Origin: Pseudanabaena cinerea FACHB-1277
GTDB taxonomy: Bacteria > Cyanobacteriota > Cyanobacteriia > Pseudanabaenales > Pseudanabaenaceae
NCBI RefSeq assembly: GCF_014696345.1
Contig: NZ_JACJPY010000024.1
Span: forward strand, 1-53,948
DNA: 53,948 nucleotides
Direction: 5' to 3'
Both the position numbers and the translations under genes were made by a program. This document shows, in pieces, positions 1 through 53,948 of the stretch; position 1 is the first letter of the stretch; the number at the start of each line of letters is the position of its first letter. The notes under the pieces are model-generated. The model was not told where the DNA came from and did not search any database. It saw only the letters and a program-made list of their open reading frames with translations.

Positions 1-1
1 T

Positions 2-88
2 CCCATTGGTATTCAAGTCCTCTGGCGTGGCTGGTCTAATTTACGCGAACTTTGTCAGGGCTGGCTTCTTGCTCAAATTCATACTTAA
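2..88 (+). CDS. C-terminal fragment of an unidentified protein (5' end outside window)
   Basis: An open frame enters from the left edge and gives 28 residues ending at a TAA at 86-88. The visible tail is Trp/Leu rich (contains VLWRGWSNLRELCQGW). Such Trp-rich tails occur in some cyanobacterial transposases, but the piece is too short to identify and no terminal inverted repeat is visible. A call of a partial gene is all that can be supported. Confidence 0.35.
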   Translation, partial: PIGIQVLWRGWSNLRELCQGWLLAQIHT

Positions 89-109
89 CGGGAAAAGTAA
101 GGAGGCAAT

Positions 110-178
110 GTGTCCTTAGAAACTTTGCCAACGGCTTCTTATGTCAAACTCACGGTTTCTGAGGCAGCGATCGCTTGA
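110..178 (+). CDS. Possible 22-codon small ORF with strong Shine-Dalgarno
   Basis: A GTG start at 110 lies 4 bases behind a perfect AAGGAGG (99-105). The frame encodes 22 residues ending in SEAAIA before TGA at 176-178. An ATG at 108 in another frame stops after three codons. The ribosome-binding site is the best in the first 300 bases. The product could be a real micropeptide or the surviving N-terminus of a gene destroyed by rearrangement. No family is recognised. Confidence 0.2.
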   Translation: MSLETLPTASYVKLTVSEAAIA

Positions 179-210
179 GTATTGGCTTTAGTATGTAGAT
201 GGTGCGAAGT

Positions 211-318
211 TCTACAACGATTTGCACTGAATTACAACCCAGAGCAACTTTTGCAAATTTTGATCCGCAGAGGGTTTAAATATTTCTCTGTAAGCCTCAA
301 AGCCTCAATAGGCTGTAT
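211..318 (+). repeat. Interspersed ~100-bp hairpin element, copy A
   Basis: This stretch directly precedes gshB and shares its 5' part (a TTGCACTGAATTACAACCC-like block) and its 3' part (CTCAAAGCCTCAATAGGCTGTAT) with other intergenic sequences of the window near 41.1, 43.9, 45.4, 47.1 and 48.2 kb. The 3' block contains a short hairpin, AGCCT-CAAT-AGGCT. The central stem is poorly preserved in this copy. Confidence 0.55.
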
Positions 319-338
319 CCACATACTTTTTACTAACT

Positions 339-1316
339 ATGAAACTCGCATTCATTATTGATCCCATCGCCAAGCTTGATCCTGCCCATGATACTAGTGT
401 GGCGCTCATGGAAGCTGCCTGTCGTAAGGGTTATGCAGTATTTATCACAAACATGAATAGCTTGAGTATCAAGGATGGCAAGGCATGGGCTTGGTTGCAG
501 CCAACAGAGATCTTGCCGATGCCACTTGTGGATGGTAAATGGCAAGTGCCACAGCCTTGGTATCAAGTTGGGGCAGGTGAGTTTCAGCCTTTAGAATTTA
601 TGCAATTTGTGTGGATGCGTCCTGATCCCCCCGTCACCACTGAATATCTCTATGCCACTTATATTCTTGATTATATTGATCCTGTCAAGACGCGGGTAAT
701 CAATTCCCCGCAAGGCATCCGCGCTGCTAATGAGAAAATGTACGCACTGCAATTTACTAAGGCAATTCCCCAAACGATCGTGTCTGCCGATAAGGGCGTA
801 ATTCAAGAATTTTTGGCACAGCAGGGCAGGGCGGTGATGAAACCCCTCGGCGGCAAGGGTGGGGAAGGCATCCTCTTTTTAGAAACAGGCGATCGCAACC
901 TTAACTCACTGATCGAAATCAGCACGAACATTGGCAAAACCCCTGTAATGGTGCAGGAATATCTGCCTGCTGCCCAACAGGGTGACAAGCGCATCATTCT
1001 TCTTGATGGCGAACCCATAGGCGCAGTGAATCGTGTGCCAAAATCGGGAGAGTTTCGCGGCAATATGGCGGCAGGTGGCAGTGCAGCCCAAGTTGACATT
1101 ACCGAGCGCGAGTTGGAAATTTGTCAACAGCTTGCCCCTACCCTCAAACGGGATGGTTTGATATTTGTAGGGATCGATGTGATTGGCGGCTATCTCACCG
1201 AAGTCAATGTTACTAGTCCCACGGGGGTACGTGAGATCGATCGCCTTGATCGGGTTTCCTTGGGCGATCGGGTAATGGATTGGTTGATGTCAAAACTTAG
1301 CGATCCCAAAGCTTAA
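339..1316 (+). CDS. gshB: Glutathione synthetase
   Basis: The 325-aa product is a prokaryotic glutathione synthetase, the ATP-grasp enzyme that joins gamma-glutamylcysteine to glycine in the second step of glutathione synthesis in the cytosol. The N-terminal domain starts with the typical MKLAFIIDPI strand. The ATP-grasp part shows the Gly-rich loop KPLGGKGGEGI (about residues 168-178), MVQEYLPA, the RGNMAAGG loop, and the metal-binding end GIDVIGGYLTEVNVTSPTG. Length is normal for the family (about 315-325 aa). The ATG at 339 is the first start in frame and aligns with the family N-terminus. It stands alone, with a repeat element immediately upstream and a DUF1830 gene downstream. Confidence 0.96.
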   Translation: MKLAFIIDPIAKLDPAHDTSVALMEAACRKGYAVFITNMNSLSIKDGKAWAWLQPTEILPMPLVDGKWQVPQPWYQVGAGEFQPLEFMQFVWMRPDPPVTTEYLYATYILDYIDPVKTRVINSPQGIRAANEKMYALQFTKAIPQTIVSADKGVIQEFLAQQGRAVMKPLGGKGGEGILFLETGDRNLNSLIEISTNIGKTPVMVQEYLPAAQQGDKRIILLDGEPIGAVNRVPKSGEFRGNMAAGGSAAQVDITERELEICQQLAPTLKRDGLIFVGIDVIGGYLTEVNVTSPTGVREIDRLDRVSLGDRVMDWLMSKLSDPKA

Positions 1317-1429
1317 GAAACTTGGAATATGTGCGCTATATCACCGTCAGCCATGAGACGATCCCCTACTCTGGGATCATTAATTGGCAAGCTTAGCGGC
1401 TCTGCAAAGGTTATAAAAGGTTATATATA

Positions 1430-1771
1430 ATGTTTAAAAAATTGTTGGTGCAATCACAAGAAATCAATGCTCAAAGTTTAGAAAAACTAGAAAACCAATT
1501 TCAGCAGATAATTTGTGGATACCACAATTCAAGTGATGTTGTGCAGATCGTGCGTATATCTAAGCCTAGTAAAGCATTTATTGAGCGATCGCTCATGCCC
1601 AATCAATATCTTGAGTTTGTCGCCGCAGCAAACGACTTACTAGAAATCTACGAGTGTTCGGCATTTAGTCTGATTTTTACCGACACAATTCCATGCTCCC
1701 AGCTAGTCGCCGATGATGCCGAGCTTCATATTAACTTACCGAAGATTAATGCCATTGCCGCTCTGAGATAA
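1430..1771 (+). CDS. DUF1830 domain-containing protein
   Basis: This 113-aa protein matches the pattern of the cyanobacterial DUF1830 family: a CGY/CCY-type start (IICGYHNSS), a central VQIVRIS strand, an ERxxxPxQxLxF segment, and the closing TDTIPCSQL. The family has no known function and is small and cytosolic. An AAAGG at 1416-1420 precedes the ATG at 1430 by about nine bases. The N-terminal 25 residues are variable and helical. It is followed by a strong intrinsic terminator, so it forms its own transcription unit or the end of one from gshB. Family assignment rests on remembered consensus, not on a search. Confidence 0.75.
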   Translation: MFKKLLVQSQEINAQSLEKLENQFQQIICGYHNSSDVVQIVRISKPSKAFIERSLMPNQYLEFVAAANDLLEIYECSAFSLIFTDTIPCSQLVADDAELHINLPKINAIAALR

Positions 1772-1795
1772 ATATAGCGCTGGGTAATAACTATG

Positions 1796-1839
1796 AAAAG
1801 GGGATGATCACACTCATTACGATCATCCCCTTTTTTTTT
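1796..1839 (+). terminator. Rho-independent terminator after the DUF1830 gene
   Basis: A perfect 10-bp stem (GGGGATGATC at 1800-1809 with GATCATCCCC at 1821-1830) has an 11-base loop and is followed by nine T residues (1831-1839). The stem can be extended by A-T pairs with the T tract. It ends the gshB/DUF1830 transcripts. Confidence 0.9.
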
Positions 1840-1921
1840 GATTGTGGATCGGGATCATCCCAAAAAAACTACAATAGAGAGAACATAGTAGCTGTAGCCA
1901 GTCTTATTAGGACACAAATCT

Positions 1922-1961
1922 AGAAGATGCGTGGCGGCGCAAAGTGCCGCTAATTGCTTCT
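1922..1961 (+). repeat. Hairpin element type 2, copy 1 (leader of hom)
   Basis: This hairpin has outer stem AGAAG/CTTCT and inner stem GCGGC/GCCGC around the loop GCAAAGT. It shares AGAxGATGCGTGxCGGC and AAGTxCCG with the reverse complement of 3972-4012, and both are preceded by CAAATCTAGA-like sequence on the + strand. The changes between the copies mostly keep the stems. It lies 67 bases before the hom start. Confidence 0.5.
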
Positions 1962-2027
1962 TGCTTTTTGACTTGTCCTCACCTAAGTGACTACAGCCAC
2001 ATTACAAAATCAGCATAAATTAAGACT

Positions 2028-3347
2028 GTGGCGAATAAAGTGACGAATAAAGTGACATATAAAGTTGGACTCCTTGGCTTGGGTACAGTTGGCGCAGGGG
2101 TTGTCAAAATTTTGCAAAACCCCAAAGGTCGGCATCCTCTGTTACCTGATCTGCAAATTACCCATGTCGGGGTACGATCGCTGACTAAAGCCAGAGATGT
2201 GGCGATCTCCTCTGATATAGTCACGGACGATTTGGACTCAATTGTTAATGATCCTGAAATTGATATTATCGTTGAAGTGATCGGTGGGATCGAACCAGCC
2301 AAAAGTTTAATTTTAAAGGCGATCGCCAATGGTAAGCACATCGTTACCGCCAACAAAGCCGTAATTGCCAGATATGGCAATGAAATCTTTACCGCAGCAA
2401 AACAAAAAGGCGTATATGTAATGTTAGAAGCTGCCGCTTGTGGTGGTATTCCTGTAATTCAGGCACTCAAGCAAAGCTTGGGGGGCAATCGCATCAGTGA
2501 GTTGACGGGGATTGTCAATGGCACAACCAACTATATTTTAAGTCGGATGTATTTTGAAGGCGCTGATTTTGAGGCAACCCTCGCCGAAGCACAAAAGCTA
2601 GGCTATGCTGAAGCCGACCCAACGGCAGATGTCGATGGCTATGATGCGGCGGACAAAATGGCAATCTTGGCGAGTTTAGCCTTTGGCGATCGCGTCAAAC
2701 TAGAAGATATCTATCGAGAAGGAATTCGTGCCATCACCAGTGCTGATATTGGCTATGCCAAGGAGCTAGGATTTACGATTAAGCTCTTGGGGATCGCCAA
2801 AAGAGATGTAACTCAAGAAGATAGCCCACTGGAAATTCGTGTCCATCCCACGATGATCCCACTGCAACATCCCCTAGCCAATATTCATGGGGTAACAAAT
2901 GCGGTTCGCATTGAAGGCGATCCCATCGGAGAAGTGGTATTTTCAGGGCCTGGGGCTGGCTCAGGAGCAACAGCTAGTGCGGTTGTTGCCGATATCATCA
3001 ATATTGTGGCAGCTTTGAAAGCTATCCCCAATAACATTAATCAGTTGATGGGCTGCTCCCATGAGCATTATGCCGAAATTGCGCCCATTGCCAATACCGT
3101 AACCCAGTTTTACGCGAGGCTAGTCACCCACGATCAGCCAGGGGTAATTGGCGATCTTGGCAATGCTTTTGGTAAACACCAAGTTAGTTTAAAGGCAATT
3201 TTGCAAAAAAACACGATTCACGATGGCTTAGCCGAAATTGTGGTGGTAACGCAACAGGTCAGCGAGTTGAATTTTCAACAGGCGATCGCCGCTATTCGCG
3301 ATTTACCAACTTTGCATAGCATTCCCACCATATTACGAGTGTTATAA
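2028..3347 (+). CDS. hom: Homoserine dehydrogenase
   Basis: The 439-aa enzyme reduces aspartate semialdehyde to homoserine with NAD(P)H, the branch point to threonine and methionine. The N-terminal Rossmann fold shows GLLGLGTVGAGVVK (about residues 14-27). The catalytic domain carries the TANKAVIA motif, GGIPVIQALK, and the signature GIVNGTTNYILSRM followed by EADPTADVDGYDAADK with the catalytic Lys. The last 80 residues form an ACT domain (ARLVTHDQPGVIGDLG), implying allosteric control, usually by threonine. It is a monofunctional enzyme without an aspartokinase domain. The GTG start at 2028 is followed by a near repeat of the first codons (AATAAAGTGACGAATAAAGTGAC), and a second GTG at 2040 is possible. 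Confidence 0.96.
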   Translation: MANKVTNKVTYKVGLLGLGTVGAGVVKILQNPKGRHPLLPDLQITHVGVRSLTKARDVAISSDIVTDDLDSIVNDPEIDIIVEVIGGIEPAKSLILKAIANGKHIVTANKAVIARYGNEIFTAAKQKGVYVMLEAAACGGIPVIQALKQSLGGNRISELTGIVNGTTNYILSRMYFEGADFEATLAEAQKLGYAEADPTADVDGYDAADKMAILASLAFGDRVKLEDIYREGIRAITSADIGYAKELGFTIKLLGIAKRDVTQEDSPLEIRVHPTMIPLQHPLANIHGVTNAVRIEGDPIGEVVFSGPGAGSGATASAVVADIINIVAALKAIPNNINQLMGCSHEHYAEIAPIANTVTQFYARLVTHDQPGVIGDLGNAFGKHQVSLKAILQKNTIHDGLAEIVVVTQQVSELNFQQAIAAIRDLPTLHSIPTILRVL

Positions 3348-3421
3348 ATGGCTAAAAGCGTTGCTTCATGAGGCTTTTACCTTTGGATTAAAAACATAAA
3401 GACATAGAACGACATAGGAAG

Positions 3422-3895
3422 ATGATGGCGGACATTGCTGACTGGAGTGATTTAGAAACACAATTGCAAGAGGTAAAAGAACTATTGCATAGCGTTGAGC
3501 AACGTTTGCAACAAGTGAGTCAAGGGGCGATCGCCAAACAAGATTTATTGCAACAACAGGAACAGTTAAAGGCAGAACTGCAAGATTTGCAAACCAGTAG
3601 CGATGCTCATAACCTAGCTCAAAATCAATCTAGTCAGCCAACCCATCAACAATCAAAAATCCGCCGTAAACCTAATTCTAAACATGTCCCAAACTCTGCT
3701 CCGCTACCCCCCCGTATAGACGAAATTCATCGGCAGTTATTAGAAATTCGCGATCGCCTCGAACAGATAGAGGCAGAAATCGAGAGTCGCTTATTGTCTT
3801 GGAGTAGTTTTAGTGAACCCTTCTGGCAAGTTGTCCGTTTCACAGGCTTGGGCATAGTTATCGGCATAATTTTACGCAGTTGCGCTGTCAGCTAG
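3422..3895 (+). CDS. Membrane-anchored coiled-coil protein of unknown function
   Basis: This 157-aa protein starts with about 70 residues of heptad-rich helix (many Leu, Gln and Glu). A basic, low-complexity linker follows (about residues 72-95, with IRRKPNSK), then a second short coiled coil. It ends in one hydrophobic segment, FTGLGIVIGIILRS (about residues 141-155), which leaves a tail-anchored topology. Two ATGs (3422, 3425) are possible. It follows hom by 74 bases and may share its transcript. I do not recognise a named family. Homologues of this shape occur in cyanobacteria, but the role is unknown. Confidence 0.75.
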   Translation: MMADIADWSDLETQLQEVKELLHSVEQRLQQVSQGAIAKQDLLQQQEQLKAELQDLQTSSDAHNLAQNQSSQPTHQQSKIRRKPNSKHVPNSAPLPPRIDEIHRQLLEIRDRLEQIEAEIESRLLSWSSFSEPFWQVVRFTGLGIVIGIILRSCAVS

Positions 3896-3971
3896 TTGAT
3901 CAACAGACCGCAAAGATTCAGAAGCCAATGGTTAAAATACATTTGTTACCAACTTTGTAAACATCAAATCT

Positions 3972-4012
3972 AGAGAATGAGTCTCGGTACTTAGTGCCGT
4001 CACGCATCCTCT
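3972..4012 (-). repeat. Hairpin element type 2, copy 2 (leader of the alcohol dehydrogenase)
   Basis: The reverse complement of this 41-bp hairpin aligns with 1922-1961. The outer stem is AGAG/CTCT and the inner stem CGGTA/TGCCG has a CTTAG loop. Relative to copy 1 the element is inverted. It sits 66 bases before the start at 4078, almost the same spacing as copy 1 has to hom. Confidence 0.5.
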
Positions 4013-4077
4013 GAATAATGAAAAATAATGCAAAGCGCTGCTAAAAAACTACGCATATCCTTAATTAGGAAAAAAAT

Positions 4078-5232
4078 ATGGAAAACTTTAACTTTTATAA
4101 TCCTGTCAAAATCCTATTTGGCAAAGGACAAATTGCCAATATTGCCTCAGAAATTCCTGCGAATGCCAAAATCTTAATTACCTATGGTGGCGGCAGCATC
4201 AAAAAAAACGGCGTGTATGAGCAAGTAATTGCTGCACTCGCAGGAAAGACGTTTCTTGAATTTGGCGGCATCGAAGCGAATCCTCATTTGGAGACATTGC
4301 TTAAAGCAGTCGAGCTAATTCGGAAGGAAGGGATCGACTTTATCTTAGCGGTGGGCGGTGGCTCTGTCGTTGATGGCACGAAATTTATTGCCGCAGCAGT
4401 TCCCTTTGAAGGCGATCCTTGGAATATCTTGGCGCAACAAGTTCCTGTCAAAGCCGCAATTCCCTTTGGCGCAGTGCTGACCTTGCCTGCGACTGGTTCC
4501 GAGATGAATACTAATGCTGTGGTAACGAAGGCGGCAACCCAAGAAAAGCTCTATTTCTCCAGTCCTTTAGTATTTCCTAAGTTTTCGGTACTTGATCCTG
4601 AAACAACCTTCTCGTTGCCGCCGCGCCAAGTCAGCAATGGCATTGTCGATGCCTATACCCATGTGATGGAGCAGTATCTCACCTATCCTGTCAATGCGCC
4701 ATTGCAAGATCGGATGGCGGAGTCAATTTTGTTGACGCTGATTGAGGAGGGACCCAAAACCCTAGCCAATCTCAATGACTATCAAGCAAGGGCAAATGTG
4801 ATGTGGTGCGCGACTATGGCACTCAATGGTTTGATCGGTGTGGGTGTGCCGCAAGATTGGGCAACTCATATGATTGGGCATGAGTTGACGGCTTTGCATG
4901 GCATCGATCATGCTCAAACCTTGGCGATCGTGCTGCCAAATATGCTGACTATTCAACGCGATCGCAAGCGCGAGAAGTTATTGCAATATGCGGAGCGCGT
5001 TTGGAACTTAGTCGATGGCGATGCAGATTTAAGAATTGAGCGGGCGATCGCAAAGACCCGTGAGTTTTTTGAGGCTGTGGGTGTTCGCACCAAGCTATCA
5101 GATTATGGCGTAGGTCTAGACACAATTGCGCCAATCATTGATCGTTTTGAAAAGCGTGGCTTTACGGCTCTAGGCGAACATCGTGATGTTACGCCTAAGG
5201 TGGTTGAGCAAGTTTTAACCCTTTGCGCTTAG
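4078..5232 (+). CDS. Iron-containing alcohol dehydrogenase, YqhD type (NADPH-dependent aldehyde reductase)
   Basis: The 384-aa protein is a close match in pattern to E. coli YqhD over its full length, including MENFNFYNPVKILFGKG, LITYGGGSIKKNGVY, AVGGGSVVDGTKFIAAA, LTLPATGSE and GVPQDWATHMIGHEL. By analogy with YqhD, the metal ligands would be Asp191, His195, His264 and His278, all present. The family reduces short aldehydes, including lipid-peroxidation products, with NADPH. A role in aldehyde detoxification or fermentation-like reactions is inferred. The ATG at 4078 follows AATTAGGAAAAAAAT. No partner gene is adjacent, and a type 2 hairpin lies in the leader. Confidence 0.9.
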   Translation: MENFNFYNPVKILFGKGQIANIASEIPANAKILITYGGGSIKKNGVYEQVIAALAGKTFLEFGGIEANPHLETLLKAVELIRKEGIDFILAVGGGSVVDGTKFIAAAVPFEGDPWNILAQQVPVKAAIPFGAVLTLPATGSEMNTNAVVTKAATQEKLYFSSPLVFPKFSVLDPETTFSLPPRQVSNGIVDAYTHVMEQYLTYPVNAPLQDRMAESILLTLIEEGPKTLANLNDYQARANVMWCATMALNGLIGVGVPQDWATHMIGHELTALHGIDHAQTLAIVLPNMLTIQRDRKREKLLQYAERVWNLVDGDADLRIERAIAKTREFFEAVGVRTKLSDYGVGLDTIAPIIDRFEKRGFTALGEHRDVTPKVVEQVLTLCA

Positions 5233-5688
5233 GGACTTAGCGGCTTAGCAAGTACCACCGCCAAGTGTTAGCCTCTGTCAATATTGACAGCAATATTGCT
5301 GTTTCTTGTCTCGGCTTGCTAAGTCTATTATTTCGCCTCGCTAATTACATCCAAAATTACATCCAAAATTACATCCAAAAAAATTTAACAGCCATATCTA
5401 GCTTTTTGCACAGTTATCGGTTAAAGTCTGCGAGTAAATATTTTGTCGGTAAATTGTCAATACTGATTTAGGTATTATTAGCAACTTTTACTGGCAAACT
5501 ATTGACAAATTCAGAAATCTCAAGTATCTAAACAAGGCAACAATGTTGTCTATTTAGACCCTATGTAGATTATTTTAGATAGATTGCACTCCTCATCTGG
5601 TCTAAAACAAGATTTTGGCTTTGTAGGCTTAGTAAGCTGAACCAGCCATGACAAAGCACAGAGGAGTAAACACTAGGAGTTAATTACG
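5233..5688. other. Intergenic region between alcohol dehydrogenase and sepF
   Basis: These 456 bases hold no convincing gene. A 68-codon open frame at 5265-5471 is composed largely of repeats and lacks a good ribosome-binding site. The region contains three perfect tandem copies of ATTACATCCAAA (5344-5379). The A/T-rich last 180 bases probably carry the sepF promoter. Confidence 0.6.
5344..5379 (+). repeat. 12-bp direct repeat, three copies
   Basis: The unit ATTACATCCAAA occurs three times without interruption (5344-5355, 5356-5367, 5368-5379). It lies in non-coding DNA 110 bases after the alcohol dehydrogenase. Twelve bases is close to one helical turn, so a protein-binding array is possible, but replication slippage alone would explain it. 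Confidence 0.85.
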
Positions 5689-6273
5689 ATGGGAATTTTT
5701 ACTAAGCTAAAGGATTTTGTTGGGTTGTCTGAGGGTCAACAAGAGTACGAATATGAGTACGATGAGTCCAACAGCCGCGAGTATCAAGATATTTATCAAG
5801 AGGAAAATGGCGCGATCGCTCCAGAGCCAGAAGAGCCAGCCCCCCGCCGTAGCCGTGAACGTCCAGTAGCTCTTAGATCTACGTCAGAAATGGGCAATGT
5901 AATTGGTATGCCTGGGGCTGCTAATGGCATTTCTCAGGTGATGGTAATGGAGCCTCGCAGTTTTGAAGAAATGCCCCAAGCAATTCAAGCATTACGCGAA
6001 CGCAAATCTGTCGTTCTCAACCTCACCATGATGGACCCCGATCAAGCGCAACGTGCTGTTGATTTTGTGGCAGGTGGAACCTATGCCCTAGATGGTCATC
6101 AAGAACGTATTGGCGATAGCATCTTCTTATTTGCTCCTTCTTGTGTACAGGTTACATCTCAGTCAACTGTCCTCAATGAAGCGCCTATGCCCCAGCCCCG
6201 CGTAGTCCGTCCGACTGCCGCTCCTTCGCCAGCATGGGCTGCTGAAGCACCTGTTAGCCGCTTTGCTCAATAG
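5689..6273 (+). CDS. sepF: Cell division protein SepF
   Basis: The 194-aa protein has the SepF layout. An N-terminal amphipathic membrane-binding helix ([13 protein letters not shown]) is followed by an acidic low-complexity linker rich in Glu, Tyr and Pro (residues 16-75). The globular SepF core spans about residues 80-165 and contains [37 protein letters not shown] and the FLFAPSCV end. SepF tethers and bundles FtsZ at the division ring and is the usual FtsZ anchor in cyanobacteria, which lack FtsA. AGGAG lies upstream of the ATG at 5689. It heads a sepF-proC-purM run. A proC neighbour is common for sepF in cyanobacteria and Gram-positives. Confidence 0.95.
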
Positions 6274-6318
6274 CTTGTCTAACAATTTATTCAATTAGGA
6301 ACATAGATACGCTAAATT

Positions 6319-7119
6319 TTGAAATCTAAACTTGGAATTGTTGGTGGCGGAGTTATGGGCGAGGCAATTTTGTCTTGCTTGATTGCCAATAATATCTACC
6401 AACCTAAGGATGTATGCGTCAGTGATCCGATGCTAGAGCGTCGTGAGTTGCTGGCTGCAAAGTATGGAGTGCAGGTAACAGCTAATAATTTAGTAGCTGC
6501 TGAAGCGGAGATCATGCTGTTGGCGGTGAAACCTCAATCGCTCAAAGGGTTGGCGCTGAGTCTTACTGATGCTCCAGCCCCTTGTATCGTTTCGATTTTA
6601 GCGGGTGTTACCTTGGCACAGCTAGGCGGAATTTTCCCAGACAAAGCGATCGTTAGAGCAATGCCGAATACACCTGCTCAGGTTGGTGCGGGTGTAACGG
6701 CGATCGCGCCCAATTCTTTAGTCACCGATATTCAACGCGATCGCGTCCGCGCAATTTTTGCGTCGGTGGGGATGGTGGTGGAGGTGGCTGAATCTTTAAT
6801 GAATGCAGTTACGGGTTTATCAGGATCGGGTCCTGCCTATGTGGCGCTGATGGTCGAGGCAATGGCGGATGGCGGTGTGGCGGCTGGATTGCCAAGGGCG
6901 ATCGCTTTACAGCTTGCCACCCAAACGGTTTTAGGCACAGCGCAATTATTGACCACAACTAAATTACATCCCGCCCAATTAAAGGATCAAGTTACTAGCC
7001 CTGCGGGAACAACCATCGCAGCGATCGCCCAGTTAGAAAAGGCGGGCTTACGTTCCGCGATGATCGAGGCAGTGCTGACAGCAACTCGTCGGGCTGAAGA
7101 ATTGGGAAGTTCAAATTAA
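6319..7119 (+). CDS. proC: Pyrroline-5-carboxylate reductase
   Basis: This 266-aa enzyme reduces pyrroline-5-carboxylate to proline. The N-terminal NAD(P)-binding fold shows [14 protein letters not shown]. The conserved [16 protein letters not shown], and the signature [20 protein letters not shown] followed by [13 protein letters not shown] and [12 protein letters not shown] mark the catalytic dimerisation domain. The start is a TTG at 6319: no ATG or GTG lies near the required N-terminus, and the Rossmann motif begins six residues later. It follows sepF by 45 bases and precedes purM by 23, consistent with one transcript. Confidence 0.95.
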
Positions 7120-7142
7120 AAAAATATAGGGAGTTAGTAGTT

Positions 7143-8174
7143 TTGGATTATCGTCAAGCGGGTGTAGACATCGAAGCAGGTCGCACTTTCGTGGAAAAAA
7201 TTCGCGATTCCGTCGCCAGAACCTATCGTCTAGGGGTATTAGGCGATCTTGGCGGTTTTGGGGGGTGCTTTGAATTGCCCACAGGTTATCGACAGCCCGT
7301 TCTCGTTTCAGGTACAGATGGCGTTGGTACAAAATTAAAAATCGCCCAAATTGCTAACAAACATGACACCATCGGTATTGACCTTGTGGCAATGTGTGTA
7401 AATGATGTCTTGACCTCTGGCGCAGAGCCTTTATTTTTTCTAGATTATTTGGCGACAGGCAAACTCGAACCCGATCAACTGGCAGAAGTGGTCAAGGGCA
7501 TTGCCGATGGTTGCCAAATGGCGGGTTGTGCTTTGTTGGGCGGCGAAACGGCGGAGATGCCAGGGTTTTATGGGGTGGGGGAATATGATGCAGCAGGCTT
7601 CTGTGTGGCGATCGCCGAAAAGTCGGAAATGCTCAATGGCACACAGGTCAATATTGGCGATGTAGTTTTAGGATTGGCGAGTTCAGGCATTCATAGCAAT
7701 GGCTATAGCCTTGTTCGCAAGATTATTGAAACTAGGGGCTATCAATGGGGCGACAAGTTAAATATTTCCCCCGAAACCGCCGATTTGACCCTTGCCGAAG
7801 TATTTCTCCGGCCGACTCAACTTTATGTGCAGCCTGTATTGGCGGCGCTCAAGGCTGATTTAGGGATTCATGGTTTAGCGCATATCACGGGCGGCGGACT
7901 GCCTGAAAATCTGCCCCGTTGTCTGGGTGCAGGTCAAGCGGTAGAAGTAATGCGCCATAGCTGGCAGATCCCCGCCGTATTCCAATGGTTGCAAGCGCAA
8001 GGCGATGTGCCTGAAATGGATATGTTTAATACTTTTAATATGGGGATCGGTATGGCTGTGGTGGTTGATCCCCCAAAAGCGGCGGCGGCGATCGCCTACT
8101 TTCAAGGTCAAGGCTTGACGACTGATCGCATTGGTCAGGTAGTTGCGGGTGAGCGATCGCTGATTTTTGTTTAG
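7143..8174 (+). CDS. purM: Phosphoribosylformylglycinamidine cyclo-ligase (AIR synthetase)
   Basis: The 343-aa enzyme closes the imidazole ring in purine synthesis, making AIR from FGAM with ATP. The typical start [13 protein letters not shown], the [14 protein letters not shown] loop, [50 protein letters not shown] and [13 protein letters not shown] are all visible. Length is normal. The start is TTG at 7143, the second TTG start in succession in this run. The gene converges on the GT26 gene with only 30 bases between the stops, and no clear terminator lies there. Confidence 0.96.
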
Positions 8175-8204
8175 TACATTTGACAGCGTGACAGAGCCGC
8201 GCTC

Positions 8205-8975
8205 TTAATCTTTTTTGAGTTTGCCCGAAATAATTTGTTTTAGTGCCAAATACATGAAAATAGGGTTGGTGCTAAGGTAGCGGAGCCATAACCGCTTTGG
8301 CTCCTGCCCAAGGCGAAACAGCCATGCTAGACCAGCATTCCGCATAAATTCGGGGGCTTGCTTCATGATCCCCGCATAAATCGGGAATACTGCACCTACA
8401 CCAATTAAAACCGCTTGCAGGCGATCGCGGTATAATGCCATCCATTTTTCCTGCTTAGGACAGCCCAACGCCACAAATACGATCCCTGCACCACTGTCAT
8501 TAATGGTTTGCACAAGTTCCAGATCCAGATCCTTAGAGATGGGCGCAAAAGGCGGTGCATACATCCCCGCAACCTTAAGATCGGGGAAATCTTGGGCGAG
8601 ATGTTGGTGTATTTTCGTTAATATTTCTGGCTCTGTTCCCAACAAAAAAATACTAATTTGTGCCGCCGATGCCTTCTGACAGCAGGCTAGAAAAAGCTCC
8701 ATGCCGCCCACGCGCTTGATGTAATCTAGTCCCATCAGGTTCAACATCCACACTAGGGGCATCCCTTCAGGAACAAGGAGATCGGCATTTTTGAGGATAT
8801 TGGCAAATTCAGGATCGCGCCAACCTTCCACCAGCATATGCACATTGGCAACACAGACCATTTTGTGATGTCGCCGCTCTGCCCATGAGGTTATTTGCTC
8901 AGTTTGTTGATCAAAGGTTGTAATATTTACGGGAATCTCAATTACATCCCTTGTACATAGATCACTTTGAAACAT
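8205..8975 (-). CDS. WecG/TagA/CpsF family glycosyltransferase (GT26)
   Basis: The 256-aa protein shows the GT26 pattern: the N-terminal half has VCVANVHMLVEG and DLLVPEGMPLVWMLN with the conserved Asp and Pro, then RVGGMELF, and later VFVALGCPKQEKWM and GVGAVFPIYAG. Family members (TagA, WecG) transfer N-acetylmannosamine or ManNAcA to lipid-linked GlcNAc for wall or exopolysaccharide linkage units. The acceptor here is unknown. The C-terminal basic segment (about residues 205-250, with LFRLGQEPKRLWLRYL) is the region that docks on membrane in TagA. The ATG at 8975 is the natural start. The gene lies downstream of the methyltransferase and polyketide synthase on the same strand. Confidence 0.9.
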   Translation of the reverse strand: MFQSDLCTRDVIEIPVNITTFDQQTEQITSWAERRHHKMVCVANVHMLVEGWRDPEFANILKNADLLVPEGMPLVWMLNLMGLDYIKRVGGMELFLACCQKASAAQISIFLLGTEPEILTKIHQHLAQDFPDLKVAGMYAPPFAPISKDLDLELVQTINDSGAGIVFVALGCPKQEKWMALYRDRLQAVLIGVGAVFPIYAGIMKQAPEFMRNAGLAWLFRLGQEPKRLWLRYLSTNPIFMYLALKQIISGKLKKD

Positions 8976-9036
8976 TTGAAAAACCTTAAATTAGTCAGTA
9001 AAGGAAAACTATAGACACAGCGAGTCCATTGTGCTT

Positions 9037-9771
9037 TCAATTTCTTGAGATCGTGCTTAATAGCCAGCGAAAAGCATAGCGCCAATTTAATGAAAATTCA
9101 GACAGAGCGGCATCCGTGGCAATCTTTGCTAAGTCGCTATGGGTAAATCCGCGCAGCACAGACAATGGCGCATCGTGACGCACCATCTGCACGGCTGGCA
9201 AAATGCGGGTGAGGGCATAGATACCATAGTAAGCAAGGGGATGACGATGGAGGTCATTGATCAAAATCCCTTGACTTGCCACACGCTGCATCGATCGCAC
9301 AATCTGGACAGCATTGTCATGGGCAAAGTGGTGCAAAAACATGGCGGCGATCGCCAAATCAAACTGATGATCGGCATAGGGTAAAGCCAAGGCATCGACA
9401 ACTTCTAATTTAATTTTTGTCAGTAATTCGGGGGCTAAGCGCTTTTGCAAGGTCGATTGAGCATAGGCAACAGTGACAGGATTGGCATCGATCGCTGTAA
9501 TTTCCACATCAATGGGGGGCGATTGTGCTGCTGCCCAACGCACAATATATTCAGGAAAGTCGCCAATGCCTGTACCAATATCGAGAATGCGAATGGTTTG
9601 ATTGGCATGGGATTTGAGGAATGGGGCGATCGCTGCCATCGTTGTGGCATAGCCACCAAGAAATTGATTGACGGGGCGTAATTGTTCGAGAGCTTCGGTA
9701 AGGCGATGATCTTGAATAGAAAAATCATCCATTAGTTCATCTTGATCGGTACGAATTTGGAATGAAGGCAT
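9037..9771 (-). CDS. Class I SAM-dependent methyltransferase, linked to type III PKS
   Basis: The 244-aa protein has a class I methyltransferase fold: motif I ILDIGTGIGDFPEYI (about residues 72-86), an acidic ribose-binding position in ITAIDANP, the motif VVDALALPYADHQFDLAI, then FLHHF. The C-terminal part, with NDLHRHPLAYYGIY and LRGFTHSDL, resembles methyltransferases found beside bacterial chalcone-synthase-like enzymes. Its 74-base distance from the polyketide synthase and shared strand suggest that it methylates the polyketide product. The substrate is inferred from context only. Start ATG at 9771. Confidence 0.82.
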   Translation of the reverse strand: MPSFQIRTDQDELMDDFSIQDHRLTEALEQLRPVNQFLGGYATTMAAIAPFLKSHANQTIRILDIGTGIGDFPEYIVRWAAAQSPPIDVEITAIDANPVTVAYAQSTLQKRLAPELLTKIKLEVVDALALPYADHQFDLAIAAMFLHHFAHDNAVQIVRSMQRVASQGILINDLHRHPLAYYGIYALTRILPAVQMVRHDAPLSVLRGFTHSDLAKIATDAALSEFSLNWRYAFRWLLSTISRN

Positions 9772-9844
9772 AGGTTTTTAGCACAAAAAGATTTGACAGA
9801 AAGAGTTGATAAAAAGAGTTGTTAATTGAGCAATGGCGGCTTTC

Positions 9845-10996
9845 TTAATTCAATATGGAAAATAAACAACTCTCAATTGATAGACCAGGACCAAAGGCGA
9901 TCGCTAACCCCCTATGAGATGATGAATTTGATGGATTAGCGAGGGAGCCTAATGGAGAATTACCATCTGCATCGCTGTTAAGAATACCTTTAAGAATACG
10001 TTTGAGAATAAATAAAATAGTTGGTGAGCTCATATTGCCATAATCTCGCAAAACCCCATAGGAGTCAGCTACTTGGCGATCACTAAGCTCAAAAACTGCT
10101 TGAATTTTATCCACGATGCGCCTTCCCCCTGGGTGAACTGCCCAAAAGTCTAAATCTGATAATTGGAGCTGATGGCGGTTTAACATGGATTCTACATAGT
10201 TAGGCAAATGGGCTGCCAAAACATGAGGAATTTGTGCCGACAGATTCATCAAAAAGCCTGTATTACCCACCGTCCAATTCATCAAATCAGGTGTATCTAC
10301 AATCCATTGACTATCCCCCCCTTGATAAACCAGCTTACCTTGAGCTTCAGTCTGCGCCATCAAGATGGCGGCGGCGGCTCCATCGGCAAAAATTGCATTG
10401 ATAATTGTATTCTCCAAACTATTAGCGACTTGAAAATGCAGGGTGCATAATTCCACACATACCAACAAGACCTTGGCATTGGCATCGCTCTGACAGATGG
10501 CATCGGCAATTCGCAGCCCATTGAATGCGGCATGACAACCCATGAAGCCGAGCATCGTTCTCGCGATCGTAGGTGACAGTCCCAAATGTTTGATCAAATA
10601 AAAATCAACCCCAGGCGCGGCGAACCCCGTACAGCTAACCACAATTAAATGGGTGATATGTTCAGGTTGCAGCTTTGCCTCTGCGATCGCCTGCTGTGCT
10701 GCTTGGCAAGATAACTTTGGTGCATAGAAATTATATTTTTGATTGCGCTCAAAGGTGCTGGGGGTAGGGGTTAGCGCCCAATTTGGCGGATAGAGTTCAA
10801 AACTGGCAAGTTCGCCGCCATAGTCGGGTAGGCAGGTATAGCGATAATCAATGCCAGAATTAGCATAGAGCGCAGGGATACGATTTTTGATAGATCCAGA
10901 TAGACCCTCGCTTTTGAGCATAAACGCTGCTGCTTGCGACTGAGTAAGGCAATAAGGCGGGTTAGCAGTGGCGATCGCTTCTAAAACTGTGTGCAT
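9845..10996 (-). CDS. Type III polyketide synthase (chalcone/stilbene synthase family)
   Basis: The 383-aa protein has the thiolase fold and the complete Cys-His-Asn triad of type III polyketide synthases: Cys154 in MLGFMGCHAAFNG, His288 in WAVHPGGRRIVD and Asn321 in DYGNMSSPT. Also present are VSCTGFAAPGVD and the closing GPGLSIE. These homodimeric enzymes extend an acyl-CoA starter with malonyl-CoA and cyclise the chain to alkylresorcinols, alkylpyrones or phloroglucinols without an acyl carrier protein. Starter and product cannot be read from the sequence. It is followed on the same strand by a methyltransferase, as in alkylresorcinol/pyrone loci, but no oxidoreductase or prenyltransferase is adjacent. 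Start ATG at 10996. Confidence 0.93.
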   Translation of the reverse strand: MHTVLEAIATANPPYCLTQSQAAAFMLKSEGLSGSIKNRIPALYANSGIDYRYTCLPDYGGELASFELYPPNWALTPTPSTFERNQKYNFYAPKLSCQAAQQAIAEAKLQPEHITHLIVVSCTGFAAPGVDFYLIKHLGLSPTIARTMLGFMGCHAAFNGLRIADAICQSDANAKVLLVCVELCTLHFQVANSLENTIINAIFADGAAAAILMAQTEAQGKLVYQGGDSQWIVDTPDLMNWTVGNTGFLMNLSAQIPHVLAAHLPNYVESMLNRHQLQLSDLDFWAVHPGGRRIVDKIQAVFELSDRQVADSYGVLRDYGNMSSPTILFILKRILKGILNSDADGNSPLGSLANPSNSSSHRGLAIAFGPGLSIESCLFSILN

Positions 10997-11192
10997 TAAA
11001 TTTTGGATAGGATGGGCTGCTGTAGGAGGCGATTTCCCGCCCTAACTTGCGGACGTTTGTAGTGAGGGCTAGGATAGATCGTCTTATTGCCGATTGGCAA
11101 TGTTTAGAGATTCTGATTCTAGCGTAGGGTCAATTCATGGGTTGACCTTACCTGTGGCTATTTTGCGGAAAAGTCCTAACCTTTATAAGAAA

Positions 11193-12239
11193 TCAAATCC
11201 TTAGTGATTGCGGATTAACACCTGCTTTAAGGGCGGCAAGCAAACCGATCGCTTCCCAATAGTTATCAGCTATTAGCCCCTTTAAACCCAACATTTCAGG
11301 GGTGACATTGAGGGTGGTTTGATTCTCCTTGACAAAAATATGATGCCCAAGGGATAGGGCATTGAGAGCCAGTAAACCTGCCCCTCCACAGGCACTGTAG
11401 GGAGTGACGATCGCGGCAATATCATCGGCGGTGATGTCATCGGGCTTAAATAAATGGCGATCGCGGATAATCTGCGGGGCGCGGCTTAAGCCCACTAAGA
11501 CGGAGGGCAGAAATGTATAGCCTAGCTCCTCCGCCGCCGCACGGGGAGACACCGTTGGATCGAGGGGTAAGGGTTGCAGCGCTGGGGCATGGGCGCAGGG
11601 AATGCCAAATTCACGGACGATCGCATGGCTAATCACGGCTTCTGCCCCTGCAAGAGCATCCACCCCCTTACCTTGGCGATAGTTTTGCAATGCCTCACGA
11701 TCGCCATCATCGGGAAATCTCGCCACAACGGCGATCGCCTGCACCTGAGCAACCTCAATCAACTTCGCCGCAGCGCGTAACAAACTATCGAGATTGGCGA
11801 TCGTTCCCCATGCCGCCCCCGAATCCCCCGAACGCAGCTCCACCCCAAGGGGCTGATCGGTAATCAATATATCCGCAATATTTAGACCTAATGTTGCTTG
11901 GGCGGCGGCGATCGCCTGACGATGGCGCAATTCCAAATCTGGCTCCATACCGCGATCGAAAATTACCCCAATACGATTAGACCGCATAGGGCGCAATCCC
12001 CAATCTCCCCTTGCCATACGATCAAGGGCATAGCCTTCGGTATATAAAATATTGGGCATAGACCAATATAAGCTTGCACCGTTTAAAACATTGGGGTGGG
12101 TAATTAGATGGTCTGCGATTGAGGCGATCGTCCTTGCCACAGGCAGCGCATCCCCCGCATAACCACCAATGGCGGCATTGATGCCTGTCGGCACTAGTAA
12201 CAAGACGTTAAAAGATAGCATAGGGACTTTAAAATTCAT
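11193..12239 (-). CDS. DUF3326 domain-containing protein
   Basis: The 348-aa protein matches the DUF3326 family, common in cyanobacteria and plant plastids. Visible features are LLLVPTGINAAIGGYAGDA near the N-terminus, VGLSRAPQII, and a late YSACGGAGLLALNALS loop. The Gly-rich loops suggest a nucleotide or cofactor site, but no function is established to my knowledge. The ATG at 12239 lies directly behind three 11-bp direct repeats. A start at Met7 (12221) would match the family N-terminus equally well. It is divergent from nadB, with a 168-base shared upstream region. Confidence 0.8.
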   Translation of the reverse strand: MNFKVPMLSFNVLLLVPTGINAAIGGYAGDALPVARTIASIADHLITHPNVLNGASLYWSMPNILYTEGYALDRMARGDWGLRPMRSNRIGVIFDRGMEPDLELRHRQAIAAAQATLGLNIADILITDQPLGVELRSGDSGAAWGTIANLDSLLRAAAKLIEVAQVQAIAVVARFPDDGDREALQNYRQGKGVDALAGAEAVISHAIVREFGIPCAHAPALQPLPLDPTVSPRAAAEELGYTFLPSVLVGLSRAPQIIRDRHLFKPDDITADDIAAIVTPYSACGGAGLLALNALSLGHHIFVKENQTTLNVTPEMLGLKGLIADNYWEAIGLLAALKAGVNPQSLRI

Positions 12240-12246
12240 GTTCGCT

Positions 12247-12279
12247 CAATTTACGCGCAATTTACGCGCAATTTACGCG
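12247..12279. repeat. Three 11-bp phased direct repeats in the DUF3326/nadB divergent region
   Basis: The unit CAATTTACGCG occurs three times in tandem (12247-12257, 12258-12268, 12269-12279) and begins 8 bases upstream of the DUF3326 start codon. A related TAATTTACGCG occurs at 39-49. The one-turn spacing would put equal faces of each copy on one side of the helix, as for a cooperative operator. Binding is inferred only. Confidence 0.8.
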
Positions 12280-12407
12280 CAAGTTATTATTTATTCTCTC
12301 GTTTGTTTGCCCACAGCGCATCCTATAAATAGATAGACTGCGGGATTTCCTACTCACATTTGTTAAAATTTATCGGCAATACTTAAAGCCTGAATACTGA
12401 CTAAAAA

Positions 12408-14045
12408 ATGCCACAACAATTTGATGCTCTGATCGTTGGCAGTGGTGCTGCTGGACTCTATACTGCCCTTTGCCTGACGGAACTAGCACCAAATTGGCGA
12501 ATTGCCCTAGTGACCAAAGATCAACTTTCCACATCTGCGAGTGATTGGGCGCAGGGAGGAATCGCTGCCGTCATTGCGGAAGAAGATACGCCCGAATATC
12601 ACGGCAAGGATACCTTGATTGCAGGGGCGGGGCTATGCGAACCGCAAGCCGTTGATATTTTGGTGCGATCAGCTCCCCGTCAAATTGCCAAACTAGTTGC
12701 TCTGGGCGTGGAATTTGATCGGACTGCCGAAGGCAAACTTGCCCTTACCCTAGAGGCTGCCCATTCCCAGAGGCGAGTGTTGCATTCCGCCGATACCACA
12801 GGACGGGCGCTAGTTTCTAAGCTAGCCGCCGCCGTTTTGCAAAGCCCACAAATTCAGGTACTGGTCAACACTCTTGTGTTGGATCTGTATCTAGAGCAAG
12901 GCAAATGTACAGGCATATTTTGTGCATCAACCCATAGCCCTGAAGTTTATTGCTTAGTTGCCCCCATAGTTGTACTTGCCACAGGCGGCGGCGCTCAAGT
13001 TTTTTCGCAAAATACAAATCCGATGTCAAGTACTGGTGATGGCGTGGCGATCGCTTGGCGAGCGGGGGCAACCATCCGCGATCTCGAATTTGTGCAGTTT
13101 CATCCCACCGCCTTAGCATTGCCCAATGCCCCCAGATTTTTGATCAGTGAAGCAGTGCGTGGCGAAGGGGCGCATTTGATCGATCATCGCGGCGATCGCT
13201 TTGCCTTTCAGTACCATCCTCAAGGGGAACTCGCCCCCAGAGATGTGGTCAGCCGTGCCATTTTCAAGCATTTACAAACCACCAAAGAGCCAACGGTCTT
13301 TCTAGACCTACAACCAATTCCCCGCGATCGCATCGCCTATCGTTTTCCCAATATCATTAAAATATGTCAAGATTGGCAGATTGATATCCTCTCCGCTCCC
13401 ATACCTGTCACCCCCGCCGCCCATTACTGCATGGGAGGCATTGTCACCGACTCCTATGGAGCCACCTCAATCGCAGGGCTATATGCAGTTGGCGAAACCG
13501 CCAGCACAGGCGTACATGGTGCAAACCGCCTAGCCAGCAACTCCCTATTAGAATGCTTTGTATTTGGCGAACGCCTAGCCCAAAAAGTCTGCCAATCCCC
13601 AATTACCAATCCCCAATCCCCAATTACGAATTACGAATTACGAATTACGAATTACCAATCCCCAATTACCAATCCCCAATTACCAATCCCCAATCCCCAA
13701 TCCCTAAAAACATTCGCTACCATAAAAGCCAACATTCAAAACCTCACTTGGCAAGCCGCAGGTATTTGTCGAACTCAGACCGAGCTAGAAAATGCCCTTA
13801 CGCAAATCAACCAGTGGCGATCGCAACTAGCGCAACTCCACCAATCATCACTCCCCGTGTCACGTATTAGTATCGAAACCCGAAACCTTGCCGACTATGC
13901 TTATCTACTAATGCGATCGGCGCTTTTCCGTACCGAAAGTCGCGGCGCTCATTATCGTCTAGACTGTCCAGAAAGAGATCGGCTATGGCAGGCACATACA
14001 ATTATTAAAAGTGAAGAAATATGTTTAATGCAACCGAACTCCTGA
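12408..14045 (+). CDS. nadB: L-aspartate oxidase, with an in-frame heptamer-repeat insertion
   Basis: The 545-aa flavoenzyme oxidises L-aspartate to iminoaspartate for NAD synthesis. The N-terminal FAD site ALIVGSGAAGLYTA, the SASDWAQGGIAAV segment, LEAAHSQRRVLHSADTTG, EFVQFHPTAL, and GVHGANRLASNSLLECFVFG are all present. The C-terminal helical domain contains RTESRGAHYRLD. Between the catalytic and C-terminal domains (about residues 396-432) lies a low-complexity insert of Pro, Asn, Ile, Thr, Gln and Ser encoded by 16 heptanucleotide units. The insert length keeps the frame, and the C-terminal domain after it looks intact. Loss or gain of one heptamer would truncate the enzyme. It overlaps the next gene by 25 bases. 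Confidence 0.94.
   Translation: MPQQFDALIVGSGAAGLYTALCLTELAPNWRIALVTKDQLSTSASDWAQGGIAAVIAEEDTPEYHGKDTLIAGAGLCEPQAVDILVRSAPRQIAKLVALGVEFDRTAEGKLALTLEAAHSQRRVLHSADTTGRALVSKLAAAVLQSPQIQVLVNTLVLDLYLEQGKCTGIFCASTHSPEVYCLVAPIVVLATGGGAQVFSQNTNPMSSTGDGVAIAWRAGATIRDLEFVQFHPTALALPNAPRFLISEAVRGEGAHLIDHRGDRFAFQYHPQGELAPRDVVSRAIFKHLQTTKEPTVFLDLQPIPRDRIAYRFPNIIKICQDWQIDILSAPIPVTPAAHYCMGGIVTDSYGATSIAGLYAVGETASTGVHGANRLASNSLLECFVFGERLAQKVCQSPITNPQSPITNYELRITNYQSPITNPQLPIPNPQSLKTFATIKANIQNLTWQAAGICRTQTELENALTQINQWRSQLAQLHQSSLPVSRISIETRNLADYAYLLMRSALFRTESRGAHYRLDCPERDRLWQAHTIIKSEEICLMQPNS
13592..13703 (+). repeat. STRR-type heptanucleotide array inside nadB
   Basis: Sixteen consecutive 7-base units of three related types occur here: CCAATCC, CCAATTA and CGAATTA. 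The order includes a run of four CGAATTA in the middle. CCAATCC is a rotation of CCCCAAT, which I recall as the STRR1 consensus described in cyanobacterial genomes. The array is translated as part of NadB. Confidence 0.92.
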
Positions 14046-14854
14046 TCAATAACTTTGTCGAACAACTCAAGATCGGCTATCGGCGCACCTATGGTGGATA
14101 TCTCCACGACTATGAAGATATCATTGCTTGGGCGGGCAATATGGCTCTGGAAAATATTGCTAATAGTGATGCGCTCTATCACAATGTTGAGCATACGATT
14201 TTGGTAACTCTAGTCGGTCAGGAGATCCTGCGCGGCAAACATATTCGCGAAGGGCGCGTCTCTGCTGATGATTGGCTGCATTACATTATTTCCCTCGTTT
14301 GTCACGATATTGGCTATGTTAAGGGCGTATGTCTGCAAGATGGCAATGGCAAATATGCCACAGGTATCGGTGATGGAATGGTAGAGCTGCCTGCGGGGGC
14401 TTCGGATGCAGGACTTACGCCTTACCATGTCGATCGCGCTAAGCTATTCGTCAATCAACGCTTTGCCAATCATTCCTTGATCAAGGCTGAAAAAATCTGC
14501 CGCAATATCGAACTTACCCGTTTCCCTGTGCCGAAGACGGGTGATCATCAAGATACGACCCACTTTGCAGGTTTGGTGCGATCGGCTGACCTGATTGGGC
14601 AACTGAGCGACCCACGCTATCTCAAAAAAATTGGCGCACTTTTCTATGAATTTGAAGAAACAGGGGTAAATGCGGCACTAGGCTATGCCCACCCTGGTGA
14701 TTTGCGCCGTAACTATCCTAAATTTTATTGGACAAGCGTATATCCCTATGTCAAGGATGCTCTGTATTACCTATCGCTGACGCAACAGGGACAAGAGATT
14801 GTCGCGCACCTCTACTCCAATGTATTTGTCATTGAGCATGAAAAAGCTGAGTGA
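14021..14854 (+). CDS. HD-domain metal-dependent phosphohydrolase
   Basis: The 277-aa protein carries an HD-type motif set: YHNVEHT (about residues 48-54) and the central HD pair in LVCHDIGYVKG (about residues 94-104), with a later SADLIGQ Asp. The family hydrolyses phosphate esters or cyclic nucleotides with two metal ions. The substrate cannot be predicted. The ATG at 14021 is inside the nadB 3' end (25-base overlap in another frame), suggesting translational coupling. No membrane segment or signal peptide is present. It resembles cyanobacterial conserved HD proteins of unknown substrate. Confidence 0.85.
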   Translation: MFNATELLINNFVEQLKIGYRRTYGGYLHDYEDIIAWAGNMALENIANSDALYHNVEHTILVTLVGQEILRGKHIREGRVSADDWLHYIISLVCHDIGYVKGVCLQDGNGKYATGIGDGMVELPAGASDAGLTPYHVDRAKLFVNQRFANHSLIKAEKICRNIELTRFPVPKTGDHQDTTHFAGLVRSADLIGQLSDPRYLKKIGALFYEFEETGVNAALGYAHPGDLRRNYPKFYWTSVYPYVKDALYYLSLTQQGQEIVAHLYSNVFVIEHEKAE

Positions 14855-15280
14855 ACAAAATCTAAGCAGCAAACCTATGATCATTACTGTGACAGTATTA
14901 CGTCCGATCAAGCCTGTTTGATGTTGTAAGAGCAATCAAAAAAAATTTGAGCATTCTGTTCCTATCTTGATTTATCTGGGAATAATAGGCTAGGCTGTTT
15001 TGTATGCTCCTTATAGATGCAGTAAGCGGACATCTTAAAGGGAGCTATGTAGATTGATCACGTCCTAGCTGGGGCTTTGAGCTTTTGTGGTTTAAGTCCA
15101 AGAATCCAAAGGTTTGATGGGTGACTGCTATCAATGCCATCCGATCGCTTTTTTTGGGGAAAAGAAGCAACGACCTGTTTGGATTTAAGTTTTCCCTATG
15201 ACTATTTTCGCACAGATGTAACTATTTCTTTCGTTTCAAGAAGGAAATAAATTTTTTTTATGAGGAGTAGCTAATAATAT
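14855..15280. other. Long leader upstream of the surface-protein cluster
   Basis: These 426 bases contain no gene. They probably hold the promoter and 5' untranslated region of the cluster starting at 15281. A GAGGAG at 15262-15267 precedes the start codon. There is a short stem GATGG/CCATC around 15116-15142. I could not match it to a known riboswitch. Confidence 0.5.
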
Positions 15281-17995
15281 ATGCCTAAGCATAGCCAAAA
15301 AGGTAGTCATCGGTCTTCATTCTATCGATTGATAGCAGCATCACTAGGTGTGGCGGGGGTATCGTCTTTACTGCTTCCTTACTTAGCGATCGCGCAGACC
15401 GTTCCCCCCACTCCCGCCAATACGCTCATCCAAAACAGAGCATCAGGAACTTACGAAGATCCCAATAATCCTGGTGTACCCATCACCACCACCTCCAACA
15501 CTGTTGATGTTACCGTGGCTGAGGTTGCAGGTATCACCAATACGCCTGCGGGGATTATTGATACCAACGGCGGTAGTATTTCCACCAATGATGTCATTAA
15601 TTTTGACTTCTTAGTTACTAATACAGGTAATGCTCCTAGTCATATCTTTTTCCCATCAATAGCAGCTATTACTGCGGTTGCCGATGCCGTCAATGGTCTG
15701 GATGAGGCAGGTTTGCAATATCAGCTTGACCTTAATAACGATGGTGACTTTGATGATGCCAACGAAACCCTGCGGAGTACTGCGTTTGATACTGCAACCA
15801 TTACTCCCACTACTCCCATTGCCTCAGGTGCATCAGTAAGGGTTAGAGTCGTTGGTACAGTCACAGCCACAGGTGCTGGTGATGCAGTTAATGTCCGCTA
15901 TGGCGATACAGGTGCTAACGATAATAGTGCTGGCACACAAAACCAACCCGACACTGGTACTGAGCCACCTGCGGCGGCTGGTGGTGACACTCCCACTGGT
16001 GCTAACGAAGTGCGTACCGTCAACTTTGATGATCCTGCTGTTGCAGGTACTGACTTGCCCGTTAACGGTGTCCGCGAAGCTTCGGCGTTCCAAGGTGGCA
16101 CAGTTGCAACCGCAATTCGCAATATTGCCCTATCAACTGTCCTCAAAGCTAGAGTTGCCTATGATCCAGTTACTCCTGCAACTGTAACAGATGACCTCTT
16201 AACTTATCGCCTCGATCTGCGCGTTGCTGACTTATCCCCTAATCCCTCCATCTATACGACGACAGCACTCGAAGGCACAACTATTCGTCTTATCGATGGT
16301 GGACCAGAAGCAGATGCTACCCGCATCTTGATCTCTGATGTTATCCCTACAGGTACAGTTATTGACCATACCTTTGATGCAGCCCTAAACCTACCTGCGA
16401 ACTGGCAAGCGGTTTACCAATACGGGGCGGCAACCTTACCAACTACTACGGTTCCTGTGGTCAGCACAGCAGCAGGAGCTTTACCCGCAGCAGTTTGGTC
16501 TACCACCGCACCAACGGCTGGCACGGCTGCAACTGTTCGCCGTGTTGGTTACATCTTTACTGGTACTTTACCCACAGGCTTTAGAACTGACCTAGTGACA
16601 AATGCCTTCCGTATCCGCGTCCGTACCTCTGGCTTGCCTGCTGAAGGTGGTGTGATCAATAACATTGCTCAGGTCTTTGGTGAAACCGTTGGCGATGCGA
16701 CTAATCGCGTAGTCTATGACGAGTCGGGCGACCAAAACCCCAACAACTTTGAAGGTGCTGTGCCACCTGCGGTTGAAGGTACATTGTTTAACCCCACAAC
16801 CGATACGGGCTTAGCTAACCCAGGGGTGCAGGATACTGACGGCGCTAACAATAACAGTGGTTCGGGGCCTGCTGGTGAGGTTAACATCTTCCCCATTGTG
16901 CCTCCAGGCAGCATCCTCAATGGACCAAATAATGTCCCTGGGGCGATCGGGATTAACAACAATCAGGATGACTTTACCAACCGCTCTGCTGCCCTACCTG
17001 CGGCAAACTCGGTACCTGGTACAACTTACGACCCTGATCCAATTGTCTTTAACAACACTTTCCAAAACCCACCTAGCAACACCACTCGTTTAGACACAGT
17101 GCGTCTGTTGCCATTGCCTCCTGATAATGCTTCTATTCCAACTACAGTTGTAGGTTCTACACAGCCTGCTGCGGATATTCCTGATGGTACTCGCGTAACG
17201 ATTACCTTTGGTACACAGGTGGCTGCTTACGATTATGCAGGTGGTGTTTATACCTTTGTGCCTGCGGCAAGCTCAGGCTTACCACCTGGTTCTCAGTCCA
17301 TTTTGCTTGACAACGTGCTGCCAGGGGTGCTGAACAATTACACTGTTTCCCTCAATCTACCTGGTGGCACTGCATTGTCAGCCGATCGCTTCGCAAATAG
17401 TGGCAACGACCCAACCCGTGCAGGTTTCAATGTGCCAATCGTTGCTTTTGTAGATAACGACAACAACGGCGCATTTCTGGCTGCCAATGACCCGATCTTT
17501 AACATCACCATTGATCGCGGCTATACAGGTTATGTCAGACTTCGCAAGCGGTCACAGGTCTTACAAGGTACTAACCCACGCCCCGTTACACCTGCGTCAA
17601 ATGGCAGTCTTGATACAACGCCCAAGACTGCCGAACCTGGTAACGTGATCCGTTATGTGATTGATTACGTCAACTTCTCGTTGCCTCTGACGGCGGCAAG
17701 TACGGGTAGTGTGATTTTGGATGCTGCCAATTTGGTAATCACCGAAAATGGCGCACTAGCACCTAACAACTGGGGTGCGGTATCCGTCCACTTCTCCAAT
17801 GCAACTGTTGAAGGTGGTTTTGCCCAAACAACTTTCGCGACTCAAGGTTCGATCACCTATGATGGTGCGGCAATCCCTGATCCTTTAACAGGTGCTACGG
17901 TTGGCATCTATGTAAACAATGTGGGTACGATCTCACCTGCGGCCGACCCTGCGATTTTCCAAGGTCAATTCCGTTTCCACCGTCGTGTTAACTAA
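15281..17995 (+). CDS. Secreted beta-sandwich repeat protein, first gene of the surface cluster
   Basis: The 904-aa protein has a Sec signal peptide (about residues 1-38, hydrophobic core AASLGVAGVSSLLLPYLAIA with an AIAQ cut). The mature part is Thr, Ala, Asn, Asp and Pro rich, has no cysteine, and is built of Ig-like beta segments such as NVIRYVIDYVNFS near the C-terminus, related to DUF11. Two acidic DxDxDG-like loops (LNNDGDFDDANE at about 151-162, and VDNDNNG near residue 728) could bind calcium. The last strand, GQFRFHRRVN, resembles the ends of the 193-aa and 1604-aa neighbours. It probably forms an extracellular or surface structure; its exact role is unknown. Confidence 0.8.
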   Translation: MPKHSQKGSHRSSFYRLIAASLGVAGVSSLLLPYLAIAQTVPPTPANTLIQNRASGTYEDPNNPGVPITTTSNTVDVTVAEVAGITNTPAGIIDTNGGSISTNDVINFDFLVTNTGNAPSHIFFPSIAAITAVADAVNGLDEAGLQYQLDLNNDGDFDDANETLRSTAFDTATITPTTPIASGASVRVRVVGTVTATGAGDAVNVRYGDTGANDNSAGTQNQPDTGTEPPAAAGGDTPTGANEVRTVNFDDPAVAGTDLPVNGVREASAFQGGTVATAIRNIALSTVLKARVAYDPVTPATVTDDLLTYRLDLRVADLSPNPSIYTTTALEGTTIRLIDGGPEADATRILISDVIPTGTVIDHTFDAALNLPANWQAVYQYGAATLPTTTVPVVSTAAGALPAAVWSTTAPTAGTAATVRRVGYIFTGTLPTGFRTDLVTNAFRIRVRTSGLPAEGGVINNIAQVFGETVGDATNRVVYDESGDQNPNNFEGAVPPAVEGTLFNPTTDTGLANPGVQDTDGANNNSGSGPAGEVNIFPIVPPGSILNGPNNVPGAIGINNNQDDFTNRSAALPAANSVPGTTYDPDPIVFNNTFQNPPSNTTRLDTVRLLPLPPDNASIPTTVVGSTQPAADIPDGTRVTITFGTQVAAYDYAGGVYTFVPAASSGLPPGSQSILLDNVLPGVLNNYTVSLNLPGGTALSADRFANSGNDPTRAGFNVPIVAFVDNDNNGAFLAANDPIFNITIDRGYTGYVRLRKRSQVLQGTNPRPVTPASNGSLDTTPKTAEPGNVIRYVIDYVNFSLPLTAASTGSVILDAANLVITENGALAPNNWGAVSVHFSNATVEGGFAQTTFATQGSITYDGAAIPDPLTGATVGIYVNNVGTISPAADPAIFQGQFRFHRRVN

Positions 17996-18008
17996 TTGAT
18001 GTTATAGA

Positions 18009-18041
18009 GATTTTGATGTTGCCGTAGGCAACATCAAAATC
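18009..18041 (+). terminator. Intergenic 15-bp perfect hairpin, likely attenuator or mRNA-stabilising stem
   Basis: GATTTTGATGTTGCC (18009-18023) pairs perfectly with GGCAACATCAAAATC (18027-18041) around a GTA loop. The following bases TTCCTGTTTTT form only a broken U tract, so termination would be partial. It separates the abundant-looking first gene from the rest of the cluster. Confidence 0.7.
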
Positions 18042-18071
18042 TTCCTGTTTTTCTGAATTTAGGAATAGATT

Positions 18072-18653
18072 ATGAAGAAATTACTGTTCGGCTCCTTGAG
18101 CCTAGTCGCTACGTTGGTGGTTTTACCGATCGCTTCGATCAATATGCTGCCAGCGATCGCCAATAGCTCCTTTGGTAATCAGCAACAAAACAATTTGCGG
18201 GTTGCCCAAACACAGCAGCAGCCTGTGGCACTTTTATTGTCGGCAGAGATCAAAAAATTGAGCCGTGACGAAAATGGCAATCAGAAGATCTCATGGAATC
18301 AATTGCCTCCTCAAGTGGTTCCTGGCAGCATTTTGCGCTATACAGTCACGGCGGAAAATAACACCAGTCGCAATATGCGGAATCTGGCAGTAACGCAGCC
18401 CATACCTGATGGCATGGTGTACATTATGCAGTCGGCAACTAAGGCGAGTGCAACTAATTCCAGCGTTGACTTTAGTATCGATGGCGGTAAGAGCTTTAGT
18501 CCTCAGCCTGTGATTAAAGTGCGCGGTCGTGATGGCAAGGTTGAAGAGCGCCCAGCACCAACCGATGCCTACACCCATGTACGTTGGAACTTTGGCGAAA
18601 CCTTACCTGCGAATTCGCGAGTACAAGTTTCCTATCAAGTGCGAGTTAAGTAA
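18072..18653 (+). CDS. Small secreted DUF11-domain protein
   Basis: The 193-aa protein has a signal peptide (about residues 1-31, with a LPAIANS end) and one DUF11-type beta sandwich. It includes the typical GSILRYTVTAENNT strand, the AVTQPIPDGMVYI turn and the closing THVRWNFGETLPANSRVQVS strand. The C-terminus YQVRVK is nearly the same as that of the 1604-aa protein (FKVRVK). Single-domain size suggests a subunit or cap of a larger assembly. It follows the hairpin at 18009-18041 and lies 47 bases before the next gene, so it belongs to the same operon. Function is inferred from the cluster only. Confidence 0.82.
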   Translation: MKKLLFGSLSLVATLVVLPIASINMLPAIANSSFGNQQQNNLRVAQTQQQPVALLLSAEIKKLSRDENGNQKISWNQLPPQVVPGSILRYTVTAENNTSRNMRNLAVTQPIPDGMVYIMQSATKASATNSSVDFSIDGGKSFSPQPVIKVRGRDGKVEERPAPTDAYTHVRWNFGETLPANSRVQVSYQVRVK

Positions 18654-18700
18654 TTTGAAGTCTCCTCAAGGCTTCTATTTGGATATTTTGTAGGGATTTG

Positions 18701-20335
18701 ATGAATAAGCGATCGCTCAAAAAAACATTACAGCGCTGGAGCTTCCGCTTCTGCGTATGGTGTTGCAGCTTTCTAGTTTGCATCAGCTTAGCTAATAGTG
18801 ATGTTTTAGGGCAGGCGCGAACCTTTGAATTGCGAAATCAAGGGCGAGGTTCTTACAATGCCCCTGGTTCAACCACTGGTACGACCGTGCCAGTGAATGC
18901 AGCTTCAGAGATTAATAGAATCAATGGCGATCGCCTCATCGATCCTTTAGGACAAATTTTGGACTGTGCTGGCGGCGAATTTCCTGATTACACAGGCTTT
19001 TCGGTGGGAGTGTATGAGCCTGTGGTGGCAATGGGGGATGGCGAAGCATTGATGGCATCAGTCGATAGCCAAACTCAAAAGAGCAAAGCGATTATTTCTA
19101 ATTCCTCCAAGATTGCTCCAGACCCTAGAATTGCCCAAACTATACAGGTGGGCGAAGTGGGGGCATTGGTGGATCTGACTCCCACTAATCCGCCAAGTGT
19201 TGGACCACCTGAGGGTATCCCCCCCAATGTCTTTAACCGCAACCCTTACTTCATTACCAATGAGCCTGTCAATGGCAGGCGTGGGGTTTACAACTTTTTG
19301 TTTGACGTAAATAAGGGGCAGACTACACCAGGGCGTACCTATATTTTGTTGGTGAATGCGCCCACCAGTTTAGGTGTGGCACAGAGACGAGTGCAGTTAA
19401 AAATTGAAACTTTAACTGCTGATGGTGTACTTTCCTATTCGGCGGCGGCTTTAGATGGTCGCCCCATCGGGGCGGATGGCGTATTTGTGGCGGAGGGTTC
19501 AGTACTGGTTAAAAATGCTGAAAATATTCCCCTATCGTTGATTGCGTTGCAATTGAACGCGGCGATGTGTGAATCGCAGGAAATACAAATTATTAAAACG
19601 GGCGATCGCGCTGCCGCCGAACCAGGGGATATTGCTTCCTATCGTTTATCAATTAAGAATCTTACCAAGGCAACCCTCAGTAACCCCAAGATTGCCGACA
19701 CCTTGCCCCTTGGATTTAACTATGTGCCGAATTCGGCGATCGCCTCTTTTCGCGGTAGTAATGTTTCTGTATTAACAACGGAAAATGGCAGAAATCTCAG
19801 TTTTGCAATCCAGACTGAGATGCCAGTGGGCAATGATGAAATTCAACTTGCCTATGCGGTGGCAATTACCCCCGATGCCGTCAGAGGTTCGGGGCGCAAT
19901 GCGGCGATCGCTTCAGCCTCGCGCAGTGACAATAAAAGCATCGTGCGCGATGGACCTGCCATTTTTACAATGCGAATCCGCCCAGGCATCGTGACTGACT
20001 GCGCCACTTTAATCGGGCGCGTATTTGTGGATAAGAACTTTGATGGGGAACAACAAAATGGCGAACCAGGTGTACCGAACGCAGTGATCTTTATGGATGA
20101 CGGCAATCGCATTGTCACCGATGCCAATGGTGTTTATTCCATGGCAAACGTGATTCCTGGGGCGAGAACTCTAGCGCTAGATATTAGTTCTCTGCCTGGT
20201 TACACCCTTGCACCAAATCTATATTTCATTGAGCGCAATAGCCAATCGCGACTAGTGCGCCTCTCACCAGGGGGCTTGGCTAGGGCTAACTTTGGGGTGA
20301 CACCTGCATTTAAGGGTGCGGGAGAGCAGAAATGA
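18701..20335 (+). CDS. Secreted protein with DUF11 and SdrD_B/Cna_B-like domains
   Basis: The 544-aa protein begins with a basic, Cys-rich signal segment (about residues 1-38, FCVWCCSFLVCISLANSDVLG). The first 290 residues form an unassigned beta-rich region. A DUF11 domain follows (about residues 295-410: KTGDRAAAEPGDIASYRLSI, IADTLPLGFNYVPNS). The C-terminal part has an SdrD_B or Cna_B-like prealbumin fold (IGRVFVDKNFDGEQQNGEPG, then TDANGVYSMANVIPG). Such Gly-Asp-Asn loops bind calcium in Gram-positive adhesins. I chose ATG 18701 over TTG 18698 because of AGGGA just upstream. Its TGA overlaps the ATG at 20332 (ATGA), indicating translational coupling to the outer-membrane gene. Confidence 0.82.
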   Translation: MNKRSLKKTLQRWSFRFCVWCCSFLVCISLANSDVLGQARTFELRNQGRGSYNAPGSTTGTTVPVNAASEINRINGDRLIDPLGQILDCAGGEFPDYTGFSVGVYEPVVAMGDGEALMASVDSQTQKSKAIISNSSKIAPDPRIAQTIQVGEVGALVDLTPTNPPSVGPPEGIPPNVFNRNPYFITNEPVNGRRGVYNFLFDVNKGQTTPGRTYILLVNAPTSLGVAQRRVQLKIETLTADGVLSYSAAALDGRPIGADGVFVAEGSVLVKNAENIPLSLIALQLNAAMCESQEIQIIKTGDRAAAEPGDIASYRLSIKNLTKATLSNPKIADTLPLGFNYVPNSAIASFRGSNVSVLTTENGRNLSFAIQTEMPVGNDEIQLAYAVAITPDAVRGSGRNAAIASASRSDNKSIVRDGPAIFTMRIRPGIVTDCATLIGRVFVDKNFDGEQQNGEPGVPNAVIFMDDGNRIVTDANGVYSMANVIPGARTLALDISSLPGYTLAPNLYFIERNSQSRLVRLSPGGLARANFGVTPAFKGAGEQK

Positions 20336-20865
20336 AACCAATGACTATAAAAGGAAAAGGAAAAGGAAAAGGGAAAAAGGAAAAAGGAAATAGCTGTTGG
20401 CTGTTGGCTATTAGCTGTTGGCTGTTGGCTAATCAACCATTAAATTTCCATCTCAAATTTGGGATGTTTAAAACCATCGGTTTATTAGCGATCGCTGTGA
20501 TTTTTCTGGTAACTGATACTGGCTCAGGGGCGATCGCCAATGATTTAAGTGATTTAAGCGCTCGGACTAATCCAACCCCTGAGCAGACCCCCTCACCAAT
20601 ATCAAACCCAGAGCCAACAGCCAACAGCCAACAGCTAATAGCCAACAGCCAACAACCAACAGCCAACAGCCAACAACCAACAGCCAACAGCCAACAGCCA
20701 ACAGCCAACAGCCAACAGCCAACAGCCAATCCCCAATCCCCAATCCCCAATCCCCAATCCCCAATCCCCAATCCCCAATCCCCAATCCCCAATCCCCAAT
20801 CCCCAATCCCCAAATTTCCATCCTCTCCCCCAGCATGGACACCCTCAGCGATGTCCCTGGGGTGA
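20332..20865 (+). CDS. Signal-peptide part of the outer-membrane gene, out of frame with its body
   Basis: This 177-aa frame starts with an ATGA overlap on the previous gene, or more naturally at the internal ATG 20464. From 20464 it encodes a Sec signal peptide ([19 protein letters not shown], ending near SGAIA). Then come repeats of TANSQQP and PQSPIPN encoded by heptamer arrays, and it ends 17 codons after the repeats in a foreign-looking tail. The real body lies in another frame, open from 20583 to 25943. The two frames therefore overlap across both arrays, and a net change of +1 or -2 heptamers would join them. I read this as the 5' part of one gene in an off-frame state; an assembly error in the repeats is the main alternative. 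Confidence 0.7.
20349..20390 (+). repeat. Purine tract of GGAAAA(A) units
   Basis: The tract consists of several AAAAGG units followed by two 7-base GGAAAAA units. It lies just after the stop of the preceding gene and encodes the [13 protein letters not shown] stretch of the optional N-terminal extension. The complementary motif TTTTTCC recurs at the start of the gene at 25940. Confidence 0.75.
20395..20654. repeat. Perfect 36-bp inverted repeat flanking the signal-peptide start
   Basis: The left arm 20395-20430 (GCTGTTG-type units) is an exact reverse complement of 20619-20654. This includes the variant unit CTAATAG of the right arm, which appears as CTATTAG in the left. The 188-base spacer contains the ATG at 20464 and the whole signal-peptide coding sequence. 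Confidence 0.9.
20614..20725 (+). repeat. STRR-type heptanucleotide array CCAACAG x16
   Basis: Sixteen consecutive 7-base units occur: thirteen CCAACAG, two CCAACAA (20649, 20670) and one CTAATAG (20635). The unit is a rotation of CAACAGC, one base from CAACAGT, which I recall as the STRR3 consensus. Three units make 21 bases, so the array codes for the same peptide repeat (TANSQQP) in any frame. The variant unit has stops only in the third, unused frame. Confidence 0.95.
20731..20807 (+). repeat. STRR1-type heptanucleotide array CCCCAAT x11
   Basis: Eleven perfect CCCCAAT units are followed by a partial CCCCAA. The array adjoins the CCAACAG array directly and encodes PQSPIPN repeats in any frame. 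Unit identity is complete, which favours recent slippage. This is the most likely place for the frame switch of the outer-membrane gene. Confidence 0.96.
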
Positions 20866-23800
20866 CTGTGATCTTGCGACTGCCCCTTGGTTCTGAGTCT
20901 GAATTATCGGTAAATGGACGCAAGGTCAATAGCAATGCCATTGGACGTACTGATGCCGACAGCACCGCCAAAACCGTCACCCAAACTTGGTATGGTGTGA
21001 TTTTGGATGAAGGCGAAAATATTATTACAGCCAAAATTGTTGGCGGTGAGGCGATCGCCACAACTAGGGTAAAACTGCGGGGAGCCGCCACCCAATTACA
21101 AATTAGTACCTTAGAAACGCGCATTCCTGCCGATGGGCGCAGCACTGCCACGGTGCAGGGTTTACTGCTTGATGAAAAGGGCGATCGCTCTAACCGCAGT
21201 GCCATGATTACCCTTACCGCCAGCGATGGCGACTTTATTGGCGCGGATGCCCAAGCCGATCAACCAGGGTTTCAGGTGGAGGCTAGGGAAGGGCAGTTTT
21301 CGGCATTGCTCAAAGCCAGTCTCAATTCGGGCTATGCCAGAATTCGCGCCAACACCAGATTTAACAATCGGGAGGCGGAAGCCTTCACCCAATTACAGTT
21401 TGAAACGAATTTGCGCCCTTCCATCGTCACGGGGGTGGTGGATGTACGCATTGGCGCGAGGGGAACCGACTACTATCGCAGTTTCCGCGATTTCTTACCC
21501 AGCGATCACAATAATTCTACTAATGTCGATTTTTACGCCGCCGCCTTTGGTACTGGGCGCGTGGGGGAATGGCTAGTCACGGGGGCATTCAATACTCGCC
21601 GCACCCTCAATGAAGATTGTGAAGGTCGCAGCCGTCTATTTCGGGATATGCAGTTCTGTCAGCAAATCTATCCCACCTATGGCGACAGTTCCACTTACAC
21701 CACCGAAACCCCATCCTTAACCAGCGTCTTCCTAAGAGCCGAGCGCACTTCACCTGTTCCCAATGCTGGCACTGATTTCCTAATGTGGGGCGATTTCCGT
21801 ACCCCCGAATTTACGAGTCGATCGCAGGAATATACTGGTTTCACCCGTCAGTTAAACGGCTTGAAACTGAACTATAACATCGGCGATTTACAGGCAACAG
21901 GCTTCTATAGCAACAATACCAAGGGTTTTCAAAGGGATATTATTCCCCCCGATGGCACAAGTGGTTTCTATTTCCTATCGCGCCGATTGGTGACTCCTGG
22001 CAGTGAAAATATATTTATTGAATGGGAAGAGCTATTGCGCCCAGGCACAATCGTACGGCGGGAGCAGTTGGAGCGCAGCAAAGACTATGAAATTGATTAC
22101 GATCGCGGCTCTCTGCAATTCCGTCAACCGATTTTCCAGACAGATATTGGCAGCAACGGCGAAACCCTCGTGCGGAGGATTATCACCTCCTACGAATACG
22201 ACAATGAGAATGGCTCCAATAATAGCGTTTATGGCGGACAACTGCGTTATCACTTCCATCGCCATGCCGAAACTCCCAGTTGGCTGGGCATGAATTATTA
22301 CAAGGAGGATCAAGGTGCGCGGAATTTTCAACTCTATGGTGCAAATGCGTTGTTTTCCTTCGGGCGCAATACCTATCTCATTGGTGAATATGCGCGATCG
22401 GAAAACCAAGCTACGAATTTATTAGCCCCCGTTTCAGGTTCGGCTTTGCGCTTTGAGGGCATGGCAGAGATCGCCCAAGGCATTATTGCTAGAGGTTTCT
22501 ATCGCCAAACCGATACGGGCTTTGTAAATAATGCCACCATTAGTTTTACCCCTGGACAGACTCGCTATGGCTTGAGTGTCGATGCCAAATTGACCGATTC
22601 CACCACCCTCCGCGCCGCCTACGATCGCGAAGAAAATCGCGGTGTTGCCCCCCAGCCCTTCACCCTCAGAAGTTTTCTCGATCTCAATCCCCAATCTGCG
22701 CCTGGCACACCCGTTGACAATCGCCTCAGCACCTTTAGTTTTGGCTTGATCCAAAAGCTAGGCTTTGCCACTGCCGAACTAGATTTGTTAATGCGCGATC
22801 GCCAAGATTTCTTAAATACTTCCCTCACCAGCAACTCCACCCAATTGCGATCACGGCTGACCATGCCCTTGGCGAACAATCTCAAATTCATAGCCCTCAA
22901 CGAAACTAGCCTCTCCAATAACTCCGATTCGATCCTGCCCGATCGCACTGCCTTAGCCTTAGATTGGCAAGTGATCGAAGGCATCAGCTTTAGATTGGGG
23001 CAGCAGTGGTTTAGTAGTGGCGTGCTGGCTGGCAGTAACTTCACTACCGCCGAAGTCGTGGGGGATTACAAACTTACACCCGACACCACTGTATCAGGTC
23101 GCTATTCCATTGTCGGCGGCGCGAATACCACCACCACCCAAGGGGCGATTGGCTTAAATCATCGATGGGCGATCGCCCCAGGGTTAAGATTAAGCCTGGG
23201 TTACGAAAGGATTTTTGGCGATAATCAGGTCAACAATGCCGCCGCCCGTCAAGTGCTGCAACCCCTGACCACTGGCACAAACACCGCTAACCTAGCGTTG
23301 CAAAGTGGCGATAATTACAATATTGGACTGGAATATAGCGATAATCCAGACTTTAAAGCCAGCGCCCGCTATGAATTTCGCAACTCTAGCGCAGGTGCGA
23401 ACACGGTGCTGAGCGCCTCTGCCTTGGGCAAAATTAGCCCAGCTCTCACTGCCCTCTTCCGTTATCAGCGATCGGGCGTTGCCAATCAAACCATCAATAA
23501 TTTTGGCGACACCTCTAGCATCAGGTTGGGACTGGCATATCGCGATCCCCATAATGATTCTCTGAATGCCTTGCTACGCTACGAATATCGGCAAAACCCT
23601 AGCACCATTCCCAACAGCTTAATTAGTGGCTTTGGTTCAGGCTCGGAAGAATCAGTATTTGCCATCGAAGCCATCTATGCCCCCACTTGGCAATGGGAAT
23701 TTTATGGCAAATATGCCCTTCGCAATAGCACAGCTTACATAGCCCAAAACTTTGTGGGTACATCGGTGATCAACTTGGCACAGCTACGGGCCACCTATCG

Positions 23801-25943
23801 CATGGGCTATAACTTTGACCTCACAGGCGAAGCGCGATTTATCAATCAACCCACCGCAGGCTTTAGTGAAACAGGTTTTATGGCAGAGGTGGGTTACTAC
23901 CCCACGCCCAATTTGCGCTTTGCCTTGGGCTATAGCTCTGGGGCGGTGAATAACGATCGCGACTTTAGTGGCACGCGATCGGCGGGGGGCATCTATGCCG
24001 CCGTAACGATCAAGCTCAATGAACTGTTTGATGGCTTTGGCTTGCAAAAAATGGATACCCCGCAATACAAAGAGCCTGTAGATCCGCAAACGCCGATTGC
24101 CTTACCAAACCTTAATAAGCCTACAAATACTAATCCTAAAATTTCCCAAGAGGCTGACCCCGCCACGGAAATGATGCGGATTGCCCTCGCGCAGCCCATT
24201 CAATTCCCATCCTATCAAGCCAACCTCTCCCCCATTAGCCAAGTTGTCCTCGATAACCTTGTGCTAGTGATGCGCGAATATCCCGCCTTGAATGTCGAAG
24301 TGCAGGGACATCTGGCATCTCTCAGTCAGTCGGGAACGGTTGCCAGTACGGAAGTGCAGCGACTAGGACAGATTCGCACCTATTTATTGAACAATGGCAT
24401 CACGGCGGGGCGCGTCACCATGCGATCGCTAGGAGCGGCTGCCAACCCAGAAGCAAGCGCCGAAGTGTATCTAAACATCGGCGGCACAAAGGCAACCTTT
24501 GCTCAGATTGCCCAACGCTTAGCCCAGGGACAGGGCAACGCGGCTTTACAAAACATTCTGCCCGACATTGCCAAGCAGGAAAATAATAATCCTGTAGCAT
24601 CGGCAAATGTGCCGCAGGTCGCCGCGATTTCGCAAGTGATTGAGTTTGCGCCGATGGGTAAAATGACCGATGTGAGCAATGCCAATCTTGATGCTTTGAT
24701 CCGTCGGGTTGCCGATCGCGCTGACATTGCCATCGAAATCAAGGGCAATCTGGACGGCTCCGCCCTAGAGGTCAATCGCTTGATGGGCTTACGCAGCTAT
24801 CTGTTGCAAAAGGGCATCAGCAGCGATCGCATTTTGATTAGTAATAGCGATCGCCCCATGCAAGCCAGTCAAGTTACAGTCACCCTTGCCAACCTAGAGG
24901 GCTTACCCATCGCCAAGCTGCCCGATGATTTGATTGATAATAAGCCTGATAATAAGCCTGTTGATGTCCCAACGGTAATAACTCCCGTTGCTCAGCGCAA
25001 CCAACCCGCAAATGTTGCTAATAATGGCGATCGGGCTAATGGCAATCAGACTAATGGCGATCGGGCTAATGGCGATCGGGCTAATGGCGATCGCCTTAGC
25101 CTCTTATTTAGGGAAGAATTTAGGAAAGAATTTAACCTTAGCGTTCAACCGTCAAGCTTCACCACTAGCCAGATCAATTTTGGCGGTAATGCTATTGATA
25201 CCTTTAGCAATGCCTTTAGCGGCAACTTGAATAGCCTTGAAACCAGCAGCCTAGCCCAGAGTCGCTTCTTCCTGCTCGGTCAATTGCTAAATCTGGATAA
25301 TCGCCTTGCCCTATTGCCGAGAAACCTCAGACAAGACAATGGACAGGAAAATAGACGGGAAAATATCTTTAATAGCCCAGTCCTCTTCACCGACTTCACC
25401 GACAATACCCTCTCCCTCACCCCAGTTCCCAACCTCCTGCTCGGTCAACTACTCGATCCAGAAACATACACCCGTCAACCCCTCGCCCTCTTGCCACCCA
25501 ACCTATTGCCCAACAATCCAACACTTAGCAATTCGCAAGTTCTCAGCCTACTCCTAGAGCCAACCACTGGTTTCTCATTCCTAGTTAGTACCGCACCTCA
25601 AGAGCAAGCTCAGCCACGATTTAGCTTCCCCAATGCCAACGCCGATACCAACATTCCCCTCTGGTCTTACACCCCCACCGACCAAATGCTATCCTTACTG
25701 CTCACCGAACCGACCACCATTGTCGCCAATGCCCCCGATCTTCGCACTCAGCGCTTCATCTCCGCTTTGAACTTCTTAATGAACCGCGATCGCGACGTAT
25801 TAACTTCATGGCTCAACTCCCTCAACGGTCAACAACCTGAGATTCGCGGTGAATTGATCAGAACCGAACTGTTTGAAGAAGGACAAGAACAAGGAAAAAG
25901 TGAAAAGGAAAAAGAAAAAAGTTTTGAAGGAGGAAGATTATGA
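20835..25943 (+). CDS. Giant outer-membrane beta-barrel/OmpA-like surface protein (body frame)
   Basis: The frame from ATG 20835 gives 1702 aa without a signal peptide; its open frame reaches back to 20583 through the repeats. Residues 1-90 form a beta domain ([18 protein letters not shown]), followed by an Ig/invasin-like domain ([20 protein letters not shown], about 95-190). Residues 200-1080 look like a large outer-membrane barrel with alternating aromatic strands (for example [20 protein letters not shown]). Two OmpA-like peptidoglycan-binding domains follow (about 1112-1200 and 1268-1355; [19 protein letters not shown] and [11 protein letters not shown]). The tail has NGDRA repeats and [14 protein letters not shown] motifs. 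It is a candidate outer-membrane anchor or secretion pore for the neighbouring DUF11 proteins. Its stop overlaps the next start (ATGA). Confidence 0.8.
25023..25097 (+). repeat. Five tandem 15-bp units based on HIP1-like sequence
   Basis: Five units of AATGGCGATCGGGCT (the second and fifth are variants) encode NGDRA repeats in the tail of the 1702-aa protein. The unit contains GGCGATCG, a near-HIP1 core. Being a multiple of three, changes in copy number would keep the frame. Confidence 0.9.
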
Positions 25944-28042
25944 AAAAACTAGATATTGCAACTACCCTAAGTAGATTTTCTTTTTTCCTTTTTCTTTTTT
26001 CCTTGAATAGTTTTTCCTTTCTACTTTTTCCTTTTTCCTTGCCAGCGCAAGCTCAGAAGTTTCTGGCGATCGCCGTTAATAGCAATCTCGATAGTAATGA
26101 CCGCGATAGTGTGATTACTTTGCGGGAAGCGATTATGCTTGCTAATGGTAAATTGGCAGTTCATCAATTAACGACAGCCGAAGCTAGGCAAGTTAGTCCA
26201 AGTTCACAACCAAGTCCCCAGCGTCATGACATTGATTTTCGGGAATTGAGCGATCCGAAAATTTTATTGCAAAGTGCTTTACCAGATCTAATCACGCCGA
26301 TCGCCATTGATGGCACAACCCATCCCGCATACCAAAGCGATCGCGGCTTTTCTGTGGAAATTCCCATCCCTAAGCCCGTTGTCACGATTACCCCTGCGCC
26401 ACAAGTACAAATCATGCGTGGACTAAGTATCACCAGCGATAATGTCAGCATCAAGGGCTTGAGCATTTACGGCTTTAATTCACGCCATTATGAAACTGCG
26501 GTTACGCCCCTCGGTGATATTTTTATATCCCATCGCTTGCCACCCCCCATCACCACTGAGCAGCAGCCCCCCGCCCAGTTTGCCCCCTTCCACGATCGCG
26601 ATCGCCCTGCCAAGCGCGTCATTATTGAGGACAATTGGCTAGGCATTCCCCCCGATGGCTCGATGCCTGCCCAACCCTCTGCCTTTGGCATCTATCTCTT
26701 TCATGGCATTCAAACCAATATCAGCCGCAACCTGATTGCCAATCATCAGGGTAGCGGGATCATTACGGCAGTCGATAGCCGCGATAGTGTGATCCAACAG
26801 AACGTGATTCAGGGTAACGGTTTTGATGGAATGCCCGATGCCATTCGCTTAGAAGGCAATATCGACAGGATGCAGATCCGTTCTAATATTATCTGTGGCA
26901 ATGCGGGAGCGGCAGTATTCCTATTTAAACCAGAGGGCGCGATCAGGGTGCAAGACAATTCCGTTAAATTCAATTCTCGCTTCTACCGCCGCTCCGCCAT
27001 TCATCTGATGGGGCGCGGGCATATTGTGTCAGACAATCGCATTAGCAATCAAACTGGCTCAGGTGTCACCGTTGAAGGTTTTCCTGGCAGCGATCGCAAT
27101 ATAATTCGCCAAAATCAGTTCCAATTTATCGAAGGTCTAGACATCGACCTAATCCACCGCCGCAATGTCGGTGAACGGGATTTTCGGGTGGGTGATGGGC
27201 GCAACCCCAAGCGCGATTCCTATTACCGCCGTGTGGATACGGGCAATGCTGCCATTAACAGCCCCGAATTTCTGGCAAATGTGTTTAATCGTATTGATGG
27301 CAAAGTGGGCATCGATGGCATTGCCGATCCTCATACCGAAGTGGATATCTATCGGGTCAAAGGTAAAGGGCTTGCGGAATTACTAATTACGATCAAAACC
27401 AACGCTGAAGGCAAATTTAGCCATCGGTTTGACAATCTCCAAGCTGGCGACACCCTCAGCGCGATCGCCACTGACCCCGAATTCGGCACATCGGAACCCG
27501 CCCACCATGTCCGCATCGCGGAACTCAATCAACCCGTCCCTGTGATGCCTCCCGATCCCAGACTGTCACCCCAATGCACTACGCCGCCACCGCCACCCGT
27601 TGATATAGAGCCACCGCCGCCACCGCCACCGCCCGCCCCCCCCACTTTACAACTGCCGCGCCAAGTCCACTTTGCCCTTGATGAAGACTTCATCAGCAAA
27701 GCTTCGGCAAAGGTGCTAGACAAAATTGTAATGGCACTGAAAACCTACCCCAGCATTACCCTTGAGCTAATCGGTCACACCGATCCGAGAGCCACCGATG
27801 CTTACAATATCGAACTTGGATTGCGCCGTAGTCGCTCGGTGAGTCGCTATCTCCGCAGTCAAGGTGTTGCCCCCGAACGCATCGTGGTGCGATCGCAAGG
27901 GGAGAGCCAACGACTCACCAATCAAAGCGATGTCATTAACTATGCCCGCGATCGGCGGGTAGAATTCTTCCTGTTTAACACCCAAGGCATCGAGATCCAG
28001 TTAATCGACCAACAAGAAGACATTCAAATCGAAGGCAGATAG
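25940..28042 (+). CDS. CSLREA-like, parallel beta-helix and OmpA fusion protein
   Basis: The 700-aa protein begins with a long Phe/Leu-rich signal peptide (about residues 1-38, cut near PAQAQ) coded by a TTTTTCC-rich tract. Next is a CSLREA-type segment (ITLREAIMLANG), then a NosD-like right-handed beta helix (about residues 160-400; repeated N-x-I-x-x-N rungs such as NISRNLIANHQGSGI and SVIQQNVIQGNGFDG). A small beta domain, a proline-rich linker (about 540-570) and a C-terminal OmpA domain follow (about 575-690; VHFALDEDFI, LELIGHTD, RRSRSVSRYLR, RRVEFFLF). The OmpA part should bind peptidoglycan in the periplasm. The helix may bind glycans or guide assembly. It overlaps the previous stop by four bases. 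Confidence 0.85.
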   Translation: MKKLDIATTLSRFSFFLFLFSLNSFSFLLFPFSLPAQAQKFLAIAVNSNLDSNDRDSVITLREAIMLANGKLAVHQLTTAEARQVSPSSQPSPQRHDIDFRELSDPKILLQSALPDLITPIAIDGTTHPAYQSDRGFSVEIPIPKPVVTITPAPQVQIMRGLSITSDNVSIKGLSIYGFNSRHYETAVTPLGDIFISHRLPPPITTEQQPPAQFAPFHDRDRPAKRVIIEDNWLGIPPDGSMPAQPSAFGIYLFHGIQTNISRNLIANHQGSGIITAVDSRDSVIQQNVIQGNGFDGMPDAIRLEGNIDRMQIRSNIICGNAGAAVFLFKPEGAIRVQDNSVKFNSRFYRRSAIHLMGRGHIVSDNRISNQTGSGVTVEGFPGSDRNIIRQNQFQFIEGLDIDLIHRRNVGERDFRVGDGRNPKRDSYYRRVDTGNAAINSPEFLANVFNRIDGKVGIDGIADPHTEVDIYRVKGKGLAELLITIKTNAEGKFSHRFDNLQAGDTLSAIATDPEFGTSEPAHHVRIAELNQPVPVMPPDPRLSPQCTTPPPPPVDIEPPPPPPPPAPPTLQLPRQVHFALDEDFISKASAKVLDKIVMALKTYPSITLELIGHTDPRATDAYNIELGLRRSRSVSRYLRSQGVAPERIVVRSQGESQRLTNQSDVINYARDRRVEFFLFNTQGIEIQLIDQQEDIQIEGR
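25976..26040 (+). repeat. Pyrimidine tract of TTTTTCC units encoding a signal-peptide core
   Basis: The tract is built from CTTTTTC and TTTTTCC units with 6-8 base spacing, including two exact 7-base repeats near its end. It codes for the hydrophobic core (FFLFLFSL, FLLFPFSL). A complementary purine tract of GGAAAAAG units lies at 25895-25926, at the end of the previous gene. Confidence 0.75.
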
Positions 28043-28086
28043 AACCAATAAAGAATCCAATAAAGAACCAATAAAAGGGAAGTAAT

Positions 28087-31000
28087 TTGAATATGGCAAA
28101 GAAATGGCAAAACGCAATTATGGCAATCAGGCAATTATTTAATTACTTATTTAATTACTTTGCTCAAGTAAATCTGCGTCAACTCAAGCGGATCTTACTT
28201 CCCTTTGCGGGTTTCATCATCACCCTCAGTCTCATTCTCTTTGCCAATCATCACACTGCTCCACCCGCTCAATCCCAAGTTACCGTTGCCTCAATTAACA
28301 AAAGTTTCTTGCCAATTGCAATCGATCCTGGAGGAGTTTCTAGACTCAGTATCAGTATATTTAACTCCAGCGCATCCCCTTTAACTGGTAACAGTATCAC
28401 TGATGTTTTTCCCGCAGGGATGACCGTTGCCGCCCCCTTAAACATTGGCAATAGCTGTGGTGGTACTGTCACGGCAGTTGTTGGCGGTAATTCTATGGCG
28501 CTGAATGGTGGTACAGTTCCTCCTGCTTCTGGAGGGGTTGATGGCAGTTGTACTATTTCTGTAGATGTTACTTCTACCATTCAGGGTAACTCAATTAACA
28601 ATATTCCCATTAATGCTCTAACTAACGATCAAGTACAAAGAAACGCTACTCAGGCTAATGCCACTCTCCAAGTTAGAACAATGACTGCACCGAGTATCAA
28701 CAAAGTAATCGCCCCTAGCACGATCGCCACAGGTGACACCGCATTATTAACCATTACTCTCAGAAATAATGATCTTAGTATTCCTTTAACTAATGCCTCA
28801 TTTACCGATACCTTGCCCGCTAATGTATTAATTGCTGGTACACCCAACCTTGGCGGCACTTGCCTCACTGCCAACGGTGGCACAGGTTCAGCATCAACAA
28901 CGCCCACTTCTGTCACCCTTACAGGTGCAACAGTTGCACCTAATAGCACTTGTACGCTATCAGTGAGCATTACTTCTAATGTCATCGGGAATTATACCAA
29001 TGACATTCCTGCTGGCGCAATTTCATCAACTCAGGGAGTTACTAATGCAAACCCAACCAGCGCCCCTCTCGCAGTTCAACAAGCCCGAATAGTTGTTACT
29101 AAGAGTTTTAATCCTAGCAATCCCAACATTGGAGAAAATAGTAATCTTACAATCACCCTCACCAATTCCACTACTAATAACACAATCACAGGCATTAATC
29201 TCACTGACACAATGCCAGCAGATTTAACAGTTGTAAATTTTGGGACTACAACCTGTACCAGTGATGGCACTCCAACTAATAGTACTTTATCCTTTACTTC
29301 AAATTCTGTTACTATCACGGGCGGGATATTGCCCCCCAATTCCACAGCCAATAATAGTTGTACAATTACAGCCACGGTTACATCTAACATCGGTGGGCTA
29401 AAAGTAAATACAATTGACGCAAATAATGTGGCTAATACCCAAAACTTACCAAGTACTGCCACTAGCGCCAATATTAACTTCCGTGGAATCACGGGGACTA
29501 AAACCTTTGCAAGAGCAGTTGCTGCTGTTGCGCCGCTAACAGCCACAGACTTACTACCTGGGGAAGTCGGTATTTATACCCTCACTCTTACAAACCCGAC
29601 CCCTCTTAGCATCACCAACATAGCTTTCACGGATACATTCCCAAATACTAACCTCCAGTTAAATAGTCCACCCAATGTGACTAATAGCTGTAACGGTACT
29701 GTCACCGCCAATAACCGCGCTAATCCCAGTCCCGATCAAATAATCTTGACATCTGGCTCTCTAGTCCCCAATAGTTCCTGCACAATTACCTTTGAAGTTG
29801 TTGCCGAGTCAGTAGGATCAATGAGCAACAGTATACCAGCCAATACGATTACCAATAACCAGAATGCAGGTAACGCTAATAATATAAACACTGCTGCTGT
29901 AAGAGTGCCTGGGCTAAGAATTAGCAAGGTCTTTAGTCCTAGTACTACCACAGTCAATGGTCTTACCAGAGCAACTATCACTGTCGAAAATATAACTAGT
30001 ACGACAAACATAACCAATATTCTCGTCCCCGATGTATTGCCATCAGGTTTGATCGTTGCCACCCCACCCAATGATAGTACAACCTGCACGGGCGGTAGTG
30101 TGAGAAGGGTAGATAACACAACGGCTTTATCTGGTGGTGAAACTCAATTTAGACTAGTTGGGGCAAGTTTAAACGCTAGCTCGACCTGTACCTTTCAAGT
30201 CGATCTCACCCCGACTACTGCTGGTAATAAAGATAATGTATTTAACCCAGCTAATATCACTAATGCTGAAAATGCTCCTGCCATTGCTAGTGGCGCAACT
30301 CTGACAATTGATACTAGTTCTATTACTGTTAATAAATCATTTTTGACTTCTCCCGTAAATGTTAATAGCAATACCAGAATTAGAGTTGATATTATTGTGC
30401 CTGCGGGTTCAGGTAATGTGACAGGACTAAATCTGACTGATACCTTACCTGCGGGATTACAAATTGCGAGCACGCCAAATCTGACTCGTGAGAACTGCGC
30501 TTTTACCCCAATTGGTGCTTTCACTGCAACGGCTGGTGGCAATACCATTACATTGACTGGCGTTAACATCAACCAAAATCAAACTTGTAGAGTTGAAGTG
30601 AATGCAGTACCAACTACACCAGGCAACAAAGTTAATGAAATTCCTGCTAGTGCAATTACCACAAATCAAGGCAGAACTAATACTAACCCCACTTCTGCCA
30701 CCTTACAGGTAACGGCTGTTCAATTAAATAAATCCTTCTCCCCTAATTTAATCGCCCCTAGTGGTCGCAGTGTGTTATCGGTGACGATTACCAACTATGC
30801 CAGCTTCCCTTTAACCAATGTGCAGGTAATTGACCCCTTACCCCAAAGTCCAGTGGCACAAACAATTTCAATTGCCAATCCGCCCAATGGTAGTACTACC
30901 TGTGCTAGCGGAACTGTCAATGCGATCGCTGGTGGAACAAGCTTTAGCCTCACAGGGGCAACTGTACCTGCTTTTGTTGGCGGTGTACCTGGGATATGCA

Positions 31001-32901
31001 CATTTCAAGTAGAAGTTACTGGTACTGGAGCTAGTGGCAGCATTGATAACGTAATTCCTGCGGGTATTGCCAATTTCAGTAGTGCCGAAGGGGTCACAAC
31101 ATCAGCTCCTACTTTGGCAACCCTCAATTATGGTCCTTTGCAAGTTTTAGTTAATAAAAACTTTAATCCGCTAACTGTCTCTGGTGGCTCAACCTCATTA
31201 CTGACAGTTACACTAACCAACAACTCGGCGGTAAATTACATTGGTGTGAACTTTACAGACAATATGCCCACAGGCATGCAGCTTGCCGCTCCTCTAAATG
31301 TTAGTACCACCTGTGCATCAGGCATCATTACTGGCAATCCTGGGGATGGTAGTTTTAGATTGTCGGGAGCCTCCATGCCTTCTAATTCTAGTTGTACCGT
31401 CTCCGTTAGAGTGGTTTCGTCTGCTGAAGGCAACTTGACTAATACTATTCCCGTTGCTGGTGTCAGAAGTTTTCAAGGTGCAACTAACCCTGATCAAGCC
31501 CAAGCCACATTGACAAATTTACCTGGTATTGGGTTGGGTAAAAGCTTCACCCCATCAACGGTTAATCCAGGGGACATCACGAGATTGACGATCACGATTA
31601 TTAATTCCCGCCCCGTTGACCTTTCCAATTTAGGCATTACCGATACTTTACCCGCAGGGCTGGCGATCGCCTCCCCGCCAAACACAAGTACCAATTGCCC
31701 TGCTGGTGTAGTTACCACCACAGCCAATAGTGTCACTCTCGGTAGTGCAACAGTTGTAAGTAGCACGACCTGCTCGTTTAGTGTTGATGTTTTGGTGGCG
31801 GCTGTAGGAAGCTATACCAATATCATTCCTGCGGGTAGCATTACTAGCACTCAAAGCTTTACAAACCCCGATCCTGTTGAAGCAACTGTAACTGCGGCAA
31901 TTTTACCAACGATAGCCAAGTCATTTGCGCCTAATACTATTAGCCAAGGTGATATTTCCACCCTCACGATTCAGCTTGGTAATGCTTCTGGCGCAGCCAT
32001 TACTTTAACTAGTGCGTTTGTTGATAATTTGCCAACGAATGTTTTGGTTGCCCCAACGCCTAATATTGGCGGAACCTGTACAACAGCCAATGTGGTTGCC
32101 AATGCTGGCACGATTACCTACAACAATGGTGCCACTATTCCTAATGGTGGCTGTAGGATTACTGTGCAGGTAACTTCGGCAACAAATGGCGTGTATGTGA
32201 ATACGATACCTGCCAATGCATTACAGACCAACATTGGCAATAATCCTATTCCAGCAACGGCAACGTTAACGGTGCAAGGAGGTTCGCCAAATGTGGTTTT
32301 AGTAAAACGGATCACGCGCATTAACACTAATGATCTCAATGGATATGAAAATGATCTTAGTACCACTAATGATGACATTACAAATAACTGGCCTAATCCT
32401 CTAAGTGATTCGCTAAGAGGCTCACTTGCCCAGACAAATGTGCGTCCACAGGATGAGGTGGAGTACACAATTTATTATCTAAATATTGGTTTGAATAATG
32501 CTAACAATGTGCGGATCTGTGATCCTGTGCCTGCAAATACGCTCTATATTGCCAATGCTTTTAATGGCTCTACGCCCACCGATGGTGGCTTACCTGCGGA
32601 TTTGGGGATTGTGTTGCAGACAGGAACAACCATAGGCGATCGCCGCTATCTCACAGGTATAAATGATGGCGATCGCGGTCGTTATTATGACCCGACCATT
32701 GGCGAGGTCACACCTAGCACGGGTAGCGATCGCTGTGTCCAACCCGATAATCCCACTTTGCCCATCACCACCAATCCCAATGGCATTGTCACGGTGAATG
32801 TCACCCGCATACCGACATTCCCATCTGTGCCTAATGCCACAGGGGCAGGATTACCGCCTAGCTCTTACGGATTTGTAAGATTTAAGGTCAGAGTCAAATA
32901 A
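28087..32901 (+). CDS. Large secreted protein with about eleven DUF11-like repeats
   Basis: The 1604-aa protein has a basic N-terminus and one long hydrophobic signal/anchor segment (about residues 36-54), cut near APPAQSQ. Ten tandem repeats of roughly 120-150 aa follow. Each has a start like INKSFxPxxI, an N-x-TDTLPAG turn, a TC/SC-GG cysteine, a CT-x-V second cysteine and an NxIPAGxI end. The paired cysteines suggest one disulphide per repeat. The eleventh, divergent DUF11 domain (NVRPQDEVEYTIYYLNIG) ends in VRFKVRVK. AAGGGA lies 6 bases before TTG 28087; ATG 28093 is the alternative. The repeat design fits an extended extracellular fibre or stalk. It is the last gene of the cluster and is followed by a strong terminator. 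Confidence 0.87.
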   Translation: MNMAKKWQNAIMAIRQLFNYLFNYFAQVNLRQLKRILLPFAGFIITLSLILFANHHTAPPAQSQVTVASINKSFLPIAIDPGGVSRLSISIFNSSASPLTGNSITDVFPAGMTVAAPLNIGNSCGGTVTAVVGGNSMALNGGTVPPASGGVDGSCTISVDVTSTIQGNSINNIPINALTNDQVQRNATQANATLQVRTMTAPSINKVIAPSTIATGDTALLTITLRNNDLSIPLTNASFTDTLPANVLIAGTPNLGGTCLTANGGTGSASTTPTSVTLTGATVAPNSTCTLSVSITSNVIGNYTNDIPAGAISSTQGVTNANPTSAPLAVQQARIVVTKSFNPSNPNIGENSNLTITLTNSTTNNTITGINLTDTMPADLTVVNFGTTTCTSDGTPTNSTLSFTSNSVTITGGILPPNSTANNSCTITATVTSNIGGLKVNTIDANNVANTQNLPSTATSANINFRGITGTKTFARAVAAVAPLTATDLLPGEVGIYTLTLTNPTPLSITNIAFTDTFPNTNLQLNSPPNVTNSCNGTVTANNRANPSPDQIILTSGSLVPNSSCTITFEVVAESVGSMSNSIPANTITNNQNAGNANNINTAAVRVPGLRISKVFSPSTTTVNGLTRATITVENITSTTNITNILVPDVLPSGLIVATPPNDSTTCTGGSVRRVDNTTALSGGETQFRLVGASLNASSTCTFQVDLTPTTAGNKDNVFNPANITNAENAPAIASGATLTIDTSSITVNKSFLTSPVNVNSNTRIRVDIIVPAGSGNVTGLNLTDTLPAGLQIASTPNLTRENCAFTPIGAFTATAGGNTITLTGVNINQNQTCRVEVNAVPTTPGNKVNEIPASAITTNQGRTNTNPTSATLQVTAVQLNKSFSPNLIAPSGRSVLSVTITNYASFPLTNVQVIDPLPQSPVAQTISIANPPNGSTTCASGTVNAIAGGTSFSLTGATVPAFVGGVPGICTFQVEVTGTGASGSIDNVIPAGIANFSSAEGVTTSAPTLATLNYGPLQVLVNKNFNPLTVSGGSTSLLTVTLTNNSAVNYIGVNFTDNMPTGMQLAAPLNVSTTCASGIITGNPGDGSFRLSGASMPSNSSCTVSVRVVSSAEGNLTNTIPVAGVRSFQGATNPDQAQATLTNLPGIGLGKSFTPSTVNPGDITRLTITIINSRPVDLSNLGITDTLPAGLAIASPPNTSTNCPAGVVTTTANSVTLGSATVVSSTTCSFSVDVLVAAVGSYTNIIPAGSITSTQSFTNPDPVEATVTAAILPTIAKSFAPNTISQGDISTLTIQLGNASGAAITLTSAFVDNLPTNVLVAPTPNIGGTCTTANVVANAGTITYNNGATIPNGGCRITVQVTSATNGVYVNTIPANALQTNIGNNPIPATATLTVQGGSPNVVLVKRITRINTNDLNGYENDLSTTNDDITNNWPNPLSDSLRGSLAQTNVRPQDEVEYTIYYLNIGLNNANNVRICDPVPANTLYIANAFNGSTPTDGGLPADLGIVLQTGTTIGDRRYLTGINDGDRGRYYDPTIGEVTPSTGSDRCVQPDNPTLPITTNPNGIVTVNVTRIPTFPSVPNATGAGLPPSSYGFVRFKVRVK

Positions 32902-32905
32902 AAAA

Positions 32906-32933
32906 GAGGGGCGCATAGCGCCCCTCTTTTTTT
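32906..32933 (+). terminator. Rho-independent terminator closing the surface-protein cluster
   Basis: GAGGGGCGC (32906-32914) pairs with GCGCCCCTC (32918-32926) around ATA, followed by seven T residues. An A run before the stem would also let it work for the opposite strand, where small genes converge. Confidence 0.93.
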
Positions 32934-32950
32934 ACTTCAGATAATTTGGA

Positions 32951-33184
32951 TTACCAAATAATGCCAATCTCTTTACCAAAATCCCCACTAAGCAAATCTT
33001 CCCACTCCTTGTAAGTTCTGACTTTCTGAGTACCCGCCATAACTTCTTCGGGTTTTAGATATATAACAACAACTCCAAAACCTCTAGGCTGCTTTCTACG
33101 TCTCAGCGAAGATCGGTTGACCGTATTGCGTGATGAGACTTTGGGTATATTTTTCAGCCCTGTTCCTCGAATCGGTAAACGCAT
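32951..33184 (-). CDS. Small basic protein of unknown function
   Basis: The 77-aa frame from ATG 33184 follows AAGGTGA by four bases. An upstream GTG at 33193 is also in frame. The product has a basic N-terminal half (SSLRRRKQPRGFG) and a more conserved-looking C-terminal half (VVVIYLKPEEVMAGTQKV, KEWEDLLSGD). No family is recognised. It follows the NucS-like gene on the same strand after 79 bases and may be its companion. Base composition is as A/T rich as that gene. Confidence 0.5.
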   Translation of the reverse strand: MRLPIRGTGLKNIPKVSSRNTVNRSSLRRRKQPRGFGVVVIYLKPEEVMAGTQKVRTYKEWEDLLSGDFGKEIGIIW

Positions 33185-33263
33185 ACACTTCACCTTGTTC
33201 TAAACGTATGGATTTTTGATATGTCATGCCTATGAATAAAAATCTAGGCAGTGATCGATTAAT

Positions 33264-34280
33264 TTATGTTTTCGACTGGGAAACTTTTTGAACAAAATTA
33301 TCTAACTGCTCGACAGCCATAAAAAAGCCTTGATATCCTTTCATATCATTATCATTTTGATCGTATTCCCAAGACTGGACATCTAAGGGAAGAGAAGCTT
33401 TAAGTTGGCTTTCATTTAAATTGAAACAATTCATAAAACGTTGATCGTAAAGCTCAAATTTTAGACCCTTTGATTCAGAACATTCATTTGGTAGAAGACT
33501 CATTACCAGTAAATCCTTACCGCTTGATTTTCCAAAAAGATTAATTTTAGAACGATTGGTACTGATTTTGGAAAATAATGGTTTGATCTTCTCAATGCCT
33601 AGTGGAAGGTCGTCATAACCATTATTAGATGCAATTCCAGAAAATTGTTCGAGAGAGAGGGGGCGATTTCTTTTAAAATTACTTTTGTTTTTTGTATTGC
33701 TATCAACTTGTTCTGGCTCGATCAAAAACACTCGTGTTAATAATTCAATTCCTTCTGTTGTCTTAAAATATTGAAAGGTTACAGCATTAATATTCACCCC
33801 ATAAGTATTAGATAGGTAGCTAATAATACGCTCTGACTTTTGATCGATTCTTGAAGCCACAACAACTATCTTATGATTGGTATTTACAGATTCTGGTAGA
33901 TCTTTCAGGAATTTATTCTGAAAGACATCCTCAAATGGCTGCTTCAAATACTGATCAGCAATTTCTATCACTCGTTCATAGGATAAATCAACAACCCATG
34001 AAGCATAATCTAATGCTTGAGCGACAGTATCACGGGGAGTCTTATCTCTCTTCAACTCAACAATAACTGTATCTCCAGACGAATCAACGCAAAGTAAATC
34101 AATAGAGCCGCCAAAATCGGTAGAAACTTGTCTGCCGATAACTAAAAGATCTTTATCCAGAATACTAATGTCATTTTCGAGCCAATTTTCCAGCCGCGAC
34201 TCAAAATTTAATTTGCTTGTATTAATTTCCATTAAAAGATCGTCTGCGCTTACTTGCCAAACACGAGTATCAGAACTCAT
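33264..34280 (-). CDS. NucS/DUF91-like PD-(D/E)XK nuclease domain protein
   Basis: The 338-aa protein carries a restriction-endonuclease-like core near the N-terminus (about residues 15-110). It shows GSIDLLCVD with the catalytic Asp, VIVELKRDKTPRD with the ExK pair, then QALDYASWV with a conserved Gln/Asp. This layout is that of the DUF91/NucS group. The C-terminal 130 residues are unassigned; MKGYQGFFMAVEQLD is the most regular part. It could be a defence or repair nuclease. Unlike its neighbours it has no GCGATCGC site and is A/T rich, which suggests acquisition. The ATG at 34280 is the natural start. Confidence 0.8.
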   Translation of the reverse strand: MSSDTRVWQVSADDLLMEINTSKLNFESRLENWLENDISILDKDLLVIGRQVSTDFGGSIDLLCVDSSGDTVIVELKRDKTPRDTVAQALDYASWVVDLSYERVIEIADQYLKQPFEDVFQNKFLKDLPESVNTNHKIVVVASRIDQKSERIISYLSNTYGVNINAVTFQYFKTTEGIELLTRVFLIEPEQVDSNTKNKSNFKRNRPLSLEQFSGIASNNGYDDLPLGIEKIKPLFSKISTNRSKINLFGKSSGKDLLVMSLLPNECSESKGLKFELYDQRFMNCFNLNESQLKASLPLDVQSWEYDQNDNDMKGYQGFFMAVEQLDNFVQKVSQSKT

Positions 34281-34400
34281 AACTCTAACCTGAAATAAAC
34301 CATAGAATAAAATCCTCGCATATTAATTTTACTTTTACCCACATGAAACGAATCTTGCAAAAGTAAAGTGGCGGCAATGCCACCACTTTACTTTTGGATT

Positions 34401-36371
34401 TTATGCACCTTCGCGCAGTTTATCCAAGATCGAACGATCTTCTAAAGTGGAAGTGTCGCTGGTGATTTCTTGACCAGAGGCGAGCGATCGCAGCAATCTT
34501 CGCATGATTTTACCCGATCGCGTTTTGGGTAGAGCTTCCGCAAAGCGGATTTCATTAGGACGAGCGATCGCGCCAATTTCATTGACAACGTGCTTCTTCA
34601 GTTCCTTGGATAGCTCTTCGCTAGGTTGGCGATCGCCTTCGAGAATTACAAAGGCAAAAATATCCTCTCCTTTAACATCATCAGGCTTACCGACAACGGC
34701 AGCTTCGGCAACGGCAGGGTGAGAAACTAGGGCAGATTCAATTTCCATAGTTCCCAAACGATGTCCCGCAACGTTAATTACATCATCCACACGCCCCATC
34801 ACCCAGTAATAGCCATCTTCATCTTTACGCGCCCCATCCCCTGCGAAATAGACATAGTTGCCATCCTTGGGGGGAATATGTTCCCAATAGCTCTTACGGA
34901 ACCTGTCAGGATCGCCATAGACCGTCCGCATCATGCCCGGCCAAGGATGACGCACGATTAGATAGCCGCCTTCATTGTCATGGGCAGGATTACCATCGAG
35001 ATCGACAATATCAGGAATGATGCCTGGGAAGGGCAGGGTGGCGGAACCTGGTTTAGTGGGAACGGCTCCAGGGAGCGCAGTGATCATAATGCCGCCTGTT
35101 TCTGTCTGCCACCATGTATCGACAATGGGGCAGCGACCGCCGCCGATCACACGGTGATACCACATCCAAGCTTCAGGATTGATCGGTTCACCCACGGTTC
35201 CCAATAGTCTCAGGGAAGTGAGATCGCGGGTATTGGGGTGATGTTCACCCATTTTGATAAAGGAACGGATGGCAGTGGGTGCGGTATAGAAAACTGTGAC
35301 TTGGTACTTCTCAATTACATCCCAAAAACAACCCAAATTAGAAGCTCTGGGCGCTCCTTCATACATTAAGGTTGTGGCTCCATTGGATAAAGGTCCATAA
35401 ACAATATAACTATGTCCTGTAATCCAGCCCACATCAGCAGTACACCAATAGACATCCGTGTCTTTGAGGTCAAAAATCCATTTAGCAGTGATGTGACTGT
35501 AGAGGTTATAGCCTGCGGTGGTATGGACAACTCCTTTTGGTTTGCCCGTGCTACCCGAAGTATAGAGAACGAAGAGCATATCTTCGCTATCCATGGGTTC
35601 CGCTTCGCATTTTGCCGATACGCCTTGCTGAAGATCATGCCACCAATGGTCACGCCCTGCGCTCATGTGAATGTTTTGACCAGTGCGCTTGACCACTAGC
35701 ACATCAGTTACGGAAGGCACGGCTCCATTGGCGATCGCCTTATCCACTTGCTCCTTGAGTGGCACAATTACATCCTTGCGCCAGCCACCATCGGCGGTGA
35801 TCACTAACTTGGCTTCTGCATCCACAAGGCGATCGCGCAGGGCTTCTGCACTAAATCCACCAAACACGACACCATGCACCGCGCCAATTCTGGCACAGGC
35901 AAGCATCGCGATCGCCGCCTCTGGAATCATCGGCATATAGATACCCACGCGATCGCCTTTTTTAATTCCCAATTGTTTAAGGGCATTGGCGAACTGACAA
36001 ACTTCGCGATGCAATTGAGCATAGGTGAGGGTGCGCGAGTCGCCATTTTCCCCTTCCCAAATTAGCGCCGCTTTATTTTTGCAACCTGTTTTGAGGTGGC
36101 GATCGAGGCAATTGTAAGAAATATTGATCTTGCCGCCATCAAACCATTTGACATTGGGTGGTTGCCAATCTAGCACTGTATGCCATTTCTCAAACCAATC
36201 TAGCTCCGTAGTAGCCAGTTCTGCCCAGAATGCAGCAGGGTCAGCTTTAGCGCGATCGTATATTTGTTGATATTCTTCTAGGCTTTTAATATGGGCAGAT
36301 TGGGAAAATTCTGCCGACGGCGCAAATAGGCGCTTTTCATTTAAAACCGATTCAATGGTGGGCTGGGACAT
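34401..36371 (-). CDS. acs: Acetyl-CoA synthetase (AMP-forming)
   Basis: The 656-aa enzyme activates acetate to acetyl-CoA through acetyl-AMP. Clear motifs are [16 protein letters not shown] (P-loop-like A3), [11 protein letters not shown] (A5), [20 protein letters not shown] (A7-A8 with the hinge Asp), and [14 protein letters not shown] (A10) with the catalytic Lys that is acetylated in regulated homologues. Length is as in bacterial Acs (about 650 aa). I chose ATG 36371 (MSQPTIES) over an upstream TTG at 36401, whose ten added residues lack support. It is transcribed divergently from the antiporter gene and recovers acetate from overflow or fermentation. Confidence 0.96.
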
Positions 36372-36595
36372 GGTGGGCGCAAAATTATGAATATAGTACA
36401 AAAACGCAGAATTATTAAAATCCTGATTTTTTATGGTTTTTGATTAATCTAGCTATTTTACCCCACAGCCAAGAACACCAATCATGGCGATCGCCATATC
36501 ATCGGATGGTCGCTTGGAAACTGCCATAGAGATCAACTAAAGTAAAGAGAGAAATTTTAATAATTTTAATAACTTTATATTTAGTAGCTTGATCT

Positions 36596-38386
36596 GTGCA
36601 GGAAGACTTTCGCTTAATTGTTGATTTGGTGACAGTACTTGCCGCCGCCTCCTTTGGGGGACTATTGGCGGCGGGGTTAAGACTGCCCGTGCTGTTGGGA
36701 TATATCTTTGGCGGCATTGTCGTTGGTCCAACGGGGCTAGGGCTAATCAAGGAATTGATTCAGGTAGAAACCCTTGCCCAGTTTGGTGTTGCTTTTTTAT
36801 TATTTGCCCTTGGGGTGGAATTTTCACTGAAGCAATTAAATAAGGTAAAAGCGATCGCCCTTGGTGGTGGCACATTGCAGGTTTTACTAACCATTGCCCT
36901 CACCGCCGTCCTTTCGATATTTGTGGGCTGGGTGGAGACTCCTGTGCAGGGTGTCTTTTTGGGTGGTATTTTGTCGCTATCCTCCACGGCGGTGGTATTG
37001 CGAAGCTTGATGGAAAGCAATGAGACCGAATCACCGCAAGGACAGGTCACGCTGGGCATTTTAATTATCCAAGATTTAGCATTGGGGCTAATGTTGGCGG
37101 TACTGCCTGCCCTCGATCATCCCGAATCCGTTAGCATTGAAGTGATCAAGGCGCTATCGGTGACAGCCTTATTTGCAGGATTGGCGATCGCCGCAGGTAT
37201 TTGGTTGATCCCGCCCTTTTTGCGCTGGGTGGCTGGAACGGAGAGCCGTGAGTTATTTCTGTTGAGCGTAATCGTTTTATGTCTGGGGATTGCGCTGCTT
37301 ACGGAGTCCTTGGGGTTATCCATTGAAATGGGCGCATTTGTGGCGGGCTTGATGATCTCAGAGGTGGAATATGCCGATCAAGCCTTAACCTATGTCGAGC
37401 CATTGCGCGATGTCTTTGCCACCTTGTTTTTTGCGGCGATCGGGATGTTGATCGACCCAGTATTTTTGGTGCAGAACTGGGAATTGATTTTAGGATTAGT
37501 GGCGATCGTCATGCTGGGTAAGTTCCTAATTGTCGTGCCTTTGGTGAGCATTTTCCGTTATCCCTTACGGGTGGCAATTTTTGCGGGTTTAGGTCTGGCG
37601 CAAATCGGCGAATTTTCCTTTGTGCTTGCCAGTGAAGGTCAAAAGCTAGGCTTAGTATCACGCCGCGTTTATTTGTTAATTTTAGGAACAACCGCCGTCA
37701 CGCTGATGGTGACACCATTTTTACTCAAGGCAACACCCACAATTCTTAGCCTTTTGGAAAAAGTACCATTCCTGCAAGCATGGATGAACAAGTTGGATAT
37801 GCCACAGGAAATGATGACTAATGCGGAACTGCATGATCATGTGGTGGTCTGTGGCTATGGGCGCATCGGTCAGGGGATTGTGGCGCTATTGCAGTCTAAG
37901 GGCTATCCTGTGTTGGTCATTGAGGATGCCGAATCCAAGGTGCAAATGCTGCGATCGCGGCAGATTCCCTATCTCTATGGCAACTGTGCCAGTCCTTTTG
38001 TATTAGAAAAAGCAGAAATTAGCCATGCGCGATCGATGCTGATAGCCATTTCTGACCCAATTTCCACAAGGCTCTGTGTGCAGAGGGCGATCGGCATTTC
38101 CCCAGAAATTGATATTGTCGTCAGAGCCGAAAAAGATGCAGATATTGATACGCTGTATCAGTTGGGAGCTAAAGAAGTCGTGCATCCCACCTTTGAGGCG
38201 AGCTTGGAGCTAACCACCCATTTACTGCTCTGCCTTGGTGAAAGTACGCAGAATATTCAGTCAGAAATTATTGCGGTGCGCCGTAGCCGCTATGTTAACT
38301 TCCGTCCTGAAATTGCCTGTGTTTTGCCATCGGTAGTACCTTTGCTGCCGAATAATCTTGTGGAAATTGACCAAAAAGCTTCTTAA
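36596..38386 (+). CDS. CPA2 cation:proton antiporter with C-terminal RCK (TrkA-N) domain
   Basis: The 596-aa protein has about 12 membrane segments in residues 1-385. CPA2 marks are LPVLLGYIFGGIVVGPTGLG, LSSTAVVLRSLME, the AFVAGLMIS segment and FAAIGMLIDP. The soluble end (about residues 408-530) is a Rossmann-type TrkA-N/RCK domain with VVVCGYGRIGQGIVALL. It should exchange Na+ or K+ for protons across the plasma or thylakoid membrane, gated by a nucleotide or ligand at the RCK domain. The start is GTG 36596; no ATG fits the first membrane segment. Only 8 bases separate it from the next gene. Confidence 0.92.
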   Translation: MQEDFRLIVDLVTVLAAASFGGLLAAGLRLPVLLGYIFGGIVVGPTGLGLIKELIQVETLAQFGVAFLLFALGVEFSLKQLNKVKAIALGGGTLQVLLTIALTAVLSIFVGWVETPVQGVFLGGILSLSSTAVVLRSLMESNETESPQGQVTLGILIIQDLALGLMLAVLPALDHPESVSIEVIKALSVTALFAGLAIAAGIWLIPPFLRWVAGTESRELFLLSVIVLCLGIALLTESLGLSIEMGAFVAGLMISEVEYADQALTYVEPLRDVFATLFFAAIGMLIDPVFLVQNWELILGLVAIVMLGKFLIVVPLVSIFRYPLRVAIFAGLGLAQIGEFSFVLASEGQKLGLVSRRVYLLILGTTAVTLMVTPFLLKATPTILSLLEKVPFLQAWMNKLDMPQEMMTNAELHDHVVVCGYGRIGQGIVALLQSKGYPVLVIEDAESKVQMLRSRQIPYLYGNCASPFVLEKAEISHARSMLIAISDPISTRLCVQRAIGISPEIDIVVRAEKDADIDTLYQLGAKEVVHPTFEASLELTTHLLLCLGESTQNIQSEIIAVRRSRYVNFRPEIACVLPSVVPLLPNNLVEIDQKAS

Positions 38387-38394
38387 AGTTCTCT

Positions 38395-39441
38395 ATGCAG
38401 TTGCTCTTTAAAACTTTGATTAAATCTTCGATTAGATCTTTGAGCAAGATCTGTCCAACTTTTGGATCGGCGTGCATTGCTACCATTGTTATTGCCAGCC
38501 TTAGTGCTTGCCAAGGTTCTAAGCTTGGTAGTTCCCTTGAAGGTGCAATTTCACCCGCTAGTAACGCTCCTGAACCAGATTCTTCAAAGCCGATCGCTCC
38601 TTCGCCACAACTCCCCCCCCCAGCAACCACTCCTCAAGTAAGCCCGACTAAGGCAAACCCAAATCTAAATCTAAAACAAGTCATGGCAGCGATCGCCCTG
38701 CAAGCCATACCCAAATCATCAGCGCCTCAACAACCATCCCTTACCGATTATTTAGCGATTAGATTTGAGGCGATCGCCCCCACCACTGCCACCTTTAGCG
38801 ACATTAGCCAAGCCCCCAATTCCCTGCAACCTTGGCTCAAGGATCTCAACAAATTAGGCACAATTGAGCCAAAAATCAGGCAAGAATTTCAGCCCAATAC
38901 CTTGATTGCCCGCCGTGAATATGCCCGATGGCTATTTAAAACCAATAACCGCCTTTATCAAAAACAACCCAGTCGCCAAATTCGCCCTGCCCAGTCTACC
39001 GATAATCCTAGTTTTACTGATATCCCCAAAAGTCATCCCGACTTTGCCATCATCCAAGGCTTAGCCAATGCGGGGCTAATCACAGGCGATCGCTTTCGTC
39101 CCAACGATCCTTTACTGCGCGAAGAATTAGTCCAGTGGAAAATACCCCTTGATATTAGGCAACCCTTACCCAGTGCCAATGTTGAAAATATTGAGCAATT
39201 ATGGGGCTTTCAAGACAGCGATCGCATCAGTGACAATGCTCAGCGATCGATCTTTGCCGATGGGCAGTTAGGAGATCTTGCCAATATTCGCCGTAGCTTT
39301 GGCTTTACCACAATCCTACAACCACAAAAGCCCGTCACCCGCGCCGAAGCCGCAGCCTCTCTGTGGTATTTCGGCACAGCGATCGATGGCATCTCTGTCA
39401 CCAAAGCTTTGGAGGTAGAAGGTCTAAATAGCAAGAATTAA
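38395..39441 (+). CDS. SLH-domain lipoprotein
   Basis: The 348-aa protein has a lipoprotein signal with lipobox LSAC (Cys39), so it should be lipid-anchored at the membrane surface. A Pro/Ser-rich linker (about residues 50-90) precedes SLH-like segments: TFSDISQAPNSLQPWLKDL with LIARREYARWLFK, then SFTDIPKSHPDFAIIQGLAN with FRPNDPLLREELVQW, and a final VTRAEAAASLW. SLH repeats bind wall polymers in cyanobacteria and Bacillota. The gene follows the antiporter by 8 bases, so they may share a transcript. The function is probably structural. Confidence 0.83.
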   Translation: MQLLFKTLIKSSIRSLSKICPTFGSACIATIVIASLSACQGSKLGSSLEGAISPASNAPEPDSSKPIAPSPQLPPPATTPQVSPTKANPNLNLKQVMAAIALQAIPKSSAPQQPSLTDYLAIRFEAIAPTTATFSDISQAPNSLQPWLKDLNKLGTIEPKIRQEFQPNTLIARREYARWLFKTNNRLYQKQPSRQIRPAQSTDNPSFTDIPKSHPDFAIIQGLANAGLITGDRFRPNDPLLREELVQWKIPLDIRQPLPSANVENIEQLWGFQDSDRISDNAQRSIFADGQLGDLANIRRSFGFTTILQPQKPVTRAEAAASLWYFGTAIDGISVTKALEVEGLNSKN

Positions 39442-39583
39442 TGATTTTGCGTCAGTTCTATTTATTTTAATGTAAGCTTAGATATATATATATCTATATA
39501 TATTTAAAATTGTAAGGAATTTAGCTACAGAGTTAATTAACCTTTAACTAATCTCTTAGACCGATTCAGCATTGTGTATCAGT

Positions 39584-40357
39584 GTGAAAGCCTTGGCTCG
39601 ATTTGTATTTGGTGATATTCATGGTCAGTATGACGGCTTAATGAAGCTACTAGAACTCATTAAGCCAAATCCTGACGACAAGTTATTTTTTTTAGGAGAC
39701 TTGATCGATCGCGGCAGTCGTAGCGCCGATGTCGTGCAGTGGGTCATGGAAAATGGTCATACTTGTCTGCGTGGCAATCATGAACAAATGTGTCTTGATG
39801 CTTTTGCCAGTAGTGAGGGATCGTTAACTTGGAAAGGCTGGCTACTAAATGGCGGTGCAAATACCCTCGAAAGTTATGGCAGTCCAACCATTCCCGACGC
39901 GCATTTAACGTGGATGAAACAATTGCCCCTCTATGTGGATTTAGGCGATGCTTGGTTAGTTCATGCAGGCGTAAACCCTAACCTGCCCATTGAGCTACAG
40001 GGTTCCTCTGAATTTTGCTGGATCAGGGAAGAATTTCATAGCGCCCCCGAACCATTTTTTGATGACAAAATCATCATTACAGGGCATACGATTACCTTCG
40101 TATTTCCAGGGGTCAAACCAGGTAATCTCGTCTTAGGTAAGGGGTGGTTAGATATTGATACAGGCGGCTATCACCCTAAGAGTGGCTGGCTGTCAGCCCT
40201 AAACCTTGACTCAGCGACTGTATATCAGTGCAATACTTTCACCAATGAGTTAAGGATAAATTCGCTGTCAGATGTCACAACGGTGGTGGAGCCAATGCCT
40301 AAGGCTAGGTCTTCAGCGAATAAAGCGGCTCCTAAGCGGCGCTGGTCATGGGTGTGA
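39584..40357 (+). CDS. PPP-family metallophosphatase (serine/threonine phosphatase-like)
   Basis: The 257-aa protein has the full PPP motif series: GDIHGQYDGL near the N-terminus, FLGDLIDRGSRSADVV, CLRGNHEQM, HAGVNP and GHT. These bind two metals and catalyse phosphoester hydrolysis. In bacteria such enzymes act on phosphoproteins or on Ap4A-like substrates, and the sequence does not distinguish these. I chose GTG 39584, which puts the GDIHG motif at the usual distance, over a TTG at 39572. An A/T-rich TATATATATATCTATATATAT stretch lies upstream in the presumed promoter region (39480-39510). It has no operon partner. Confidence 0.88.
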   Translation: MKALARFVFGDIHGQYDGLMKLLELIKPNPDDKLFFLGDLIDRGSRSADVVQWVMENGHTCLRGNHEQMCLDAFASSEGSLTWKGWLLNGGANTLESYGSPTIPDAHLTWMKQLPLYVDLGDAWLVHAGVNPNLPIELQGSSEFCWIREEFHSAPEPFFDDKIIITGHTITFVFPGVKPGNLVLGKGWLDIDTGGYHPKSGWLSALNLDSATVYQCNTFTNELRINSLSDVTTVVEPMPKARSSANKAAPKRRWSWV

Positions 40358-40454
40358 TTATTGTAGCTCCTGCTATGTTTGCCATTGATGCGATATTCTA
40401 GGCAATGCCTCTAAGGCATACTCATCAAGCCATAAATTTACTTAAATATTCACT

Positions 40455-40661
40455 ATGTCACCTGATTATATAAAAGCCCAATTAATTCTGCTTATTTCCA
40501 TTGTTGCAGCGATCGCGTTTGTGGGCTGCATTTACGAAATATCCTACGGCGCACCCGACTTCGGCTTTGCCACAACTTGGGCAATTTTGCTAATCAGCGT
40601 ACCTGTTGGGATCTATACCTTTGTCAAAGCAGTTAGCCTAGCTAGAAAATCCATGAACTAA
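40455..40661 (+). CDS. Small two-span membrane protein
   Basis: The 68-aa frame has two hydrophobic segments (about residues 9-27, LILLISIVAAIAFVGC, and 41-58, TTWAILLISVPVGIYTF) joined by a short loop. It ends in a basic tail (SLARKSMN). The ATG at 40455 is the only start. No family is recognised. The sequence has balanced codon use and a stop just before a hairpin repeat, which supports a real gene, but small size keeps certainty moderate. Confidence 0.6.
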   Translation: MSPDYIKAQLILLISIVAAIAFVGCIYEISYGAPDFGFATTWAILLISVPVGIYTFVKAVSLARKSMN

Positions 40662-40688
40662 GATCCAATTCAGCAATTATCAAGCAAA

Positions 40689-40783
40689 CAAGCCACAAGA
40701 GTCACAAGAAAATTTTTGAAAGCGTTGCAAAAGCGCAATGCTTTCAAAACTCTTTTTAGTTTGAGCGCAAATACCTGTAAATC
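40689..40783 (-). repeat. Interspersed ~100-bp hairpin element, copy F
   Basis: In the minus orientation this copy carries the 5' block (GATTTACAGGTATTTGCGCT), then a long stem: GAGTTTTGAAAGC pairs with GCTTTCAAAAATTTTC across a loop containing GCGCTTTTGC. Its 3' tail is diverged. It separates two convergent small genes. Confidence 0.55.
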
Positions 40784-41045
40784 AAGAAAACATTTCCACA
40801 CTAGAGGAATAGATTGGCTCAACATGAATCGCAATTACGCGCTTTGGTCTTACTAGCAAAATTTCATTTAGCTCAGCGCGGACAGGGATTGGCATCAGAT
40901 CATCTTCTCCTGCTTTCGCTTTAAACTGAGAGGCATACCATGTCTTCACTTCTTCGATGGTAGTAAACTTAGTGATCACTTCCTGACCACCCTCTAGCTT
41001 TAGATGCACGATATATTCATTAGGTTTTTTCGGTTCCCTTGCCAT
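40782..41045 (-). CDS. Conserved small hypothetical protein
   Basis: The 87-aa product starts at ATG 41045 (MAREPKKPNEYIVHLKLEGG); GGAG lies 9 bases upstream. The frame stays open further upstream to 41150 through repeat copy G, which argues against a longer protein. It has an alternating beta pattern (YIVHLKLEGGQEVITKFTTI) and a VRPKRVIAIHVEPIY end. This looks like a small mixed alpha/beta domain with nucleic-acid-binding potential, but no family is recognised. It follows ftsX on the same strand after 109 bases. Confidence 0.65.
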   Translation of the reverse strand: MAREPKKPNEYIVHLKLEGGQEVITKFTTIEEVKTWYASQFKAKAGEDDLMPIPVRAELNEILLVRPKRVIAIHVEPIYSSSVEMFS

Positions 41046-41082
41046 TTTGCTCGACTCCGTATGCGCTTGATCATGCCGAATT

Positions 41083-41155
41083 ATACAGCGCTTTGTGTTG
41101 ACTTGAAACCCAGAGGCATTTTTGAAAACGCCGTTTTGCAGTGCTTTCAAGAAAT
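41083..41155 (+). repeat. Interspersed hairpin element, copy G (truncated)
   Basis: The 5' block ACAGCGCTTTGTGTTGACTT, then GAAACCCAGA, matches copies D and E closely. The stem TTTTTGAAAACGC/GTGCTTTCAAGAAA is present, but the CTACTCAAAGCCT tail is missing because the ftsX stop begins at 41155. Confidence 0.5.
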
Positions 41156-42069
41156 CAGTTAAAAGAAAACCGCCTCACCGCCAATAAACTACCAACCACA
41201 CCAATAAACGAGCCAAATAGCGTTAGCACCAGTGGCAATAAAAACTGGATTCGCAGATCTGTCGTTAAGCCCAAGGTCAAAGACTTAATTAACTCAGGTT
41301 GATTAACGATCGCCCCACCCAACAAATTAGTACTAAAGAGCAGCATCCCATAGGCAGTTGCCGCCCCTGTGATCCCAAAAAATACCCCCTGCAATACAAA
41401 GGGGAAATAAATCCAAGCTGCCGTTGCCCCCACTAGCTGCATCACCTCAATTTCCCGTCGCCTTGCCAACACAATCAGACGGATTGTGGTCGTAATCACC
41501 GCGATCGCAATGATCGTAAATACCACCACGATCGCCAAACTAATATTACTCAAAGCACTGCGTAACTGTCCAATGCGCTCCACCACCTCATTGGTGTACC
41601 ACACCTCATTAATGCCCTTCAGCTCCGATATCCGCCTTGCCACATCAGGCACGCGATCGCTCGAAACCGCCCTCACCTTAAACTCATCCACCAGAGGATT
41701 TCCCCCCAACTGTTGCGTTGCCTGACTGAGATCCGTCTTACCCAAATCCTTGAGCAAACTTTCCCATGCATCATCCTTAGAAATCAACTTCGCCGCCGCC
41801 ACCCCCTCCACCAACAGCAACCGTGACTGCATCGACTCCCCAGCCGTATTTTCATCAAGATAAACCGATATTTCCAACTGACTACCCAACTGCCCCAAAA
41901 CATTCTCCAATTGCCAAGAAACCTGCAAACTCGCACCAAACAAAAACAATAAAACCGCCACCGTACTAATCGCCGCCCAATTCATCCAACCACCACGCCG
42001 CAACCCCAAAAGAGTCTCTCGCAGCAAATAATCAATTTTCGTAAAAAAGCGAAGAACATTTTGAAACAT
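41155..42069 (-). CDS. ftsX: Cell division protein FtsX (permease-like)
   Basis: The 304-aa protein has the FtsX layout. One membrane segment near the N-terminus (WAAISTVAVLLFLFGASLQV) is followed by a periplasmic domain (about residues 55-180, LEISVYLDENTAGES, SSDRVPDVARRISEL). Three more membrane segments include the REIEVMQLVGAT coupling motif between the second and third. FtsEX transmits ATP hydrolysis to wall hydrolases at the division site. I chose ATG 42069 (MFQNVLRFF) over an upstream non-ATG start at 42108, since the added residues are hydrophobic and lie close to the repeat. It follows ftsE on the same strand, with a heptamer array between them. Confidence 0.93.
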   Translation of the reverse strand: MFQNVLRFFTKIDYLLRETLLGLRRGGWMNWAAISTVAVLLFLFGASLQVSWQLENVLGQLGSQLEISVYLDENTAGESMQSRLLLVEGVAAAKLISKDDAWESLLKDLGKTDLSQATQQLGGNPLVDEFKVRAVSSDRVPDVARRISELKGINEVWYTNEVVERIGQLRSALSNISLAIVVVFTIIAIAVITTTIRLIVLARRREIEVMQLVGATAAWIYFPFVLQGVFFGITGAATAYGMLLFSTNLLGGAIVNQPELIKSLTLGLTTDLRIQFLLPLVLTLFGSFIGVVGSLLAVRRFSFN

Positions 42070-42105
42070 AGAGTTTAGACAAGGAAAAATTAAAAAGGTA
42101 AAAAA

Positions 42106-42157
42106 CAATCACCAATCACCAATCACCAATCACCAATCACCAATCACCAATCACCAA
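42106..42157 (-). repeat. STRR-type heptamer array between ftsE and ftsX
   Basis: On the + strand six perfect CACCAAT units occur (42110-42151), flanked by partial units CAAT and CACCAA. The array occupies nearly the entire space between the ftsE stop and the ftsX start. It thus controls spacing and RNA structure, not protein sequence. Confidence 0.93.
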
Positions 42158-42160
42158 AAG

Positions 42161-42937
42161 CTAAACAATATACCCATTATGTAAATGTAAAACAGGATGA
42201 TTAGCGGCTCTGACTAATTGTTCGTCATGGGTCGTTAATAAAACTGTCACGCCAAAGGAATTGAGCTTTTTAAGAATTTTAATCACTTGCCAAGCATTGT
42301 CGGGGTCAAGATTGCCCGTTGGCTCATCAGCAAGCACTAGCGGCGGCGTATTAACGATCGCCCTTGCAATACTAGTACGTTGCTGCTCACCCCCTGATAG
42401 CTCTTCAGGGAAGCAGTCTGCCTTGTGCATCAGCCCCACCATTTTGAGGGCAGGCTGTACCCGCCTTTGGATTTCTTTGTAGGTGTAACCTTGAGCCATC
42501 AATACAAAAGCCACATTCTCTGAGACTGTCCGCCTTGGCACCAGTTTATAATCCTGAAAAACAATGCCAATCTTACGGCGGAGCATTGCCAAATTATTGC
42601 CCTTTAATCCCCTAAGATTAAAACCATTTACAAATATTTCACCATCACATACCTGCTCCGCCCCATAGAGCAGTTTGAGTAAGGTGGACTTACCAGATCC
42701 TGAATGACCTGTAATAAATTTGAAGTCTCCTTTATGTAGCTCTATACTGACATCACGCAAACCCACTGCCCCATTGCTATAGGTCTTGCGGACATTTGCT
42801 AACCTGACAATTACTGGTTTTTTTTGACCATGATCATAGCTATTGGGCTTGTCTTGATCATTGGCGCGATCGCGGTCATCATGGCTAGCAGGATCGGCGG
42901 CGGCACTGACCGATGATTTAGTTGGCAGTTTTAGCAT
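42161..42937 (-). CDS. ftsE: Cell division ATP-binding protein FtsE
   Basis: The 258-aa ABC ATPase has Walker A GHSGSGKSTLLKLL, Q-loop IVFQDYKLV, signature LSGGEQQRTSIARAI, Walker B LVLADEPTGNLD and the switch His in LLTTHDEQLV. The first 43 residues are an extra acidic/basic low-complexity leader (ASHDDRDRANDQDK) not found in most FtsE proteins. Start ATG 42937 is preferred to TTG 42946. With FtsX it forms the type VII ABC complex that activates septal wall hydrolases. Confidence 0.94.
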   Translation of the reverse strand: MLKLPTKSSVSAAADPASHDDRDRANDQDKPNSYDHGQKKPVIVRLANVRKTYSNGAVGLRDVSIELHKGDFKFITGHSGSGKSTLLKLLYGAEQVCDGEIFVNGFNLRGLKGNNLAMLRRKIGIVFQDYKLVPRRTVSENVAFVLMAQGYTYKEIQRRVQPALKMVGLMHKADCFPEELSGGEQQRTSIARAIVNTPPLVLADEPTGNLDPDNAWQVIKILKKLNSFGVTVLLTTHDEQLVRAANHPVLHLHNGYIV

Positions 42938-43259
42938 GGTCGACAATAATAATCTATGGAATTTATCGAGATTATACAGATCAAGTCAAGACATCAGCAT
43001 CGGCTAAGGCACTTGATCCGTCTCTCTGTCATAATACTGCGTGAATTTAGCAGCAAACAATGATAAAAACTTGTAAGCTTTTACTCAGTAGATTTGGCTA
43101 ACAAACCAAGATGCTTGCTATCATTGTCAGCAAAAGCCGCCAATCTACCTTTTGGCGATCGCCACAATGTCATAAGCACCACAATCACCCGAATTACTAA
43201 TAAATTACTCACAATTTACTAGCAGTCTATTTACCAAACCAACTGAGGAGTTATCAGCA
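42938..43259. other. Divergent regulatory region between ftsE and response regulator
   Basis: These 322 bases have no gene. They include a HIP1 site near 43157, and GAGGAG at 43244-43249 serves the downstream GTG start. Promoters for both directions are expected here, but I see no clear operator. Confidence 0.5.
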
Positions 43260-43829
43260 GTGGCAGCGCACAAAATACTTGTAATCGATGATAGTCGCGT
43301 AATTCGTAACATGGTACGCGATATGCTCCCGCCAGCAAACTTTGAGGTTATGGAGGCAGCCGATGGCATTAAAGGACTAGAAATGATCCAACAGCAAAAG
43401 CCTTGGATGATCATGTTAGATTTTTTGCTGCCAAGAATGAGCGGGTTTGAGGTATACGAATCATTACAGCAAAATCCTGAGTTAAGAAGGATTCCTCTAA
43501 TCTTGATGTCTGGGCGTAAGGAAGAAGTAACCAGCAAAATTCCTGAGCCCTTTGAAGATAAGCACCTTGTATTTGTCGAAAAGCCCTTTGAGCAGAAGGA
43601 ATTAATTGCGGCAATCAAAAAAGCGATGGTGCTTTCACAAAAATTGCCACCCCTTTCTGTCATTCCCACCTCACCTTCCGTTTCTGAACCCACACCATTG
43701 CCTAGCGACGACTTACTCAAGCGCATTCAAGAGCTTGAAGCTAAGCAAACCGCCCTTGAGCATCAACTCTCAACTCAGCAAAAGCAATTCCAGCAGTTAG
43801 TCGATTTCATCAAAAAGAAACTAAAATGA
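43260..43829 (+). CDS. Response regulator (receiver domain) with C-terminal coiled coil
   Basis: The 189-aa protein has one receiver domain (residues 4-122) with acidic pocket Asp10-Asp11, phosphoacceptor Asp54 (MLDFLLPRMSG), the Ser of ILMSG and the Lys of FVEKPF. A Pro/Ser/Thr linker follows (about residues 128-150), and a coiled coil ends the protein (about 155-189, IQELEAKQTALEHQL) where a DNA-binding domain would be in classic regulators. It therefore probably acts through protein contacts. GTG 43260 has GAGGAG at 43244-43249. No kinase gene is adjacent. Confidence 0.88.
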   Translation: MAAHKILVIDDSRVIRNMVRDMLPPANFEVMEAADGIKGLEMIQQQKPWMIMLDFLLPRMSGFEVYESLQQNPELRRIPLILMSGRKEEVTSKIPEPFEDKHLVFVEKPFEQKELIAAIKKAMVLSQKLPPLSVIPTSPSVSEPTPLPSDDLLKRIQELEAKQTALEHQLSTQQKQFQQLVDFIKKKLK

Positions 43830-44545
43830 TTTAATTTGTCCAAGCATTAGATAATCCAATCATTATGATTACAATTCATCTATGATACAGCCGATTGAGG
43901 CTTTGAGTAGTACAGAGATATCTTTGAAAGCGTTACCTCCCGTCACTTTCAAGAATATTTCTAGGTTTTAAGTAAGCGCAAAGCGCTGTAATTCATGGAT
44001 GGATTGTATTTTGTTTATTGACATATCTTGGCAACCGCTAATATTGACTCATCCAGCTTGCCGAAAACTACTGACTCCGCTTAGCTGCAACGATTTTAAA
44101 GATTAACTATACCAACGACAGTTAAAATGCAGCATCTTCGATAAAGTATCCCGCATACCTCTTCAGGATGGAATTAACTGAAACTTAAACATATCTCCTG
44201 ATAGCCGTTAGGGAATAGTCTAGAATTATGTAGGAGTGTTAAAACACAGTTAAAAAAAATGTAGTTTTTTGGCTGTTTGAGACAACACCAAACTGTGATG
44301 AAAATGTCCATGAATCATCAAATATAGGAGAATATAATAAATTTTACAGTTTGAATTGCTGATCAGATGCCTTTAGTCTCTAGATTCATCTGGACATATG
44401 CTTGTCTAGTATTACTCATCTATGTGAAAGGTCTCTTAGATCGGAAGTCAAACGATAATTTTTGATGTTCAAATTTTTGCATTCTTGATATTTTCGTTTC
44501 TTTATTTTCGTTTCATTCATTGGATATCTAGCTAAGTATCACACC
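43830..44545. other. Long non-coding region upstream of folE
   Basis: Over 700 bases carry no credible gene. One interspersed hairpin element (43886-43990, minus) lies near the left end. The rest is A/T rich without evident repeats, and the folE promoter or leader is expected in the right part. Confidence 0.55.
43886..43990 (-). repeat. Interspersed ~100-bp hairpin element, copy E
   Basis: On the minus strand it reads AGCGCTTTGCGCTTACTTAA, then AACCTAGAAATATTC. A stem TTGAAAG/CTTTCAA with flanking AGAAATAT/ATATCTCT follows, and it ends with GTACTACTCAAAGCCTCAAT and CGGCTGTAT. It is one of the most complete copies, with both hairpins. Confidence 0.62.
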
Positions 44546-45313
44546 ATGACGATCAGTATCTCTCGCACTCTCAACAATAATAGTTCTGAGAATGAATTCA
44601 AAGCAGCAAAAGTTTTAGAATCTTTACCCACGCGCAAGCCAATTTCGCAAATTATTCGCGATCGCGTCATTGCGGCTGGCGATCCATTTTTTGCCAATGA
44701 CTCAATCGCCCATCACATCAGCGAGTTGGAGCGAGAGGAATTAAAAAAAGAAATTGAGGTCAAGCTGCAAAGTGTTTTTGATTCTTTGGTTATTGATACT
44801 GCCAATGATCACAACACTCAAGAGACGGCAAAACGGGTGGCAAAAATGTATGTGGATGAAGTGTTTAAAGGTCGCTATCATCCTATGCCCAAGGTCACAG
44901 ATTTTCCTAATGCCAAGGAGCTAGACGAAATTTATACCCTAGGTCCAATTTCCGTGCGTTCAGCCTGCTCACATCATTTTGTGCCAATAGTGGGGCAAGC
45001 TTGGATCGGCATCGTCCCTAGCGATCGCGTAATTGGCATTTCTAAATTTAATCGAATTGTTGATTGGGTGATGAGTCGCCCCCACATTCAAGAGGAAGCG
45101 GCGATCATGGTGGCAGATACCATCGAAAATTTGATTAAGCCCAAAGGTCTAGCATTTGTGATTAAAGCTCAGCATATGTGCATGACTTGGCGTGGGGTCA
45201 AAGAGCCTGAGACTAAAATGGTTAACTCGATCGTGCGCGGCTCCTTTAGAAATGATCCTTACATGAAGAAAGAGTTTTTTGACCTAATTCGCGCTCATGG
45301 TTTTGGTGATTAA
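44546..45313 (+). CDS. folE: GTP cyclohydrolase I
   Basis: The 255-aa enzyme converts GTP to dihydroneopterin triphosphate, the first step to folate and pterin cofactors. The zinc site and catalytic segment ACSHHFVPIVGQAWIGIVP, the GISKFNRIVDW loop, RPHIQEE, and the second Cys in KAQHMCMTWRGVKEP are all present. The N-terminal 60 residues (with LPTRKPISQIIRDR) are a longer, variable leader than in E. coli FolE. In cyanobacteria the product also feeds pteridine glycosides and possibly molybdopterin-like pathways. The gene stands alone after a long leader and before repeat copy B. Confidence 0.95.
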   Translation: MTISISRTLNNNSSENEFKAAKVLESLPTRKPISQIIRDRVIAAGDPFFANDSIAHHISELEREELKKEIEVKLQSVFDSLVIDTANDHNTQETAKRVAKMYVDEVFKGRYHPMPKVTDFPNAKELDEIYTLGPISVRSACSHHFVPIVGQAWIGIVPSDRVIGISKFNRIVDWVMSRPHIQEEAAIMVADTIENLIKPKGLAFVIKAQHMCMTWRGVKEPETKMVNSIVRGSFRNDPYMKKEFFDLIRAHGFGD

Positions 45314-45374
45314 AAAACACGCGAGTAGCTTATAGCGCTGACCTCTTACATTCTTGTCGCAAGTGACTTACAAA

Positions 45375-45474
45375 GCTCTACGCTGATTTACAACCCCGAC
45401 AACTTTTCAGAGGCAATGCGCCCTGCCGCTTTTGAAAAGTTGTCTGTGCTACTCAAAGCCTCAATAAGCTACAT
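45375..45474 (+). repeat. Interspersed ~100-bp hairpin element, copy B
   Basis: It begins near TCTACGCTGATTTACAACC. The main stem is GACAACTTTTCA with TGAAAAGTTGTC, a different sequence from other copies but again fully paired. The end is CTACTCAAAGCCTCAATAAG. It lies between folE and the next gene. Confidence 0.6.
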
Positions 45475-45539
45475 AACTTTTAATCAAAAGTCGGATATTT
45501 TGATTCCTTCCCCAAAGTCCAAGCATAAATTAACTTAGA

Positions 45540-46223
45540 ATGACCTGCTTAACCAGTTTTCCAAAGTTATTTGTAACGCCATTTGTAATGTCTTTTGTAA
45601 TGCCAAACTTTTTCAAAAATATTCTTTACTCTGTTTTCTATCAACTAGTTGCAACATATCGTGTTCGCCAGATTAGCAAAGCGATCGCCTGTATTGGTGC
45701 GAGTTTACTTCTAGCGATCGGGTTAAACCTAACAACTAGCCCCCAATCCGTAGAAGCAAAGCTCACCGATGATACTTATGATGGCAACATTTTTGCTCTC
45801 TATGGCGGCAATGGCTCCATCGTGCCAGCTCGCATCAACCTTGCCCAATCACTAAAGCAAGGACGCGCCGCCATGCTAGTTTTTTATATTGATGATAGTA
45901 GCGACTGCAAGAGATTCTCACCAATCCTCAACCTTGCTCAAGCACAATATGGTAAAAATTTAACCCTAATCCCTGTATCCGTTGACAGCTTAGACTTACA
46001 GAGGTCAGATTATCAGCCCACCGAAGAAGCTTACTATTATCGTGGCGTAGTACCTCAGACCGTATTAATATCTGATCAGGGTGAGAAGAATTTTGACCAA
46101 GAAGGGGTATTTGGCTTTGAAGAATTAGATGCGGCTATTCGTAATCTATTTAAATTGCCAATAGCTCCGCCATCCCAAAGGTTCCGAAAAACCAATCAAC
46201 CTATTAATGAGGTAAATCCTTAA
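45540..46223 (+). CDS. Thioredoxin-like thylakoid protein, PSI accumulation factor type
   Basis: The 227-aa protein has a hydrophobic segment (about residues 45-65, AIACIGASLLLAIGLNL) and then a thioredoxin-like fold. It includes LVFYIDDSSDCKRFSPIL, with one Cys where CxxC thioredoxins have two, and GVVPQTVLIS with the cis-Pro. This matches the cyanobacterial family related to Synechocystis slr1796, which I recall as needed for photosystem I accumulation. The single cysteine argues against a classic disulphide reductase. The start is uncertain: ATG 45540, 45588 and 45600 are in frame, and the leader contains imprecise repeats of TTTGTAATG. Confidence 0.75.
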   Translation: MTCLTSFPKLFVTPFVMSFVMPNFFKNILYSVFYQLVATYRVRQISKAIACIGASLLLAIGLNLTTSPQSVEAKLTDDTYDGNIFALYGGNGSIVPARINLAQSLKQGRAAMLVFYIDDSSDCKRFSPILNLAQAQYGKNLTLIPVSVDSLDLQRSDYQPTEEAYYYRGVVPQTVLISDQGEKNFDQEGVFGFEELDAAIRNLFKLPIAPPSQRFRKTNQPINEVNP

Positions 46224-46240
46224 CAAAGCTCAAACCAAAA

Positions 46241-46333
46241 AAGCTTTAAAAGCCATGCAAAGCATGGCTTTTAAAGCTGCTCTTGTGATTCGTTTGAGTT
46301 TGAAGACCTGCAAGCCAGCACAAAGCGCTTTAC
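46241..46333 (-). repeat. Interspersed hairpin element, copy H, with a perfect 17-bp stem
   Basis: On the + strand AGCTTTAAAAGCCATGC (46242-46258) pairs fully with 46262-46278 over a 3-base loop. Beyond it, GTTTGAGTTTGAAGACCTGC and AGCACAAAGCGCTTTAC match the 5' block of the family in minus orientation (compare copy F). No U tract follows the stem directly. Confidence 0.5.
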
Positions 46334-46334
46334 T

Positions 46335-46370
46335 AAAAAAAGAAAGACTTGATCAAGCCTTTCTTTTTTT
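46335..46370. terminator. Bidirectional terminator between the thioredoxin-like gene and hup
   Basis: AAAAAAAGAAAG (46335-46346) pairs with CTTTCTTTTTTT (46359-46370). One mismatch and a CTT/AAG extension enclose a GATC loop. The A and T runs on both sides allow termination of both converging transcripts. Confidence 0.8.
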
Positions 46371-46388
46371 ATGGCTATTCAAAAAGCA

Positions 46389-46691
46389 TTAGTCTTCAGC
46401 AGGAGGACTGACTTGCTCTTTGAAAGACTTACCTGCGGAGAAAGCAGGTACTTTGGTCGCAGGAATTTCCATCTTTTCTCCAGTTTTAGGATTACGCCCT
46501 TCTCTAGCTTTGCGTTCGCGAGCTTCAAAGGAGCCAAATCCCACTAAAGTAACTTTATCTCCACCAGCAACGGTGTCGATAATTACTTCTAGAGTGGCAG
46601 ACAAAACTTCGTCGGCAGTCTTTTTGTTGATTTGCACGCCTTTTTCGGATGTTTTTTTGGCAATCGCATCAACTAGTTCACCTTTGTTCAT
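46389..46691 (-). CDS. hup: Histone-like DNA-binding protein HU
   Basis: The 100-aa protein is an HU-family nucleoid protein: MNKGELVDAIAKKTSEKG at the start, VTLVGFGSFEARERKAREGR, then the DNA-arm region RNPKTGEKMEIPATKVPAFSAGK with the conserved Arg-Asn-Pro and the intercalating Pro. The C-terminal seven residues (SPPAED) are acidic, longer than E. coli HU. It bends DNA as a homodimer. The ATG at 46691 has GGGGAAA upstream. It is single and has its own terminator. Confidence 0.95.
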   Translation of the reverse strand: MNKGELVDAIAKKTSEKGVQINKKTADEVLSATLEVIIDTVAGGDKVTLVGFGSFEARERKAREGRNPKTGEKMEIPATKVPAFSAGKSFKEQVSPPAED

Positions 46692-47142
46692 AGGTTTCCC
46701 CTTTTTATAAATAGGAATTGATTATGGGTTAAATCTCAAAGCAAACATCGTGCGATCGCTCTTTGCGAAACCCGCACTGACTATGACTTCTGATTGCTTA
46801 TTCTAATAGTAACTTGCCACTTGTGTATATACGTAATGGTTAATTTATATGGATTTGAGCAGCTTTTTTCAAATACTTATTGGCGCAATTCTCTATAAAA
46901 TTCTCAAGATCCTTACCAGGAAAGGCTTTTAAGGTTTTGAGTAAATTGCTAATCAGTGTAACCTATGTAGGGCAAGCACTTCACAAAAGTTCAATATAGA
47001 TTGGCAAAACTCTGAGATCAAGTATTTTGCCCAAATCAAAAAACGGCTACGCCTTAAAGCCCAGAAATACTCTTGAGATCAGCGCAAAGCAATAATCTCA
47101 AAAGTATTTCTGCACTACTCAAAGCCTTGATAGGCTGTAGTA
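46692..47142. other. Non-coding region upstream of hup
   Basis: These 451 bases carry no gene. The part next to hup should hold its promoter; the left end of tpiA is preceded by repeat copy C. No other repeat or motif stands out. Confidence 0.55.
47046..47140 (+). repeat. Interspersed ~100-bp hairpin element, copy C
   Basis: The main stem is nearly perfect: AGAAATACTCTTGAGAT (47063-47079) pairs with ATCTCAAAAGTATTTCT (47095-47111), around a loop containing GCGCAAAGC. It ends with CACTACTCAAAGCCTTGATA and GGCTGTAG. It abuts the 3' end of tpiA and would form the 3' end of its antisense strand. Confidence 0.65.
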
Positions 47143-47877
47143 TTAAGGCTGATAATTAACAATACGTGCAAAACCCGCAGGATCGAGGCTAGCGCCGCCA
47201 ACTAGCACCCCATCGATTTCTGGCTGAGCCATAATTTCATCAATGTTATCGGGTTTGACAGAACCACCATATTGAATAGTCATATTTTGATGGTCGAGTT
47301 TGCTGCGAATTAGGCCAATAACTCGATTTGCCTCACTGGACTGGCAAGTATCGCCTGTACCGATCGCCCAGATTGGTTCGTAGGCTATGATCAAGTTGCT
47401 TTGATCAACATCGACTAGGGCATTGGCAAGCTGAGAAAAAATCCAAGTTTCAGTTTCGTTGTTATCACGCTGTAGCTTGCTTTCGCCAACACAGAGTATG
47501 GGAGTGATGCCGTGGGCTTGAGCAGTTTTGATGCGCTTGTTTACCGTGTCATCAGTTTCGCCAAAAAATTGACGACGTTCGCTGTGACCGATGACGGCGT
47601 ACTTAATACCAAGTTCTACCAACATCGGCGCAGAGATTTCGCCAGTAAATGCACCACTGTCAGCCCAATGCACATTTTGAGCGCCAATACTGAGACTAGG
47701 GCAAGCTACTGAGGGCAATATTGTTTGGACAATGGCAAGGTTTGTGTAAGGTACACAAATGATAATTTGTTGATCGGCGATCGCTTGCAGATGCTTAGGA
47801 AATTCCGAAAAGAATGCTTTGGCTTCAGACTGGTTTTTGTACATTTTCCAGTTGCCAGCAATAACGACTTTACGCAA
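47143..47877 (-). CDS. tpiA: Triosephosphate isomerase
   Basis: The 244-aa TIM-barrel enzyme interconverts dihydroxyacetone phosphate and glyceraldehyde-3-phosphate in glycolysis and the Calvin cycle. It has the active-site Lys in AGNWKMYKN, the catalytic His in [15 protein letters not shown], the catalytic Glu in [11 protein letters not shown], loop 6 residues and the phosphate-binding IQYGGSVKP and GVLVGGASL. The start is a TTG at 47877: a stop lies two codons upstream and no ATG is near. AGAGGT lies about ten bases before it. Confidence 0.96.
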
Positions 47878-48110
47878 CGCTTATATACCTCTGATTAAAA
47901 ATCACTTTAAAAATTGTTGTTCAAGATAGTGCTAGGGGGTAGCTATTTTAGTGAAAACTCTGCTTTATGGCGGCGCAGTTTAGCAAGATCACCAAAACAA
48001 ATCACCAAAAGCTGATGCGCTTCACCAAAAGCCGATGCACTATGGCTTTATTACTTTTTCGTACTGCTTATTCTATCTAAAAATGGGCTTGATTACGGCT
48101 CTTGATTTTC

Positions 48111-48230
48111 TCTACAGAGATTTGCGCTGACTTAAAATCCGTATTAAAACCCGTAAATACTGCCCAAAGCGTCTCAAAGCAATGCTTTCAAAAATATTTA
48201 TGTACTACCTAAAGCCTTAATAAGCTGCAT
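48111..48230 (+). repeat. Interspersed ~100-bp hairpin element, copy D
   Basis: It begins with TTTGCGCTGACTTAAAATCC, continues to AAACCCGTAAATACTG, and ends GTACTACCTAAAGCCTTAAT, then AAGCTGCAT. The stem AAATACT-CAAAGC / GCTTTCAAAAATATTT is imperfect here. Confidence 0.58.
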
Positions 48231-48313
48231 TTTGATTGCTACTTGCTTAAGACTTACCAAAAACAATATTGTTTTTTGGTTTTAGAATCTAAAAACTTGC
48301 CCCAAAAACTCAA

Positions 48314-48341
48314 TGAGTCTAGCAGAAGGCTGCTAGACTCA
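48314..48341. terminator. 12-bp perfect hairpin in the long gap
   Basis: TGAGTCTAGCAG pairs with CTGCTAGACTCA around AAGG. On the minus strand it is followed by a weak T run (GAGTTTTT), so it could terminate a minus-strand transcript from the 48814-49947 gene. The distance of about 470 bases makes this uncertain. Confidence 0.45.
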
Positions 48342-48498
48342 TGTCTTAATATAATTCAATTAGTTATTTTACTAGGGTTTACTCAGGCGTGTTCGGCATT
48401 GATCAACTATGCATCTTAGCCTTCTATTCTAACCTAAATTAGCTTGTCTCTGTGCAGTTCAATGATTTAGCACAATGATATGTAACACATTAGGAACC

Positions 48499-48636
48499 AT
48501 GCTGCTCAATCTAGAAGACCTTGGCAAAACTTAAGGCTACGGAAGCTATCAAAGCTACACCGATCTTTGGATTCAGCACTTCCCTGTAAAGATCGTGGAA
48601 TCGCTGGGAGCAACAAAGCGTCAATCCTTATATTGA
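48499..48636 (+). pseudogene. Possible relic of an unidentified gene
   Basis: From ATG 48499 a frame of 46 codons is interrupted by one TAA (48532-48534) and ends with TGA at 48634-48636. The encoded residues after the stop (YGSYQSYTDLWIQHFPVKI) look like natural protein. No family is recognised, and the 5' or 3' remainder is missing. It may be a degraded insert. Confidence 0.3.
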
Positions 48637-48813
48637 CTAGTGACTCTTTCTTTTTGCCTCTCCTTTCTTAATTTCAGAAATCTAATTTAAAGATCTAAGT
48701 TAGGTTTGCTTTGGATTGAGTTGCTCTGTCTCTTGTGCTGATGTATATATACTAACTTAGGACTGTACAGTAATTGCTATTTGTTTACATAAGTTTATAG
48801 TTCTTGCAGCGCC

Positions 48814-49947
48814 CTAGGCTAGGAAATTCATTCCGAAAACAATAAATCCCCCAATTAAGCTGGTTGCATTGGTTAGCAAACTAATCAGTAGTGACTGCCG
48901 TATGGGTAATTGTTCAAGACTTAGTGTTGAGATCAACCATGCTTCGTACACTATGGCAAAGACTTCAGAGGCTGGCATTGTCAGTCGATAGGGAATTCCT
49001 GTGACGATAGGGAATCTGTTGCCATAGCCAAACCAGAGAGCGCCAAAAATGCCGATTATGTTCAGAACAATGAAAGCAAGTATCGACACAAGAATAATTC
49101 TCTTAGATGAATCTCTACGTCTGTTGTAAATTATCAGACCATAGAGGATTGCTATGATCAAAGAGCTAATCCCTAGATAGCGCCCCAAGAGTAGTTGAAA
49201 AGCTTCTAGGGATGGAAAAAATGACCAGACTACTGGATAGCTAAATAAATTAACCACCGCGATCGCTGTTAATGTTCTCCAAAATTTTGGTTTAGGTGTT
49301 TTTTGCCACCACAGGAAAGGTGCTGCTATTAATAACTCAGAAACAATTGTTAGCAGCCAACCAGTAAAGAACATCTGGCGAGTATATTCTTGCAAAGGCG
49401 TGAACAGAGGGTATAAGTACCAATCCTCCTCTTGAATTACCTGTAATGAGTCATTAGTGATTTGCACTTGCCATAAACCACTTAAGGGAAAAAATGTACT
49501 TTGTCCTTGGGGATCTTTTAAAGCGGGATTACTAAGACGCAGGCGATCGCTGAACTGTCCAATCAGTCGAAACCATCGCTTGGACTGCTCTTTAGCTTGA
49601 TTCTGTTGGTTAGCATAGGTATTGACTGTATCAAGAAGTAAGCAACGATTTTCGGCGCAGCCAAAACGGTAGGTGTTTCTAGTCTGTGAGGTAATAGCAT
49701 TGGGCTGTAGACAGGCTTTGTCACGGCATTCACCGTATTGTATGAGCAAAGTTGGCTGCTCGCAGATTTCTGTATTGCATTCTACTATCTGTAGTCCTTG
49801 AAGGGTTTTCTGCCCTGAGGGGTAGGAGAAAACAAACCAATTCATCGGTGGCGGCGGCGGCGCATTGGCAATAGCAGGCAAGACAAATAGGCTAAGGATT
49901 ATCAAGATCACCAAAATCTTGATTAGATTTGACAACTTCTTTTTCAT
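48814..49947 (-). CDS. Membrane protein with Cys-rich extracytoplasmic domain, unknown function
   Basis: The 377-aa protein begins with a signal/anchor (about residues 8-28, ILVILIILSLFVLPAIA) followed by APPPPPMNW. Its first 170 residues are extracytoplasmic with six cysteines in Cx4-8C spacing (ECNTEIC, CRDKAC, CAENRC), which suggests three disulphides. About six membrane segments follow (residues 195-375). No family is recognised. It follows rnz on the same strand after 35 bases, so it may be co-transcribed, but a functional link is not evident. Confidence 0.75.
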   Translation of the reverse strand: MKKKLSNLIKILVILIILSLFVLPAIANAPPPPPMNWFVFSYPSGQKTLQGLQIVECNTEICEQPTLLIQYGECRDKACLQPNAITSQTRNTYRFGCAENRCLLLDTVNTYANQQNQAKEQSKRWFRLIGQFSDRLRLSNPALKDPQGQSTFFPLSGLWQVQITNDSLQVIQEEDWYLYPLFTPLQEYTRQMFFTGWLLTIVSELLIAAPFLWWQKTPKPKFWRTLTAIAVVNLFSYPVVWSFFPSLEAFQLLLGRYLGISSLIIAILYGLIIYNRRRDSSKRIILVSILAFIVLNIIGIFGALWFGYGNRFPIVTGIPYRLTMPASEVFAIVYEAWLISTLSLEQLPIRQSLLISLLTNATSLIGGFIVFGMNFLA

Positions 49948-49982
49948 ACAATCTGGGTTGTAAGTCGGTGCAAAGAGCTTTT

Positions 49983-50924
49983 TTAGTTGATCGGCATTGA
50001 TGCAGCGATGTCATAGGTCATGAAGTCATGGGCGGGAATCGTATTGGCAAAAATCATGCGGGCTTCCTTGACTAAATCCTCTAGCAAAATGGCATTGCCG
50101 GGGGCATAGCGCGGACTGAAATGGGTCATGATCAATTGCTTGACATTGGCTAGAAGTGCCACTTGTGCCGCCATTGTGCTAGTTGAGTGCAACCTTTGAA
50201 AAGCCATTTCGGAATCTTGATGGGCAAAGGTGGCTTCATGGATTAATACATCAGCATTTTGGGCGAGGTCGACTGCGCTATCACAGAAAATCGTATCGGT
50301 GCAGTAGGCAATCTTGCGTCCTATTTGTGGCTCTCCGCAAAGCTCTTTGCCATTGATCATCCGCCCATCGGCAAGGGTGATCACTTTGCCCTGTTTGAGT
50401 TCGCCAAAAATAGGTCCTGGGGTAATATTCATGGCGATCGCCCGATTTACATCAAATTTGCCAGCGCGATCGCGTTCCACTAAGCGATAGCCAAAGGCTG
50501 TCACCTTATGCTTGAGGGGAGCCGCCATTACATAAAATTCCTTGTCTTCCCAAACTAAACCTTCCTTAACCCGATGTACTTTAATGGAATAGGAAAGGCG
50601 GGTTTCGCTATAGCGCAAACAAGCATCTAGATATTCGCCCAAACCAGAGGGACCATAGAGATCGATATGGCTGACATTGCCTGCCATACCACAGCTTGCC
50701 AGTAATCCTGGCAAACCAAAAATGTGATCGCCATGCAGGTGAGTTACAAAAATTTTCGTAATTTGACTGATTTTGACATCACTTCTCAGTAACTGATGTT
50801 GGGTGGCTTCGCCGCAGTCCAATAGCCAAGCTTCTGCACGTTGGGGCAACCGCACAGCAATGCTAGACACATTGCGTCCACGGGTGGGAACTCCTGAACT
50901 AGTACCAAGAAAAGTGATTTGCAT
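49983..50924 (-). CDS. rnz: Ribonuclease Z
   Basis: The 313-aa metallo-beta-lactamase-fold nuclease trims tRNA 3' ends. The N-terminus MQITFLGTSSGVPTRGRN, zinc motif THLHGDHIFGLPGLL, LLDCGEATQHQLL, the HEATFAHQD segment and the late LIMTHFSPRY are typical of the short form RNase Z. Length fits. The ATG at 50924 lies two bases after the stop of the OmpA gene, so the two are probably translated together. Confidence 0.95.
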   Translation of the reverse strand: MQITFLGTSSGVPTRGRNVSSIAVRLPQRAEAWLLDCGEATQHQLLRSDVKISQITKIFVTHLHGDHIFGLPGLLASCGMAGNVSHIDLYGPSGLGEYLDACLRYSETRLSYSIKVHRVKEGLVWEDKEFYVMAAPLKHKVTAFGYRLVERDRAGKFDVNRAIAMNITPGPIFGELKQGKVITLADGRMINGKELCGEPQIGRKIAYCTDTIFCDSAVDLAQNADVLIHEATFAHQDSEMAFQRLHSTSTMAAQVALLANVKQLIMTHFSPRYAPGNAILLEDLVKEARMIFANTIPAHDFMTYDIAASMPIN

Positions 50925-50926
50925 AT

Positions 50927-51475
50927 TTAGTCGTCTACAACAATCTCAATGCGGTTGTTACCGCTAACTTTGTCTGCGCTATTACTCAAAGGGCGACTAG
51001 CGCCATAGCCCACTACCATCCATTGATAGGTACGCTCTCCCCTTAGTTTTGCTAAATATTGCTGCACGGCATTTGCCCTTAAATAGGATAGGTTGAGAGC
51101 ATCAACGCCACTGGCAACATCTGTATGTCCATTGATTCTAATCTTTCTGCCTGTACTTAGGGGCAACTGCGCGGCAACTTTATCAAGCAGTTGAAAACTA
51201 TCGGTTTTAATTTTGGCAGTGCCGCTATCAAATAGCGCATCGGCGGATAGGGTAAACTGCTGTTTTTTGCTAAAAATATTGATCTCCGATGGTTGCCATA
51301 CCCATTCGGGTCGCATGATCGCGATCGCTAGTCCGATGCCGATACCCGCGATCGCGCCTATCCCCAAAACTACACCACGAACAAGCAGTCGCAACCAAGG
51401 GCGATCTGGCTTCTGCCCCACGGGGTTTGTGACTGCTTTAGATAGAGATTTATCGGGAGTGGGTGAATTGGTCAC
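50927..51475 (-). CDS. Membrane-anchored OmpA-family protein
   Basis: The 182-aa protein has a basic cytosolic start, one membrane segment (about residues 32-50, GVVLGIGAIAGIGIGLAIA) and an OmpA-like peptidoglycan-binding domain (about residues 75-182). The latter shows LSADALFDSGTAKIK, INGHTDVASG, LSYLRANAVQQYLA and NRIEIVV. As it lacks a barrel, it should link the inner membrane to the wall. The GTG at 51475 is the first start in frame. Its stop is next to the rnz start (2-base gap). Confidence 0.87.
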   Translation of the reverse strand: MTNSPTPDKSLSKAVTNPVGQKPDRPWLRLLVRGVVLGIGAIAGIGIGLAIAIMRPEWVWQPSEINIFSKKQQFTLSADALFDSGTAKIKTDSFQLLDKVAAQLPLSTGRKIRINGHTDVASGVDALNLSYLRANAVQQYLAKLRGERTYQWMVVGYGASRPLSNSADKVSGNNRIEIVVDD

Positions 51476-51498
51476 TACAAGTTTTGCAACTTTGATAA

Positions 51499-51708
51499 TT
51501 ATTTCTTCTTTGCCTTAGCGCTAACGGTGGTATCGATTAGCTCTAACTCATTAGGTCGAAAGGATACAATCTTTTCCCAGTTGCCGCCACCGAAGATCAC
51601 AGCAATGCGCCCGTCGCTGACCCTCTGTACCTGTCCCTGAAAACCATAGTAAGTGTCGCCTTCATTGACCACCCGCACTGCCGAACCGGGAAACATAATT
51701 GGCTGCAT
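51499..51708 (-). CDS. ndhS: NAD(P)H dehydrogenase subunit S (ferredoxin-docking subunit of NDH-1)
   Basis: The 69-aa protein fits the NdhS family (Synechocystis ssl0352 type): an SH3-like small barrel with [36 protein letters not shown], and FRPNELELI. It docks reduced ferredoxin at the thylakoid NDH-1 complex in cyclic electron flow and respiration. ATG 51708 is the start; Met5 is possible. The C-terminal Lys tail (AKAKKK) is short. It is transcribed divergently from dacB and lies 23 bases upstream of the OmpA gene, on the same strand. Confidence 0.82.
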
Positions 51709-51808
51709 AGCTTACTTAAAACTCCAAAGTATGATTTTGTATATGATTTTAGCTAGGTTCATTCTATATCCTTTTGGATTTTCCCATAGGAAACGGGTAA
51801 TTTTTCAT

Positions 51809-53149
51809 ATGACAACATGGAGTTTGGTGGGTGCATTGCTGCTATCGCTGTCAACACAGGTACTTGATGGTCGTGAGGTGGCGGCTGTGCCGCGATCGCT
51901 GATGAGCTATGCCAATCGCCCTGTGCTTGCCGATGCAGTGAATGCCAAGGGAGATCGCGAATCTGTCATGAAGCAGGCGATCGCCACGTTGCTCAAGGAT
52001 TTGCATCAGGGGGGGATCACCAATCCCAATCAGGGGGTATGGCTCCAGAGTCATGATGGGGCGATCGCCTTGGGGCAGTTGTCCCGTCAAGCCTTGCCAT
52101 CGGCATCCCTCACCAAAAATGTCACCACCCTTGCCGCCTTGAATGCTTGGGGTTCTAACCATCGTTTTATCACTAATGTCGGCTTTACGGGCAATGTTAC
52201 GGGCGATACCCTCAAGGGCGATTTGATTGTGGAGGGCGGCGGCGATCCATTTTTTGTGTGGGAAGAGGCGATTGCCCTCGGTAATAAGATCAATCAGTTA
52301 GGTATTAAGCGCGTTCAAGGTAATCTGATTATTACGGGTAACTTTGTGATGAATTTTGAGCCAGATGTGAGTAAATCCGCCGATTTTCTGCGAACTGCTT
52401 TGGATAGCAGCCAATGGGAAGGGGAAGTGGCACAGCAATATACGACCATGCCTGCGGGAACAGCTAAACCCCAGTTAGCGATTTCTGGCAATAATCGCAT
52501 TCTCACCAATCGGGCGATCGCGCCTAACTCCACAATTAAGCCCATGATCCGCCACCAATCCTTACCTCTGTGGCAAATTCTCAAGCGCATGAATACCTTC
52601 AGCAATAATGAAATGTCAGAATTGTTGGCGCGGCAATTGGGGGGAGGTGGTCAAATCGCGGCGATCGCTGCCAATATCACAGGGCTACCCCCATCGGAAA
52701 TTAAATTAATCAATGGCTCAGGTTTGGGGCAAGCCAACCAAATTTCTCCCCGCGCCACAGTGGCGATCTTGATGGCTATTCATAATCGCGCCCAAGTTGA
52801 AGGCTTGACCCTCGCTGACCTCTTCCCCACCAGTGATTGCAATTGCGGCACGATTGAAGGCAGATCGATTATGCCTAAGGGGGCGATCGTCAAAACTGGC
52901 ACTTTGTCCGATGTGAGCGCCCTCGCTGGAATCTTACAAACCCAAAAATACGGCACAATTTGGTTTGCGATCGTCAATCGTGGCGAAGGCGATATTGATA
53001 TGTTCCACCGATCGCAGGATCGCCTATTACAAAACTTGGTCAGCAAATGGGGTTTACCCCCTCTGCCCACCGTCAGTTTTGCGGAAACCCCTTGGCAAGA
53101 CAGCGATCGCAATGAAATCACTTATTCCAATAGCAGCAAATCGCGCTGA
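51809..53149 (+). CDS. dacB: D-alanyl-D-alanine carboxypeptidase/endopeptidase (PBP4 type, peptidase S13)
   Basis: The 446-aa protein has a signal peptide (MTTWSLVGALLLSLSTQVLDG) and the three penicillin-binding motifs: SLTK (in PSASLTKNV), SNN (in TFSNNEMSELL) and KTG (in AIVKTGTLSDVSALAG). It also shows the GDLIVEGGGDPFF segment typical of S13 enzymes. It trims or cleaves peptidoglycan cross-links in the periplasm. Frames upstream to 51653 are open, but the added residues overlap ndhS and lack a signal character, so ATG 51809 is preferred; ATG 51743 is the alternative. A 9-bp HIP1-based inverted repeat (53194-53202 with 53233-53241) follows the stop. Confidence 0.92.
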   Translation: MTTWSLVGALLLSLSTQVLDGREVAAVPRSLMSYANRPVLADAVNAKGDRESVMKQAIATLLKDLHQGGITNPNQGVWLQSHDGAIALGQLSRQALPSASLTKNVTTLAALNAWGSNHRFITNVGFTGNVTGDTLKGDLIVEGGGDPFFVWEEAIALGNKINQLGIKRVQGNLIITGNFVMNFEPDVSKSADFLRTALDSSQWEGEVAQQYTTMPAGTAKPQLAISGNNRILTNRAIAPNSTIKPMIRHQSLPLWQILKRMNTFSNNEMSELLARQLGGGGQIAAIAANITGLPPSEIKLINGSGLGQANQISPRATVAILMAIHNRAQVEGLTLADLFPTSDCNCGTIEGRSIMPKGAIVKTGTLSDVSALAGILQTQKYGTIWFAIVNRGEGDIDMFHRSQDRLLQNLVSKWGLPPLPTVSFAETPWQDSDRNEITYSNSSKSR

Positions 53150-53230
53150 GGTCGGGATAGGTAAGGTAAATGATAATTGATGAGAATAAGAACGCGATCG
53201 CCTGTTCAATTTTTCAATGATTGAAAGTAA

Positions 53231-53310
53231 AAGGCGATCGCACTTTAGCATCATTAATCCTAATCCAGTCCGCCAGAGGATTTGCTAGGTGATTGGGAGA
53301 TATATGCAGA
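53231..53310 (-). pseudogene. Degenerate copy of part of the small membrane protein gene
   Basis: About 80 bases align with 53672-53750 at roughly 70 percent identity by eye. In the minus frame they encode QILWRTGLGLMML, against QILWRAGLGLIML in the intact gene, with TAG in place of the Trp codon. The relic lies upstream of the antitoxin-like gene, in the same orientation as the intact copy downstream. Confidence 0.6.
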
Positions 53311-53361
53311 GCAAGTTGTCTAAATTTGTTATTCTGAAGATTAACTGTTGTCATAGAAACT

Positions 53362-53628
53362 ATGAAAGCTTACGAATTTTCTACTACGATTACACCTGAC
53401 AGGAAGCTTGAGTTACCTAAGCATCTGAAAAATTTGCCAAAACAACCCAAAGTTAGGGTTATTGTTTTGGTCGAAGATTTGCTAGATATTGATTTAGAAG
53501 ATCAGGATGAAGTGTTTGATCCAAGTCCACAACAAATTGCAGCTAGTCTTCATAGAGCGTTACATGAGGTAAATACGGGGCAAACTAAACCTATTTCTCA
53601 ACTTTGGGATAGTCTGGATAGAAACTAG
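53362..53628 (+). CDS. Antitoxin-like small protein
   Basis: The 88-aa protein starts MKAYEFSTTITPDRKLELP, a pattern seen in many cyanobacterial antitoxin-like proteins (AbrB/MazE-like strand with LPKHLKNLP and KVRVIVLVED). The acidic middle (DLEDQDEVFD) is followed by a helical tail (QIAASLHRALHEV) that could bind a toxin. No toxin gene follows in frame: the next gene is on the opposite strand and overlaps by four bases. An orphan antitoxin or a solitary regulator is possible. The ATG at 53362 is the only good start. Confidence 0.6.
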   Translation: MKAYEFSTTITPDRKLELPKHLKNLPKQPKVRVIVLVEDLLDIDLEDQDEVFDPSPQQIAASLHRALHEVNTGQTKPISQLWDSLDRN

Positions 53629-53864
53629 TCGGAATCGTGTTTTGCTCCATTGTTTAAGGCTTCGAAAAATAAGGCGCTCGCTGTCAGCATGATTAATCCA
53701 AGTCCTGCTCTCCACAGGATTTGCCAGATGAGGGGGAGGTAAGAGAGAAGGAGGGCGATCGCGCCAAACATTGCGGATATGGGAAAGGCAAGGAATAATC
53801 CAACGAGAAAGTAGGCGAAATATTTTAAAAGTGTGATCGTGAACTTAGGCAGTGGTTCCGCCAA
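53625..53864 (-). CDS. Small two-span membrane protein
   Basis: The 79-aa protein has two hydrophobic segments (about residues 9-45, LLKYFAYFLVGLFLAFPI and GAIALLLSYLPLI; and 52-69, AGLGLIMLTASALFFEAL) and a short polar end (NNGAKHDSD). No family is recognised. It converges with the antitoxin-like gene with a 4-base overlap of the stop ends. A degraded paralogue fragment exists at 53231-53310. Confidence 0.6.
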   Translation of the reverse strand: MAEPLPKFTITLLKYFAYFLVGLFLAFPISAMFGAIALLLSYLPLIWQILWRAGLGLIMLTASALFFEALNNGAKHDSD

Positions 53865-53948
53865 GTGAGGATACGAAAGGTATATATGGAGTCAGTCAGA
53901 AGACATATTGAATAGAAAACAACTGTGCCCAAGAAAGTCCCACTTCGA

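Follow-up and report, generated by a model that had tools for sequence, protein, structure and literature searches.

Heptanucleotide repeat units have reportedly been published before, as the STRR of Mazel and others. The described systems that come closest to the repeat studied here are the G-rich heptamers GGGGA(T/C)T of Nostoc PCC 7120 and GGGAATC of Xanthomonas (Rehm 2015, PMC4692102). According to the parts of that study drawn on here, the Nostoc heptamers occur chromosome-wide, often close upstream of ORFs and with the G-rich strand being non-coding, and 68% of them are intergenic, so that about a third are intragenic. Quadruplex formation was observed in vitro for GGGGA(T/C)T/GGGAATC-type repeats, and phase variation was held unlikely for the GGGGA(T/C)T family, given the many metabolic genes (PMC4692102). 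In the excerpts cited here, a second heptamer, TAACTGA, is described from Beggiatoaceae and cyanobacteria, and it was foreseen that repeats might be tolerated between the subunits of modular proteins (MacGregor 2015, PMC4679880). The Rickettsia palindromic elements lie in frame in many unrelated metabolic genes, as stated in the portion of the text used here (Ogata 2000, as described in the review PMC10969869). A search of the open-access literature, with subscription journals mostly outside it, found neither translated heptamers acting as linkers nor repeats in nadB. Already in print are the family itself, how abundant it is, its position ahead of start codons and its partly intragenic location in Nostoc; new here are the recurrence in the nadB linker, the translation of 11 of 41 arrays, a linker difference of 63 nt (nine units) between related species and an out-of-frame array 7 kb away from the one in nadB.

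The nadB array is found in Pseudanabaena cinerea FACHB-1277. The window, i.e. the whole stretch of 53,948 nucleotides that was analysed, is one entire contig (C97) of the draft genome, G000. ORF 12408-14045 on the + strand codes for a 545-residue L-aspartate oxidase, as seen from matches to curated models (NF005636/PRK07395, E=5e-228; TIGR00551 nadB, E=4e-182). It is the only nadB copy found in the genome: besides short hits in other heptamer arrays, the search gave one further full-length hit with 37% identity (L002), which is taken to be a flavoprotein of the SdhA/FrdA type rather than a NadB. The array, at positions 13592-13703 and with a unit number that comes from a single assembly, consists of CCAATCC (a, eight units), CCAATTA (b, four units) and CGAATTA (g, four units), all in register and in the order a b a a b g g g g a b a b a a a. 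Such a pattern is not due to chance, as 28 three-unit matches were found in the window and none in 100 shuffles of it. The array encodes residues 396-432 and is preceded by the FAD-binding/catalytic part (FAD_binding_2, residues 6-380, 12423-13547, placed by Pfam) and followed by the C-terminal helical domain (Succ_DH_flav_C, residues 441-534, 13728-14009). It occupies most of the inter-domain linker of 58 residues (388-445, 13569-13742), which was placed by alignment to solved NadB sequences; the E. coli protein, by alignment, also has a linker at the corresponding place. The sequence-only reading of this DNA had proposed 16 in-frame heptamers in nadB, translated as a linker between the catalytic and helical domains, and the exact register, the sole copy and the Pfam borders agree with this. 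Its description of the linker as Pro/Asn/Ile-rich is correct but incomplete, since the linker is also rich in Gln and Thr and, with CGAATTA encoding the R/E-containing peptide RITNYEL, has a charged centre.

All three units are free of stops in their forward frames. Four units were tried in the reverse sense, and all but the reverse of CCAATCC contain stops. If one or two units are added or lost, translation stops either directly behind the array or once 54 foreign codons have been read, and the C-terminal domain is lost in either case; it is retained only with a unit number equal to 16 modulo 3. The frame analysis supports the claim that a one-unit change would remove this domain. The domain remains under purifying selection. 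Compared with six of the 12 near congeners, it has a dN of 0.23-0.28 while synonymous sites are almost saturated, and the ratio of C-terminal to N-terminal dN is 1.8-2.2 here versus 2.3-2.4 in three pairs within the repeat-free clade. As the ratio is no higher than in the repeat-free pairs, there is no relaxation of the C-terminal domain.

To learn how the array relates to the linker, we turn to 25 congeners, in 24 of which the linker is covered by sequence. In the remaining one, Pseudanabaena CAN_BIN31 (G021, locus L033), the contig ends just before the linker, so that it is excluded from the linker comparison, and no remainder of its nadB was found on other contigs at E<=0.1. The N-terminal part of NadB is 82-84% identical to that of 12 near congeners and 69-73% identical to that of 12 distant ones. 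Between the flanking motifs, all 12 nearer species have 43 residues and the other 12 have 47-61, compared to 58 here, and no heptamers were found in any of these 24 linkers. The array contributes 112 bases, for a net gain of 45 bases over the nearer relatives. Because all 24 comparable congeners carry a non-repetitive linker at the same site, the array did not create the linker but replaced most of an existing one. The linker is hence no novelty, contrary to the sequence-only reading, which had itself named a non-repetitive linker throughout the clade as evidence against it; what is new is the repeat that took its place. With the borders used in the survey described below, the linker measures 60 residues, against a median of 50 (range 37-75, n=177, six linkers longer), and its length is thus ordinary among cyanobacterial nadB genes.

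For this survey, nadB matches at the class level were obtained in 315 genomes and 184 loci were taken, comprising those at the order level, places listed by rank and 30 hand-picked loci that were chosen in part for low or cut-short matches. The left motif was present in 180 loci and both linker borders in 177; L033, L129, L130 and L137 were left out for an absent motif, and L229, L231 and L233 for an absent right border. Segments with a run of N were excluded from the array counts, L236 being such a false hit. In the 177 genes, lag-7 arrays with a score of at least 12 were found in eight linkers (26.7 kb) versus one N-terminal part and no C-terminal part (261 kb). Linkers make up 9.3% of the bases, which gives a binomial p=5e-8 if shared ancestry is ignored. 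The sole array outside a linker, in L222, lies at the 5' end of the N-terminal part, about 19 codons before the conserved start, and is perhaps in a leader. Six linkers also pass a score of 14, compared to 0.0 in codon shuffles of the linkers. At this score, lag 7 is the commonest linker period (six genes); its multiples 14 and 21 are seen in five and four genes, and lags 8, 9, 16 and 24 in one gene each. Short periods in the N-terminal parts are mostly of lag 11 (seven genes).

The units differ between lineages. CCAATNC-type units occur in L001 and L145 (the CCAAT type also in G162, from another cyanobacterial family), GGTCAGC in L127 (the G267 linker), GGGAAAA in L126 (G042), GGGAGTG in L166 (G182) and GAGTCAG/GAGGCAG/GGCAGAG in L153, L238 and L232, from three species that are closely allied and share their genus with G267. 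With that genus counted once, the differing units indicate that the nadB linker arrays likely had at least five origins, a count made from the units. Most of the eight arrays are short, with about four to seven units, and only those of G000 and G117 are long; G117 came from the 30 hand-picked loci, some of which were chosen because their matches stopped at the linker. In the group of three related species with nadB arrays, whose N-terminal parts are 93-95% identical (ungapped identities that involve L127 are unreliable), the linkers are 162, 162 and 225 nt long. In the aligned linkers, the whole difference falls inside the array and amounts to 63 nt, i.e. nine heptamers. To stay in frame, a change could have any length divisible by three; one divisible by 21 is what unit-wise change under a frame constraint predicts. 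It is also what the predicted length steps of 21 bases call for, although it is one informative difference and no series. At two further loci, the contig ends in this region: inside a GAGGGAGGT-type 9-mer array in L231 (G325), and 16 nt after the left motif in L233 (G136). With L033, this makes three nadB contigs that stop within the linker or shortly ahead of it, and repeats at this place may break assemblies.

Heptamers of this kind are common elsewhere in the genome. A wider unit pattern gave 126 three-unit and 85 four-unit matches spread over many contigs, compared to 1 and 0 in a read-backwards control, and the 25 congeners have 0-45 four-unit matches each, with no CGAATTA among the congener matches listed. 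We examined 41 arrays, namely all of four units or more and the three-unit ones among the matches listed, and 11 of these lie within ORFs that match Pfam families and are read there in frame. Apart from NadB, the proteins are an OKR decarboxylase, an nSTAND-WD40 protein, an S15/CocE/NonD hydrolase, a CbiX-type chelatase, an N6-methylase (HsdM), an anthranilate/aminodeoxychorismate (ADC) synthase, a DASH cryptochrome, MnmE, a ModB-ModC fusion and a tRNA nucleotidyltransferase (CCA-enzyme). With the nSTAND-WD40 protein left out and the best of two Pfam stretches used for the chelatase, five of ten coding arrays, that of NadB included, lie between Pfam domains versus 0.93 expected (p=0.0006), in line with the suggestion that such arrays sit at domain borders. 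The other five, in the S15 hydrolase, CbiX, HsdM, MnmE and the CCA-enzyme, do not lie between Pfam domains and may sit in loops. Ten of the 11 coding arrays are read in the C-rich, stop-free sense, and the exception is a pure CCAATCC array, whose reverse is also stop-free. Comparison with relatives covered two genes, MnmE and the synthase, with L284 and L291 lacking the motif. In MnmE, G000 alone among 24 loci has heptamers; several Pseudanabaena loci (L257-L278) carry another low-complexity, repeat-like insert, LTPSPSPMGRGEQ...TPPLLRERGLGGEG, in the MnmE linker at the site of the G000 heptamers. In the synthase, heptamers are seen in none of 21 other aligned loci, two of which bear other long inserts there.

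Outside the 11 coding arrays, 21 of the remaining 30 end no more than 60 nt upstream of a point where an ORF of at least 120 residues could start, and in 20 of these 21, which include the envelope-type gene described below, the C-rich strand is the sense strand. Random positions gave 960 of 3960 (24%), with one strand per position, whereas the arrays were tried on both strands. The repeat thus resembles the Nostoc family in its dispersal, in its bias towards starts with the G-rich strand non-coding and in the heptamer itself, since CCAATCC, which accounts for eight of the 16 nadB units and closes the array on its 3' side with three consecutive copies, corresponds to GGGGATT on the - strand. 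It differs in that the G-tracts are broken by CCAATTA and CGAATTA, together half of the nadB units, and in its translation as inter-domain linkers of core enzymes, which the cited parts of the Nostoc study do not mention (PMC4692102). The TAACTGA repeats are likewise heptamer arrays that occur in cyanobacteria too, many of them just before start codons, but their unit is a different one and, as far as the excerpts go, has stops in all frames in the forward sense (PMC4679880). The Rickettsia elements share the presence of a dispersed repeat in frame inside metabolic genes; these are, in the portion cited, palindromes of about 150 bp, whereas the nadB array is a simple tandem repeat without inverted repeats (PMC10969869).

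An array of the same kind lies 7 kb from that of nadB and is out of frame. In the envelope-type gene at 20464-25943, about 29 heptamers of two kinds (AGCCAAC x17 and CCAATCC x12.6, + strand, 20612-20813) part a signal-peptide-like start at 20464 from a 1702-residue ORF, which has a weak OmpA match below the cut-off. Start and ORF are in different frames, and one unit more or two units fewer would join both. In the relative G008 (88% identical), a similar start and the ORF share one frame without heptamers. In 20 other relatives' loci, the frame is open upstream of the conserved part and no lag-7 array with a score of at least 12 was found; in many of them inspection by eye shows a signal-peptide-like stretch, and two loci begin at a contig end. 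The gene may be in a true off state, which makes it a candidate slippage-switched gene, or the 202-base repeat may contain an assembly error. Either way, it illustrates the loss of frame that is foreseen for nadB, in a gene where such a loss may be bearable. Further downstream, the 15-mer TAATGGCGATCGGGC is repeated 4.8 times at 25022-25093 and probably encodes the NGDRA-type repeats of the 1702-residue ORF.

To account for the position and frame of the nadB array, the replacement of the linker, its recurrence and the constraint on the C-terminal domain, all of which we observed, we propose that a dispersed heptamer of the GGGGA(T/C)T family, together with its variants, quite probably spread through this genome and took over most of the NadB linker. 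The array would encode a passive, flexible, low-complexity spacer that is kept by a selection filter favouring disordered linkers, these being the sites at which a simple repeat that spreads would be allowed to stay in coding sequence. The need to keep the downstream domain would fix the unit number at one value modulo three, and the array could have grown locally by slippage of a short seed or have been copied from elsewhere in the genome. Its persistence in NadB would be due to a linker that accepts a wide range of hydrophilic sequences and lengths, and to a strand that is free of stops in any frame, and the same filter would lead to different heptamers in the same linker of other cyanobacteria and in the linkers of other enzymes here. 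Two points do not follow easily from this proposal: a neutral spacer alone does not account for the presence in coding DNA of heptamers, whose step disrupts the frame most, and five of the tested coding arrays are not between Pfam domains. One might speculate further that cyanobacterial heptamer arrays behave as selfish simple repeats that spread and use disordered linkers as landing pads, rewriting them repeatedly and leaving three-unit frame counters that are neutral in nadB but able to switch loss-tolerant genes, such as that at 20464-25943 with its one unit short or two too long; we regard this extension as doubtful.

The proposal of a filtered spacer has a wider bearing. Discussions of simple repeats in bacterial genes usually centre on the switching of surface genes, while the repeats here are a structural part of enzymes that serve NAD, folate/tryptophan, tRNA and molybdate metabolism. 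The repeated colonisation of the NadB linker offers a natural series for studying the freedom of a linker, the rate of array change and the frame as a length-setter. Peptides such as SPITNPQ and NYELRIT in annotated cyanobacterial proteins can be derived from repeats and are then no sign of homology.

Instead of a filter acting on random events, a copying mechanism might insert heptamer arrays with a preference for certain DNA contexts. At least five lineages have arrays in the same linker, the arrays of L001, L126, L127, L153, L166 and L238 (six of eight) start 22-28 nt into it, and by a hand count CGAATTA-containing arrays are in coding DNA in six of eight cases versus five of 33 for the others (p=0.002). 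The recurrence is, however, predicted by the tolerance of the linker alone, the shared start may merely mark the end of the preceding helix, two arrays begin further in, at 52 nt in L145 and at 78 nt in L232, and the nadB array of this genome has no inverted repeats, which makes targeted dispersal improbable. Even less credence is due to a contingency switch that turns NadB on and off by slippage. The unit length is no multiple of three, so that slippage would truncate NadB, and the envelope-type array in the same window is out of frame, but nadB is a single-copy metabolic gene, it is in frame here and its array mixes three unit types. Mixed-unit arrays are expected to slip less than pure ones. 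For the family as a whole, phase variation was judged unlikely in the cited parts of the Nostoc study (Rehm 2015, PMC4692102). A function of the DNA or RNA itself, by which quadruplexes of the G-rich template strand pause transcription or aid co-translational folding, is just as hard to credit: CCAATCC is GGATTGG on the other strand, kindred repeats formed quadruplexes in vitro according to the sections cited (PMC4692102) and a pause could help at a domain border, but eight of 16 units break the G-tracts, other nadB linkers have unrelated heptamers, several of them with the G-rich strand coding, all comparable congeners manage without an array and the sense RNA is unstructured (z=0.17).

For the history of the array itself, the sequence-only reading had suggested more than one expansion. 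The four CGAATTA units are indeed adjacent (p=0.007 in shuffles), but identical units show no excess at spacings one to four, so that several expansions are weakly supported. Expansion in steps of three units was rejected, as TRF favours a period of 21 but identity at spacing three is 4 of 13, compared to 4.3 in shuffles. A palindromic element was discarded too, since no inverted repeats were found within 13560-13740, and there are no Rfam matches in 12000-15000. Between nadB and the divergent ORF 11193-12239, the 11-mer CGCGCAATTTA is repeated four times at 12243-12286.
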